A program made the position numbers and the translations under genes. This document shows positions 1 through 40,157 of a stretch of 40,157 nt of DNA, piece by piece. This stretch comes from a virus. Each line of letters begins with the position of its first letter. The first letter of the stretch is position 1. Below the pieces are notes generated by a model. The model did not search any database and was not told where the DNA came from. It saw only the letters and a program-made list of their open reading frames with translations. Where the stretch lies: the IMG/VR virus record IMGVR_UViG_3300023171_000025, positions 1 through 40,157 of that record; one strand, given 5' to 3'.

Positions 1-126
1 GTTTAAAGACCCTACGGTTACGTGGGGCGGGATGGCCGTTGGCGGTATCCGGGTTTCTCATATGAGCGATCTGGACGGGCCTCTTACCCTGGCCCTTACA
101 GCTACTCGCGGGAACAAGAAGCCGTA
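1..126. repeat. Left copy of the 126-bp terminal overlap
   Basis: Bases 1-126 are identical to 40027-40152. The repeat lies inside one reading frame that continues across the joined ends, so it is best read as the overlap of a circular assembly, not as a biological terminal repeat. The last five bases of the window do not match the continuation after base 126. A true short direct terminal repeat is possible but would cut a gene in half. Confidence 0.9.
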
Positions 127-364
127 CAAGGTGCAGCCCCTCAAGTCTGCGCCGAAGCAGCCGGAACCCGAGCCCTTCGACGTTGACGAGTTCATGTCGT
201 CGGTTCTGGGCTATATCGAAACGGCTACTGACCCTGACGAACTGGCCGCGTGGTGGTCTGAACAACGACCGGAATGGATCAAGGCTGGTAAGGCTGACCG
301 GGAAAAGGCAATCCAGACACAGGATGCCGTGAAAGCCAAGATTGCGGAGCTGACACCGGAATGA
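2..364 (+). CDS. C-terminal part of the 202-aa exonuclease-partner protein (partial at window start)
   Basis: The frame open from base 2 continues the gene that starts at 39782; joined across the 126-bp overlap it makes 609 nt, a 202-residue protein. The ATG at 32 is internal. The middle part holds a conserved-looking block (VGGIRVSHMSD, LALTATRGNKKP), then a proline/glutamate-rich linker and a charged helical tail of about 70 residues (EQRPEWIKAGKADREKAIQ). The function is not recognised. Its place directly after a lambda-type exonuclease gene suggests a role in DNA recombination, for example ssDNA binding or annealing, but no RecT/Bet/Erf/Rad52 signature is seen. The stop overlaps the ATG of the next gene by 4 bp. 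Confidence 0.85.
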   Translation, partial: FKDPTVTWGGMAVGGIRVSHMSDLDGPLTLALTATRGNKKPYKVQPLKSAPKQPEPEPFDVDEFMSSVLGYIETATDPDELAAWWSEQRPEWIKAGKADREKAIQTQDAVKAKIAELTPE

Positions 365-687
365 AGTGTCCGCATTGCCAGTGCGAAACAAACAGGCCCG
401 ACGCGATCAAGGTTCTGCGGGGGGAGTTCAGAATCTCCCCCCAACAGGCGCGGATGCTGATCCTGTTAGCCGAGTCGTCACCACAGCCCGTGGAGAAGAC
501 AGAAGTTCACCGACAGATCAGCAAAGGGAAATATGACGATGGCGTGCATATCAGGGTGATAGCCAACCAGCTACGAGAAGCGTTTAGGCATGGTAGAACA
601 GGTATCCACATCGACACCGTCCATAGCGTTGGCTACGTCATGCCGAAGCACAGCGCCGATCGTGTTCTAGGCCTTATCGCCGCTTAA
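361..687 (+). CDS. OmpR-type winged-helix DNA-binding protein with a CxxC N-terminus
   Basis: A 108-residue protein. It begins with a short cysteine cluster (CPHCQC, residues 3-8) that could bind metal. Residues 20-95 look like the effector domain of OmpR/PhoB response regulators: a recognition-helix-like stretch (VHIRVIANQLREAF) followed by the wing hairpin (IHIDTVHSVGYVM), similar to the family ending TVxGxGYxL. There is no receiver domain. The ATG overlaps the preceding stop (ATGA), so it belongs to the exonuclease operon. Its 3' end overlaps the convergent nuclease gene at 667 by 21 bp. It may be a transcription regulator of phage or host genes; the target is unknown. Confidence 0.75.
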   Translation: MKCPHCQCETNRPDAIKVLRGEFRISPQQARMLILLAESSPQPVEKTEVHRQISKGKYDDGVHIRVIANQLREAFRHGRTGIHIDTVHSVGYVMPKHSADRVLGLIAA

Positions 688-1059
688 TATCCTAAGCGCA
701 TCCTCAGGGGAGCGGGCCACACCAGCCCGCCCCCCTATTTTTTTGATTGCGTCGATATATTTCTGCTGAGCCGGTCGGATGCGATCTTTTCCGGCCTTCA
801 CCTCTACAACCGCGAACACAGGAAGCGTGGTCCCGACCATATCCTGTGTGATCAGCGTAGGCACAAACCCACAGAGGTCTGACTGACCCTCGAAACCGAC
901 GTTGACGATACGGGCGTTCTTGAGGATCAGATTTCCTGACGGTGTTTTCCCGACCACCTGACCCGACCAGAATTTCCCGACCGTCACAACGAAAAGCCGC
1001 GCCCCGATGTCGGACACGGCTAGTCGAATCTGGTTCGTGAGAATGGCGGCGGGGGTCAC
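667..1059 (-). CDS. VRR-NUC domain nuclease
   Basis: A 130-residue protein of the PD-(D/E)xK nuclease superfamily, VRR-NUC type, which often acts on branched DNA. The catalytic signature is visible: GFEGQSD with Asp61, then VVEVK with Glu86 and Lys88, then a conserved-type Gln98 in RPAQQKYIDAIKKIGG, and a final strand (RAGVARSPEDAL). The length is normal for standalone phage VRR-NUC proteins. It is the last gene of the leftward early operon and overlaps the upstream SLOG-like gene by 4 bp. In phages such proteins are found beside SF2 helicases, as here. A Holliday-junction or replication-fork nuclease role is inference. Confidence 0.85.
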   Translation of the reverse strand: MTPAAILTNQIRLAVSDIGARLFVVTVGKFWSGQVVGKTPSGNLILKNARIVNVGFEGQSDLCGFVPTLITQDMVGTTLPVFAVVEVKAGKDRIRPAQQKYIDAIKKIGGRAGVARSPEDALRILSGDKA

Positions 1060-1325
1060 GTCTTCACCTGATAGGCTGACACGCCCTCAGGGATAGGGCC
1101 TCCATCGAACGACACGCAATAGTCAGGGCGACCGGCGGTAACGTCTATCCCGCGCTTCTCGGCCCATATGCGAGCCCAGCGACCGGCTCCAGGCTCGCCG
1201 TCAGATATAACCGCGTCCGGTTTGATGAAATCCAACGTCCAGCCCAGCGAGCGGCGTTCGTGCATGTGGTCCATGCCGGGGCGAACCTCACAGAAACCCT
1301 CTGCGCCAGTCACCAGCAGAATCAT
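1056..1325 (-). CDS. SLOG/DUF2493-like small protein
   Basis: An 89-residue protein. The start (MILLVTGAEG), the middle (FIKPDAVISDGEPGAGRWARIWAE) and the following GIDV strand resemble the DUF2493/YspA branch of the SLOG Rossmann-like superfamily, where a GxxxGAD-type loop (here GEPGAGRWA) binds nucleotide-like ligands. It is shorter than the usual 120-140 residues. It overlaps its neighbours by 4 bp on both sides, between an SF2 helicase and a VRR-NUC nuclease, so it may take part in the same DNA process or sense a nucleotide. The family call is moderate; the ligand is unknown. Confidence 0.6.
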   Translation of the reverse strand: MILLVTGAEGFCEVRPGMDHMHERRSLGWTLDFIKPDAVISDGEPGAGRWARIWAEKRGIDVTAGRPDYCVSFDGGPIPEGVSAYQVKT

Positions 1326-2779
1326 GCCGCAACCCGCATCTTAGCGCCAGCATAGGCTTCCATGGCCTTTGAGAACGTCACTGGCTTTCCTATGGCTTTC
1401 ATCCGCTGGGCGATCCAGCCGGGTGCGTAACCTCTCTCAATTGCCAGTGCGGCGACCGCGTCGATGTCTCTCGCCTGACGGGTTTCGACCTTCTTGATCT
1501 CACGAACACGATCCCGCTCAATCTGGACAAGCTCGCCTTCTTCCGTCTCAATCACACGCTCCTTAACGACGTGCTCTTTCGTGCAGTAGGGACAGACGGG
1601 CTTTGACGATTTTACCGATGCGAAACATTCCTCGCATGTCCAGATCGACAGCGATCCGGCGTCGATCTTCTTTGCCCTCTGCGCACCGTCAAGCGACCAA
1701 TCTCGCTCATCGTCAGGGAACCCATGATTTCGGGTTCCATCGCGATTCAAGATCATGTTGACGTGGTCTAGAATAACCGCATAGCCTTCCTGTTTCGTCA
1801 TGCACCGCATCATCATCTGGATAGCAAGTTGCAACGACTTTGTCGGACGGGCGAGTTGGACGCACTGGATCGACACGTCACGTCCGATCAGCGATGCGAG
1901 GTCGTACCCTGTCGTCATAAGTTCGACGGAGACAATCACTTCAATCAGGCCGTCAGCCAGAGCGTTTGCGATTCGGACCTGTTCGGCTTTAGGTGTCTCG
2001 CCATCAATGTAAGCGGCACGAACCCCGCCAGCCAGATACGCGTCGAGTACGTGTTTTCCGTGGGCGCGCGAGATTGCGTAAACGACCGTCCTTAAACCGG
2101 GTGCGTATTTCTTCCACGTTGTGACGAGGTCTCCGACGATAGAAGGCTTGTCCAGCCGCTCTTCAACCTCTGAAGTGACATAGTCGCCAGCGCGGGTATG
2201 AACGCCCGTCAGATCAGCGGAAACGGGGGCGTAAACCCGGTACTCGGCAAGGTGGCCGTTCTCGATCAGCCATTCCTCAGTCGGCCCCAGAACCATGTCG
2301 TCCGCGATCTCGTTGAGCGGCTTCCCGTCCAGGCGAATCGGTGTGGCCGTCAGGATAACGATCTTCGCCCCAGCCGCACGAGCGGCTTCGATTATCAGTT
2401 TCCGGGTCTTACTGCACCACAGATGGCCCTCGTCAACGATCAGTAGGGCGCATTTGTCGAGAAGGTGAAGCCGGTTCCGGAGGGTGTCGGCGCTCGCTAC
2501 TTGCGCGAAGGCGAACGGGTTCGACGGGCGACCGCTGGCGATGTAGCCGTGTTTCACGCCAAACTTGTCGAACGTGCGTGATGTCTGCTGAAAGATGGAA
2601 TCTCTGTGGCATGCAAAGATAGCGAGTTTCCGGCGTTCGGCAGATCGACGTACCATGTACGACGCGACAACGGTCTTACCCCAGCGGCACGGGGCGCGTA
2701 ACAGGCTGGATTGGTGTTCAGCCAGGGACGCGCGGAGTTTGCTAACGGCGTCCTCCTGATCCTCTCTTAACTGGATCAT
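1322..2779 (-). CDS. SF2 DEAD/DEAH-like helicase with C-terminal zinc ribbon
   Basis: A 485-residue helicase if it starts at the ATG overlapping the upstream stop (ATGA, 2779). Visible motifs: Walker A-like APCRWGKTV (residues 29-37), DEGH in place of DEAH (116-119), TATP motif III (144-147), and a second RecA-like domain with a divergent motif VI (QMMMRCMT, about 321-328). A zinc ribbon follows (C382, C385, C396, C399), then a charged region. This matches phage UvsW/ResIII-type helicases that remodel forks, R-loops or recombination intermediates. Location between DNA-binding proteins and a VRR-NUC nuclease supports a replication/recombination role. Confidence 0.9.
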   Translation of the reverse strand: MIQLREDQEDAVSKLRASLAEHQSSLLRAPCRWGKTVVASYMVRRSAERRKLAIFACHRDSIFQQTSRTFDKFGVKHGYIASGRPSNPFAFAQVASADTLRNRLHLLDKCALLIVDEGHLWCSKTRKLIIEAARAAGAKIVILTATPIRLDGKPLNEIADDMVLGPTEEWLIENGHLAEYRVYAPVSADLTGVHTRAGDYVTSEVEERLDKPSIVGDLVTTWKKYAPGLRTVVYAISRAHGKHVLDAYLAGGVRAAYIDGETPKAEQVRIANALADGLIEVIVSVELMTTGYDLASLIGRDVSIQCVQLARPTKSLQLAIQMMMRCMTKQEGYAVILDHVNMILNRDGTRNHGFPDDERDWSLDGAQRAKKIDAGSLSIWTCEECFASVKSSKPVCPYCTKEHVVKERVIETEEGELVQIERDRVREIKKVETRQARDIDAVAALAIERGYAPGWIAQRMKAIGKPVTFSKAMEAYAGAKMRVAA

Positions 2780-2958
2780 CCCCGCACCAGCCGATACCCA
2801 AGACACCACACCGATTCGATCTGCGCCCCCTCAAGCCGCGCGTGGCTGATCCACGTCAGCAGCGAGGCTTGCGGGATTCCGTGGCGATAGAACACCTCCT
2901 TGGCGACCGTACCGGGGCACGATTCCAGAATGGTCATGACGCGCGCCAGGCCGGTCAA
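2776..2958 (-). CDS. Very short winged-helix-like protein
   Basis: A 60-residue protein starting at TTG, chosen because AGGAGG sits 7 bases upstream and the start overlaps the preceding stop by 4 bp. Residues 8-58 contain a helix-turn-helix-like stretch (VFYRHGIPQASLLTWISHARL) and end in a wing-like hairpin (IESVWCLGYRLV). This is the same ending as the upstream neighbour (VWGSGYRLP) and the protein at 361-687 (VHSVGYVM), so it looks like a shortened paralogue of the OmpR-type winged helix. The function is probably DNA binding; partner and target are unknown. Confidence 0.65.
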   Translation of the reverse strand: MTGLARVMTILESCPGTVAKEVFYRHGIPQASLLTWISHARLEGAQIESVWCLGYRLVRG

Positions 2959-3341
2959 AGTCCTGCCTCCTGAAGGGCGGCTTTGATTTTGTTGGCCTCA
3001 ACGACAGGCAGGCGGTACCCTGACCCCCAAACTGTATCTGTAGCCGCTCCAGCTTTTTTCTTGATGGCCTGACGCAGATGGCACTGCATAACGCTGGAAA
3101 TTCGTCGTGTGTCCTCGCCATCGTATCCGAATGATCGTGCTATGCGTTCGTGCGAAAGCGCGTGTCCTGCGTTTCTCATCATAAGCGTGAGAGCTTGTGC
3201 CGCTTGTGGGCGCTTGCCCATCCAACGGGCCAGATCATGAATGCGAGGGTCAATAATTTCGCCCTCTGTCATTTCGTACTCAGCCAGCGTCTCTTTCAGC
3301 TCGCGGACCTGGCGCTGAAGCCTGGCGCAGTTATCGCACAT
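2955..3341 (-). CDS. Coiled-coil plus OmpR-type winged-helix DNA-binding protein
   Basis: A 128-residue protein, start chosen at the ATG at 3341, which has GGGAG 7 bases upstream and overlaps the preceding gene by 11 bp; a longer start at 3371 is possible. The N-terminus has a CDNC pair and a short coiled coil (about residues 5-30) that could dimerise it. Residues 45-115 resemble an OmpR/PhoB effector domain: ALTLMMRNAGHALSHERIA, then a recognition-helix region (RRISSVMQCHLRQAI) and a wing (TDTVWGSGYRLP). No receiver domain is present. It is likely a phage transcription or replication regulator acting on an unknown site. Confidence 0.75.
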   Translation of the reverse strand: MCDNCARLQRQVRELKETLAEYEMTEGEIIDPRIHDLARWMGKRPQAAQALTLMMRNAGHALSHERIARSFGYDGEDTRRISSVMQCHLRQAIKKKAGAATDTVWGSGYRLPVVEANKIKAALQEAGL

Positions 3342-3750
3342 TGGCCCGCTCCCTTGCAGACCGGACGCCATAGACGACGGTCGAATGATCGCGACCGAAC
3401 CACTTGCCGATCAGTGGATACGACGGCGGGCGACCGTTAGGCATGATGATATCGCTGCGGATCGTCCGCATGACCTCCTGCCTGGCATGCGAGATTTCGC
3501 GATGGCAGACAGGCGACAGGACGGAACGCGGATCATAGCCAAGCTCCCACGAGCGCTTGATAACGGCGTCCTTGACGCGCTGCGGCATGACTGCCCGTAG
3601 CGCTGTAACCTTCTTCGCCATACGCAGACGCCTCAACTTTCCAATGACTTCGTTTTTGGTTGCGCCAATGATCTCGCCGGTTCTGGCATAGGTGAAGCCA
3701 CGACGACGCAGGACGATGGCGGTTCGCAGTTTGTCGGGGGTCCAGATCAT
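3331..3750 (-). CDS. GcrA-type HTH fused to DnaA domain IV
   Basis: A 139-residue protein; the ATG at 3750 has GGGAG 8 bases upstream and overlaps the previous stop (ATGA). Residues 1-45 match the N-terminal helix-turn-helix of GcrA, the alphaproteobacterial cell-cycle regulator: a WT near the start and TKNEVIGKLRRLRM, where GcrA has TRNAVIGKVHRLGL. Residues 75-135 match DnaA domain IV, which binds DnaA boxes: ISHARQEVMRTIRSD followed by LIGKWFGRDHSTVVYGV, the family's GRDHTTV signature. It has no AAA+ ATPase domain, so it cannot act as a full initiator. It may bind DnaA boxes or GcrA-regulated sites to start phage replication or block host initiation. Both domain calls are strong; the role is inference. 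Confidence 0.85.
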   Translation of the reverse strand: MIWTPDKLRTAIVLRRRGFTYARTGEIIGATKNEVIGKLRRLRMAKKVTALRAVMPQRVKDAVIKRSWELGYDPRSVLSPVCHREISHARQEVMRTIRSDIIMPNGRPPSYPLIGKWFGRDHSTVVYGVRSARERANVR

Positions 3751-3857
3751 TCCGGTTTCTCCCACGAGAACTTGCGGATCGTCGGCTTCGGATACAGGTC
3801 CGTGCGTTCGGTGTGCGACGCGCGTTTGGGCTTGCGGGGTGGGGGTTCAGGTTTCAC
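3747..3857 (-). CDS. 36-aa basic, proline-rich peptide
   Basis: This short gene starts at GTG (3857), overlapping the upstream stop by 4 bp, and its TGA overlaps the ATG of the GcrA/DnaA fusion gene (ATGA). The peptide begins MKPEPPPRKPKRAS and ends KFSWEKPE; it is rich in Pro, Lys and Arg, with no hydrophobic segment. The double 4-bp overlap fits the style of the whole operon and is the main reason to call it. It could be a linker peptide that keeps ribosomes coupled or a small binding peptide. No family is recognised. Confidence 0.6.
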   Translation of the reverse strand: MKPEPPPRKPKRASHTERTDLYPKPTIRKFSWEKPE

Positions 3858-4153
3858 GCCGATTTCTCCACCTTATTCCGCAACTCCAGCACCCCCAGCG
3901 CCGTCATCCCCTCGCCACCATCCAGCGACCCGCCGAGCAGGCGCAGGAGGTATTGGCGTTCGGAGGGGGTGAAGGTTGGTGTGGACAGATATTCAGCGGC
4001 TTGTGATGCGACCTGTGACAACGTGTCGGAAAAGTCCGAATGCATGTTCGGAAAGCCGCGCCAGTTGAATTCTCTCTGCAAGTCGTTCTGCAACGCGAAG
4101 TGATCAGCGATCATGGCGAGGCCTTGGATTGTGAGAGTACGGCGGTCTGTCAC
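3854..4153 (-). CDS. Small protein of unknown function
   Basis: A 99-residue protein. The GTG at 4153 is chosen because GGAGG lies about 8 bases upstream and it overlaps the upstream stop (GTGA). It is mostly helical in appearance, with IQGLAMIADHFALQNDL near the start and PSERQYLLRLLGG in the second half; there are no cysteines and no membrane segment. It is one of the chained leftward early genes between an HTH protein and the GcrA/DnaA fusion, so it is probably an early host-takeover or regulatory protein. No family is recognised. Confidence 0.7.
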   Translation of the reverse strand: MTDRRTLTIQGLAMIADHFALQNDLQREFNWRGFPNMHSDFSDTLSQVASQAAEYLSTPTFTPSERQYLLRLLGGSLDGGEGMTALGVLELRNKVEKSA

Positions 4154-4356
4154 TTCACCACCCTCCGCCACGTATCCCGGATTTCCTCGACGCCGACGAG
4201 CTTGCACAGGCGCTTCCCCGGCTTACCGCCCCGCAGGCAGTAGCGGATATAATCGCCCGTCACGTCCAGCTTCTTCGCGAACTTGTCTGGGCCGCCCGCC
4301 TTATCGACCGCAGCGCGGACAATGGCGGTGACTTCAGGGCCGGTCAGGGGCTTCAT
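4150..4356 (-). CDS. Small helix-turn-helix protein (YdaS/Cro-like)
   Basis: A 68-residue protein with a likely helix-turn-helix at residues 16-47: AGGPDKFAKKLDVTGDYIRYCLRGG fits the 'alanine/glycine-x-x-x-LGV-x-x-x-x-IxxxxR' pattern of small Cro/YdaS-like DNA-binding proteins. The ATG overlaps the stop of the clamp-like gene (ATGA), and its own stop overlaps the next gene. It may autoregulate the operon through the dyads between 5106 and 5231; that is inference. Confidence 0.7.
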   Translation of the reverse strand: MKPLTGPEVTAIVRAAVDKAGGPDKFAKKLDVTGDYIRYCLRGGKPGKRLCKLVGVEEIRDTWRRVVK

Positions 4357-5105
4357 GCGGATTTCTTCCAGAACGTGGGGACATTGATCGCGCTATCGAC
4401 ACGGATAGGCATGACGACGGCGATTGCAGACCAGCCAGGAAGTTGACGGTTAGCCGCAACAACTACGACGGGCGAGCCATCTCCGTTACCGCCCATACGA
4501 ACGGGGCGGCGCTTCTCGTCTTCGCACAGCGCTTTGCTGGCCTTATCGACAAGGCGCTGATCAATGGGCGGAACAGGCTTATCCCAATCAACCGATTCCG
4601 GAATGACCTTCGTGTAGTCGGGAAATGTCCCGTCGATAAGACATTCGCCGTACATGGCGTGTGCGGTCAAACGAGTCGGCGCTGAAAGCTGCTCAAAAGC
4701 CTCTTCGCGATGATCGGTAAAGGTCTCGCCGCTCTTACCCGAGGGCAAACCGTTGAGGACGATCAGAGCGCGGCTGTCCTTGAATTCTTCAGCGCGCTCA
4801 ACGACCAGAACGCGCTCCGTGGCACGCCCGAACTTGGACGCGATGTCAGTCGGGCGCTTTTTCAATGCGGCCTGCGCCGCCTTGTCCAGTTTCACGATTC
4901 CGGAGCCGGTGACGATCCCGCGCGGGTCCTGAACGGAGATAAGCCAATGGCCGTTCGTCGCAGTCATGATCGCGCCGCCGTCGCCGCAAGGCTGAACGAA
5001 AACGCCGTTTAGATAGTAGCGCGTATCTTCGTCGGATACGCCAGAGAGCGCCCTTAAAAACAGGTCTGCCCTGACGGCGCACCGAAAATCTGTCGTGGTT
5101 GTCAT
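4353..5105 (-). CDS. Sliding-clamp (DnaN beta)-like protein
   Basis: A 250-residue protein resembling the first two domains of the DNA polymerase III beta clamp: a RALSGV helix near residue 20, then MTATNGHWLISVQD (about 47-60), the position where bacterial clamps carry 'ATDGxRL', and a later strand-rich domain ending in VVVVAANRQLPGWSAIAVVMPI. Bacterial clamps are about 370 residues in three domains, so this is short; a two-domain subunit could assemble as a trimer. It heads the leftward early operon, with GGAG 7 bases upstream of the ATG. It may load on host polymerase III or compete with the host clamp. No polymerase gene is present in the window. The family call is moderate. Confidence 0.65.
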   Translation of the reverse strand: MTTTTDFRCAVRADLFLRALSGVSDEDTRYYLNGVFVQPCGDGGAIMTATNGHWLISVQDPRGIVTGSGIVKLDKAAQAALKKRPTDIASKFGRATERVLVVERAEEFKDSRALIVLNGLPSGKSGETFTDHREEAFEQLSAPTRLTAHAMYGECLIDGTFPDYTKVIPESVDWDKPVPPIDQRLVDKASKALCEDEKRRPVRMGGNGDGSPVVVVAANRQLPGWSAIAVVMPIRVDSAINVPTFWKKSA

Positions 5106-5231
5106 CTCAATCTCCAGTTAGGTGAGCCCTCACCCTACCCGCTCAATCCGGTTTGTCCAGTACGAATAATTCGTATTGACACCCCCGCAATCCCCGTCCA
5201 TGGTTCCGGTTACTGGAACTGGAGACTGAAG
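5106..5231. promoter_or_regulatory. Divergent early promoter/operator region
   Basis: This 126-bp gap separates the leftward and rightward early operons. It contains a perfect dyad TACGAATAATTCGTA (5161-5175) and a second dyad GGTGAGCCCTCACC (5121-5134). A perfect -35-like TTGACA (5176-5181) directly abuts the first dyad and points right, but no good -10 follows at 16-18 bases. Leftward, a weak TTGCGG/TATTCG pair overlaps the same dyad. A repressor bound at 5161-5175 could control both directions. Confidence 0.55.
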
Positions 5232-5438
5232 ATGTACGTGCTGGTAAACATTGGCTGCCTAGAATGCGGAGTATCTTCCGCTATTGTCGGTGTCTTTGCG
5301 TCAAAGGAGTATGCAGAGAGCTTAATCCCTGATCTCGACAAGTCGTATAACTGGCGCGAGGGAGGACAAAACGTTTTCGAGGTTTTCGAGCTTCCTCAAG
5401 CTGAAATGATCAGCCCTCTTTACGGCGATCTGACATGA
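5232..5438 (+). CDS. Small protein of unknown function, first gene of the rightward early operon
   Basis: A 68-residue protein with GGAG 8 bases before its ATG. It begins MYVLVNIGCLECGVSS (two cysteines, CLEC) and contains SKEYAESLIPDL and a WREGGQNVFEVFEL strand, which looks like a small alpha/beta fold. As the first gene after the divergent promoter it should be among the earliest expressed. It overlaps the next gene by 4 bp. No family is recognised. Confidence 0.7.
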   Translation: MYVLVNIGCLECGVSSAIVGVFASKEYAESLIPDLDKSYNWREGGQNVFEVFELPQAEMISPLYGDLT

Positions 5439-5710
5439 CTACCCCCGCCCAACAATCCCTCTACGCGGCGACCAACGAGTTCTTCGTCGATCACGCAGAC
5501 CGCTACGGCAACAGTCAGGCCACGCTCGACGAAGCTACGAACTTCGTCGTGAACGCAGAGAAGACCGTAGCCGATGTGGTCGCCCTGGTGCGAAAACACA
5601 CCGCGCCGGAACAGCAACACGATCAGGCGACGGAGATCGCCTGTATGATTATCGACGCCGAGCCGTATCTGGTCGGGCGGATGGTTGATGTGCAGATGGA
5701 GGGTAAGTGA
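5435..5710 (+). CDS. Small helical protein of unknown function
   Basis: A 91-residue, mainly helical, acidic protein (YAATNEFFVDHADRYGN at the start, EIACMIIDAEPYLVGRMV at the end). No cysteine motif or membrane segment. The ATG overlaps the upstream stop (ATGA) and its stop overlaps the next ATG by one base (TGATG). No known family. Confidence 0.7.
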   Translation: MTTPAQQSLYAATNEFFVDHADRYGNSQATLDEATNFVVNAEKTVADVVALVRKHTAPEQQHDQATEIACMIIDAEPYLVGRMVDVQMEGK

Positions 5711-5889
5711 TGTTTATATGCAGATTTTTGGCAGCAGTCTGGTTTGTCCTATTCGCCACCGGAACAGCAGTATCGCTCACATCTAACGGCGTTCTTCCGT
5801 GGTGGACCGGACTCGCAGTAGCAACATTCACCAGTTTTGTTACTGGAATCGCAGTGTGGATCATCGATCCCTCTGGTTTTGAGGATTAA
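5710..5889 (+). CDS. Small two-span membrane protein
   Basis: A 59-residue protein starting at the ATG at 5710, which shares one base with the upstream TGA. Two hydrophobic stretches (FLAAVWFVLFATGTAVSL and WWTGLAVATFTSFVTGIAVWII) are separated by a short polar turn, with an acidic tail. It probably sits in the inner membrane. Small early membrane proteins of phages are often superinfection-exclusion or host-envelope effectors, but nothing specific supports that here. Confidence 0.65.
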   Translation: MFICRFLAAVWFVLFATGTAVSLTSNGVLPWWTGLAVATFTSFVTGIAVWIIDPSGFED

Positions 5890-5891
5890 AA

Positions 5892-6113
5892 ATGACCGAC
5901 TGCGTCCAACACCCCGAAACCCTCAACGTCCGCGCCCCGGCGTCGTTTGAATCGAGTATGTCGTTTCTGGTTCTGGCCATCGGCCAACTGGAGCGCGATC
6001 CACCCGTCAACATGGAACAGATCAACAGGCTTCGTCGCGAGATCAGCCGGATCGATACCGCAACATCAAAGGCCGCGCGTGCGGTTGAACTGAAACAAGG
6101 AGCAGAACAATGA
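5892..6113 (+). CDS. Acb2-like-sized small helical protein, unknown
   Basis: A 73-residue protein: a polar N-terminus (QHPETLNVRAPASFES), then a helix SSMSFLVLAIGQLERD and a second helix with many Arg and Glu residues (INRLRREISRIDTATSKAARAVELK). The two-helix layout with a coiled-coil-like second helix suggests a small oligomer. It overlaps the next gene by 4 bp. Its size and fold resemble small cyclic-nucleotide sponge proteins, but no signature was identified, so this is only a comparison. Confidence 0.65.
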   Translation: MTDCVQHPETLNVRAPASFESSMSFLVLAIGQLERDPPVNMEQINRLRREISRIDTATSKAARAVELKQGAEQ

Positions 6114-6514
6114 ACGAACTTAGCTGGCTGATTTACGCCGCCGACGTGGCGGGATCGTTGAAGACCGTATCCACGGTGGGGGTAGTCTTGGGAGTCGCGT
6201 CTATAGCGACCTCGATTGTCGTATGGCAGAGCAATAGTGACGCACAATATATCTGGTCAACAGACGACAAAGATAAGGTTCTGTGTTCTCGCGCCACTAA
6301 CCGCGACGCAGCCATCAAGGCTGGACGCATATCCGCTGTTGTCGCGATAGTATCGCTTGTATTTACGATTATATCCCCTTCTTCCAACACCATCTACGCC
6401 ATCGCGGCGTCGGAGATGGGCGAAGAAATCATCACCAGCCCGACTGCAACCAAGGCTGTCAAAGCGCTTGATGCGTGGCTGGACCGTCAGATCGCACCGG
6501 AGGCAGGACAATGA
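6110..6514 (+). CDS. Membrane protein with two hydrophobic segments
   Basis: A 134-residue protein. Hydrophobic stretches are at about residues 18-41 (TVSTVGVVLGVASIATSIVV) and 72-90 (ISAVVAIVSLVFTIISP), separated by a polar, charged region, followed by a soluble helical tail (TKAVKALDAWLDRQI). It is likely an inner-membrane protein. It is chained by 4-bp overlaps with its neighbours; one of four small membrane proteins in this operon. No family is recognised. Confidence 0.65.
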   Translation: MNELSWLIYAADVAGSLKTVSTVGVVLGVASIATSIVVWQSNSDAQYIWSTDDKDKVLCSRATNRDAAIKAGRISAVVAIVSLVFTIISPSSNTIYAIAASEMGEEIITSPTATKAVKALDAWLDRQIAPEAGQ

Positions 6515-6666
6515 ACGACAACGACCACATCAACGACTACGACGCCGGTCGCGTCTGGCCTGTGACGCAACTGGTCATCGGTATCGCCGCGCTGGTGGTG
6601 GCCACGGCGACCTTTATCCTTGGGCCGCTGCTGGTGGCGATGTGGGTGTGGGAGCGGTTGGGATGA
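6511..6666 (+). CDS. 51-aa membrane protein
   Basis: The ATG at 6511 overlaps the upstream stop (ATGA). After a polar, aspartate- and asparagine-rich start (MNDNDHINDYDAGRVW) the rest is one long hydrophobic stretch or a tight hairpin (LVIGIAALVVATATFILGPLLVAMWVW). It is probably a single- or double-span membrane peptide. Function unknown. Confidence 0.6.
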   Translation: MNDNDHINDYDAGRVWPVTQLVIGIAALVVATATFILGPLLVAMWVWERLG

Positions 6667-6875
6667 GCGAGTTTTCATTTGTCTCAGTCCCCAACATTTG
6701 GGGAGACCCTGAAGACCCGCCCTATCAGTACGTTTTCAGCCGATCAGAAGTCATTGGCGATACGACGTACGTCCTTATCGTAAACGCTGGTGAGATAGCC
6801 ACTTTGCCTCTTGAAGAATGGTACGATTATTTACAGAGCGCTTGGAGCAAGCACATCAAGGACAGCCAACCATGA
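6663..6875 (+). CDS. 70-aa protein of unknown function
   Basis: The ATG at 6663 overlaps the stop of the membrane peptide gene (ATGA). The 70-residue product is acidic and aromatic-rich (FSFVSVPNIWGDPEDPPYQYVF; TTYVLIVNAGEIATLPLEEWYDYL), which suggests a small beta-rich fold with a C-terminal helix. A longer frame upstream in the same phase is only a shadow of the preceding genes. No family is recognised. Confidence 0.65.
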   Translation: MSEFSFVSVPNIWGDPEDPPYQYVFSRSEVIGDTTYVLIVNAGEIATLPLEEWYDYLQSAWSKHIKDSQP

Positions 6876-7090
6876 CCCGCCTCGCGATCCCCGCAAACAT
6901 CCACGACCTTGCCAACCGCGCGCACAACGACGCGAAACGCGCTGCAACGGCGCTGACGGGTACCTCGACACTGGCGGCCCTCGTATCCGCCAGACTGGCC
7001 GGTAAGCGCGCCATGGACAACCTGCGCACCCTGGAACCCATGATCCGGCGGCTGGAGGCTGAGGCTCGGTCGATGGAGGGAGCGTCGTGA
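6872..7090 (+). CDS. Small alanine/arginine-rich helical protein
   Basis: A 72-residue basic, helical protein (IHDLANRAHNDAKRAATALT; MIRRLEAEARSMEG). The pattern suggests two antiparallel helices. It starts with a 4-bp overlap and ends with a GTGA overlap onto the methylase-like gene. Function unknown; it could bind nucleic acid because of its charge. Confidence 0.65.
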   Translation: MTRLAIPANIHDLANRAHNDAKRAATALTGTSTLAALVSARLAGKRAMDNLRTLEPMIRRLEAEARSMEGAS

Positions 7091-7659
7091 GGGTGCTGGT
7101 TGCCTGCGAATACTCGGCTACGGTTCGGGACGCCTTTATTCGACGCGGACATTCCGCCTGGTCGTGCGATTTGCTGCCGACCGAAGGCGATCCGTCCTTT
7201 CATTTGAAGGAGGATATTTTTCATGTCCTAACTTCATCGAAATGGGGCTCTTGGGACTTGATGATTGCACACCCCCCGTGCACCGACTTGTCCGTCTCCG
7301 GCGCTCGACACTTCGCGGCCAAGATCGCTGATGGTCGTCAGCAAGCTGCGCTCGACTTCGTGCGCGCACTGATGGCCGCCAATGCGGATCGAATCTGTAT
7401 TGAGAACCCCATCAGCGTCATCAGTAGCAAAATCCGCAAGCCGGATCAGATCATCCAGCCCTGGCAGTTCGGACACGGCGAAACCAAGGCGACGTGTCTG
7501 TGGTTGAAGAATCTTCCGAAGCTTGTGCCGACCGACGTTGTCGAAGGGCGCGAGGCGCGTATTCACAAGATGCCGCCTGGGCCTAATCGGTGGAAAGAGC
7601 GGTCACGTACGTTCAAAGGGATTGCCGAAGCCATGGCGGAACAGTGGGGCGGGCAATGA
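7087..7659 (+). CDS. C5-cytosine methyltransferase-like protein (short form)
   Basis: A 190-residue Rossmann-type protein starting at GTG, overlapping the upstream stop. It begins MRVLVACEYSATVRDAF (SAM-binding loop region), has the PPC catalytic motif in IAHPPCTDLSVSG (residues 63-65) and an ENP motif (106-108), both typical of C5-cytosine DNA methylases. At 190 residues it lacks room for a normal target-recognition domain (bacterial enzymes are 300-400 residues). Many phages carry such short methylase-like proteins. It may modify phage DNA against restriction enzymes, or be a divergent relative with another role. Confidence 0.75.
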   Translation: MRVLVACEYSATVRDAFIRRGHSAWSCDLLPTEGDPSFHLKEDIFHVLTSSKWGSWDLMIAHPPCTDLSVSGARHFAAKIADGRQQAALDFVRALMAANADRICIENPISVISSKIRKPDQIIQPWQFGHGETKATCLWLKNLPKLVPTDVVEGREARIHKMPPGPNRWKERSRTFKGIAEAMAEQWGGQ

Positions 7660-7847
7660 CCGAACCCCGCGCGCCCCGTGGCTTCGCCCTCATGACTCCC
7701 GAGCGCCGCAAGGAGATCGCTGCGAAGGGCGGGGCCTCGTCGCCGGGTCACTTCGCTGTTGATCGTGAACTGGCGAGCAAGGCGGGGAAGAAGGGCGGTC
7801 AGGTATCTCGTAAAAAGACATTGACCGCCGATGAGAATAAGCGGTAG
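7656..7847 (+). CDS. KGG-repeat protein
   Basis: A 63-residue basic protein. It carries the KGG motif twice: RRKEIAAKGGASSPGHF and ELASKAGKKGGQVSRKK, preceded by GFALMTPE, matching the stress-induced 'KGG' repeat family (GsiB/YciG-like), whose members are small, disordered and hydrophilic. It overlaps the methylase-like gene by 4 bp and is the last gene of this block; 82 bp follow before the next ATG. Its role in phages is unknown; nucleic-acid binding or stress protection are the usual guesses. Confidence 0.75.
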   Translation: MTEPRAPRGFALMTPERRKEIAAKGGASSPGHFAVDRELASKAGKKGGQVSRKKTLTADENKR

Positions 7848-7863
7848 TGTAACCACAGACCAC

Positions 7864-7898
7864 AAAAAAGGCCGGTCCCTCATCACAAGAGACCGGCC
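7864..7898 (-). terminator. Intrinsic terminator facing left
   Basis: An 8-bp perfect stem GGCCGGTC (7870-7877) / GACCGGCC (7891-7898) with a 13-base loop. On the minus strand it is followed by six T (complement of A 7864-7869), so it should stop leftward transcription. On the plus strand no T-run follows. All genes on either side read rightward, so it would stop only antisense transcripts, for example from the leftward gene at 11615-11782. Confidence 0.7.
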
Positions 7899-7929
7899 AC
7901 CATCATCCTTGGAACTCTGGAGAGAGAAG

Positions 7930-8538
7930 ATGACGAAACCGCAGGATACACACGCCACCCCATCCACGCAACCCACCCCGGGCGGGGAGAGGGGTGAGGC
8001 ATTGGCGCTACGGTTTCACGAGACCTACGAGCGCTTGGCCCCGTCGTTCGGATACGAGACGCGGCCCGACACGAAGGCCTTTGATCCGGATAGCCCGAAC
8101 GGTCGCCTGATGATCGCGGTGTGCTCGGAACTGTCCGCCGCCCTGTCCTCCTCACCATCCCAGGAACAGGCCGGGGCGGTGGCTTGGCAGTGGCGGCACG
8201 GGGAATCCGACTGGTTCACATCCAGCGAGCGCAAGGCGTGGTTCGAAGACGAGAGCCTTAATCCACGCTTCCAGTACAGGCCCCTCTACGCCCACCCCCA
8301 GCAACAGGGAGCGGTAGAGGTCGCACGGAAGGCGCTGGAGGAAACAAAGGAGCGGGTACGGTCGTGGCCTCTGGATGACCACGAAACCTGCATGTGCGGC
8401 TCGCCAGTTGAGGGCCACAACGAAGGTTCAGGACACTCGCCGGTGTCGCAGGCGGATCACGCCGTTTCGATGCTTGTCGAGAGCATCGACGAAGCCCTCG
8501 CCGCCCTCTCCACCAGCGCGAAGGAGACGGGACAGTGA
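7930..8538 (+). CDS. Ead/Ea22-like mosaic early protein
   Basis: A 202-residue protein; the ATG at 7930 has GGAGAG about 7 bases upstream. Residues 75-120 hold a motif common in phage mosaic proteins of the Ead/Ea22 kind: GAVAWQWRHGESDWFTSSER, then FQYRPLYAHP. The N-terminus is proline- and threonine-rich and probably disordered. The C-terminal part has a CMCGSP cysteine pair and a helical end (MLVESIDEALAALS). Phage genes of this type are built from exchangeable blocks and their biochemical role is unknown. It starts a new run of overlapping genes after the 82-bp gap. Confidence 0.65.
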   Translation: MTKPQDTHATPSTQPTPGGERGEALALRFHETYERLAPSFGYETRPDTKAFDPDSPNGRLMIAVCSELSAALSSSPSQEQAGAVAWQWRHGESDWFTSSERKAWFEDESLNPRFQYRPLYAHPQQQGAVEVARKALEETKERVRSWPLDDHETCMCGSPVEGHNEGSGHSPVSQADHAVSMLVESIDEALAALSTSAKETGQ

Positions 8539-8729
8539 GCGGGGTTCTGCGTCCCAACTATCGCCGCGCGCGCGAGCTGAAGTCCGAGATCGAGATAGTT
8601 CAGAACGCGCTGGATGAGGCTCGCTTTGAGCCTGACGGAGCCACCAAGAGCGACCAGTTGCTGGCCGAACTAAACGAGCTTCAACACGAAATGTTTCTGA
8701 CGGGCGTTACCTCGGAGTACGAACTATGA
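8535..8729 (+). CDS. 64-aa coiled-coil protein
   Basis: Starts at GTG overlapping the upstream stop (GTGA). The product is basic at its N-terminus (RPNYRRARELKSEIE) and helical with heptad-like Leu/Ile spacing (IEIVQNALDEARF; QLLAELNELQHEMF), so it may form a short coiled coil. It ends with an ATGA overlap onto the next gene. No family is recognised. Confidence 0.6.
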   Translation: MSGVLRPNYRRARELKSEIEIVQNALDEARFEPDGATKSDQLLAELNELQHEMFLTGVTSEYEL

Positions 8730-8941
8730 CGATGAACCTTTATGGGTCCTGCGACGACTGTGTCGATGGGCTTTGCTCTATGAACTGTTCGTCAGCTGTT
8801 CTGGTGACGGCGGCCGAACACATCGCCCACGATATGCGGATGGGACGCTTTCCAGCGCGGTCTAGCCCTGCGCTGTTCCTCTCTGAGAGACCGGGCGATG
8901 CAAACTCCGACGCCCTTCGCGCATCGGAGCAATCGAAGTGA
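8726..8941 (+). CDS. Cysteine-containing 71-aa protein
   Basis: A 71-residue protein with four N-terminal cysteines in CDDCVDGLCSMNC (residues 9-21), a likely metal-binding knuckle, and a polar remainder (HIAHDMRMGRFPA). It overlaps both neighbours by 4 bp. It stands just before a Lar-like zinc protein gene. Function unknown. Confidence 0.6.
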   Translation: MTMNLYGSCDDCVDGLCSMNCSSAVLVTAAEHIAHDMRMGRFPARSSPALFLSERPGDANSDALRASEQSK

Positions 8942-9348
8942 CAGACCAAAACCCCTTGGGGGAACTTCTGCCGTGCCCGTTTTGTGGGACCGCTGTGGAC
9001 GTGTGCGAGGCTATCTCTCCGGAAGGCATAAGGCGCGGTGACCGTCCCAGCTACGACATCGACTGCGATGGTTGCGGTGTGTGGCGCAGGTTCGACAGCG
9101 AGGCCGACGCCATAGAGGCGTGGAACTTACGCGCGGCCCTAGCAGCCTCCCCGCCATCCCGAGCGCTGAGCCAGGATGAGCGGGACAAGCTGATCGACAG
9201 TTTGGAGGGCGGGCTTTTCCTTCTCGGCAAGGCGATGGTCGAGAAGGACGGCTTCCTGACGCTCCAGCTACGGGTGAGCGATCTCCAGCAGGACATCGCC
9301 CGCTATCGGTCCCTCAAATCCCAAACCGAAGGTGAGGCCAATGGCTGA
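8938..9348 (+). CDS. Lar-like (restriction alleviation) zinc protein
   Basis: A 136-residue protein starting at GTG with a GTGA overlap. Residues 10-65 fit the Lar restriction-alleviation family: LLPCPFCG (C13, C16), then CDGCG (C43, C46), then a DAIEAWNLRA ending; the four cysteines should hold one zinc. In Rac prophage, Lar modulates type I restriction; most family members in phages are uncharacterised. The remaining 70 residues are a helical, charged tail (LSQDERDKLIDSLEGGLF). Confidence 0.7.
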   Translation: MTDQNPLGELLPCPFCGTAVDVCEAISPEGIRRGDRPSYDIDCDGCGVWRRFDSEADAIEAWNLRAALAASPPSRALSQDERDKLIDSLEGGLFLLGKAMVEKDGFLTLQLRVSDLQQDIARYRSLKSQTEGEANG

Positions 9349-9592
9349 TCTGATCGAACGACTGCGGGCAGGTGAGCGCGGGAATGATCTCGACATCCTG
9401 ATTGAGATTGCCCTGTTCGATCCCGGCGACGGCTATCTGTCCGTCCGTCCGAACGACGCAGGAACCAAGGTCATCTACAGCCTCGACGACGGCTCTCAGG
9501 AGACGTGCTGGGCCTATGATTGGACCATGTACCCGGAACGCTCAATCGCCCGTCTGGAAGCCCGCCTCGCTGCCGCCAAGGAGCCGTCATGA
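9341..9592 (+). CDS. Cassette gene A1, short protein ending RLAAAKEPS
   Basis: An 83-residue protein; the ATG at 9341 lies 8 bases inside the end of the Lar-like gene. It begins MADLIERLRAGERGND, a block common in phage mosaic proteins, has an acidic middle (DPGDGYLSVRPND) and ends SIARLEARLAAAKEPS. Its last 34 bases are identical to the end of the gene at 10270-10596. It is the first gene of a duplicated four-gene cassette. Confidence 0.65.
   Translation: MADLIERLRAGERGNDLDILIEIALFDPGDGYLSVRPNDAGTKVIYSLDDGSQETCWAYDWTMYPERSIARLEARLAAAKEPS
9559..9592 (+). repeat. 34-bp direct repeat at the end of cassette genes A1/A2
   Basis: Identical to 10563-10596. It covers the C-terminal codons (ARLAAAKEPS) and the ATGA junction into the next gene. 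It is one of four seams shared by the two cassette copies. Confidence 0.95.
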
Positions 9593-9768
9593 GCGAGGCA
9601 GCAAAAACCTTCCTCATGTTCGTCGCTATCGTTGCAGCGCTCGAAGTTCTCAAGCGGGTGTTCGGCGTGGGTGTCTCGCTCACTGTCGCGGTTGCCGCAC
9701 TTTCATTCTGCGTCGGTGCCCTGTGGGGCGCTGGAAACGCCATCCAAAAGAGGGACACTCCTCAATGA
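9589..9768 (+). CDS. 59-aa two-span membrane protein
   Basis: The ATG overlaps the upstream stop (ATGA). The product has two hydrophobic segments (TFLMFVAIVAALEVLKRVF and VSLTVAVAALSFCVGALW) with a short basic turn between them and a polar tail. It is probably an inner-membrane protein. It occupies cargo position B of cassette copy 1; in copy 2 the same position holds an unrelated zinc-ribbon gene. Function unknown. Confidence 0.65.
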   Translation: MSEAAKTFLMFVAIVAALEVLKRVFGVGVSLTVAVAALSFCVGALWGAGNAIQKRDTPQ

Positions 9769-10106
9769 CCATAGCCCCGACAGAACCTGTGGCTTGGCGG
9801 TTCAGCCTGCACGATGCTCCCGGTTGGCAGTATTCCAGCGTTGATCCGGCCCTGCATCTTCATGCGACGGAAGCGGTCATCGAACCACTGTTCTCCCTCG
9901 CCGCCGCTCCTGTCCCGTCTCCCCATGGAAAGGAGGTGAGAGAGGCGGTGGCGCGGGCTATTCGCAAGCACGTCCATGGATCAACGACAATCGGTGCTGA
10001 TGGCTTCTCTCGCCCCGGCCTCGGGGTTGTCGGTGTAGATGCAGCTACCGACGCCATCCTCGCCCTCATCCCGGTCGTAGCGCCTTCTGAAGGGGTTGAG
10101 CCGTGA
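9765..10106 (+). CDS. Cassette gene C1, Ead-like mosaic protein
   Basis: A 113-residue protein with the block EPVAWRFSLHDAPGWQYSS near the start, similar to the VAWQWRH block of the gene at 7930. The middle (AAAPVPSPHGKEVREAVAR) and the end (VAPSEGVEP) are shared with the gene at 10736-11296, in part at 100% DNA identity. It seems to be built from exchangeable phage modules. Function unknown. It overlaps neighbours by 4 bp. Confidence 0.65.
   Translation: MTIAPTEPVAWRFSLHDAPGWQYSSVDPALHLHATEAVIEPLFSLAAAPVPSPHGKEVREAVARAIRKHVHGSTTIGADGFSRPGLGVVGVDAATDAILALIPVVAPSEGVEP
9897..9955 (+). repeat. 59-bp direct repeat inside cassette genes C1/C2
   Basis: Identical to 10856-10914. It encodes the shared block APVPSPHGKEVREAVAR, in the same frame in both genes. 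An AGGAGGTGA inside the repeat looks like a ribosome binding site but no start codon follows at useful distance. Confidence 0.95.
10043..10067 (+). repeat. 25-bp direct repeat inside cassette genes C1/C2
   Basis: Identical to 11020-11044, encoding the shared ATDAILAL block in the same frame. The distance to its partner (977 bp) differs from the other repeat pairs, so insertions or deletions have occurred between the seams. Confidence 0.9.
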
Positions 10107-10107
10107 G
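10076..10107 (+). repeat. 32-bp direct repeat at the end of cassette genes C1/C2
   Basis: Identical to 11266-11297. It encodes the C-terminal VAPSEGVEP and includes the GTGA stop/start junction into the following small gene, so the start context of cargo position D is shared between the copies. Confidence 0.95.
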
Positions 10108-10273
10108 CGCCGGAGAGCAAGCCGTAGCAGCGGCTCACGCATTCGAGCGCGGCTATCGGGCATATCAGGATCGGGGCCTGACAGCCCGCAATCCCTACCA
10201 CTCCACATCGCAGCAGTTCAGCCACGAACGTTGGTCTGAGGGGTTTGCGAAGGCCAAGGATCAACTGCGATGA
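10103..10273 (+). CDS. Ribosome modulation factor (RMF)-like small protein
   Basis: A 56-residue protein starting at GTG with a GTGA overlap and ending with an ATGA overlap. It contains AFERGYRAYQDRG, then ARNPY, then ERWSEGFAKA. This spacing matches E. coli RMF, which has AHQRGYQAG, then CPY, then a W-x-x-GW-x-x-A end, and similar length (55 residues). RMF binds 70S ribosomes and drives formation of inactive dimers. A phage version could store, protect or divert host ribosomes. The resemblance is by eye and moderate; binding is inference. It occupies cargo position D of cassette copy 1. Confidence 0.6.
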   Translation: MSAGEQAVAAAHAFERGYRAYQDRGLTARNPYHSTSQQFSHERWSEGFAKAKDQLR

Positions 10274-10596
10274 CCCACCCCCAGCCCAACCCGCCCGAGA
10301 AGGTGGAGAGCCTGGTCGAACGGTTGCGAGAAACGACCGCGCACATGGCTAATTCATGTTCCGCACCAATGTCCCTCTGGCAGGAGCACTCAACCGCCGT
10401 CCTGCACGCCGCATCTCGGATCGAAGCTCTTGAGGCTCAGGTCGCGGGGATGGGGGAGGCTTTGTCGGAGATCGAACGCGTTTCGGTTCCGGTTGGGCCA
10501 ATGCCCGACCTCGTATCCCCCGATGACTACACAATCCGCGCCATTCACGCTGCCGCCCGCAAAGCCCGCCTCGCTGCCGCCAAGGAGCCGTCATGA
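10270..10596 (+). CDS. Cassette gene A2, helical protein ending RLAAAKEPS
   Basis: A 108-residue protein with helices VESLVERLRETTAHMAN and ASRIEALEAQVAGMGEALSEIE (coiled-coil-like), then a variable segment and the shared end KARLAAAKEPS. The start resembles the MADLIERLRAGE block of gene A1 (a VERLRE repeat of the same motif). Its last 34 bases are identical to the end of A1. It overlaps both neighbours by 4 bp. Function unknown. Confidence 0.65.
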   Translation: MTHPQPNPPEKVESLVERLRETTAHMANSCSAPMSLWQEHSTAVLHAASRIEALEAQVAGMGEALSEIERVSVPVGPMPDLVSPDDYTIRAIHAAARKARLAAAKEPS

Positions 10597-10739
10597 TCTG
10601 CTCTGTCTGTGGTGGTGCGCGCGTGAGGTGGTGCGGCCCCCTCTCAAACCTGTCGCACACGGAATGCCCCGATTGCGGCGGACGTAACTGCCAGGCGGCT
10701 GAGTCTGAAAACTATGACGACGACGAGGACGAAGAATGA
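10593..10739 (+). CDS. 48-aa zinc-ribbon-like protein
   Basis: A short gene joined by ATGA overlaps at both ends. The product has CSVCGG near its start and CPDCGGRNC further on, a four-cysteine zinc-ribbon pattern, then a very acidic tail (YDDDEDEE). It is in cargo position B of cassette copy 2. Small zinc ribbons with acidic tails may bind proteins or mimic nucleic acid, but no family is recognised. Confidence 0.65.
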   Translation: MICSVCGGARVRWCGPLSNLSHTECPDCGGRNCQAAESENYDDDEDEE

Positions 10740-11296
10740 CCACCCCCACGACCACAGTCCCCGCAGAACCGACCGAGGCGATGATTGAGGCGGGCGCGGC
10801 GTCTTATAACAACGACGTATCGTCCAACGTGGCTCGCTCTATCTGGGCCGCCATGCTCGCCGCCGCTCCTGTCCCGTCTCCCCATGGAAAGGAGGTGAGA
10901 GAGGCGGTGGCGCGTATCGTGCGCGAAGCGATCGCGCGACGCATGGCTGCCGAGGTTGATCCCGTCCGGTCGTTCGACATCAAATACCGATGGGCCGAAC
11001 GTGACGCGGCGATCACTGAAGCTACCGACGCCATCCTCGCCCTCCTGACGCCTGCCCGTTCAGGGTGGAGGCCGATTGAGAGCGCGCCGAAGGATGGGAC
11101 GGCTTTTGTCGCGATCAAGGGGCGGTTGGCGTTTCGGACATTCTGGCAGCAGTACTACGTCAAGTGGCCCCACGAAGAAGGAGGCCCCACTTTCCGAGGG
11201 CAGTGGACGTACGAAGACTCGTCATCGATGGTCCCGTGGAACCCAACTCACTGGATGCCCCTCCCCGTAGCGCCTTCTGAAGGGGTTGAGCCGTGA
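10736..11296 (+). CDS. Cassette gene C2, DUF551-containing mosaic protein
   Basis: A 186-residue protein. The N-terminus has the common phage block EPTEAMIEAGAAS. The middle AAAPVPSPHGKEVREAVAR is shared with gene C1. Residues 105-180 are a DUF551 domain: SGWRPIESAPKDGTAFVAIK at its start and WNPTHWMPLP at its end. It ends VAPSEGVEP like C1. DUF551 is widespread in phages of proteobacteria, with no known activity. The gene overlaps both neighbours by 4 bp. Confidence 0.75.
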   Translation: MTTPTTTVPAEPTEAMIEAGAASYNNDVSSNVARSIWAAMLAAAPVPSPHGKEVREAVARIVREAIARRMAAEVDPVRSFDIKYRWAERDAAITEATDAILALLTPARSGWRPIESAPKDGTAFVAIKGRLAFRTFWQQYYVKWPHEEGGPTFRGQWTYEDSSSMVPWNPTHWMPLPVAPSEGVEP

Positions 11297-11517
11297 GACC
11301 TGAACACAAGGTCGGATCAGAACTCAGCTTCATCCGTGGGATCGCTGAGAACCTGTATCGCGACTTCGCCACCATGGAAGCGGGGCTCACCAAGGCTCAG
11401 CAGACCCATCGTATTGCCGAGCAACTGAGCCAGATGCGAGAGCGCGTAAAGGTCATCGTCCAGTGTGTCGATGATGGCGAACAAGCGCTGACCGTTCTTC
11501 AGGACCCAGCCCCATGA
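11293..11517 (+). CDS. 74-aa helical protein
   Basis: Starts at GTG with a GTGA overlap and lies in cargo position D of cassette copy 2. The product is helical and charged (ELSFIRGIAENLYRDFATMEAGL; IAEQLSQMRERVKVIVQCVDD), probably two or three helices. No family is recognised. After it the rightward chain of overlapping genes is interrupted by an opposite-strand gene. Confidence 0.65.
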   Translation: MRPEHKVGSELSFIRGIAENLYRDFATMEAGLTKAQQTHRIAEQLSQMRERVKVIVQCVDDGEQALTVLQDPAP

Positions 11518-11614
11518 CCGTCTCCCCCACTCCCCCGCAAGACGATGTTAAATCAATGGTTTACTCCGGCGAAGACGCCTTCGTACCTAGCGAGAGCGGG
11601 GCTGGCGTGGGGGC

Positions 11615-11782
11615 TCAGCCTTTGGAGCGGGCCTTCTCGCGGCGCGAAACTTCCTTGTCGATGGCGGCGCGGATGAGGTCGAGGCGATCCTCCCCGTCAG
11701 CCAGCACGGCGTCCATACGCGCCTTGGCTCCCAGAGGGAGGGTGAGGTTGACGTTCTCGTGCCACAGCTTCGCGCGTCCCAT
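11615..11782 (-). CDS. Ribbon-helix-helix-like putative repressor
   Basis: This leftward gene lies inside a rightward operon. From the ATG at 11782 it encodes 55 residues: MGRAKLWHENVNLTLPLGAKARMDAVLADGEDRLDLIRAAIDKEV. A strand followed by two helices ending in a charged tail fits ribbon-helix-helix DNA-binding proteins such as antitoxins or Arc-type repressors. A TTG at 11818 preceded by AAAAGAGA is an alternative start and would add 12 residues. The upstream DNA has repeated operator-like boxes and overlapping opposite promoters, so autoregulation is likely. No toxin-like partner is evident. Confidence 0.65.
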   Translation of the reverse strand: MGRAKLWHENVNLTLPLGAKARMDAVLADGEDRLDLIRAAIDKEVSRREKARSKG

Positions 11783-11798
11783 GCGTCTCGGGGTAGCC

Positions 11799-11892
11799 TG
11801 TACATGTAAGTCGGTCAAGGCGGTCTCTTTTCGTGTACGTGATAGCTTGACATACCATGTACGCGGTATATGTTCAATCGCATACACGATTG
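11799..11892. promoter_or_regulatory. Overlapping divergent promoters with repeated operator boxes
   Basis: Rightward: TTGACA (11847-11852), 16 bases, TATGTT (11869-11874), ahead of the gene at 11904. Leftward: TTGAAC (complement of 11872-11877), 17 bases, TATGTC (complement of 11849-11854), ahead of the RHH-like gene. The two overlap almost fully. Repeated boxes: TACATGTA (11801-11808), TCGTGTACGTGA (11831-11842), CATGTACGCGGTATATG (11856-11872) and an inverted copy ATACACGAT (11882-11890). The RHH-like protein is the natural candidate to bind them. Confidence 0.6.
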
Positions 11893-11903
11893 GAACTGAC
11901 GAA

Positions 11904-12062
11904 ATGAAAATCTGGAGCCGCCGTTTCACCCCATCCCTCGGGAACCACTGGAAGGTGGAGCGCGAGTGCGCGCCGCAAGCCGTTCAGCAGTGGCTTGCGA
12001 TATTCCGTGCTGATGAACCGAACACCTGCTTTATCGGCCAGTCCCGCAGGCCTGCAAAATGA
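11904..12062 (+). CDS. 52-aa protein of unknown function
   Basis: Starts at the ATG at 11904, about 23 bases after the predicted rightward start point, with GGAA upstream; the longer frame running from 11514 is open by chance across the antisense gene. The product is basic and aromatic (MKIWSRRFTPSLGNHW) with a typical ending QQWLAIFRADEPNTCFI, then SRRPAK, a pattern seen in small phage proteins of unknown role. Its stop overlaps the next ATG (ATGA). Confidence 0.6.
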   Translation: MKIWSRRFTPSLGNHWKVERECAPQAVQQWLAIFRADEPNTCFIGQSRRPAK

Positions 12063-12364
12063 TCGGTTCCGACGAGTTAGGGGCCCTGATCATCAGGGTC
12101 GCGGTCGTTTCTGTTGAGGCTGATGGAAGCGCAAAGATTATGAACCCGCGCACCGTGGCCAAGGCCGTTCTTGCTGCGACGGAGCCACCCGCGCTGCTGC
12201 CGTGCCCTTTCGATGGGGGCAGCGCTGAGGTCAGAGCATCTCATGACGAGTTTTCGCGTAAAATGGCTGTGGTCGTGTGCCGGGGCTGTGGAGCGACATC
12301 AGCGGCATTTACCGATGATGTGCGAGCGATCTCCGCGTGGAATGCTCGTGAGGCCTCTCAATGA
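12059..12364 (+). CDS. Second Lar-like zinc protein, first knuckle altered
   Basis: A 101-residue protein. Residues 44-98 match the Lar family: ALLPCPFDGGSAEVRAS, then CRGCGATS (C74, C77), then ISAWNAR. Where the family has CPFCG this one has CPFDG, so one zinc ligand is Asp52 instead of Cys; zinc may still bind, or the domain may be degenerate. The N-terminal 43 residues are unrelated to the family. It overlaps the upstream gene by 4 bp and is the last clear gene of the rightward accessory operon. Confidence 0.65.
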   Translation: MIGSDELGALIIRVAVVSVEADGSAKIMNPRTVAKAVLAATEPPALLPCPFDGGSAEVRASHDEFSRKMAVVVCRGCGATSAAFTDDVRAISAWNAREASQ

Positions 12365-12395
12365 CCGCCCGCCAAGCCCTGAAGGGGAGGGTGGA

Positions 12396-12602
12396 CTAGG
12401 CTTCCCTATCCATCTGCGCCCGACCAATCCCGCGATCATATTCCGAAGCGAAGTCCATCAACTCCTGCAACGGACGCGTAATCGCACCTGGAATCATCCG
12501 CCACACCCACACCGGCTGCGCATCCCGAGCCTGTCGGATTTTGTGGATGATGATGATCAGGGGCGCGATTGTCGCGTCGAAAGTGGCGTAGGGGTTTTTC
12601 AT
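12396..12602 (-). CDS. Possible small protein on the opposite strand
   Basis: A 68-residue open frame: MKNPYATFDATIAPLIIII, a basic helix (HKIRQARDAQ), then WVWRMIPGAITRPLQELMDF. The amino-acid composition looks protein-like and the plus strand has no convincing gene here. However there is no clear ribosome binding site and the gene is alone on this strand. It would end just where the rightward operon ends. Moderate to low confidence. Confidence 0.4.
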   Translation of the reverse strand: MKNPYATFDATIAPLIIIIHKIRQARDAQPVWVWRMIPGAITRPLQELMDFASEYDRGIGRAQMDREA

Positions 12603-12762
12603 GGTTGCGAGGATAGCGCGGATTGCGTAGGGTGTCGATTGCGAGCGGCGCTGAAAGCAGAAGCGTTAATCAGACGAGCGAGAGCCCATCCGGTGTAGCG
12701 ATACGGTGCGGGTGTAGGCGGCGAGATGAGTATGGTTAGCCGCCACGGGGTAAGCAGGTAAA

Positions 12763-12827
12763 ACGAGGCGTCATCACAACACGCCTATCGCCGTCATAGC
12801 CGGAGTAGCGACCGGCCTCGTATTTTT
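12763..12827 (+). terminator. Branched hairpin with T-run upstream of rtcB
   Basis: Outer stem ACGAGGC (12763-12769) / GCCTCGT (12815-12821), 7 perfect pairs, followed by ATTTTT (12822-12827). Inside are GGCGT/ACGCC (12767-12771/12781-12785), which competes with the outer stem, and GCCGG/CCGGC (12799-12803/12812-12816). It could be the terminator of the rightward accessory operon or an attenuator in the rtcB leader. The rest of 12603-12877 holds a GGCGGC/GCCGCC hairpin (12717-12744) and no gene I can support. Confidence 0.45.
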
Positions 12828-12877
12828 CCAACCCGAACCGTCAGGCATTTGCGACGGATCGACTAAAGGAGACTGTA

Positions 12878-14104
12878 ATGCAAGTTTTTGAAGGCGCTCA
12901 AGGCGGCCTTGTTAAGGCGTGGATCGACGGCGTCCAACTTGAGGACGCAGCCCGCAAGCAAATCGACAATCTGGCGGCAATGCCGTTCGTTCACAAACAC
13001 ATCGCGGTTATGCCAGATGTGCACTGGGGCATGGGGGCGACTGTCGGCTCTGTCATTCCAACGCGCGGGGCGATTATCCCAGCCGCCGTTGGCGTGGATA
13101 TTGGATGCGGTATGATCGCTCAGCGCACCTCTCTTGTCGCCGCCGATCTCCCTGACAATCTGTTTGGTCTGCGTACTGCGATTGAATCTCGTATTCCTCA
13201 CGGGCGCACGAATGACGGCAAGCCAGGAGATCGCGGCGCTTGGGGCGACGTTCCGGAGAAGTATGCGGCTGAGTTTGCTCGCCTAAAGTCGGGGCTTGAA
13301 GAGATCGTCGCCAAGCACCCGAAGATAGGTCAAGCTGCTGAGCGCGCCCCTTCGCATCTCGGCACTCTGGGGACCGGAAATCACTTTGTTGAAGTGTGTC
13401 TGGATGAGCAAGACCGTGTCTGGATCATGCTTCACTCTGGATCGCGCGGGATCGGTAACAGAATCGGCTCCTACTTCATCGAGAAGGCAAAGGAGGAAAT
13501 GAAGCGATGGTTCATTAACCTGCCTGATCAGGACTTGGCGTATATCGCTCAAGGGTCGCCGCTCTATCCGGACTACATGAAGGCGCTTTCGTGGGCGCAG
13601 GGGTTCGCCAAACTGAATCGCGCCTTGATGATGGACGCGGCTCTGGAGGCTATGCACGCGACAATAGAGAAGCCTTTCGTGACGGACTGCGAGGCAGTTA
13701 ACTGCCACCACAACTACGTTTCGCAGGAACAGCATTTCGGCGCTGAGGTGATGGTGACGCGTAAGGGCGCAGTTCGTATTACAGAATCGGAACTTGGGAT
13801 CATCCCCGGATCGATGGGGGCGAAATCTTTCATCGTGAAGGCCAAGGCTGGCGCGTCTCTTGCTATGTCGATGAACTCCTGCTCTCACGGCGCAGGGCGC
13901 GCAATGTCTCGCACTGAGGCCAAGCGCCGGTTCACCGTAGAAGACCACATCAAGGCGACTGAAGGCGTCGAATGCCGAAAGGATGAAGACGTGATCGATG
14001 AGACTCCCGCAGCCTACAAGGACATTGACGCCGTCATGGCCGCTCAGGCCGACCATGTCGAAATCGTCCACACCTTGAGACAGGTTGTGTGCGTCAAAGG
14101 ATGA
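12878..14104 (+). CDS. rtcB: RtcB RNA 3'-phosphate/2',3'-cyclic phosphate ligase
   Basis: A 408-residue full-length RtcB, with AAAGGAG 6 bases upstream of its ATG. RtcB joins RNA ends carrying 2',3'-cyclic phosphate or 3'-phosphate to 5'-OH ends, using GTP and Mn2+. Hallmarks: DVHWGMGATVGSVIP, VGVDIGCGM with metal ligand Cys77, LGTGNHFVEV, HSGSRGIG, and NSCSHGAGRAMSR in which His337 is the residue that takes GMP, the same number as in the E. coli enzyme. No archease gene is seen. The gene is followed by a terminator and two tRNA genes, so repair of tRNAs cut by host anticodon nucleases is a likely job. Confidence 0.97.
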   Translation: MQVFEGAQGGLVKAWIDGVQLEDAARKQIDNLAAMPFVHKHIAVMPDVHWGMGATVGSVIPTRGAIIPAAVGVDIGCGMIAQRTSLVAADLPDNLFGLRTAIESRIPHGRTNDGKPGDRGAWGDVPEKYAAEFARLKSGLEEIVAKHPKIGQAAERAPSHLGTLGTGNHFVEVCLDEQDRVWIMLHSGSRGIGNRIGSYFIEKAKEEMKRWFINLPDQDLAYIAQGSPLYPDYMKALSWAQGFAKLNRALMMDAALEAMHATIEKPFVTDCEAVNCHHNYVSQEQHFGAEVMVTRKGAVRITESELGIIPGSMGAKSFIVKAKAGASLAMSMNSCSHGAGRAMSRTEAKRRFTVEDHIKATEGVECRKDEDVIDETPAAYKDIDAVMAAQADHVEIVHTLRQVVCVKG

Positions 14105-14111
14105 TGGCATA

Positions 14112-14134
14112 AGGTCGGAATGATCTTCCGACCT
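14112..14134 (+). other. Hairpin directly after rtcB
   Basis: A 9-bp perfect inverted repeat AGGTCGGAA / TTCCGACCT with a 5-base loop starts 8 bases after the rtcB stop. It has no T-run of its own and precedes the stronger terminator at 14154. It may protect the 3' end of the rtcB transcript from exonucleases. Confidence 0.6.
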
Positions 14135-14153
14135 CGACCGCGACAGAACTAGG

Positions 14154-14178
14154 CCCTGCGTTAACACGCAGGGTTTTT
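14154..14178 (+). terminator. Intrinsic terminator between rtcB and the tRNA genes
   Basis: An 8-bp perfect stem CCCTGCGT (14154-14161) / ACGCAGGG (14166-14173) with loop TAAC and then TTTTT (14174-14178). The T-run ends exactly at the first base of the mature tRNA-Pro. Full termination here would silence the tRNA genes unless they have read-through or their own promoter. Confidence 0.8.
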
Positions 14179-14255
14179 CTGCGTGTAGCTCAGTCTGGTA
14201 GAGTACTCGATTTGGAATCGAGGGGTCGTAGGTTCGAACCCTGCCACGCAGACCA
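14179..14255 (+). tRNA. tRNA-Pro (anticodon UGG)
   Basis: A 77-nt cloverleaf with encoded CCA. Acceptor CTGCGTG/CACGCAG pairs fully; the anticodon stem CTCGA/TCGAG holds the loop TTTGGAA with anticodon TGG; the T arm has TTCGAAC. It should read CCA and, by wobble, CCG/CCT/CCC proline codons. Confidence 0.95.
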
Positions 14256-14260
14256 ATTCT

Positions 14261-14334
14261 TCAGGGTTCGTCTAATGGTAGGATATCGCACTTTGACTGC
14301 GAAGATTCAGGTTCGATGCCTGACCCCTGATCCA
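14261..14334 (+). tRNA. tRNA-Gln (anticodon UUG)
   Basis: A 74-nt cloverleaf with encoded CCA. Anticodon stem TCGCA/TGCGA with loop CTTTGAC, anticodon TTG; T arm TCAGG/CCTGA with loop TTCGATG. The last acceptor pair (T7 with C) is a mismatch. It reads CAA glutamine codons. It ends one base before the stop codon of the convergent endolysin gene. Confidence 0.9.
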
Positions 14335-14335
14335 A

Positions 14336-14932
14336 TCACTTCGCCCAAACACCCGTCTTCTTGTGCAGCCATGTCAGAAAATCCCCGACTGTACCCTTTA
14401 GGATCGACGGATTAGCCTGGATTGCGGCAAGGCCGACGTGTTCCGCAATGCGATCCGTTACGGCACCCTCAAGCGCCTTAACAGCCGTACCAGCACCAAG
14501 GAAATGCGCCGCGTACAATGAAGCGCTGTTGATCGGGATTCCCGCCTTACGCAGGACGTTAGCGTTCTTTTCTGTAAACGACCGTGCGCGCCGTAACTGC
14601 TCCTCAGGAGACGGCTTCATGCCGCCAAAAGCGAGGGACATATTCGGACCCCATGCGCCGCCCTCAGCGATCCACGTAGCGCGGATAAACTGGTAGAGTC
14701 CTGATGCGGACGAGGACGAAGCCTTGATATAAGGCCGGTCGCCCGATTCGATCTTTGAAAGAAGCGGCCAGTAGGATTCGGGGATCACCGACGCCGCCGA
14801 CGTATTTCCCGCCACGGTCTGCGTCTTACGCCACGCCTGTACGGTGCGAGTCCCAGCGTGACCATCAACACCAACGCCCAGCACCGCCTGAACTTCGCGA
14901 ACAAACGCCTCATTGTCTTCCGCCTTAGACAT
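14336..14932 (-). CDS. Endolysin, transglycosylase-type with small peptidoglycan-binding repeat
   Basis: A 198-residue protein, last gene of the late operon. Residues 10-35 (VQAVLGVGVDG, GTRTVQAW) look like a single peptidoglycan-binding repeat. Residues 52-180 resemble a lytic transglycosylase/SLT fold: SKIESGDRPYI with likely catalytic Glu62, then ASGLYQFIRATWI (SGLYQF motif). No signal peptide is seen, so a holin should release it. It starts 8 bases inside the end of the upstream membrane gene. It degrades the murein at the end of infection. Confidence 0.75.
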   Translation of the reverse strand: MSKAEDNEAFVREVQAVLGVGVDGHAGTRTVQAWRKTQTVAGNTSAASVIPESYWPLLSKIESGDRPYIKASSSSASGLYQFIRATWIAEGGAWGPNMSLAFGGMKPSPEEQLRRARSFTEKNANVLRKAGIPINSASLYAAHFLGAGTAVKALEGAVTDRIAEHVGLAAIQANPSILKGTVGDFLTWLHKKTGVWAK

Positions 14933-15326
14933 CCTTGGCGGCCTTCTCGTGCTGCACTTTCACATAAATGTTCCACGCCCAGCGAATGGCGAACATTAAC
15001 ACGCCCAGGCGGCTGAAGGTCGATCCCCATTGCACAACAGATTCAGCCGTGAACAGGGACGGGATTGACGTTGTAAGCCCGCCCGCCAGCAACGCCGCCG
15101 TCACCGTATCGTAAAGATCGACCCGCTTTCCGCCGAAGATCAGGATGCCAAGGCAGATCATCCAGGCTGCGCCGGAGACAAGCGCGTTGATGTAGATGAG
15201 GCTTCCGTGTGGAAGAACACCGAACACGGCGCTGGCGACAACGCAAAGGACAAAGAAGCCCGCGCCTGCGTATGCTTTCACGTCCATGGCGTCCATCCAC
15301 CTTTGAGCAGTCAGGTAGCTACTCAT
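14925..15326 (-). CDS. Membrane protein of the lysis cassette
   Basis: A 133-residue protein; the ATG at 15326 overlaps the upstream stop by 8 bases and is preferred to a longer frame to 15470. Four hydrophobic segments are visible (GAGFFVLCVVASAVFGVLP; LIYINALVSGAAWMICLGIL; VTAALLAGGLTTSIPSLF; LGVLMFAIRWAWNIYV). It lies between a holin-like gene and the endolysin gene, so it may be a second holin, an antiholin or an envelope protein helping lysis. No family is recognised. Confidence 0.65.
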   Translation of the reverse strand: MSSYLTAQRWMDAMDVKAYAGAGFFVLCVVASAVFGVLPHGSLIYINALVSGAAWMICLGILIFGGKRVDLYDTVTAALLAGGLTTSIPSLFTAESVVQWGSTFSRLGVLMFAIRWAWNIYVKVQHEKAAKDV

Positions 15327-15660
15327 CAGGCGACTCCGCAGCGACGATTTTGAATTGATATTTCTCGAAGAAATCCTTCGACCGTTTGAGAATGATCGGG
15401 ATAAGCCCCAGCGCCGTGAGTCCGACCAGACCACAGATGAACGACGGGATTCGTGAAGTTTGCGGATCATATTGCGAAAACCATAGCTCGCAGATCGCAG
15501 GACCAGCCAGACACCCGGAAAGTGTCCCGACGATCAGGGTTTGAAGACGCCCCAGAAGGGTCAGATTCCGCGCAGCGGCCATCGCGATCAGCGATCCGGA
15601 GACCGACCCCACGTAAAGCCAACTGTTTTCCGCGAACCATACAAGGAATCCTGACATCAT
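15319..15660 (-). CDS. Holin-like protein
   Basis: A 113-residue protein with three hydrophobic segments (WLYVGSVSGSLIAMAAA; LIVGTLSGCLAGPAICELWF; SFICGLVGLTALGLIPIIL) and a charged C-terminus (KRSKDFFEKYQF). This topology and length fit phage holins of the LydA/class I kind, which form membrane holes to let out the endolysin. Two adjacent ATG codons follow the upstream stop directly. Genes on both sides are also membrane proteins, so which one is the true holin is open. Confidence 0.65.
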   Translation of the reverse strand: MMSGFLVWFAENSWLYVGSVSGSLIAMAAARNLTLLGRLQTLIVGTLSGCLAGPAICELWFSQYDPQTSRIPSFICGLVGLTALGLIPIILKRSKDFFEKYQFKIVAAESPDE

Positions 15661-16107
15661 TTACGGCACTTCCGCATCGCGCGATGCACCAGAATGAACG
15701 CGCTGGCTATGAAAACGACCAGACATCCACTCGCCCACCCGACCAAGGCCATTCAGAACACCCCTATGGCCCACAAGGGCGAGTTGTGTCGCCAATCCGA
15801 CACTTAACGTAAAGTCGTATTGTGGACCAATCCACGTCCCTTGTAAAAGGTAGAGAGCATAAACAAAGTCCATGCCGAGCATGAACAGCGCCAGCCCTGC
15901 CAGAGTGAATTTCCACCACGCAGGAGAGCGCAGGTGCAGCCACAGAAACGTCAAACCCGCCACGGTGCTGATCAGTGGGTTAATCGGCCACCAGACAGCA
16001 GCGTAGAAACCCAATAGCCACCCCGCAGCCAGAACAAAGGCGTGGGGTCTCGCTTCTTTGTCCGCAGCAACGCAGGCGGCAAGAATGGCGAGACCCCAGA
16101 GGGTCAT
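15661..16107 (-). CDS. Four-span membrane protein upstream of the lysis genes
   Basis: A 148-residue protein with about four hydrophobic segments (WGLAILAACVAA; FVLAAGWLLGFYAAVWW; STVAGLTFLWLHL; LAGLALFMLGMDFVYALYLL) and a basic tail (RVGEWMSGRFHSQRVHS). The start overlaps the stop of a 43-aa gene (ATGA). It probably belongs to the lysis or membrane-effector group. No family is recognised. Confidence 0.6.
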   Translation of the reverse strand: MTLWGLAILAACVAADKEARPHAFVLAAGWLLGFYAAVWWPINPLISTVAGLTFLWLHLRSPAWWKFTLAGLALFMLGMDFVYALYLLQGTWIGPQYDFTLSVGLATQLALVGHRGVLNGLGRVGEWMSGRFHSQRVHSGASRDAEVP

Positions 16108-16235
16108 TTCTTTTTCGGGGTTGAGGTCGTGCGCTTGGGCGGCGGAGGAGGAGTCTCATGACCGCCGGGGCCACGCATAGGTTCGCTATACGTCTTCACG
16201 CCCTGTTTGAAGCCGCTACGGGAGTCGATGGTCAT
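16104..16235 (-). CDS. 43-aa basic peptide with a poly-proline run
   Basis: A short gene with ATGA overlaps at both ends: its ATG at 16235 overlaps the stop of the fibre-like gene, and its TGA overlaps the next ATG. The product MTIDSRSGFKQGVKTYSEPM, then PPPPPKRTTSTPKKK, is hydrophilic and disordered. An in-frame ATG 15 bases further upstream is a possible alternative start. Function unknown. Confidence 0.6.
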   Translation of the reverse strand: MTIDSRSGFKQGVKTYSEPMRGPGGHETPPPPPKRTTSTPKKK

Positions 16236-16804
16236 GTCAGTCTCGTCCATTTAAGGGCGGAAGTGCCCGTATCCCACTGGCAAACGTAGGTCGATGTCGA
16301 TCCTATCAGAGAAGCAATACCAGACCCAAGTCCAAGACCAAGAATATTGAGACCGCCCAGAAGCGAGGACAACCCGTTCTTGATGGTTTTCATGTCGCCT
16401 GGACGGCCTCGCGCCGTCCCCAGAGTCAAGGTCCTCGTCACGCCTAGGCCAATCGTCCCGGTAAGCTCAAGGACATCACCGCTGATAAGCGGGTCAGCCG
16501 AGAAGTTTCCTGTCATCGCCATTGTCTGCACGGACTGAGGCGCGCCTGAAGGCGTCCAATAGTACAGCCCGGAGAACGTATCAAAGTCGCAACGCAACAC
16601 CTTGTCGATAGACGATCCGTAGTTGTTGACGCGCGCATATTTTCCACGCGCCGCAGCGGACGGAGGATAGGCGCTGTGCAGACTCTCCACCGTCATAATA
16701 TCGGACGTGACGAATGATGGTGTCGTAGAAAGCTGCGCCGTAATCGCCGCAATCTGCGAGTCAAAATCAGCGCGAGATACGCCTTGGTTTGTAGTATCGG
16801 GCAC
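16232..16804 (-). CDS. Tail-fibre-associated or tailspike-like protein
   Basis: A 190-residue protein starting at GTG with GGGGAG about 8 bases upstream. The N-terminus is helical (ADFDSQIAAITAQL); the middle is strand-like and low in charge (YARVNNYGSSIDKVLRCDFDTFSGLYYW); a hydrophobic glycine-rich stretch follows (LGGLNILGLGLGSGIASLIG), then a final CQWDTGTSALKW. It sits after a LamG-like fibre gene in the late operon, so it is probably a virion surface or host-recognition protein. An 84-bp gap upstream holds no gene. Confidence 0.6.
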   Translation of the reverse strand: MPDTTNQGVSRADFDSQIAAITAQLSTTPSFVTSDIMTVESLHSAYPPSAAARGKYARVNNYGSSIDKVLRCDFDTFSGLYYWTPSGAPQSVQTMAMTGNFSADPLISGDVLELTGTIGLGVTRTLTLGTARGRPGDMKTIKNGLSSLLGGLNILGLGLGSGIASLIGSTSTYVCQWDTGTSALKWTRLT

Positions 16805-16888
16805 TAACTTAACTCCCCTATGTCGGGAAACGGATTACAGGGAAATGGCGGGTTTTCATAGGTCTGGTGTGTTCGTTTGATGTAGGGA

Positions 16889-18547
16889 TTAGAGCGTGAT
16901 CACCGAGCCGCCTACAATAGTTCCGCTGTTCGCCGGATTGAAGGTGGCAGGCATCGATGTGCCTGACGCGTTAACCGCGTCCCATTCCTCGACCAGGCCT
17001 GAGGTCACGTCCGCTACGGACGCACCGACCGCGCCGCGCTGATAGCGGGCGAAAGCTTCTGTTGGAGTAATGGCACGACTGTATTTACGACCGAATGCCA
17101 GAGCGCCCTCCACCGGGTTTGTATAGGTGGAGCCGTCCCATGTCGCGAACATGGTCATGCGCTGGTTTGTACCGCCAACGCCGCCGTTGGGCCGCCCGTT
17201 ATAGGCGACCATGTCGATGTCGCGTTGGTGCACGCACTTGCCGTTGATATAGAGCTTCACTTTACCCGCGCCATCCACCGTTTCGATAAGGTGGACCCAG
17301 CGCCACGCGAGAAGCGGCGTCGCCGCCGTCCGGTGAACGGCCCCGCAGTCAGGCGCGTCCCGCAGATCGATCATGTCCGTGACGGAGGTAAAGAACTGAC
17401 TTTCCCAGCCGATAGCCGTCCACCACTTGATCCCCATGGCCCACGAGACGTTGCCGGGAGTAATCAGTGGACCGCCAACGCGCGACATGATCATGCCTTC
17501 AGGCCCCGTGGTGCCCGGATTGTAGAACAGACGCACAAGCGCTTCCGTCGTGCGTGCGCCGGGCAGCGCGATGCTGTCGTCCGTGCCGCACTCGATGCGA
17601 CTGGCCACGCCCGTCAGGCTGACGACCTTGCGACCACTTCCCGCACGCACGACAGGCGTCCGGTTGATACGCGGCACGTCGATACCGCTGTCCGGGCCGA
17701 AGACCATGGCGTTATAGACGACCCCCGTAGCGTTCAGGGTCGTGGCCGATCCAAGGACCAGATCACCGCCCGAGAAGGACAGCTCGTCGGAGACCAGAGC
17801 GCCATTCGTAAGGTTGGCGATCTCCGAAGCGCCCATGGTGTCGAGCTTGATCCGACCGCCGAACGTGGGGCTGTCGGCCCAGATGATTGCCCCCTTGATC
17901 GATGCAAAACCTGTAGAAGGCAGGGCTTGAGGCGCGCCCGTGCCGGTCCACGTGATGAGTTTGGACTGAGCGTCCTCGTAGAGGATGAATGCGGTCGTGC
18001 CTTCTCCGATCTGACCGGGGCCATCAAACTGGTTGACCTGGGCGGCATTGGTCAGGGTGAAGCCCCCCACCGTCATAGCGCTGATGTACGCGTTCGCCGC
18101 GCCGCCAGCACCGTCCATCCGCGCGCCGTAGTTTGAGTTCTTGTGCCGGATGATGCCGCTACCGCCGTTGTCGCGTTTTGCGAAGATGAACGCGGCAAGC
18201 TTCTGAACGGTCTGGACGATGTTTAGACCGTTCAGGCCGTTGCCCTGCCACGCCTCAAGATCAATACCGGCCTGTCCGTCGTCGGCTAAAGCGATGTAGT
18301 GATATGTCACACCATCCGCGTTCGTGTGCAGGGAAGTCCCGACAGCGAAGCCGGTCTCCGTCTCCGTGACGCCGAGCGCGAAGCTGTCGTTTGCCCCAAA
18401 TCGGTTTCCGCGTGCAGACCAGTAAAGACGAGACCAGATGGCCGCAAACTGACCTGAGCCCTTGATGAGGACCACCAGAGGCCGGAATGGCGTGGCGATT
18501 TCCTTGGCGTCGCCGTTGCCGACGTAAGTGCCTGTGACGATCTTCAT
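16889..18547 (-). CDS. Fibre/receptor-binding protein with LamG-like domain
   Basis: A 552-residue protein, ATG at 18547 overlapping the upstream stop (ATGA). The first half is repetitive beta structure rich in Gly, Ala and Thr (IVTGTYVGNGDAKEIATPF). Residues 300-520 look like a concanavalin/LamG-type domain: TTEALVRLFYNPGTTGPEG, RWVHLIETVDGAGKVKLYIN and ALAFGRKYSRAITPTEAF, which ends with the small helix often seen in such domains. This fold commonly binds sugars, so a role in attaching to host polysaccharide is likely. Confidence 0.7.
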   Translation of the reverse strand: MKIVTGTYVGNGDAKEIATPFRPLVVLIKGSGQFAAIWSRLYWSARGNRFGANDSFALGVTETETGFAVGTSLHTNADGVTYHYIALADDGQAGIDLEAWQGNGLNGLNIVQTVQKLAAFIFAKRDNGGSGIIRHKNSNYGARMDGAGGAANAYISAMTVGGFTLTNAAQVNQFDGPGQIGEGTTAFILYEDAQSKLITWTGTGAPQALPSTGFASIKGAIIWADSPTFGGRIKLDTMGASEIANLTNGALVSDELSFSGGDLVLGSATTLNATGVVYNAMVFGPDSGIDVPRINRTPVVRAGSGRKVVSLTGVASRIECGTDDSIALPGARTTEALVRLFYNPGTTGPEGMIMSRVGGPLITPGNVSWAMGIKWWTAIGWESQFFTSVTDMIDLRDAPDCGAVHRTAATPLLAWRWVHLIETVDGAGKVKLYINGKCVHQRDIDMVAYNGRPNGGVGGTNQRMTMFATWDGSTYTNPVEGALAFGRKYSRAITPTEAFARYQRGAVGASVADVTSGLVEEWDAVNASGTSMPATFNPANSGTIVGGSVITL

Positions 18548-19188
18548 TGCAGCACCCAATCGATTGCGCCGGTCCCGGTTTGAACGAAGCGGAGACCGTT
18601 CACCGCGAAGCCATAGAGGCCCAGCGCCGTAAGATCGGCGAATGTACGGGTTTGGCCCGCTGTTAGCCCTGAGACGGTCCCGACGACGCGGTTGCCGCTT
18701 GTCAGGTTGCCGTCGATCAACTGGATCGCGGTGACCGACGATCCAGCAGGGATTGTGAAGCTGACGAGTTTGGTTGGATTGGCCGTCAGCCGCGTTGATG
18801 ATGTCGTGCGGCGGCTATAACTTCCCGGCGTATCAGGATACGTCGCCCCTGCCGAAGCCACCGTTAGCACGCCCGAAGACGTGCGCGGCGTATTCGTAGC
18901 GCCAGCCAGCGTCTCGACAATGTTGACCGCCCCTTCAGTCGTGGGCGTACCAGTAACAGCCGAACCAACCACCGACAGACCCGCAGCACCCGCACCCGTC
19001 AAGGACAGCGTCGATCCGGTCGTCTTGCCTGTCACTGTGCCGCTATAGGGCGACCCGACGCTTGCCGTGTTCGGAGACAGGGACAGCGCTACCAGAGTTA
19101 CAATCTCTGGCGCGTTCGCCACACCCCGCAGATAGGCGCGCTTACGCAGCCACGCCATTCCCTGTCCGCGTGCGACGGTCTTTGGCAT
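18544..19188 (-). CDS. Ig-like domain virion protein
   Basis: A 214-residue protein. Residues 35-115 read as a bacterial Ig-like (putative Ig/cadherin-like) domain: LSLSPNTASVGSPYSGTVTG, then GTPTTEGAVNIVETLAGATN. The rest is beta-rich and Thr/Ser-rich (SVTAIQLIDGNLTSGNRVVG) and ends with TGTGAIDWVLQ. The N-terminus is basic (RGQGMAWLRKRAYLR). The position between fibre genes suggests a tail or capsid decoration. It overlaps the upstream gene by one base (TGATG). Confidence 0.6.
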   Translation of the reverse strand: MPKTVARGQGMAWLRKRAYLRGVANAPEIVTLVALSLSPNTASVGSPYSGTVTGKTTGSTLSLTGAGAAGLSVVGSAVTGTPTTEGAVNIVETLAGATNTPRTSSGVLTVASAGATYPDTPGSYSRRTTSSTRLTANPTKLVSFTIPAGSSVTAIQLIDGNLTSGNRVVGTVSGLTAGQTRTFADLTALGLYGFAVNGLRFVQTGTGAIDWVLQ

Positions 19189-19631
19189 CAGCGATAGAAG
19201 CTGACGTTGACGACGGACGTAGCGGCAAGCTGGATCATGCGGAAGGTCGCCAGCGTGCCGTCATACAAAAGCTCACCACCCGCCGGGACAGTCATCCCCA
19301 CCGTGGTCGTCGGAGACGTGCCGTCGTCGCGCCAAGAGATGCCTTGGGTGACGGGCTGAATAATGGCGTATGTCGCGCCAGTCGGGATCGTACCGAATGG
19401 ATTCACTGCGCCGGTCGGGCCGGTGATTTGTAGGTAGCCGAGAGGAACAGCAGGCGCTGCCTTGACAGGGACGGGGTTCGCAGCGCTGGCGGCGCTTGTG
19501 CCGTTTGCGCCTGTTACCGTCATGGACCCGTCAGATGCGGTCCCGCCGACGACACCGCCAGCACCGTTCAGTTGCGCGACGGTAAAATCCACCTCAGTCT
19601 GCGTGGCAGGGAGCGGCAGTTTTCTAGACAT
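19188..19631 (-). CDS. Beta-rich virion protein of unknown function
   Basis: A 147-residue protein rich in Gly, Thr, Val and Pro, without membrane segment (LNGAGGVVGGTASDGSMTVTG; YAIIQPVTQGISWRDDG; GGELLYDGTLATFRMIQL). This fits a small jelly-roll-like or fibre-associated structural protein. It follows the largest internal-protein gene after a 114-bp gap and begins the fibre block. No family is recognised. Confidence 0.6.
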   Translation of the reverse strand: MSRKLPLPATQTEVDFTVAQLNGAGGVVGGTASDGSMTVTGANGTSAASAANPVPVKAAPAVPLGYLQITGPTGAVNPFGTIPTGATYAIIQPVTQGISWRDDGTSPTTTVGMTVPAGGELLYDGTLATFRMIQLAATSVVNVSFYR

Positions 19632-19699
19632 GGTGGCATCCCCGGTCGTTGTGGGTTAGGATTAGCACGAATGGCTCGTGTTTTGAAAGGTTTTGGCTC

Positions 19700-19885
19700 T
19701 TGAGAAACGGTTTGATCGTCATGGCGTGCGTCCTGCTTCTCCCGTTCATGGGGAAGTGGGGAGTGGGAGCGCTCCTGCTGGCTGCGCTGTGGGCTGTGAT
19801 TGACTCGGAGCGCCGCCGCGAAGTTGCTGAGTCGCTTGTTCAAGATATGGAACAAGAGCCGGGTTTCGGGCGGCGAGCGCCCTGA
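19700..19885 (+). CDS. Possible small membrane protein antisense to the internal-protein gene end
   Basis: A 61-residue frame from TTG (19700) with GAAAGG 9 bases upstream. Its start is in the 114-bp gap between late genes, and its end overlaps the last 140 bp of the 790-aa gene on the other strand. It reads as a hydrophobic hairpin (LIVMACVLLLPFMGKWGVGALLLAALWAVI) and a charged tail (DSERRREVAESLVQDMEQE). The domain-like composition is the reason to list it; the opposite strand and non-ATG start are reasons for doubt. Confidence 0.35.
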   Translation: MRNGLIVMACVLLLPFMGKWGVGALLLAALWAVIDSERRREVAESLVQDMEQEPGFGRRAP

Positions 19886-22118
19886 ATTCCGACAGGGCAC
19901 GGAGCTTACCTCCGATGTCGGTAGCCCTGTAGAAACCGTTCAACAGACGTTGGGCCAGAGGCGAATAAGCCACCCCGGTAATGGCGGCTGTCGTACCCGC
20001 GACAACCGGATTGACCACTGTACCCGCCCCCGCAGCCAGAGCCGTAAGACCGCCTCGCGTGGCCGTTCCTGAGTCGCCTGTGCGGCTTGGCAAAACAGCA
20101 CGACCCGCAGCAGCCAGGTCTTGCATGTTTGCACCGCCACGCGCGCGCGAAGACCGAGATGCACCCCTGTTAGCCGCCACACCCAACTGAGTCGGGCTAA
20201 ACACGCCCTCGGCAGCTTGCGAGGCAGTGGAGCCCGCAGCGTCTTCTACACGAACAAGATTGGCATAGCCTTGGTTGATGCGTTGAAGCGTTTTCGCCTC
20301 CGCTGGATTCTGACGAGCAATCATGTCTCGAAGGCTGGTTCTGAAGTCGTCCACCGCGCGCCCGAACGAAAGCTGAGAAGGATCGTTCGCGCGGCGGTAC
20401 TCACGGCCAATCGCCCCCAGTTCGCTCTCGATCCGCTTCAATGCGGGACCGTCAAGAACTGCCGACGCCTGATCTACATTGCGAAAAACGCGGTCTTGCA
20501 GCACGCGGCCCAACTGTGTCAGCAACTCAGGAGGCATTTCAGACGCCGCATCTGTCATGATGCCCGCGAGATCGTCATATAGGCCGCGATCCAGTTGTGC
20601 GGAGATGTTAGGTAGAACCTTGTCGTAAGCCTCTCCCAAAGCGTTCTGCGCAAACTCTATAGCCTGATACCCGCCAGTCTTCCCCTTGGGGAGTTGCGCT
20701 CCGATAGGCAGAAGCGAGCGGTTAATGGCGGCGCGGTTGAAGGTGTCGGTAGAGCGCTGACGTGCTCCAGACACCAGAGAGCCAATAACCGGAATGCTCG
20801 TTGCGCCTTCCTCGACGGAGCGCATGACCGGGCCGACAAGAGGGGTCTCACCAAACATAGTGCCTGGCGTTAGATCGACTCCCTCACGTGACAGACGACG
20901 CGCGGCAGAGGGAGCGGTCGCCGCTGCCGACGACAAGAACCGCTGCGCAACACCGCCTGTTGCTGCCCCCAGAGCCGCGCCAAGAACCCCCGCTTCAGCG
21001 CGTTCGCCAAGATCGCCTTCAGTGTTTCCCGCGCCATATAGCCCGCCTGCCCCCCCGCCGAAGATGGCTGCACGAGCGGTTTGAGCCGCCACGCCCTTAC
21101 CGGCGTTTATGAAGCTGCCGCCCGGCGCGGCGAGACCCAGGCCGAAACCAGCAATACCGCCAACATCACGAGCGAGGTCGTTGCTCTCATTGTCAATCTG
21201 GCGCGTGTCGAGTTGGCGTTGCCGCGTTACATCGTAGCCCTCTCCCGACAAAGCGCCGCCCAACATGGCCGCACCCTCATCCAGAAATGGAACCTGTTCC
21301 GCCGCTGCCGTAGTGAAAGCTCGCGTAGCGTCTTCGACGCCGGGGGTGTGCAGGTAGGCGTTGCCACCAGCAACGACCTGATCGCCTTCAGCCCCGTTGT
21401 GGTTGATGTACGGAGAACCCGAAAGACGGTTGACGTAATATTTTCCGTCTTCTTCGTCTTTCGTGGCAATGTACGTGCCTTTTGGGAGGTTGTTCAGCAA
21501 TTCTCGCGGCGTTTCATCCGTTATTACGAACGGATTATCCTGAGTTGCGCCGGGGCGAGCAGCTTCCCCGAGATTGGAAGGGGCGGGTTGCTCGCCCTGA
21601 ACAAGCGACATCAACGCCGCATCGTCCATAGCGGAAACGTCATCAGCAAGCGCAGCAGAGCCGCCGGAAGTCTGTCCGGTTTCAAATTCGCGCATAGCCT
21701 GAGCCAGTGCGCCAACCTGATCAGTTGAGATGGGCGCATTAGCATCGATGCCAAGTTTGTTAGCAATGTAGTTCGTGTAGTTCGCCACGGACTCAGGAGA
21801 ATTCTCAGGCCCCGGAGGCGCGTAACGGTTCACGATGGCGGATGGCGTGTTGTATCCCCGCGACAGATAATTGTTCGCAAGAAGAGTCTCTTGCGCACGG
21901 TTCCCGTCTTCTGGCGTCGCGAAGGTCGCAAAAGACCCATTAGCGCCTGTGTACCCCGGCTGTGACCGTGCGAACGCTCCATCTTTGAGGTTGCCCTGAT
22001 TATGGTTGCGCTCGCCTAGAGAGCCCCCGGAAGGACGTGCAGACGAGGCCGCTGAAGCAGGCTGACCAATGATCGCCAGCAATTCGGCGTCTGAAAGTTC
22101 GGAAGCGGTTTGCGCCAT
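19746..22118 (-). CDS. Large internal (ejection) protein with lysozyme-like N-terminal domain
   Basis: A 790-residue protein. Residues 33-125 resemble the lytic domain of phage P5-type structural proteins: HNQGNLKDGAFARSQPGYTG, FATPEDGNRAQETLLANNYL, TPSAIVNRYAPP and a YTNYIANKLGI end. The rest is helical and Ala/Gly-rich with glycine-rich hydrophobic stretches (FGLGLAAPGG; GGVAQRFLSSAAATAP) that could enter a membrane. This fits a podovirus ejection protein that digests murein and forms part of a DNA-entry channel. It follows two other internal-protein genes, sharing one base with the upstream stop. Confidence 0.75.
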   Translation of the reverse strand: MAQTASELSDAELLAIIGQPASAASSARPSGGSLGERNHNQGNLKDGAFARSQPGYTGANGSFATFATPEDGNRAQETLLANNYLSRGYNTPSAIVNRYAPPGPENSPESVANYTNYIANKLGIDANAPISTDQVGALAQAMREFETGQTSGGSAALADDVSAMDDAALMSLVQGEQPAPSNLGEAARPGATQDNPFVITDETPRELLNNLPKGTYIATKDEEDGKYYVNRLSGSPYINHNGAEGDQVVAGGNAYLHTPGVEDATRAFTTAAAEQVPFLDEGAAMLGGALSGEGYDVTRQRQLDTRQIDNESNDLARDVGGIAGFGLGLAAPGGSFINAGKGVAAQTARAAIFGGGAGGLYGAGNTEGDLGERAEAGVLGAALGAATGGVAQRFLSSAAATAPSAARRLSREGVDLTPGTMFGETPLVGPVMRSVEEGATSIPVIGSLVSGARQRSTDTFNRAAINRSLLPIGAQLPKGKTGGYQAIEFAQNALGEAYDKVLPNISAQLDRGLYDDLAGIMTDAASEMPPELLTQLGRVLQDRVFRNVDQASAVLDGPALKRIESELGAIGREYRRANDPSQLSFGRAVDDFRTSLRDMIARQNPAEAKTLQRINQGYANLVRVEDAAGSTASQAAEGVFSPTQLGVAANRGASRSSRARGGANMQDLAAAGRAVLPSRTGDSGTATRGGLTALAAGAGTVVNPVVAGTTAAITGVAYSPLAQRLLNGFYRATDIGGKLRALSEFRALAARNPALVPYLEQATQQLRGGAPSQSQPTAQPAGALPLPTSP

Positions 22119-23533
22119 TATGGAATCAAGCCCCTACGACGCGCTTCCGCCATCGCTGCCTCACGTGAGATTGCGCCCGATGAAGGACGGGCATTCCCGC
22201 CGCTAGTACGGGCCTGCGCCTGCTGTTCGGCTTCCGTCAATTGACCTTCCTGACGCGCGAGGCGCTGTTCGAACAACTTGAAACCGGCTTCGATGGCTTC
22301 TGGGGTAATGTTAATGTCTCCCCCCGCCATCTCGGCTGCATATTTGCGCTCCCCTTCGGTAGGGTTGGAACCGAACTGTTTCACGAGATCGGCCACGATG
22401 TAGCGGGATTGGTTCTGATATGTCTCGGTCGCAGCCACGCGGCGGCGCGCTTCCTCGTTCCCCGCAGCCGCCAGGAAGCGCGCGCTGGAAAGGCGCAAGT
22501 CCGCACCAGGGCCAGTGATGACATCAGGAAGAATAGGACGCAGTTGATTGATTGTCGCCAGTTGACCGCGACCAGCAGACACGGCAGTTCGAAGACCGGT
22601 CAGACGGGAGTCTAAATCGGTTGCGTTTCTTGCTCGCGAATCTATCGCTACTGGATCGGCCCCAACGACAGAGCCGCCCGCGACATTAGAAATTGCGGTC
22701 TGTACTGGGCGGCCCGAAGAGTCCGTTGTGGTCAGGAAGCGGTATGGAGCCTCAGCCCCTTGACGCGCGGTGGTGATAGCGCCTTCGCGCTGTGCGACTG
22801 ACTGAACCGCGCCATCAATATTGCGAACGCCCGTAACGCGTCCGTTTCGGTCATAGACGGGCTCCTGCCCCGCCTCCAGATCAGGCCGGTACAGGTTGGC
22901 GTTCTCTGGGTCCTGCGTATCTGTCAAGAAGCCGTTGATGTTCTGAAGGCTCACACCAACGCGAGAGCCTGGAGCGGTCGCTTGGGGGTCATAGGCAACG
23001 CCGTTCGCGACCTGAACAGATGGAGACGCCTTGTCCAGCAGCGCGATATAGTCGCCAATGTCCACCCCCGCCGCTTGCGCAGCGAGTAGATCAGGACCGG
23101 CGGAACGAAGAGACGGCAAAGAGCTTCCGCCGCCATTAGGCGTTGTTGTAGGCCCGACTCCGGGTGCGGTTGTTCCGCCACCTCGAAGACGCGACATTAG
23201 CGCCTGTTGGGCGGCAATCCGGCCCTCCGCAGTCTTTCGCGCCAGATCGGCAGCAGCCAGTTTTGCGGCATTCTCCGTGCGAGATTGCGCACGGTTTCCC
23301 CCATCCGCCGTATCCTGCAACTCAGCTCCGAACGTCCCCAGACGCTCAAAGAACCCGCCCTGTTGCTGCGCCTGACGCAGCCAGCCGCCCAGCCCACGTT
23401 CTGTGGCAGGTTCGGACGGTTGGTTGTTCCCCAGCGACGCCAGAACCGATTGAAGGCCCTTCGTCTGGCTTTCAGGTTCGCTGAACGGCAGATCGCGTTC
23501 GCGGCCTAGTTTGGACAGAAGTTCATTGAACAT
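22118..23533 (-). CDS. Internal (ejection) protein
   Basis: A 471-residue hydrophilic, Gln/Ala/Arg-rich protein. Helical segments dominate (NRAQSRTENAAKLAAADLARK; EAIEAGFKLFEQRLARQEG) with disordered Gly/Pro/Thr linkers (GGTTAPGVGPTTTPNGG). It ends AMAEARRRGLIP. Size, composition and position, second of three genes between the tail protein and the fibres, match the second internal protein of P22/T7-like phages. It starts 11 bases inside the upstream gene. Function by position. Confidence 0.65.
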   Translation of the reverse strand: MFNELLSKLGRERDLPFSEPESQTKGLQSVLASLGNNQPSEPATERGLGGWLRQAQQQGGFFERLGTFGAELQDTADGGNRAQSRTENAAKLAAADLARKTAEGRIAAQQALMSRLRGGGTTAPGVGPTTTPNGGGSSLPSLRSAGPDLLAAQAAGVDIGDYIALLDKASPSVQVANGVAYDPQATAPGSRVGVSLQNINGFLTDTQDPENANLYRPDLEAGQEPVYDRNGRVTGVRNIDGAVQSVAQREGAITTARQGAEAPYRFLTTTDSSGRPVQTAISNVAGGSVVGADPVAIDSRARNATDLDSRLTGLRTAVSAGRGQLATINQLRPILPDVITGPGADLRLSSARFLAAAGNEEARRRVAATETYQNQSRYIVADLVKQFGSNPTEGERKYAAEMAGGDINITPEAIEAGFKLFEQRLARQEGQLTEAEQQAQARTSGGNARPSSGAISREAAMAEARRRGLIP

Positions 23534-24644
23534 GGGCGTAATCCACAGTCAGGTATTCGCCAATCCGGCCAATGGCTTCAGGATACACGCGCGCCACCTC
23601 ATGCGCCATGAGGCCTTCGACTTCCTCCGGGCTCCAGAGGTAGTTATAGCGATAGACGTTTAGCCCGTCCGGTCGCGTACCCGTCAGGCGGATGTTCTCT
23701 TTCAGCCGTGCGTCAGAGAACAACGCGGCCAAAGATGATGCTGTGGACGCTCCCTTGCCGATAGTCCCCAAAAGGCCGGGGTCTTCCGTCTTCTTAGATG
23801 TGCTGGTCCCGCTCGCCGTCCCCGACACATTCTGCCCCACCAGCATCGACGGATCATACCCCAACAGGGACTTAAGCGCCTCCAGCTTCGACAGATCAGA
23901 CGTCGCGGCGGATTGTGCGATGTCTCGCTGCGTATCCCCCAGACCGGCTTGCAGAGCGATATTCGCGCGATCCTCGCCGCCTTGCTGCCCCGCCAGAGAG
24001 CCCAGCAACCCGGCGGACGAGAGCGCACGGTTCAGAGCCGAATCCTGCTGCCCCGCGTTGAACTGATTGTTGCCCTGACGAAGCGCGGCGTCGGAGGCGG
24101 ACAGCGAGGTCGCGCGGTCGAAACCGCCTTGCAGGATGCCCGCCAGTCCCGTTGCGCGGGCGCGCGAAAGCTCGCCTTCCGTCTGGGCTTCCTGGATAGC
24201 GTAACGCGATCCCCCGAACGCGCCACCGTTCGCAGCCGCAGCCGCAGCTTGTGCCGCGCGTGTTTTTCCTGCGTTGGCGTCGAAATCAGCGCTGTAGGCG
24301 TCCGTTACCTGCGTTTGGTACGGGTTCTGATAGGCCGACAGGTTGTCCAGCAAGGACGCTCCCTGCGCCGTGTTCGCACCGGCTCCAGCGACACCGGAAG
24401 CGATCCCCGCAGCCTCCCCGTACAGAGGCGATGTGGTCAGCCCTTGCGCGCCCGTGAATGCCTGCTGTTGCAGCGACGACGGGCCACTGACGAGCGACGA
24501 CGCGTCCGTGTTGGCGAAGTCGCCCACGCCCGACAGATAGTCGTTGATCCCGTTGGACAAGAGCGCATTCTGGATAACCGGCGTCTGGGTCTGGTTAGAG
24601 ACCTGATTCGTGGTTTCCTTGGTGGTCTGAGACTTGCCGCCCAT
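23523..24644 (-). CDS. Internal/tail protein with C-terminal S74-type self-cleaving chaperone
   Basis: A 373-residue protein; the ATG at 24644 shares a base with the upstream stop. The first 300 residues are helical, Ala/Gln/Gly-rich and low in hydrophobics (YSADFDANAGKTRAAQAAAA), like DNA-transfer proteins. The last 65 resemble the intramolecular chaperone of tailspikes (Peptidase_S74): LFSDARLKENI with the Ser310/Lys315 pair, GLNVYRYNY and AHEVARVYPEAIG. In this family cleavage occurs just before the Ser, so a 309-residue mature protein is predicted. The domain normally trimerises fibres, so its presence here suggests a trimeric product. Confidence 0.75.
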   Translation of the reverse strand: MGGKSQTTKETTNQVSNQTQTPVIQNALLSNGINDYLSGVGDFANTDASSLVSGPSSLQQQAFTGAQGLTTSPLYGEAAGIASGVAGAGANTAQGASLLDNLSAYQNPYQTQVTDAYSADFDANAGKTRAAQAAAAAANGGAFGGSRYAIQEAQTEGELSRARATGLAGILQGGFDRATSLSASDAALRQGNNQFNAGQQDSALNRALSSAGLLGSLAGQQGGEDRANIALQAGLGDTQRDIAQSAATSDLSKLEALKSLLGYDPSMLVGQNVSGTASGTSTSKKTEDPGLLGTIGKGASTASSLAALFSDARLKENIRLTGTRPDGLNVYRYNYLWSPEEVEGLMAHEVARVYPEAIGRIGEYLTVDYAHVQ

Positions 24645-25039
24645 CAAAGTGCCTTCTTGAGCATGATCGTGAAGAACTCATAGCCTTGATCCTTAAGGGC
24701 CTTTTCCCAGCCCTTTCGGCCCTCGACCAGCACTTCCGAGCACCCTTGAAGGCGCGACCAAGCCTCAAGCCCTCGCGCCATCTCCAGAACCTCCGTCATC
24801 TCGCCGCCAGCCAGCCAGACACGACAGACGCGCGTTTGTCCGATAGTGTCGATTTCAGTGACGATGGCGGCGTTCTTTCCAGGCCAGAACTGCGCACGGT
24901 TCTCGGCAAGCGCCCGTGCCACGTCCTCGATCTTGTAGAACCCTTCCTCCAGCGCCGCCTCAAGCCAGGGCTTGCACCGCTCGAAATGCTCTATCAGCGG
25001 CGGCTGGGCCTCGTTCTGCACGACAGCAAGTTCGTTCAT
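24644..25039 (-). CDS. GNAT acetyltransferase-like virion-assembly protein
   Basis: A 131-residue protein resembling the small GNAT-like proteins found in podovirus structural operons: YKIEDVARALAENRAQFWPG, IVTEIDTIGQTRVCRVWLAGG, a long helix EMTEVLEMARGLEAWSRLQG, then SEVLVEGRKGWEKALKDQGY and FFTIMLKK. The arrangement of strands and the late 'GxxGWEKALKxxGY' region fit GNAT folds, as in T7 gp13-like proteins. Whether it has acetyl transfer activity is unknown. It overlaps both neighbours. Confidence 0.65.
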   Translation of the reverse strand: MNELAVVQNEAQPPLIEHFERCKPWLEAALEEGFYKIEDVARALAENRAQFWPGKNAAIVTEIDTIGQTRVCRVWLAGGEMTEVLEMARGLEAWSRLQGCSEVLVEGRKGWEKALKDQGYEFFTIMLKKAL

Positions 25040-26541
25040 CTCAGGCCCGTCCCTTCAGTTTCAAACTCCAGCTTTCCGAACCGCAGTCCAGCAGGGGAGG
25101 AATTACCTGATACCTTGATCTTTACCACACGTCCTTGCGCACGGAAATCCTTATGCGAACGACCGGGAGCCATAACATACGGTCCCTTGGCACGTTGTGC
25201 CCCTTGAGGGTAGGGCCGGAACAGCAAATCAAGCTGGCACGCGCCAAGCTGATTCTTGAAATCAGGCCAGACGCCCTTGACCATGATCATCTGTTCGCCT
25301 TCGCCAATGTACTGATCGGCGCTCTCGATTGACCATGCTATAGGCGATCCATCCGCAGACTGGCCTCGTTCGTGGTAGAAAATACCACCGCTTGCGGTTG
25401 TGGCGACAGGATTTTCCGTTGGTCCCGCATCAACGAACGCTGTCCTGCTCATGACGCCCTTGGACCACCCGTCGCCCGTCACAGACAGGGTGACGTATCG
25501 GCTGTTTTCAATCCCGTCGCGCGAGTCGGGGTAGTCAAACCGGACCTCTCCAAATTCGGTGATCGTGGAGGCATAAATCTTGTCCGCCTGGTTCGCGGCG
25601 ATATTGTCATTCACGCTGCGCTGGACCGGCGAGATAATCATCTTCGCTTCCGAGCCGAGTGAATAGCCGTAGAACTGCCCCGCGACTGTGTACCAATAGG
25701 CGATCTGCCCCACGACGACCGCAGCATTCGGGCCGATCAGCCCGCACTTGTCGCCAACGCGGTCGAATCTCCAGCCTGCCGCCCCTGTGTTGGTCCCGAG
25801 GAACAGCGCGGTATCGGTCCAGACGAGAACGTAAGAGCCCGACAGACGACCGCCGATGATCTTCGACCCGCCGCCTTCAAGGATGTACTCGCCCGCGTTG
25901 TTATCCGGTAGCGTCGTCCAGTCCGTGATGTCCTCAACGTCGCTCCAGCGAATGCAGAGGGGGTTGAAGACGCCGGAAACTTCCTCATTGCAGCCCAGCG
26001 CCATGATTTGACGCGAAGGCGTAACGAGGGTGTAAGCGACCTGTAGCGGCGAGTTCGCCAGCACAACCGCCGGATTCGCCTCGTTGTTCAGCCATTGGTA
26101 AATCCGCTCGCCGCGCGGGTTCGCAATCAGGGTTTGGCCGTAGCTGGACAGAGACCATGTGCGGGGGAGGTTCCCGCCTATCGTCGGGGCAGAATAGACG
26201 CCTGCGCTGTACAGGCCAGATCCATAGCCAGCGCCGCCCGTGCCATTGATCAGGCCGGGAGCGAGACCGACAGGCGTGATATTGTACAGCATGCCGTTCT
26301 TCGTCACCTCAAGGGTGGCGTGCGTGCCGAAGGCGATGTTGAGGACGCTGGCGAGATCGGACCACGCATAGACGCCGCGACAGACGCCGCCGAGCGTGCC
26401 GACATTGGCCGATTCCCAGCCGCCAATGACTTCCGGCAACTTGCGCCAGAACCGGACCTTGTCAGCATCTATCCACGCGCCTTTTGCCGCGAAACTCGTA
26501 TCGTCGGCAACCAGCCCCGGCGGGATCAGAAGCGGGATCAC
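25036..26541 (-). CDS. P22 gp10-like tail/DNA-stabilisation protein
   Basis: A 501-residue beta-rich protein. It begins MIPLLIPPGLVADDTSFAAK and has many short strand repeats (GGGSKIIGGRLSGSYVLVWT; LFLGTNTGAAGWRFDRVGDK; CGLIGPNAAVVVGQIAYWY; RFDYPDSRDGIENSRYV) that suggest a beta-propeller as in P22 gp10, the tail nozzle that holds packaged DNA. Length is close to P22 gp10 (472 residues). It follows the head-completion genes in order. It probably forms the tail tube or nozzle. Confidence 0.75.
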   Translation of the reverse strand: MIPLLIPPGLVADDTSFAAKGAWIDADKVRFWRKLPEVIGGWESANVGTLGGVCRGVYAWSDLASVLNIAFGTHATLEVTKNGMLYNITPVGLAPGLINGTGGAGYGSGLYSAGVYSAPTIGGNLPRTWSLSSYGQTLIANPRGERIYQWLNNEANPAVVLANSPLQVAYTLVTPSRQIMALGCNEEVSGVFNPLCIRWSDVEDITDWTTLPDNNAGEYILEGGGSKIIGGRLSGSYVLVWTDTALFLGTNTGAAGWRFDRVGDKCGLIGPNAAVVVGQIAYWYTVAGQFYGYSLGSEAKMIISPVQRSVNDNIAANQADKIYASTITEFGEVRFDYPDSRDGIENSRYVTLSVTGDGWSKGVMSRTAFVDAGPTENPVATTASGGIFYHERGQSADGSPIAWSIESADQYIGEGEQMIMVKGVWPDFKNQLGACQLDLLFRPYPQGAQRAKGPYVMAPGRSHKDFRAQGRVVKIKVSGNSSPAGLRFGKLEFETEGTGLR

Positions 26542-26978
26542 GGCAGACGATCCAGGCTGACAGAGACGTTATTCGTCGTGACCGAAAAACCCGTCCCCGT
26601 GTCCGTGACGAGGCAGTTGAAGGTCGCGGAGGTCGAGTCTCCCGGCATCATGGGGTTCTTGCGAAAGGTCGAGGATGCTGAGGAGGGGCTGACCGCGACC
26701 ACAGCCGCATCGCCCCCGACGTTCGACCACGCATAGGTGAACGGACCAATCCCGCCTGTTGGTGTCGCCGTGCTGGCGGTGCTGGTGATCGCGTTGGTAT
26801 TGCCCGAGCCAGAGACGGACGTGGGCGAGGCCGAGGCTGACAGGGCACTGAAGAACAGCTTGTTGCCGCCCGTGGTGCCGACATAGCCCTCCAGCACGGT
26901 CTTGTTCCCGCCGGTCGAGCCGAGCGTGATCGAGGTCACGTCCTTGTTTCCGCCGGTCGAGCCGAGAACAACAGACAT
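26538..26978 (-). CDS. Ig-like virion protein with N-terminal 14-residue repeats
   Basis: A 146-residue protein. Residues 5-40 contain three near-copies of a 14-residue unit ending in (L/V)G(S/T)TGGNK, starting at residues 5, 19 and 33. Residues 45-146 look like an Ig/PKD-like domain: LSASASPTSVSGSGN, TPTGGIGPFTYAWSNVGGD, SATFNCLVTDTGTGFS. Such domains decorate capsids or tails and may bind host surface sugars. It shares one base with the upstream fibre gene and overlaps the nozzle gene by 4 bp. Confidence 0.65.
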   Translation of the reverse strand: MSVVLGSTGGNKDVTSITLGSTGGNKTVLEGYVGTTGGNKLFFSALSASASPTSVSGSGNTNAITSTASTATPTGGIGPFTYAWSNVGGDAAVVAVSPSSASSTFRKNPMMPGDSTSATFNCLVTDTGTGFSVTTNNVSVSLDRLP

Positions 26979-28051
26979 CAGGCGTGACGCAGGTAGATGG
27001 CGTTGACCGGTAACACGCCCGGAGCAGCCGTGCCATATGTGATGTTCTGAGGGGTATAGACCTCCTGCCCATTGGCCGTCAGCGTCGTGGCGTCGAAACG
27101 ACCCGGAACCGTCGCCCCCTGATTGTCCACCACGAACCGCGCAGTCCCAGCAATGACGACGATGCGGCGATCCGTAGCGCGGTCGTAGTAGACGTAATCG
27201 TTGGGGTCCCAGTTCTCCAGCGGATTGCCGCTGGACAGCGACCAGATGTATTGACTGTCCCGGCTGAAGTTGCCGGAGAACGCTCCTCCGGTTTTAGGCA
27301 TCGCCCCCGTGATTCGGGAATCGTCCCCTGCTGCGACCGTACCGCCAGAAGTGCCAACACTGAGAACCGCCGCCCCGCCAAGTCCCAATGCAATCCGGGC
27401 GTTTGCCGGAGATGTCCACACGGCCTGAGACCCGTTAGAGATCAAGGTGTAGTTAGTGGTTCCAGAAAACGCCGGAAGCACCGTTTGCCACGATGCGTTT
27501 GATCCATCCGTGCTGAGATATTTACCGGCGTTCCCGGACTGGTTCGGGAGAGAGGACGAAAACGCCAGCCCGTCCGCATAGGCCTTGGTGGCGGCGTCTG
27601 TGGATGCAACCGGCGCGCCCACATTCGTCAGTCGCTGGTTCGCAATGTCTGTTTGCTTCTCGCGATAGACGTTCGTCGCGTCGCACAGGACGGACGCGGT
27701 GTCGCCAGAGGCGATAATCGCCGTAGCGCCGGACCCGGTCGTAACGGAGACAGGGCCAGACGCGCCGTTGCGCACCAGCCACGTGCCTTCGACGCCCGGA
27801 ACCGTGATCGTGCCGCCCGTGCCGCCAGTGACGTTCAGGACAGCCGCAATCGCCTGATATTGCGCCGGATCGGTCGAGGTGTTCGACGTGGTCAGGGAGA
27901 TCGATCCTGACAGGGCGAACGACGCCAGCCCCTTGACTGCATAGTCAACGCGCTTGAAGTCGTTGTTAAGTTTGGGATCACCCCAAACGGAGAGATTCTC
28001 CCCAGCGGCCTGAAGCTCCAGACGGGCGCGGGCGGTGTATGTGCTTGGCAT
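26978..28051 (-). CDS. Tail fibre protein
   Basis: A 357-residue protein; the ATG at 28051 shares a base with the upstream stop. Features typical of phage fibres: low charge, Gly/Ser/Thr-rich strands (VTGGTGGTITVPGVEGTWLV), NQRLTNVGAPVASTDAATK followed by AYADGL (a very common collar motif of tail fibres), and GKYLSTDGSNASWQTV. The C-terminus (TYGTAAPGVLPVNAIYLRHA) may be the receptor-binding end. No separate chaperone gene is evident. Confidence 0.75.
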   Translation of the reverse strand: MPSTYTARARLELQAAGENLSVWGDPKLNNDFKRVDYAVKGLASFALSGSISLTTSNTSTDPAQYQAIAAVLNVTGGTGGTITVPGVEGTWLVRNGASGPVSVTTGSGATAIIASGDTASVLCDATNVYREKQTDIANQRLTNVGAPVASTDAATKAYADGLAFSSSLPNQSGNAGKYLSTDGSNASWQTVLPAFSGTTNYTLISNGSQAVWTSPANARIALGLGGAAVLSVGTSGGTVAAGDDSRITGAMPKTGGAFSGNFSRDSQYIWSLSSGNPLENWDPNDYVYYDRATDRRIVVIAGTARFVVDNQGATVPGRFDATTLTANGQEVYTPQNITYGTAAPGVLPVNAIYLRHA

Positions 28052-28278
28052 CAGATTGGCGTCCCCAAAGTGACCGGACGCCAATCTGTACCATCACTAA
28101 GGACCAAAGTCCCGAGGTCGGAGGCGTACACGGTCTGCATACGGTTACGCGCCGCGTCAGGCAGCGCAGCACTGTCGAACACGCGAACCGTGCCGTAGTC
28201 TGCAAGCTCGCGGTTCAACTGCAACACAAGGTCCAGATGATATTGCGGTGCATTAGGGGGCGTGACGAAGGTTACCAT
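28051..28278 (-). CDS. Small tail-associated protein
   Basis: A 75-residue protein. It has YHLDLVLQLNRELADYG then VYASDLGTLVLSDGTDWRPVTLG, a small beta-hairpin pattern often found at the end of phage fibre-attachment proteins (SDGTxWRxV). Its ATG overlaps the upstream stop by 7 bases and its own stop shares a base with the fibre gene start. Probably a tail-fibre adaptor or connector; the role is inferred from position. Confidence 0.6.
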   Translation of the reverse strand: MVTFVTPPNAPQYHLDLVLQLNRELADYGTVRVFDSAALPDAARNRMQTVYASDLGTLVLSDGTDWRPVTLGTPI

Positions 28279-28910
28279 GCGCCACGAATCCTGCCGGTTC
28301 CCAGCATCTGGGCCGCGTATCCACGTAGTTTCGTTAGCGCTTGCTGCTCTGCGCCTGCTGCAATCGCAGCCTGATCGACATCACGGAAATAGTCCCGAAA
28401 CAACAGCATTTTCGTACGCGCAACGATCAGGTCTTGCCCCTCGTTCGTCCACGCGTTCTGCGATTCGTCGCTCGTGTAGTCTAGCGCTTGTTGATCCAAA
28501 ACGCCCATGATGGTGACGGCGATGTCAGGACGCGGGAACGGGAAAAACCGGATCGAACCGGCGGACACGGCGTAATCAGTCGGGCGACCGTAGATGTTGC
28601 TGTTCTGCTGCCAGGTCTGGATAGAGACGTAATCGCGGACCCTGAGGCCGTAGCGTGTGCCGTCGTTAACGATAATCGCGTCAATCTTCCGCATCCCTGT
28701 CGGGAGGGTCAGAAACTCGCCGTTGGTGAAGGTCGGGACAATCGACTCGTTAAACGAAAACCGGCTGTCCGCGTAATATTCGATGGCTTGCGCGATCACG
28801 AGATCAAGCGTCTCGGAGTTGGCGGCGACACGGTCATCCCCAACCGGGTCTGTCAGTTCGTCCCGGTTCACTTCCCGGATGATGCGGTCGCGCAGATTAC
28901 CGAGGTTCAT
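28272..28910 (-). CDS. Head-completion/tail-accessory protein (P22 gp4-like)
   Basis: A 212-residue protein. It starts MNLGNLRDRIIREVN, a helix typical of head-tail adaptors, has EYYADSRFSFNE, then strands (FLTLPTGMRKIDAIIVNDG) and a long C-terminal helical part (RTKMLLFRDYFRDVDQAAIAA, QQALTKLRGYAAQMLGTG). This order fits the tail-accessory factor gp4 of P22-like phages, which binds under the portal. Position directly after the coat and decoration genes supports it. Confidence 0.65.
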   Translation of the reverse strand: MNLGNLRDRIIREVNRDELTDPVGDDRVAANSETLDLVIAQAIEYYADSRFSFNESIVPTFTNGEFLTLPTGMRKIDAIIVNDGTRYGLRVRDYVSIQTWQQNSNIYGRPTDYAVSAGSIRFFPFPRPDIAVTIMGVLDQQALDYTSDESQNAWTNEGQDLIVARTKMLLFRDYFRDVDQAAIAAGAEQQALTKLRGYAAQMLGTGRIRGAW

Positions 28911-28926
28911 GAATCACCGGGGAAGT

Positions 28927-28954
28927 GAAGGGGCCAGCGTTAGCCAGCCCCTTC
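28927..28954. other. Hairpin between head genes
   Basis: In the 49-bp gap between two late genes an 8-bp perfect inverted repeat GAAGGGGC (28927-28934) / GCCCCTTC (28947-28954) is present. Neither side has a T-run. It may be an RNA processing or stability element that separates the abundant coat and decoration messages from the downstream genes. Confidence 0.6.
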
Positions 28955-28959
28955 GGACG

Positions 28960-29349
28960 TTAGATGTTAGGCACGTACTCAACCACGACCGAGCCCACGC
29001 CAGCGGAAGGCGTGCCGGTGTAGTTGTAGCGGATGAACAGTTCCAGATCAGCGGAACTGGACAGAAGGCCGCCCAGAGTGGCCGGAAGCACAGCAGCCCC
29101 GCCAACGGCCTGAACCGACTGAGCGGAGACCAGAGCGGTCGGAGCCGCCGCCGTACCCACGTCCAGAGTGCCAGTCGTGCCGTTGAAGGCGGTCTGGACC
29201 GAAACGAAGGTGCGGGTGACGATGGCGTTGGCCGGGATGGCCGAGCCGAGGGACACCTGAATCGCAGACGCCGAGGTGGTGTTCCAGGCGAAGTTGATGC
29301 GGATGTAATGAACGACCTGATGTTCGTTCTGACGAGCAGTTACGGCCAT
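28960..29349 (-). CDS. Probable head decoration protein
   Basis: A 129-residue protein; ATG at 29349, 4 bases after the coat gene stop, with GGGAG about 10 bases upstream. It is strand-rich and low in charge (YIRINFAWNTTSASAIQVSLG; VTRTFVSVQTAFNGTTGTLDVG; LELFIRYNYTGTPSAGVGSVVV). Size and place directly after the major coat gene fit a decoration or cement protein. A longer frame to 29415 would run into the coat gene and is not preferred. Confidence 0.65.
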   Translation of the reverse strand: MAVTARQNEHQVVHYIRINFAWNTTSASAIQVSLGSAIPANAIVTRTFVSVQTAFNGTTGTLDVGTAAAPTALVSAQSVQAVGGAAVLPATLGGLLSSSADLELFIRYNYTGTPSAGVGSVVVEYVPNI

Positions 29350-29353
29350 GGTC

Positions 29354-30427
29354 TTAGGCTCCCAGCGTGGTGGCAGGCGTGTAGGTGTGGATGCCGATCT
29401 TGGAGAAGTCCGCACCGTTGTAACGGGTGGCCTTCATGCCGTAGATCGCCCCAGCCGCGACGCCGAGTTGGTTTTCATAGTCGAACAGCTTCTCAACCCA
29501 ATCCCACGAGCTTTGCGAGGTCGAGTTGCCACGACCAAAGCCCATGACCAGCGCCTGAGCGCCAGCAAGGACAGCACGACGGGCGTTGGGAACGACAGCG
29601 CCGGTCGCCGAGTTGACGCCATTGGTGATGCGAACGGACTCATGCAGGATGACGCCGTTGTACATACCCAGAGCCCCGGTGAAGATGGGGTTGTTCTTGG
29701 AGCCGTCGCCCGTGGTCGCGGCCTTCTGGATGTCCAGCCATTGCCCAGTCGCGGTGTTGGTCCGCAGTTGGGCGACCTGATCGACGTGAAGGAACATCAC
29801 GTAATGATCAGCGCCGTTGATCTTCAGCGGACGCATGACCGGAGTGGCTTGCTTCGCAGCAGCCACGGCCCGGTCAATCGAGGCCAGAGTGAACTCGTCG
29901 CCAGCGACCAGCGATTGGTCATTGGCGCGACCGTTCGGGCGGTAAACCACGGTCGGAGCCAGAACGGCGTTGTTGCCGGTATAGCGCAGATCGGTTTGAG
30001 CCGTGAAGCCGCACAGTTGGTTGAAGAAGGCGGTGTCGAGGCGACCGGCGATCCAGTCACGCAGGCCGTCTTTCGCTTCGTCACGAACCGAGAACGGGAT
30101 GCGCTGATCCGACATCTTGCCGCCCGAACGAACCGCATGGCGCAGTTGGTCGATCAGAAGGTTGTCGGTGTAGGTGGACAGCTTTTCTTCGTTGCCTTCC
30201 AGCGTGCCGTCGCCAAGGACGCCGTCGCCGATCAGCTGCATCCGCAGGATCATCGTCAGACGATCACCAGCGGACTTCTTGAAGTCGGTCTTTTCCTGGA
30301 TCAGCGAGTCGCTGTCCTTACCGATGAACTTGTTGAACCACGTCGCCTTCAGGGCTTCGCGGGAAAGAACGTCAGACCAGAGCTTTACAGCCTCTGGAGC
30401 GTTCACGCCGTAATTCGTCAGGGCCAT
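29354..30427 (-). CDS. Major capsid protein, N4-gp56 family
   Basis: A 357-residue coat protein with GGAGG upstream of its ATG. It begins MALTNYGVNAPEAVKLWSD, and has KTDFKKSAGDRLTMILRMQL, LRHAVRSGGKMSDQRIPFSVRDEA and DGLRDWIAGRLDTAFFNQLCG, characteristic of the N4-gp56 (DUF4043) major capsid family with an HK97-like fold. It forms the icosahedral shell. It follows the scaffold gene after a 106-bp gap with two short hairpins (GGGTC/GACCC and CCCC/GGGG), which may allow separate regulation. Confidence 0.9.
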   Translation of the reverse strand: MALTNYGVNAPEAVKLWSDVLSREALKATWFNKFIGKDSDSLIQEKTDFKKSAGDRLTMILRMQLIGDGVLGDGTLEGNEEKLSTYTDNLLIDQLRHAVRSGGKMSDQRIPFSVRDEAKDGLRDWIAGRLDTAFFNQLCGFTAQTDLRYTGNNAVLAPTVVYRPNGRANDQSLVAGDEFTLASIDRAVAAAKQATPVMRPLKINGADHYVMFLHVDQVAQLRTNTATGQWLDIQKAATTGDGSKNNPIFTGALGMYNGVILHESVRITNGVNSATGAVVPNARRAVLAGAQALVMGFGRGNSTSQSSWDWVEKLFDYENQLGVAAGAIYGMKATRYNGADFSKIGIHTYTPATTLGA

Positions 30428-30533
30428 GATGGGCCTCCATGTGAGGGGATGCTAGTCGTGCACCCCGTCACGTGGGGACCTCCGAGGCGGCTATACTGGC
30501 CGTCAGTCTGGGTCGTGTCGTGACCCGTCCGCG
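30428..30533. other. Structured gap before the coat gene
   Basis: This is the longest untranslated gap in the head genes. Read on the minus strand it has GGGTC-7 bases-GACCC and CCCC-7 bases-GGGG hairpins and then the strong GGAGG of the coat gene. No clear promoter pair was found. It may hold an mRNA processing site or a stabilising 5' leader for the coat message. Confidence 0.4.
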
Positions 30534-31433
30534 TTAGCCTCGTGCCTCGCGCGCCTGCTCCTGAGCCCGGAGTTTCTGATAAGCGGCGTACCGCTGATCG
30601 GAAGGCATCCGGTTAATGCTCTCGATGGTCAGTTCGGAAGAATCCGCCTTGCCGCCGCTGAGTGTGCGCGAAGCCGTCTGGCCTCTCTTCACTACCTGCA
30701 ACTTTTCTGCCGCATTGTCAATCGCTACGGTGTTTTTATACCCGCGAGTATGGGCGAGATTGTAAATAACCTCTGCCGGATCGCGATTATCGGCACGACA
30801 CTTCGCAACGACGCCCAGAAGTTCGTTGAACAGAGCCTTTTCAGCCTCCGGCTTGGAGCCGTGAATCTGCTCAAGCTCCTTTAGCCGGGACTCGCGCACA
30901 TACTCGGCGGCCTTGTCGTAATCGGGATGCTCAAGGCGCAGATCGGCCTCGTGTTCGGCAGCCCAGGTCGAAAGCGCCTGAACATTGCGTTGTTGCTGTT
31001 GCGCGGCCTGCTGTTCGGCCTGAGTTTTCGTGCGTGATTCCGCTTCGCCACGCAGGATTTTCTTGATCGCGTCCAAATCGCCAATCGGATCAGCGTCGTC
31101 ATCACGCAAGGCGGCGAACGGGTCATCGGTTTTCTTGCCCTCCAGAGCCGCCAGACGGGCCTCTAGGGCAGCGGCCTTGGCTTCCGCGTCGTTTGCCCTC
31201 TGGCGCTCTCTACGGGCCGCGTTTGCACGCTCCTTGAGGCTGGCCTTGACCTTGTCAACGTCGCTTAGTTCGGCTTTCTCGGATGCGGCGTCGGGGTCGT
31301 CTGTCGCGCCCTCTTCTCCTTCGATCTGAGTTCCGCTGTCGCCCTCTTCAGCTTCCCGAGCGGCTTCATACTCGGCGTTGACATCATCGGTGGTGTCGTC
31401 GGCGGTTTGCGACGCATCGAAAGTTTCGCTCAT
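30534..31433 (-). CDS. Scaffold protein
   Basis: A 299-residue, very acidic, coiled-coil protein located between portal and coat genes, the normal place for a scaffold. The N-terminal 60 residues are almost all Asp, Glu, Ala and Thr; a coiled coil follows (KASLKERANAARRERQRAND, AKAAALEARLAALEG), then QQAAQQQQRN and a C-terminal basic region (KRGQTASRTLSGGKADSS) suited to coat binding. The overlap with the portal gene is 4 bp. It should be needed for procapsid assembly and absent from mature particles. Confidence 0.8.
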   Translation of the reverse strand: MSETFDASQTADDTTDDVNAEYEAAREAEEGDSGTQIEGEEGATDDPDAASEKAELSDVDKVKASLKERANAARRERQRANDAEAKAAALEARLAALEGKKTDDPFAALRDDDADPIGDLDAIKKILRGEAESRTKTQAEQQAAQQQQRNVQALSTWAAEHEADLRLEHPDYDKAAEYVRESRLKELEQIHGSKPEAEKALFNELLGVVAKCRADNRDPAEVIYNLAHTRGYKNTVAIDNAAEKLQVVKRGQTASRTLSGGKADSSELTIESINRMPSDQRYAAYQKLRAQEQAREARG

Positions 31434-33388
31434 TGTCCACTCACTCCAGCTTGCCCGCCGATATTGGCGACAGTGTTCATCAGTTCGGCCTCGGCCTCGT
31501 TACGCAACGTCTCCGTCAGATCGCGCGCGGCTTCCATGCCCGTCTTCTGCGTCTCGGCCTGTTTCAGGGCTGTATCCGCTTCCTTATTACCAGCGTCAGC
31601 AGCGGTCTTGCGAACCTCCTGCTTGGCTCCCTCGACCATAAGCGCTTGCTGCGCAACCTGCGCAGGATCAGGCGGCGAAGGCGGCGGACTGATCAGCTTG
31701 GCCAGTTTCTCGCTCACTGCGGCGGGCAATGGCGAGTAGCGAACCAGTTCCGACAGGATTTCCGGCGAGGCTTCCGAGAGCATGCCCTGGAACTGCGACA
31801 GGATCGCAAACACGCGTTCCTTCTGGTTCGGGCTGGTCGGGGCTTCGTCCACGATCACGTCATATTTCACCGTGTCCGGCAGATAGGCCATAGGCACGTA
31901 CTTACCCTGACCGTCTTCACCCACGATCCGGTACAGCATGTCCTCGGGAAGATACTCGCGCATCTCGGTCAGCAGCAACCGGCCCTGAATCTTGCGATAG
32001 CGCCGCGCCGAGTTGAAGAAGGCCGACAGGATGCCATAGGCGGCCTGTTTGCGCTGGTGCTCCAGAACCCCGGCCTGCTGACGATCCGCCATGCCAAGGA
32101 TTTCGAGGTTGACGCCCGTCACGTCGCGGATCGCGTTGTCGCTGTCTGCGATCATGGCAGGCAACGCAGGCGACATCATCGAGACAGGCTTTTGCTCAAT
32201 CTTGGAGCCGGAAGCGTTGCTGAGCGTGCCCGGCGGGACCCACGTAATGGCGTCGTTCTTGGCCCACGATTCCTCAAAGGCGCGGACATCATCCACGGCC
32301 CCTTCTTCGGCCATAACGCCGCCTTTGGCGCTCTTGACGTACTGGTCGATCATGGACGAGCGGAACTTGTTCGAATACCGCTGCGGGTCTTTCATCGGTC
32401 GGACCAGGCCGTAATAGACCTTCTCGTTCCGGTCACGCTTGCCCGTTATGGCGCAGTAGGTGAAGGCGTTGACCTTGATGTCCTGCGGGGCCTTGATCTG
32501 GCCGGATACGCGGAACGCACGGCGGTACACACGACGCGTCTGACGTACAGCGCGATCATAGATCGTCGGGTCATCGACCGCCGCAGCCTCCAGACCCTCC
32601 TCATCAAGCTCCAGCGTCCCTTCGGCCATCGACACGCGATGGTAGGGCGTTTCTTCAAACCACTGATACTCACAGACGATCAGATCGTCGCTCGCTTCGA
32701 CCACATCACCCACGGCGTACTGATCACGCGGGTTGTCAATGATGGGGTCTTGTGCGCCCTCGTCTTCCTCACCGCCGAATGCCTGATAGTCGTCATCGCC
32801 AAACAGCGCCTCGACCGCATCACGGCTCATGCGCTTCTTACGGCGCAGAAACCGCATGTCGGCATAGTTCGCCTTGGACGATGTCGGGTCAGCCAGGATT
32901 TCCAGCGGATCGACGCGCTCGATAACGATCTCGCCATCTTCCTCAACGCTGTAGTCAGGGCGCGTCTGCGTCCAGCCTACGCCGCAGATCAGGCAATCCC
33001 GGAACGCGTCGGACTCCTCGTCCTCGGCGTCGCAGTTCTGGCGCACGTATTGCGCGCCCTGACTAAGCACGTCCGTAACGCCCGAATCCTCGACCGTACG
33101 TGGCAGGTAGGTGACTTCCTGACGGCCCATGATCTCAGCGCCGGAAACCGCGTCAATCGTCGTCTCGATGCGATTGAACGTGACCGGGATGCGGTTGCTT
33201 TCCTGCATCAGGTCGATGTCTTTCGGGTCCCACTGACGACCGGCCACGAAAGCGTAGGATTCCCGGCTCTCGGTCTCCCACTTCGCATAGTGCGACAGTT
33301 CGGCGTCGTACTGGTCCAGACGTTTTTGCAGCGCGTCGGAGTCGTCGTCGAAACGCGGACCCTGAGATGAGATCGGGATGTCAGTCAC
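31430..33388 (-). CDS. Portal protein, P22 gp1-like
   Basis: A 652-residue protein starting at GTG sharing one base with the upstream stop. It resembles the P22-type portal: FVAGRQWDPKDIDLMQESNR and RIPVTFNRIETTIDAVSG near the start (typical 'R...N.i...v..v.G' helix), RVDPLEILADPTSSKANYAD, then a long C-terminal helical barrel region. Length is near P22 gp1 (725). Twelve copies would form the DNA channel. A 645-codon open frame on the opposite strand of this gene is a composition artefact. Confidence 0.9.
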   Translation of the reverse strand: MTDIPISSQGPRFDDDSDALQKRLDQYDAELSHYAKWETESRESYAFVAGRQWDPKDIDLMQESNRIPVTFNRIETTIDAVSGAEIMGRQEVTYLPRTVEDSGVTDVLSQGAQYVRQNCDAEDEESDAFRDCLICGVGWTQTRPDYSVEEDGEIVIERVDPLEILADPTSSKANYADMRFLRRKKRMSRDAVEALFGDDDYQAFGGEEDEGAQDPIIDNPRDQYAVGDVVEASDDLIVCEYQWFEETPYHRVSMAEGTLELDEEGLEAAAVDDPTIYDRAVRQTRRVYRRAFRVSGQIKAPQDIKVNAFTYCAITGKRDRNEKVYYGLVRPMKDPQRYSNKFRSSMIDQYVKSAKGGVMAEEGAVDDVRAFEESWAKNDAITWVPPGTLSNASGSKIEQKPVSMMSPALPAMIADSDNAIRDVTGVNLEILGMADRQQAGVLEHQRKQAAYGILSAFFNSARRYRKIQGRLLLTEMREYLPEDMLYRIVGEDGQGKYVPMAYLPDTVKYDVIVDEAPTSPNQKERVFAILSQFQGMLSEASPEILSELVRYSPLPAAVSEKLAKLISPPPSPPDPAQVAQQALMVEGAKQEVRKTAADAGNKEADTALKQAETQKTGMEAARDLTETLRNEAEAELMNTVANIGGQAGVSGQ

Positions 33389-33738
33389 TAGGTATAAGCC
33401 CCCTGCCGTTCAATCAGCATATCATGCAGACGCTTTGCGCCATAGTGCATGATCACCGCGTGAACCGTGGGGCTGACATCGCTGGATGCAATACGCGCCT
33501 TGATGTCCTTTTTCCAGTCGTTGATCGCGGCTACGAACTGTTGAGGCGAGGCGTGGACAGCGTCAATGGCGAAGGCGCGTTGCCACGGCATTTCGGCGTT
33601 GTCCATAAAGTCGAAGCAGATGACGATCTGGTCGTCCGTCGATTCGACCCACAGCACCGTATAGCACCACGCACGAAGTTGGTTGGCGATGGAGTGCGCC
33701 TTGCTGTCGATAGCGGCGGCTGCGATGGGGTCTGTCAT
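33388..33738 (-). CDS. Small protein between terminase and portal, unknown
   Basis: A 116-residue protein: helical start (AIDSKAHSIANQLRAWCYTVLW), an acidic strand region (STDDQIVICFDFMDNAEMPW), then FAIDAVHASPQQFVAAINDW. The fold could be a small alpha/beta domain. It overlaps neighbours by 4 bp and one base. Genes here often encode packaging or head-assembly helpers, but no family is recognised. Confidence 0.65.
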   Translation of the reverse strand: MTDPIAAAAIDSKAHSIANQLRAWCYTVLWVESTDDQIVICFDFMDNAEMPWQRAFAIDAVHASPQQFVAAINDWKKDIKARIASSDVSPTVHAVIMHYGAKRLHDMLIERQGAYT

Positions 33739-34226
33739 CGCCCCGTCTCCTGATCCAACTCAGCCAGCAACGCCCCGACATCGGTAAACCGCGCCATGGA
33801 CGCAGGCACATGCCGCTCGGCTACCACAGGGCCGCGCTTGACACTGAGGACCATCGTATCTTGCGAGTGGACGGCTTCATGTCGGAACGACCAAACGCGG
33901 TTGAACGTATCAACGCGCTTGTTCTCGACCTGGCTTTCGTAGGCGTCGAAGAACTCCGCAATCATGCCTCGCGTTTCGTTCTCCGTTAGGCTGGCTTGGG
34001 GCCACGAGCCGCCGGGGTTGCCGTCGTGATCACGGTCGAGGGCGATGGATTGAGGAAGGGTCAGGGGCGCTTCAGGCTCAACCACCTGATCTTCACCAGT
34101 TCCGACAGCATCCCCGAACTCTGAGGCAGGCGCTTCATAAACCGGCGCATCGTCAGGCGTACTGACCGGCTGTTCAACACGCACCTTCGGCGGTCGCCCA
34201 GGCTTCCGCTTAACGATTTCATTCAT
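33735..34226 (-). CDS. AT-hook-containing small protein, possibly packaging-related
   Basis: A 163-residue protein; the ATG at 34226 overlaps the terminase stop (ATGA). The start MNEIVKRKPGRPPKVRVEQ contains an AT-hook (KPGRPPK) that could bind the minor groove. An acidic, proline-rich linker follows, then a helical domain (TRGMIAEFFDAYESQVENKRV). Close position to terminase suggests a role in packaging or DNA handling. No family is recognised. Confidence 0.65.
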   Translation of the reverse strand: MNEIVKRKPGRPPKVRVEQPVSTPDDAPVYEAPASEFGDAVGTGEDQVVEPEAPLTLPQSIALDRDHDGNPGGSWPQASLTENETRGMIAEFFDAYESQVENKRVDTFNRVWSFRHEAVHSQDTMVLSVKRGPVVAERHVPASMARFTDVGALLAELDQETGR

Positions 34227-35497
34227 GCCGCCCATCCAGATGTTCTGCGCTTCGACGGCGCGTAAGGATCGCGCACGTTCGCCTGTAGCTTCTCGCGGTA
34301 ACTCACACCAAGCATGCGGAGCGCGTCGGACCCGTGGGAAGACCAGTTGTGATTCGGTCTCGCCTCGAACACCTTGCGCTTATCGTCCCACTTCTTGGCG
34401 TAGTTACGAAGGGCCTCAAGGCCCGCTTCGCACTTCACCGAGTCAAACCAGAACCGCGAGAATAGCACGCGTGTCGCGTTGATGCCATCTTCAACGCCAA
34501 GCATGGGCGCAACACTCAGTTTGCCCAGCAGAGACCGCAAAACCTCCTCCCGCGACCGGCCCGTTGTCATCTCACGAACCCTGACATCGTGCGGGAGGAT
34601 GTGGTCTGCGTAGGTGTATCCCTTGCCCATGACCTCGCTGGCGATCTTCGTTAGCGGCGTCTGCGTCCACTCCTGATATTCGATCAGGCGAATCTCTTTG
34701 CCCAACTCCTGAACGAACCAGATCGCGGTCGCATCGTCCAGACCCAAATCCCAATAGGTCTTAACCGGGATCGCTGGATCGTGCGGCACGGAACCGATGC
34801 GCCGTTGTTCGTTCGCAAGCTCGATGTCCTGGCCGTAGTATGAACCGATGACGGCGCTGTCGAACGAACAACCGAACTCCGTAGCATATTGCTCTTCAGT
34901 CATGGAGGCGCGCGCGTCGGCAAGTTCAGCCGCGTCGATGATCCCGGTATCCTGTGCTCCCATCTTTAGAAAGTACCATGCCGGATCGGCCTTAGCGCGC
35001 TCGCACACGTCGTAAAAGGCATTGCGGCCCTTGGGTGTGCCGATGAACACCGCAGAACCCTTGCGGTCAGCCAAGGCAGGACGAAGTACCTCATTCCATG
35101 CCGCCGGGTTCATATCCGCGTACTCGTCCAGAACCATGTGGTCAAAATACAAGCCGCGCATCCGGTCGGCGTTGTCGGCTCCGTACAACCTAACCCGCGC
35201 CCCGTTTGGGTAGTCGATCCGCAATTCCGATTCGTTGAACGAAACGCCAGGAATACTGGCGCTGAAACGCTTGGCGTACTCCCACGCCACGTCCTTAGAC
35301 TGAACGTAGGTCGGAGCCACATAGGCTCCCCTAGCGTTTGGGAGGGGGCAACGAAGCGTATTGTCTATCAGGTCAGCAACCGTCGCCACGGTCTTCCCGG
35401 CTCGACGGTGGAACACAAGCGCGGCCCAGCGCTGCGTCCGCATATGAAACGGGATAAATTGTTCTCGTGGTTGATAGCCGAAACTAACCGTTGGCAC
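34223..35497 (-). CDS. Terminase large subunit
   Basis: A 424-residue packaging motor. The ATPase half has HRRAGKT (Walker A variant, residues 30-36), VLDEYADM (Walker B) and FIGTPKG (coupling motif). The nuclease half has YWDLGLDDATAIW with likely metal-binding Asp, and SSHGSDALRML near the end with a second Asp. It starts at GTG, 14 bases inside the small subunit gene. It cuts and translocates DNA into the procapsid; headful packaging would agree with the circularly permuted ends. Confidence 0.95.
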   Translation of the reverse strand: MPTVSFGYQPREQFIPFHMRTQRWAALVFHRRAGKTVATVADLIDNTLRCPLPNARGAYVAPTYVQSKDVAWEYAKRFSASIPGVSFNESELRIDYPNGARVRLYGADNADRMRGLYFDHMVLDEYADMNPAAWNEVLRPALADRKGSAVFIGTPKGRNAFYDVCERAKADPAWYFLKMGAQDTGIIDAAELADARASMTEEQYATEFGCSFDSAVIGSYYGQDIELANEQRRIGSVPHDPAIPVKTYWDLGLDDATAIWFVQELGKEIRLIEYQEWTQTPLTKIASEVMGKGYTYADHILPHDVRVREMTTGRSREEVLRSLLGKLSVAPMLGVEDGINATRVLFSRFWFDSVKCEAGLEALRNYAKKWDDKRKVFEARPNHNWSSHGSDALRMLGVSYREKLQANVRDPYAPSKRRTSGWAA

Positions 35498-35909
35498 GAG
35501 GCACGCCGCTCAAAACGACAAGTGGTCCGCCGTCAGCGCCTGTGATCTCCTGCTGGACCTTGTCCCCGTAGCGCTTCGGGTCCCACTTGGCGAGGAGTTT
35601 CAGGCGCGTTTCGACGCGAAGTTTTGACCGGCTGATCCACTCGCTATCAGCCGATGTCGCGCCGTCCTTGCCGATCTTCGTATCGAACGCAGTTTCGTCA
35701 GCAATCGCCAGACAGTCCTCCGCGATCTTGTCGAACCCTTCGTCCCTCGCGTGCGCGTGCGCGATGTCTAAATCCGCGTCGTCGCGGCACCAAGTGCGCC
35801 AAGCCGAAGTTGTGATGTCATGAAGTTTGCAAGCGCTCGTAAGCGTCTCTCCGTTGCTCATGCGAGCAAGGATGTCCTTGACCATTTCGGGTGTGCGTTT
35901 GGTCTGCAC
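35484..35909 (-). CDS. Terminase small subunit
   Basis: A 141-residue protein starting at GTG with GGAGAG about 9 bases upstream. The N-terminal part is a helix-turn-helix (ILARMSNGETLTSACKLHDI, then TSAWRTWCRDD), as in small terminases that recognise the packaging site; an oligomerisation helix follows (SRSKLRVETRLKLLAKWDPKRYG), with the KWDPKRYGDK block common in this family. It heads the late operon. Confidence 0.85.
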   Translation of the reverse strand: MQTKRTPEMVKDILARMSNGETLTSACKLHDITTSAWRTWCRDDADLDIAHAHARDEGFDKIAEDCLAIADETAFDTKIGKDGATSADSEWISRSKLRVETRLKLLAKWDPKRYGDKVQQEITGADGGPLVVLSGVPRANG

Positions 35910-35943
35910 GAAGTCGCGCTCTCCAGTTATTTCCGTAAATACG

Positions 35944-35979
35944 AAAACGCCCCACCTCCGTCAAGAGGCAGGGCGTTCG
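35944..35979 (-). terminator. Putative intrinsic terminator before the late operon
   Basis: Read leftward: AACGCCC (complement of 35971-35977) pairs with GGGCGTT (complement of 35946-35952), with an inner CCTC/GAGG pairing, followed by TTTCG. It would stop leftward transcripts from the helicase/origin region just before the terminase genes. The T-run is short (three to four), so strength is uncertain. Confidence 0.5.
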
Positions 35980-36058
35980 TAAGGTTCTCGGATTGCCAGC
36001 GCGTCCCCTTTCGGTGCTTCTGCTCGATCCGATGGATGGTACTTATCTCTGACCAGCG

Positions 36059-36091
36059 GTGAGATACGTCACTGTCAGAAACCGATCTCAC
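36059..36091. promoter_or_regulatory. Inverted repeat in the gap upstream of terminase
   Basis: GTGAGAT (36059-36065) / ATCTCAC (36085-36091), a perfect 7-bp repeat spaced by 19 bases, a spacing suited to a dimeric DNA-binding protein. The gap 35910-36220 otherwise holds the terminator-like hairpin and only tiny open frames (23, 18 and 54 codons, leftward) that I cannot support. A late promoter is expected here but no standard -35/-10 pair was found. Confidence 0.4.
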
Positions 36092-36220
36092 TCGGCGTTT
36101 CCGCTGTTCCCAACCAATTCAATAGGGCCACCCCAAATGCGCATAGTTTAGAGGCGTGAGGTGGACGGCTTGGCGATCAACCCAAGCGCGGCCCTGTGCT
36201 CAGGGACTTTGAAGGTCACG

Positions 36221-36361
36221 CTACAACAGCAGCGACACGGTTGCAATCACCGCGCCCACACATTCGAGAGCGAACCCCGCGCGAGACAGTCCAGGCCGCT
36301 CAAGAACGACGAGAACGGTCCCCACGGTGAAGATGATTGCGGCGACGAGGATCAGGGTCAC
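36221..36361 (-). CDS. 46-aa two-span membrane peptide
   Basis: Starts at GTG (36361), overlapping the upstream stop by 4 bp, and ends TAG at 36221. The peptide has two hydrophobic segments (LILVAAIIFTVGTVLVVL and FALECVGAVIATVSLLL) separated by a short basic turn (ERPGLSRAG). It looks like a small inner-membrane hairpin protein. It lies outside the lysis cassette. Function unknown. Confidence 0.6.
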   Translation of the reverse strand: MTLILVAAIIFTVGTVLVVLERPGLSRAGFALECVGAVIATVSLLL

Positions 36362-36651
36362 GAGCTTTGTTCCGTGCCTCGGACGCTGTGAGCTTCATCC
36401 TCATCAGCACCGATCTTCTCGCCATCGGGCGCGGTCTGATCCAGAGCGCCAGGCGCGCCCATCTGACGTTGATTGCGCTCAGTGGCGGTCAGGCCATCGG
36501 GATCGGCCTTGCGTTGCTTGTCGTAGAAATCTTCCTCGACATGCGTAACGGTCCCAAGCGGATGATCTGGCGAGATGCGCTTCGACTCGCGATCCTCGCG
36601 AGCCTTGGTTTCCTTGTCGGCGGCTTTCTCGGTCTTGGACTTATCGGTCAT
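36358..36651 (-). CDS. 97-aa hydrophilic charged protein
   Basis: The ATG at 36651 has GGGGAA 7 bases upstream; the longer frame to 36792 would enter the repeat region and is not preferred. The product is very polar (SKTEKAADKETKAREDRESK; EEDFYDKQRKADPDGLTATE) and probably disordered. It follows the candidate origin and is followed by a membrane peptide. No family is recognised. Confidence 0.6.
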   Translation of the reverse strand: MTDKSKTEKAADKETKAREDRESKRISPDHPLGTVTHVEEDFYDKQRKADPDGLTATERNQRQMGAPGALDQTAPDGEKIGADEDEAHSVRGTEQSS

Positions 36652-36748
36652 CGGAATATTCCCCGGCCCGGATGTGGGTTGGTTGGTGAACGGTTGAGGT
36701 TGGGGAGAGTTCCACGGAAGGGGAGGGGTTGGCAAGGGGTTTGAGGTC

Positions 36749-36925
36749 GGGTGTAGGGTGCAGGATGGTGTACGGTTGTTCCGGTAACACACTAAGCGCG
36801 CATGTGGGAGGAACTGGGGGAAACATACACTATCCTACACCGCCTCGTAACACGCTGTTTCATAAGGCGAAACACGGTGTAGGATTGCGATTTTTACCCT
36901 ACACCAGTGTAGGCAAACCCTACAT
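36749..36925. repeat. Iteron-like repeats, candidate replication origin
   Basis: Repeated CCTACACC / GGTGTAGG boxes: GGGTGTAGGG (36749), GGTGTACGG (36767), ATCCTACACCG (36832-36842), its exact complement CGGTGTAGGAT (36875-36885), CCTACAC-CA-GTGTAGG (36898-36913) and CCCTACA (36918-36924). The sequence becomes AT-rich to the right of 36885, with a TTTATCG/CGATAAA dyad at 36928-36946. Directly after the SF3 helicase gene, this looks like iterons plus an unwinding region. The gap 36652-36748 is G/T-rich on the plus strand and has no gene. Confidence 0.65.
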
Positions 36926-36946
36926 TTTTTATCGCTTGTCGATAAA

Positions 36947-38272
36947 TCAGTCATTTTCATCTACCGCCGTTTTAAGTCGAATATGGCGGTAATAAACCCC
37001 GTGTTTCGAGCGGTCGTTAACGAAACCTTCCCTCTGAAGGGCCTGAGAAAAGGCCTTCATGGTGGTTTTGTTTTCGCCGTAGTCGTTCAGGAATTTAGCG
37101 TAGCTGGCGAACAGGCTCTTGGCCGGTTCGAAGAGGTAGGAGTTGTCCAGATCGACCTCGCAGAACTGGTCCATCCACTGTTGCAGGACGTTCTGTTCGG
37201 CAAAATATTTGTTGGTGGCGATGGTGACGGACTTTGGCCTGATGAGGCCGTTTTTCTGCCAGTCCAGACAGCCCTCAATGGCCCACTGAAGGATTCCAGG
37301 GTACTCCGCCTCCAGTTTTTTGGAGAGTTCCTTGTCGGGTTTCTGGGGCTTGATCGTAAAGGGAATGATGTTGAAGCGGCGCTTCATGGCGTCATCGACA
37401 GACTTCAGGACAGGCTTGTGATTGCCGACGATGACCAGTTTAAACCGTGGCGTGAAGGTGAAGAAGTTCTGGCGCATGAACCTGGCTGTGATGGGGTCGC
37501 CGCCTGTCATCTGTTTGATTCGGGCTTCGGCCCACGGCCTGCCTTCCTCGGTCTCTGAGGCAGTGACCAGTCGAGCGCCGTCCAGCATGGCCAGGTCAGC
37601 CGGGATAGAACTGTTATCCTGCCGCTCGAAAGTCGTCATTGCGGCTGTCTGGGCGTATTCTCCAGCGATCCGGGTCAGTGTGTCGATGAACACCGACTTT
37701 CCATTCCCGCCCCCCCCGTAGATGAAAAACAGGGCGTGTTCTGTCGTCAGGCCTGTGAGGGAATATCCGGCGATCTGCTGAAGGAATCGCACAAGCTCAT
37801 GATCGCCGCCGGTTGCTCCGTGCAGGAAGGACAGCCATTTTGGACAGCCCATGTTGGAGGGCGGAGTCGCTGTTGACCGGTTGATTTTGTCTGAAGGTAT
37901 CGCAGACCGAAGACGCCCCGTTTTCAGGTCTACGGTGCCCGCTGGAGTTCCCAAAAGGAAAGGGTCGGGGTTCCAGTGTTCGGATGTGCGGCTAAAGACA
38001 GGATCGGCCTGGGCGAACTTCTCGACGCCCAGCGCGAAGCGGGTTTTTTGAAACTGACCCGGCGACGCGAGATTCCGCGACAAGTCACGCATGAGTTCGC
38101 GGGCGTAGTGGAAGGCCAGCGGCGTTTTGTGCTGACGCCAGATAGAGCCATCGTACTCATACCATGACCCTGCGCTGTGGCAGTAGGCCAGACGGTCTTT
38201 GTAAATCTGGGCAAAATATTCGGCGGCGCGGTCTTCAGTGACCTCGGACGCATTGTGGATAACAGGGGTCAT
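36947..38272 (-). CDS. SF3 replicative helicase, D5/P4-type
   Basis: A 441-residue protein; ATG at 38272 overlaps the upstream stop (ATGA). Residues 15-150 fit the D5_N region that precedes these helicases (YFAQIYKDRLAYCHSAGSWYEYDG); the SF3 ATPase has FFIYGGGGNGKSVFIDTLTR (Walker A at 186-193), DGARLVTASETEEG (Walker B-like), and KLVIVGNHKPVL with NHKP (motif C), then RRFNIIPF. A C-terminal winged-helix-like tail follows. Phage P4 alpha is 777 residues and has a primase domain; none is recognised here. It should unwind the phage origin. Confidence 0.9.
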   Translation of the reverse strand: MTPVIHNASEVTEDRAAEYFAQIYKDRLAYCHSAGSWYEYDGSIWRQHKTPLAFHYARELMRDLSRNLASPGQFQKTRFALGVEKFAQADPVFSRTSEHWNPDPFLLGTPAGTVDLKTGRLRSAIPSDKINRSTATPPSNMGCPKWLSFLHGATGGDHELVRFLQQIAGYSLTGLTTEHALFFIYGGGGNGKSVFIDTLTRIAGEYAQTAAMTTFERQDNSSIPADLAMLDGARLVTASETEEGRPWAEARIKQMTGGDPITARFMRQNFFTFTPRFKLVIVGNHKPVLKSVDDAMKRRFNIIPFTIKPQKPDKELSKKLEAEYPGILQWAIEGCLDWQKNGLIRPKSVTIATNKYFAEQNVLQQWMDQFCEVDLDNSYLFEPAKSLFASYAKFLNDYGENKTTMKAFSQALQREGFVNDRSKHGVYYRHIRLKTAVDEND

Positions 38273-38637
38273 TCGCGTCCGCTCTTGAGATTGAATTCCA
38301 CCAGCGCGCCTTGGGCCTCGATACCCAGAAGAGGAGTGACGTTCCCGCACTTCTCGCGCCGATAGACAAAGTTGAAAGCCCCGATAGCGGCAGTAAGGAG
38401 TTCGCCGCGAATCCGGATCGACGGGTATTCACACGCCCACCACCGCCACGCCAGACCTGTTTGGGGCTTCATAATGTGCGCGGGTTGCCAGCCGTGTTTT
38501 TCCGCGTATTCTGCGTGGTTCTCCGTGAACCAGTCGGCTGTGGCGAGAGCCCCTGCTGTTCTTTCAAATGGCACGCCGGGGAAACTGCGGCGCTGAAGTT
38601 GATACAGCCGAGCCCACCACGGGTAGCGAAGGCTCAC
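38269..38637 (-). CDS. 122-aa protein upstream of the helicase, unknown
   Basis: The GTG at 38637 overlaps the upstream stop by 4 bp; a longer frame to 38724 would overlap the HTH gene almost fully. The product is rich in Trp, Tyr and Arg: RYPWWARLYQLQRRSFPG, ADWFTENHAEYAEKHGW, LLTAAIGAFNFVYRREKCG. It is coupled to the helicase gene by an ATGA overlap, so it may load the helicase or help at the origin. No family is recognised. Confidence 0.6.
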   Translation of the reverse strand: MSLRYPWWARLYQLQRRSFPGVPFERTAGALATADWFTENHAEYAEKHGWQPAHIMKPQTGLAWRWWACEYPSIRIRGELLTAAIGAFNFVYRREKCGNVTPLLGIEAQGALVEFNLKSGRE

Positions 38638-38840
38638 TGCTCCACGCGGGGCCGTGCAGCAGCCTCCATATCCGTAAGGTCGCGAATTCCCACTTCCGGG
38701 AACTCTCTCATGATCTCCGGCCAAATATTACGCGGAATCATACGACGGTGACGCCACACCCTAATAGCGCCTATCTCTACGCCGAGCACATTATGTAGTG
38801 TCTGCGGGGTTTTGCGGTCGATCCAGTCCGAAAAAGTCAT
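38634..38840 (-). CDS. Cro/YdaS-like helix-turn-helix protein
   Basis: A 68-residue protein with a helix-turn-helix at residues 10-48: TLHNVLGVEIGAIRVWRHRRMIPRNIW matches small Cro/YdaS-type regulators ('LGV..gaI..WR..R.IP...W'). It is the first leftward gene from the divergent region at 38841-38909 and probably regulates that region and its own operon. It has no dimerisation domain beyond the short C-terminal tail. Confidence 0.7.
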   Translation of the reverse strand: MTFSDWIDRKTPQTLHNVLGVEIGAIRVWRHRRMIPRNIWPEIMREFPEVGIRDLTDMEAAARPRVEQ

Positions 38841-38909
38841 CTAAAAATCCCTCTTGCGTGTCGGGCTAAGATTACATAGGGTAATGCGACAAGGCAAGGA
38901 GGATTTTCC
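38841..38909. promoter_or_regulatory. Divergent promoter region between helicase and exonuclease operons
   Basis: A 69-bp gap between divergent genes. It contains a dyad ATTAC-5 bases-GTAAT (38871-38885), a likely operator. Rightward, TTGCGT (38854-38859) and TAGGGT lie 17 bases apart but the -10 is weak. AAGGAGG at 38894-38902 serves the gene at 38910. Confidence 0.5.
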
Positions 38910-39089
38910 ATGTGGCTTAATGCCCAGACAAAAGACCGACCCTCGGTCATTAACATCGCCCACATTGTTTACGCTTACCCGTCTTTCGACGGGACGTTTG
39001 TCCTTTTGAGAGACATCAACGGCGAAGTTCACAAGCTTTCAGACACGACGATCAAACAGTTTGAAGCCTTGGTGGGCCGGAAAAAATGA
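38910..39089 (+). CDS. 59-aa protein leading the exonuclease operon
   Basis: A short gene with a very strong AAGGAGG 7 bases upstream of its ATG; its TGA overlaps the exonuclease start (ATGA). The product has MWLNAQTKDRPSVINIAHIV, then FVLLRDINGEVHKLSD and TIKQFEALVGRKK: two strands and a helix, like a small beta-hairpin-helix domain. The strong start site and coupling show it is real. It may modulate the exonuclease; no family is recognised. Confidence 0.75.
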   Translation: MWLNAQTKDRPSVINIAHIVYAYPSFDGTFVLLRDINGEVHKLSDTTIKQFEALVGRKK

Positions 39090-39778
39090 CTATCACCTAC
39101 CACGAGGATGTCGAACAAGGCAGCGACGAGTGGAAAGCATTAAGGTGCGGCAGGCTTACAGCGTCGGAAACAAAACTGATCCTGACGCCTACGCTAAAGA
39201 TTGCAGATAACGACAAGGTGCGCGCTCACGTGTTCGAACTGGCGGCACAGCGCATCTCTGGATACGTCGAGCCGACATATATCGGGGAGCATATGCTCCG
39301 CGGCAAAGCTGATGAGGTGGACGCCCGAATCCTCTACTCGCAGAAATACGCCGAAGTGGATGAAGTCGGCTTCATCACGACGGACGCGCCAGGATTTGTC
39401 ATCGGTTATTCCCCAGACGGCCTTGTCGGAAAAGAAGGGTTAATCGAGTGCAAGTCGCGAATCCAGAAATACCAAATCCAGACGATCACGGACATGGAGG
39501 TTCCGGAGGAGTTCGTGCTTCAGCTTCAGATGGGGCTGTACGTGACCAAGCGTAAATGGATCGACTTTGTCTCATATTCTGGCGGGCTTCCTATGGTGAC
39601 GATTCGTCAGGAACCTATCCAAAAGATGCAAGACGCAATCTCGGAAGCGTCGGCTCTGTTTGAGCAGAAGGTGGTCGAGCGAGTGTCTCTGTATGAAGAC
39701 CGATTGAAATCGGATGCGCGACTGATCCCGACCGAACGGAAAGTTGAGCAGGAAATGTTTCTTGGAACTGGAGAGTGA
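39086..39778 (+). CDS. Lambda-type (YqaJ) 5'-3' exonuclease
   Basis: A 230-residue nuclease of the YqaJ/lambda-exo family. It has the GSDEWKALRCGRLTASE motif at residues 12-28, and the catalytic SPDGLVGKEGLIECKSR with Asp111, Glu121 and Lys123, the equivalents of Asp119, Glu129 and Lys131 of lambda Exo. Length is close to lambda Exo (226). It degrades one strand of DNA ends to give 3' tails for annealing recombination. The gene begins by ATGA overlap and the next gene starts 4 bases after its stop. Confidence 0.9.
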   Translation: MTITYHEDVEQGSDEWKALRCGRLTASETKLILTPTLKIADNDKVRAHVFELAAQRISGYVEPTYIGEHMLRGKADEVDARILYSQKYAEVDEVGFITTDAPGFVIGYSPDGLVGKEGLIECKSRIQKYQIQTITDMEVPEEFVLQLQMGLYVTKRKWIDFVSYSGGLPMVTIRQEPIQKMQDAISEASALFEQKVVERVSLYEDRLKSDARLIPTERKVEQEMFLGTGE

Positions 39779-39781
39779 AAA

Positions 39782-40157
39782 ATGAATGACATGACAACGG
39801 TAATCCAGCCGAAGAGCGACCAGCTAAACGCTGATTCCCTTCAGGCTGGTCCAATGAATATCGAGATAACGAAAGTCGCCATTAACCCCGGCGGTGAGCA
39901 ACCTATCACTGTTTCATATCGTGGTGATGATGGGAAGCCATGGAAGCCATGTAAGAGCATGGCTCGCGTTCTGGTCGCTGCGTGGGGTCCGGATGCCAGC
40001 AAGTACGTCGGGCGATCCGTGACCCTGTTTAAAGACCCTACGGTTACGTGGGGCGGGATGGCCGTTGGCGGTATCCGGGTTTCTCATATGAGCGATCTGG
40101 ACGGGCCTCTTACCCTGGCCCTTACAGCTACTCGCGGGAACAAGAAGCCGTAAGGGC
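39782..40157 (+). CDS. N-terminal part of the 202-aa exonuclease-partner protein (partial at window end)
   Basis: The ATG has GGAGAG 7 bases upstream. About 123 codons lie here; the apparent stop TAA at 40151-40153 is created by the mismatched last bases of the window and is not real, because the same frame continues from base 2 of the window to 364. The visible part has NPGGEQPITVSYRGDDGK, then KSMARVLVAAWGPDASKYVG and RSVTLFKDPTVTWGGM, a strand-rich pattern that could be an OB-like fold. Joined length is 202 residues. Probable partner of the exonuclease in recombination; not a recognised annealing protein. Confidence 0.8.
40027..40152. repeat. Right copy of the 126-bp terminal overlap
   Basis: Identical to 1-126. 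The five bases that follow (40153-40157) do not match the continuation at 127-131 and look like a low-quality contig end. Confidence 0.9.

Follow-up and report, generated by a model that had tools for sequence, protein, structure and literature searches.

The window analysed here is an entire IMG/VR virus record of 40,157 bases. Bases 1-126 are repeated exactly at 40027-40152, with five more bases after the right-end copy, and owing to this exact 126-base end repeat the record is probably a complete genome of about 40.03 kb (40,026 bp), circular or circularly permuted though classed as linear. A phrog_11517 gene is divided between the two record ends. The genome codes for a P22-like portal, terminase subunits and a D5_N/SF3 helicase. 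The roughly 200 bp directly 3' of the helicase stop codon hold a dense array of short repeats, and about 0.8 kb beyond this array lies a gene for an Sf6-like terminase small subunit (35484-35909).

The helicase matches the Pfam families D5_N and DUF5906 and the PHROGs DNA primase/helicase families, its ATPase motifs are intact and a GGGGNGKS motif is present. Its AlphaFold2 model (mean pLDDT 89.9) ends in the order helix-strand-helix-helix-strand-strand, which is typical of a winged helix, and Foldseek matched the model to the SaPI5 primase-helicase (7ola), AsfvPrimPol and D5. The parts of the gene are as follows:

36947-38350, minus strand: SF3/D5_N initiator helicase gene, GTG start at 38350 with an alternative ATG at 38272 (Pfam, PHROGs, AlphaFold2, Foldseek)
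36974-37189, minus strand: region coding for the predicted C-terminal winged helix, residues 362-433 in the numbering that starts with the ATG at 38272 (AlphaFold2 secondary structure, iteron covariation)
36995-37024, minus strand: wing residues 417-426 (strongest covariation with the iteron word)

The array adjoins the SF3 helicase gene, as the first-pass annotation had stated, although it sits 3' of the stop codon and not upstream of the gene. It is composed of the following elements:

36749-36925, minus strand: iteron array, proposed replication origin (box clustering, matching layout in relatives)
36750-36757, minus strand: iteron CCTACACC, distal arm (box match)
36758-36764, minus strand: degenerate iteron CCTGCAC, distal arm (box match, at most one mismatch)
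36768-36774, minus strand: degenerate iteron CGTACAC, distal arm (box match, at most one mismatch)
36796-36806, no strand assigned: central alternating pyrimidine-purine tract, GCGCGCATGTG on the plus strand (sequence, counterpart tract in relatives)
36824-36830, plus strand: degenerate iteron CATACAC, helicase-proximal arm (box match, at most one mismatch)
36834-36841, plus strand: iteron CCTACACC, helicase-proximal arm (box match)
36876-36883, minus strand: extra iteron by the helicase stop, found here and in locus L003 only (box match, comparison of relatives)
36898-36905, plus strand: extra iteron, left half of the CCTACAC-CA-GTGTAGG dyad (box match)
36907-36913, minus strand: extra iteron, right half of the same dyad (box match)
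36919-36925, plus strand: extra degenerate iteron CCTACAT (box match, at most one mismatch)
36925-36960, no strand assigned: AT-rich stretch (28% GC) that reaches into the helicase stop and contains the TTTATCG/CGATAAA dyad (sequence, kept in L003)

No other 7-mer in the 40-kb record is as densely clustered as CCTACAC, of which five exact copies lie inside 200 bp, all in the interval 36749-36946. Counted with at most one mismatch, CCTACAC-like boxes occur nine times in 36751-36925, compared to about 0.3 expected from their density, and 76 times in the whole record against 74 expected, which bears out the clustering that had been proposed. The exact word CCTACACC occurs six times in the record (0.69 expected), and four of these copies lie in 36749-36946. 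At least six copies had been claimed for this interval; this number is reached only if the degenerate copies CCTGCAC, CGTACAC, CATACAC and CCTACAT are counted, as the exact CCTACACC accounts for four. The exact 11-bp inverted pair that had been described was found at 36832-36842 and 36875-36885, and the CCTACAC-CA-GTGTAGG dyad at 36898-36913.

The first-pass annotation had overlooked that the boxes form inverted arms about the central alternating tract at 36796-36806. The arms at 36824-36841 and 36750-36774 flank GCGCGCATGTG, with the boxes at 36824 and 36834 on the plus strand opposed to those at 36751, 36758 and 36768 on the minus strand. The centre between them (36775-36823) has a GC content of 55%, compared to 59% genome-wide, and is thus not AT-rich. 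The central alternating tract measures just 11 nt in the window, so that the evidence for such a tract is at the level of the family.

This family was assembled as relatives of the helicase from viral and genome contigs, giving 142 non-redundant (pro)phage loci, and inverted arms were scored as arms of 24 nt with at least 18 matches. Such arms are found directly 3' of the helicase gene in 113 of the 142 loci, compared to four of 142 within the gene and one of 134 at +1.2 kb; in about a fifth of the 142 loci a clear inverted pair is missing at the threshold of at least 18 matches. The plan common to the relatives consists of tandem iterons of 7-9 bp, an alternating pyrimidine-purine tract, and then the iterons again in inverted orientation. 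Repeats within an arm are mostly spaced by 9-10 bp, i.e., about one helical turn, and the arms are 35-93 bp apart. The iteron word changes between loci and matches across both arms of a locus, the arms agreeing at 16.9 of 20 positions within one locus compared to 12.6 of 20 between loci. Examples are GGTGACGG in L005 and L006, AGGGGGCATG in L007 and GGTGCAGG in L008, and many other words are found elsewhere.

The alternating run between the arms has a mean length of 17.9 nt, compared to 9.4 nt when shuffled regions are searched throughout for their longest run. The tract is 70% GC in the relatives and (TA)n in low-GC phages, and its GC content tracks that of the host (r = 0.81), shifting from (CG)n to (TA)n. 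As judged from these comparisons, it is this alternating tract that forms the conserved centre of the layout, as (CG)n in GC-rich phages and as (TA)n in AT-rich ones, and not the TTTATCG dyad that had been put forward. The TTTATCG/CGATAAA dyad is present in the window at about 36929-36947; beyond the window it was found in L003 and is missing from the other relatives, so that it is not a conserved part and was dropped as the key element. The four extra boxes and the AT-rich hairpin stretch near the helicase stop are likewise common to the window phage and L003 only, and the AT-rich stretch at 36925-36960 is possibly an accessory melting element outside the arms. L003 is a near-twin of the window phage in which the substitutions relative to the window avoid every box. 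The homology of the two stops just past the array, and for this reason helicase and array look like a single exchangeable module. A fixed TTTTCC..TTATCG motif beside the core, seen by eye, was discarded after TTTTCC was found in just 24 of 131 left and 13 of 131 right flanks; it is a weak consensus, a tendency only.

Annotated origins are available for three phages of Gram-positive hosts with homologous helicases, Sfi21, A2 and phiadh, and these show the same position and layout, with inverted iteron sets about an AT-rich, partly alternating tract. For Streptococcus thermophilus phage Sfi21 the record lists an "origin of replication, 302 bp non-coding region, phage inhibitory sequence" (NC_000872, 34487-34784), and this element has been reported to act as an origin that is switched on when the phage infects (PMC6356513). 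It lies directly 3' of a P4-family/D5_N primase-helicase gene, overlapping the gene end, and has tandem iterons inverted about a central alternating tract as in the window, while it differs in its AT-rich (TA)n centre, in its AGTTACTT-like iteron word and in being without extra boxes like those at 36876-36925. In the records of the Lactobacillus phages A2 and phiadh the rep_origin begins at the end of the primase-helicase gene. Both have inverted iteron sets, and the phiadh iterons GTGTAGGGTTAGTGTATAG resemble GGTGTAGGATAGTGTATG of the window; the two phages depart from it in their AT-rich centre, their longer arrays and a helicase that is fused to a primase domain. In staphylococcal elements, SaPI Rep (SaPI5) and SCCmec Cch2 are helicase-initiators of the same fold whose C-terminal domain binds iterons located immediately past the gene of the respective protein (PMC7581432); their iteron sequence is another one, and the likeness was drawn from their description. 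The window origin would thus resemble those of the SaPIs and Sfi21 in position, iterons and inversion and depart from them in an alternating centre that is not AT-rich.

Satellite phage P4 encodes alpha, a fusion of a primase with an SF3 helicase, which recognises the iterated origin of its own phage; the two sites that P4 uses, ori and crr, lie apart from each other. The label "P4-type", under which the window origin had been placed, suits the family name of the helicase, whereas the closest documented origins are those of the SaPIs, Sfi21 and A2.

Which protein reads the iterons was approached by covariation in 131 loci, in which iteron similarity was compared to the identity of single helicase domains with the contribution of the rest of the protein removed. 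Iteron similarity covaries with identity of the C-terminal domain (partial r of 0.232, reached in none of 500 permutations), weakly with the ATPase segment (0.09, reached in two of 500) and not with D5_N (-0.013); the sequences are related, and therefore the permutation counts overstate the significance. The five strongest columns correspond to model residues 417, 421, 422, 424 and 426, which are all in the wing region, and two of them lie above the 95% level of the maxima obtained by permutation. Among pairs of loci with 70-80% identity in the rest of the helicase, the C-termini are 60% identical when the iteron word is the same and 38% when the words differ. A wing of the form RGRG[FWY] goes along with GCGAC boxes in 13 of 15 loci from three helicase clusters, the two exceptions carrying GGGAC and GAGAC, and no GCGAC locus was found without RGRG[FWY]. 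For the window's own TGTAGG box, represented by three loci only, no wing signature was established. The covariation is modest, and the counts of wings and iterons are strong hints, not proof of binding. Taken over about 130 relatives, the data suggest that a change of the iteron word is accompanied by a change in the part of the helicase by which it is read.

On these grounds 36749-36925 is very probably a replication origin that is recognised by the helicase's own winged helix. The support seen in the sequence consists of the array itself, its position, its conservation, the identity of the arms within a locus and the covariation with the winged helix. The earlier proposal of an origin beside the SF3 helicase gene is upheld by layout and position in more than 100 relatives and by the annotated origins of Sfi21, A2 and phiadh, and its second part, recognition by the helicase itself, is strongly supported by the covariation of the iteron word with the C-terminal winged helix. 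In the mechanism that we propose, the SF3/D5_N helicase would be the phage's own initiator and would bind the 7-9 bp iterons via its C-terminal winged helix, above all the wing. Each inverted iteron set would seed one helicase assembly, giving two assemblies in opposite orientation; the assembled helicase would melt the centre, and from there bidirectional forks could start. The four extra boxes of the window phage, like its AT-rich stretch, probably supply further binding or melting sites.

Many phages employ a separate origin-binding protein, and by analogy the iterons could be bound by another phage protein or a host protein, with the helicase merely being loaded at the origin. This is unlikely, as the iteron word covaries with the winged helix of the helicase itself, and binding by the C-terminal domain was reported for SaPI Rep and Cch2 (PMC7581432). 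That the array is a transcriptional control region, with operators or a terminator acting on the genes that follow the helicase gene, is suggested by its place between two genes of the same strand and by its inverted repeats, which could bind repressors; it is very unlikely, given that the array accompanies the helicase although the genes behind it vary from locus to locus, that the homology to L003 ends just past the array, and that the arms are 35-93 bp apart, unlike in intrinsic terminators. A cos/pac packaging site bound by the small terminase, for which the nearby small-subunit gene and the iterated binding sites typical of cos/pac regions could be cited, was rejected as very improbable: the array stays with the helicase and not with the terminase, since Sfi21 has its array at 34487-34784 but cos at 40722 and terS at 69, the genes past the array in A2 and phi105 encode a Holliday junction resolvase or nuclease and hypothetical proteins and no terminase, and the iteron word covaries with the helicase. 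The array is also found with the helicase on plasmids without phage structural genes, which speaks against cos/pac: Methylobacterium plasmid pM44601 has no annotated terminase and plasmid pMNOD03 a lone terS only.

GC skew was set aside as evidence for the preferred reading as helicase-recognised origin. The cumulative skew of the window has its minimum at 36325, close to the array, with an amplitude that is reached by 26% of block shuffles and is thus not significant, and no consistent skew change was found across 93 relatives.

A broader proposal, which in our judgement has about an even chance of being correct, is that one origin design serves the phages, prophages and plasmids that carry this helicase: a dyad whose alternating pyrimidine-purine core is (CG)n when the host is GC-rich and (TA)n when it is AT-rich, and which has inverted iterons on either side. 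The 7-9 bp word of these iterons would have been switched repeatedly, in step with the wing. Each replicon would thereby possess a private origin through a readable protein-DNA code, and opening would occur at an alternating, possibly Z-forming, tract instead of an AT-rich unwinding element. No description of the design in proteobacterial prophages was found in the open-access literature, which covers the field in part, with subscription papers mostly outside. Helicase genes of the D5_N/SF3 kind are often annotated merely as "phage/plasmid primase, P4 family", and if the rule holds, the origin could be read directly behind the helicase gene in very many prophages and phage-plasmids. The switching of words would constitute a natural data set on how an initiator wing reads DNA and on the means by which replicons prevent cross-talk, be it among themselves or with satellites. 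Origin melting is usually pictured at an AT-rich unwinding element, and an alternating CG core at its place would challenge this view in a testable way.

The rule has exceptions: Streptomyces phage TG1, Curtobacterium phage Moss and Streptomyces durmitorensis p1 show no obvious array by eye, and some distant relatives, L009-L012, are likewise without a downstream array. L010 and L011 have a dense TGTCTAC cluster (7-8 copies per 300 bp, both orientations) about 2960 bp before the helicase end, and these two loci, which are without a downstream array, may carry their origin at this upstream cluster instead. In L017 an inverted GGTATAA cluster is located at about +1020 bp past the helicase end, not directly behind the gene, and is possibly an origin that was displaced when a gene was inserted; in L038 a similar cluster, of GTTACCA, lies at +1100 besides the normal array of this locus.

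Elsewhere in the window, an RtcB-type RNA ligase gene (12878-14104) lies immediately upstream of genes for tRNA-Pro and tRNA-Gln (14179-14334), a possible tRNA repair set. A Lar-type restriction alleviation protein (12059-12364) and a DNA methyltransferase (7087-7659) are likely anti-restriction genes.
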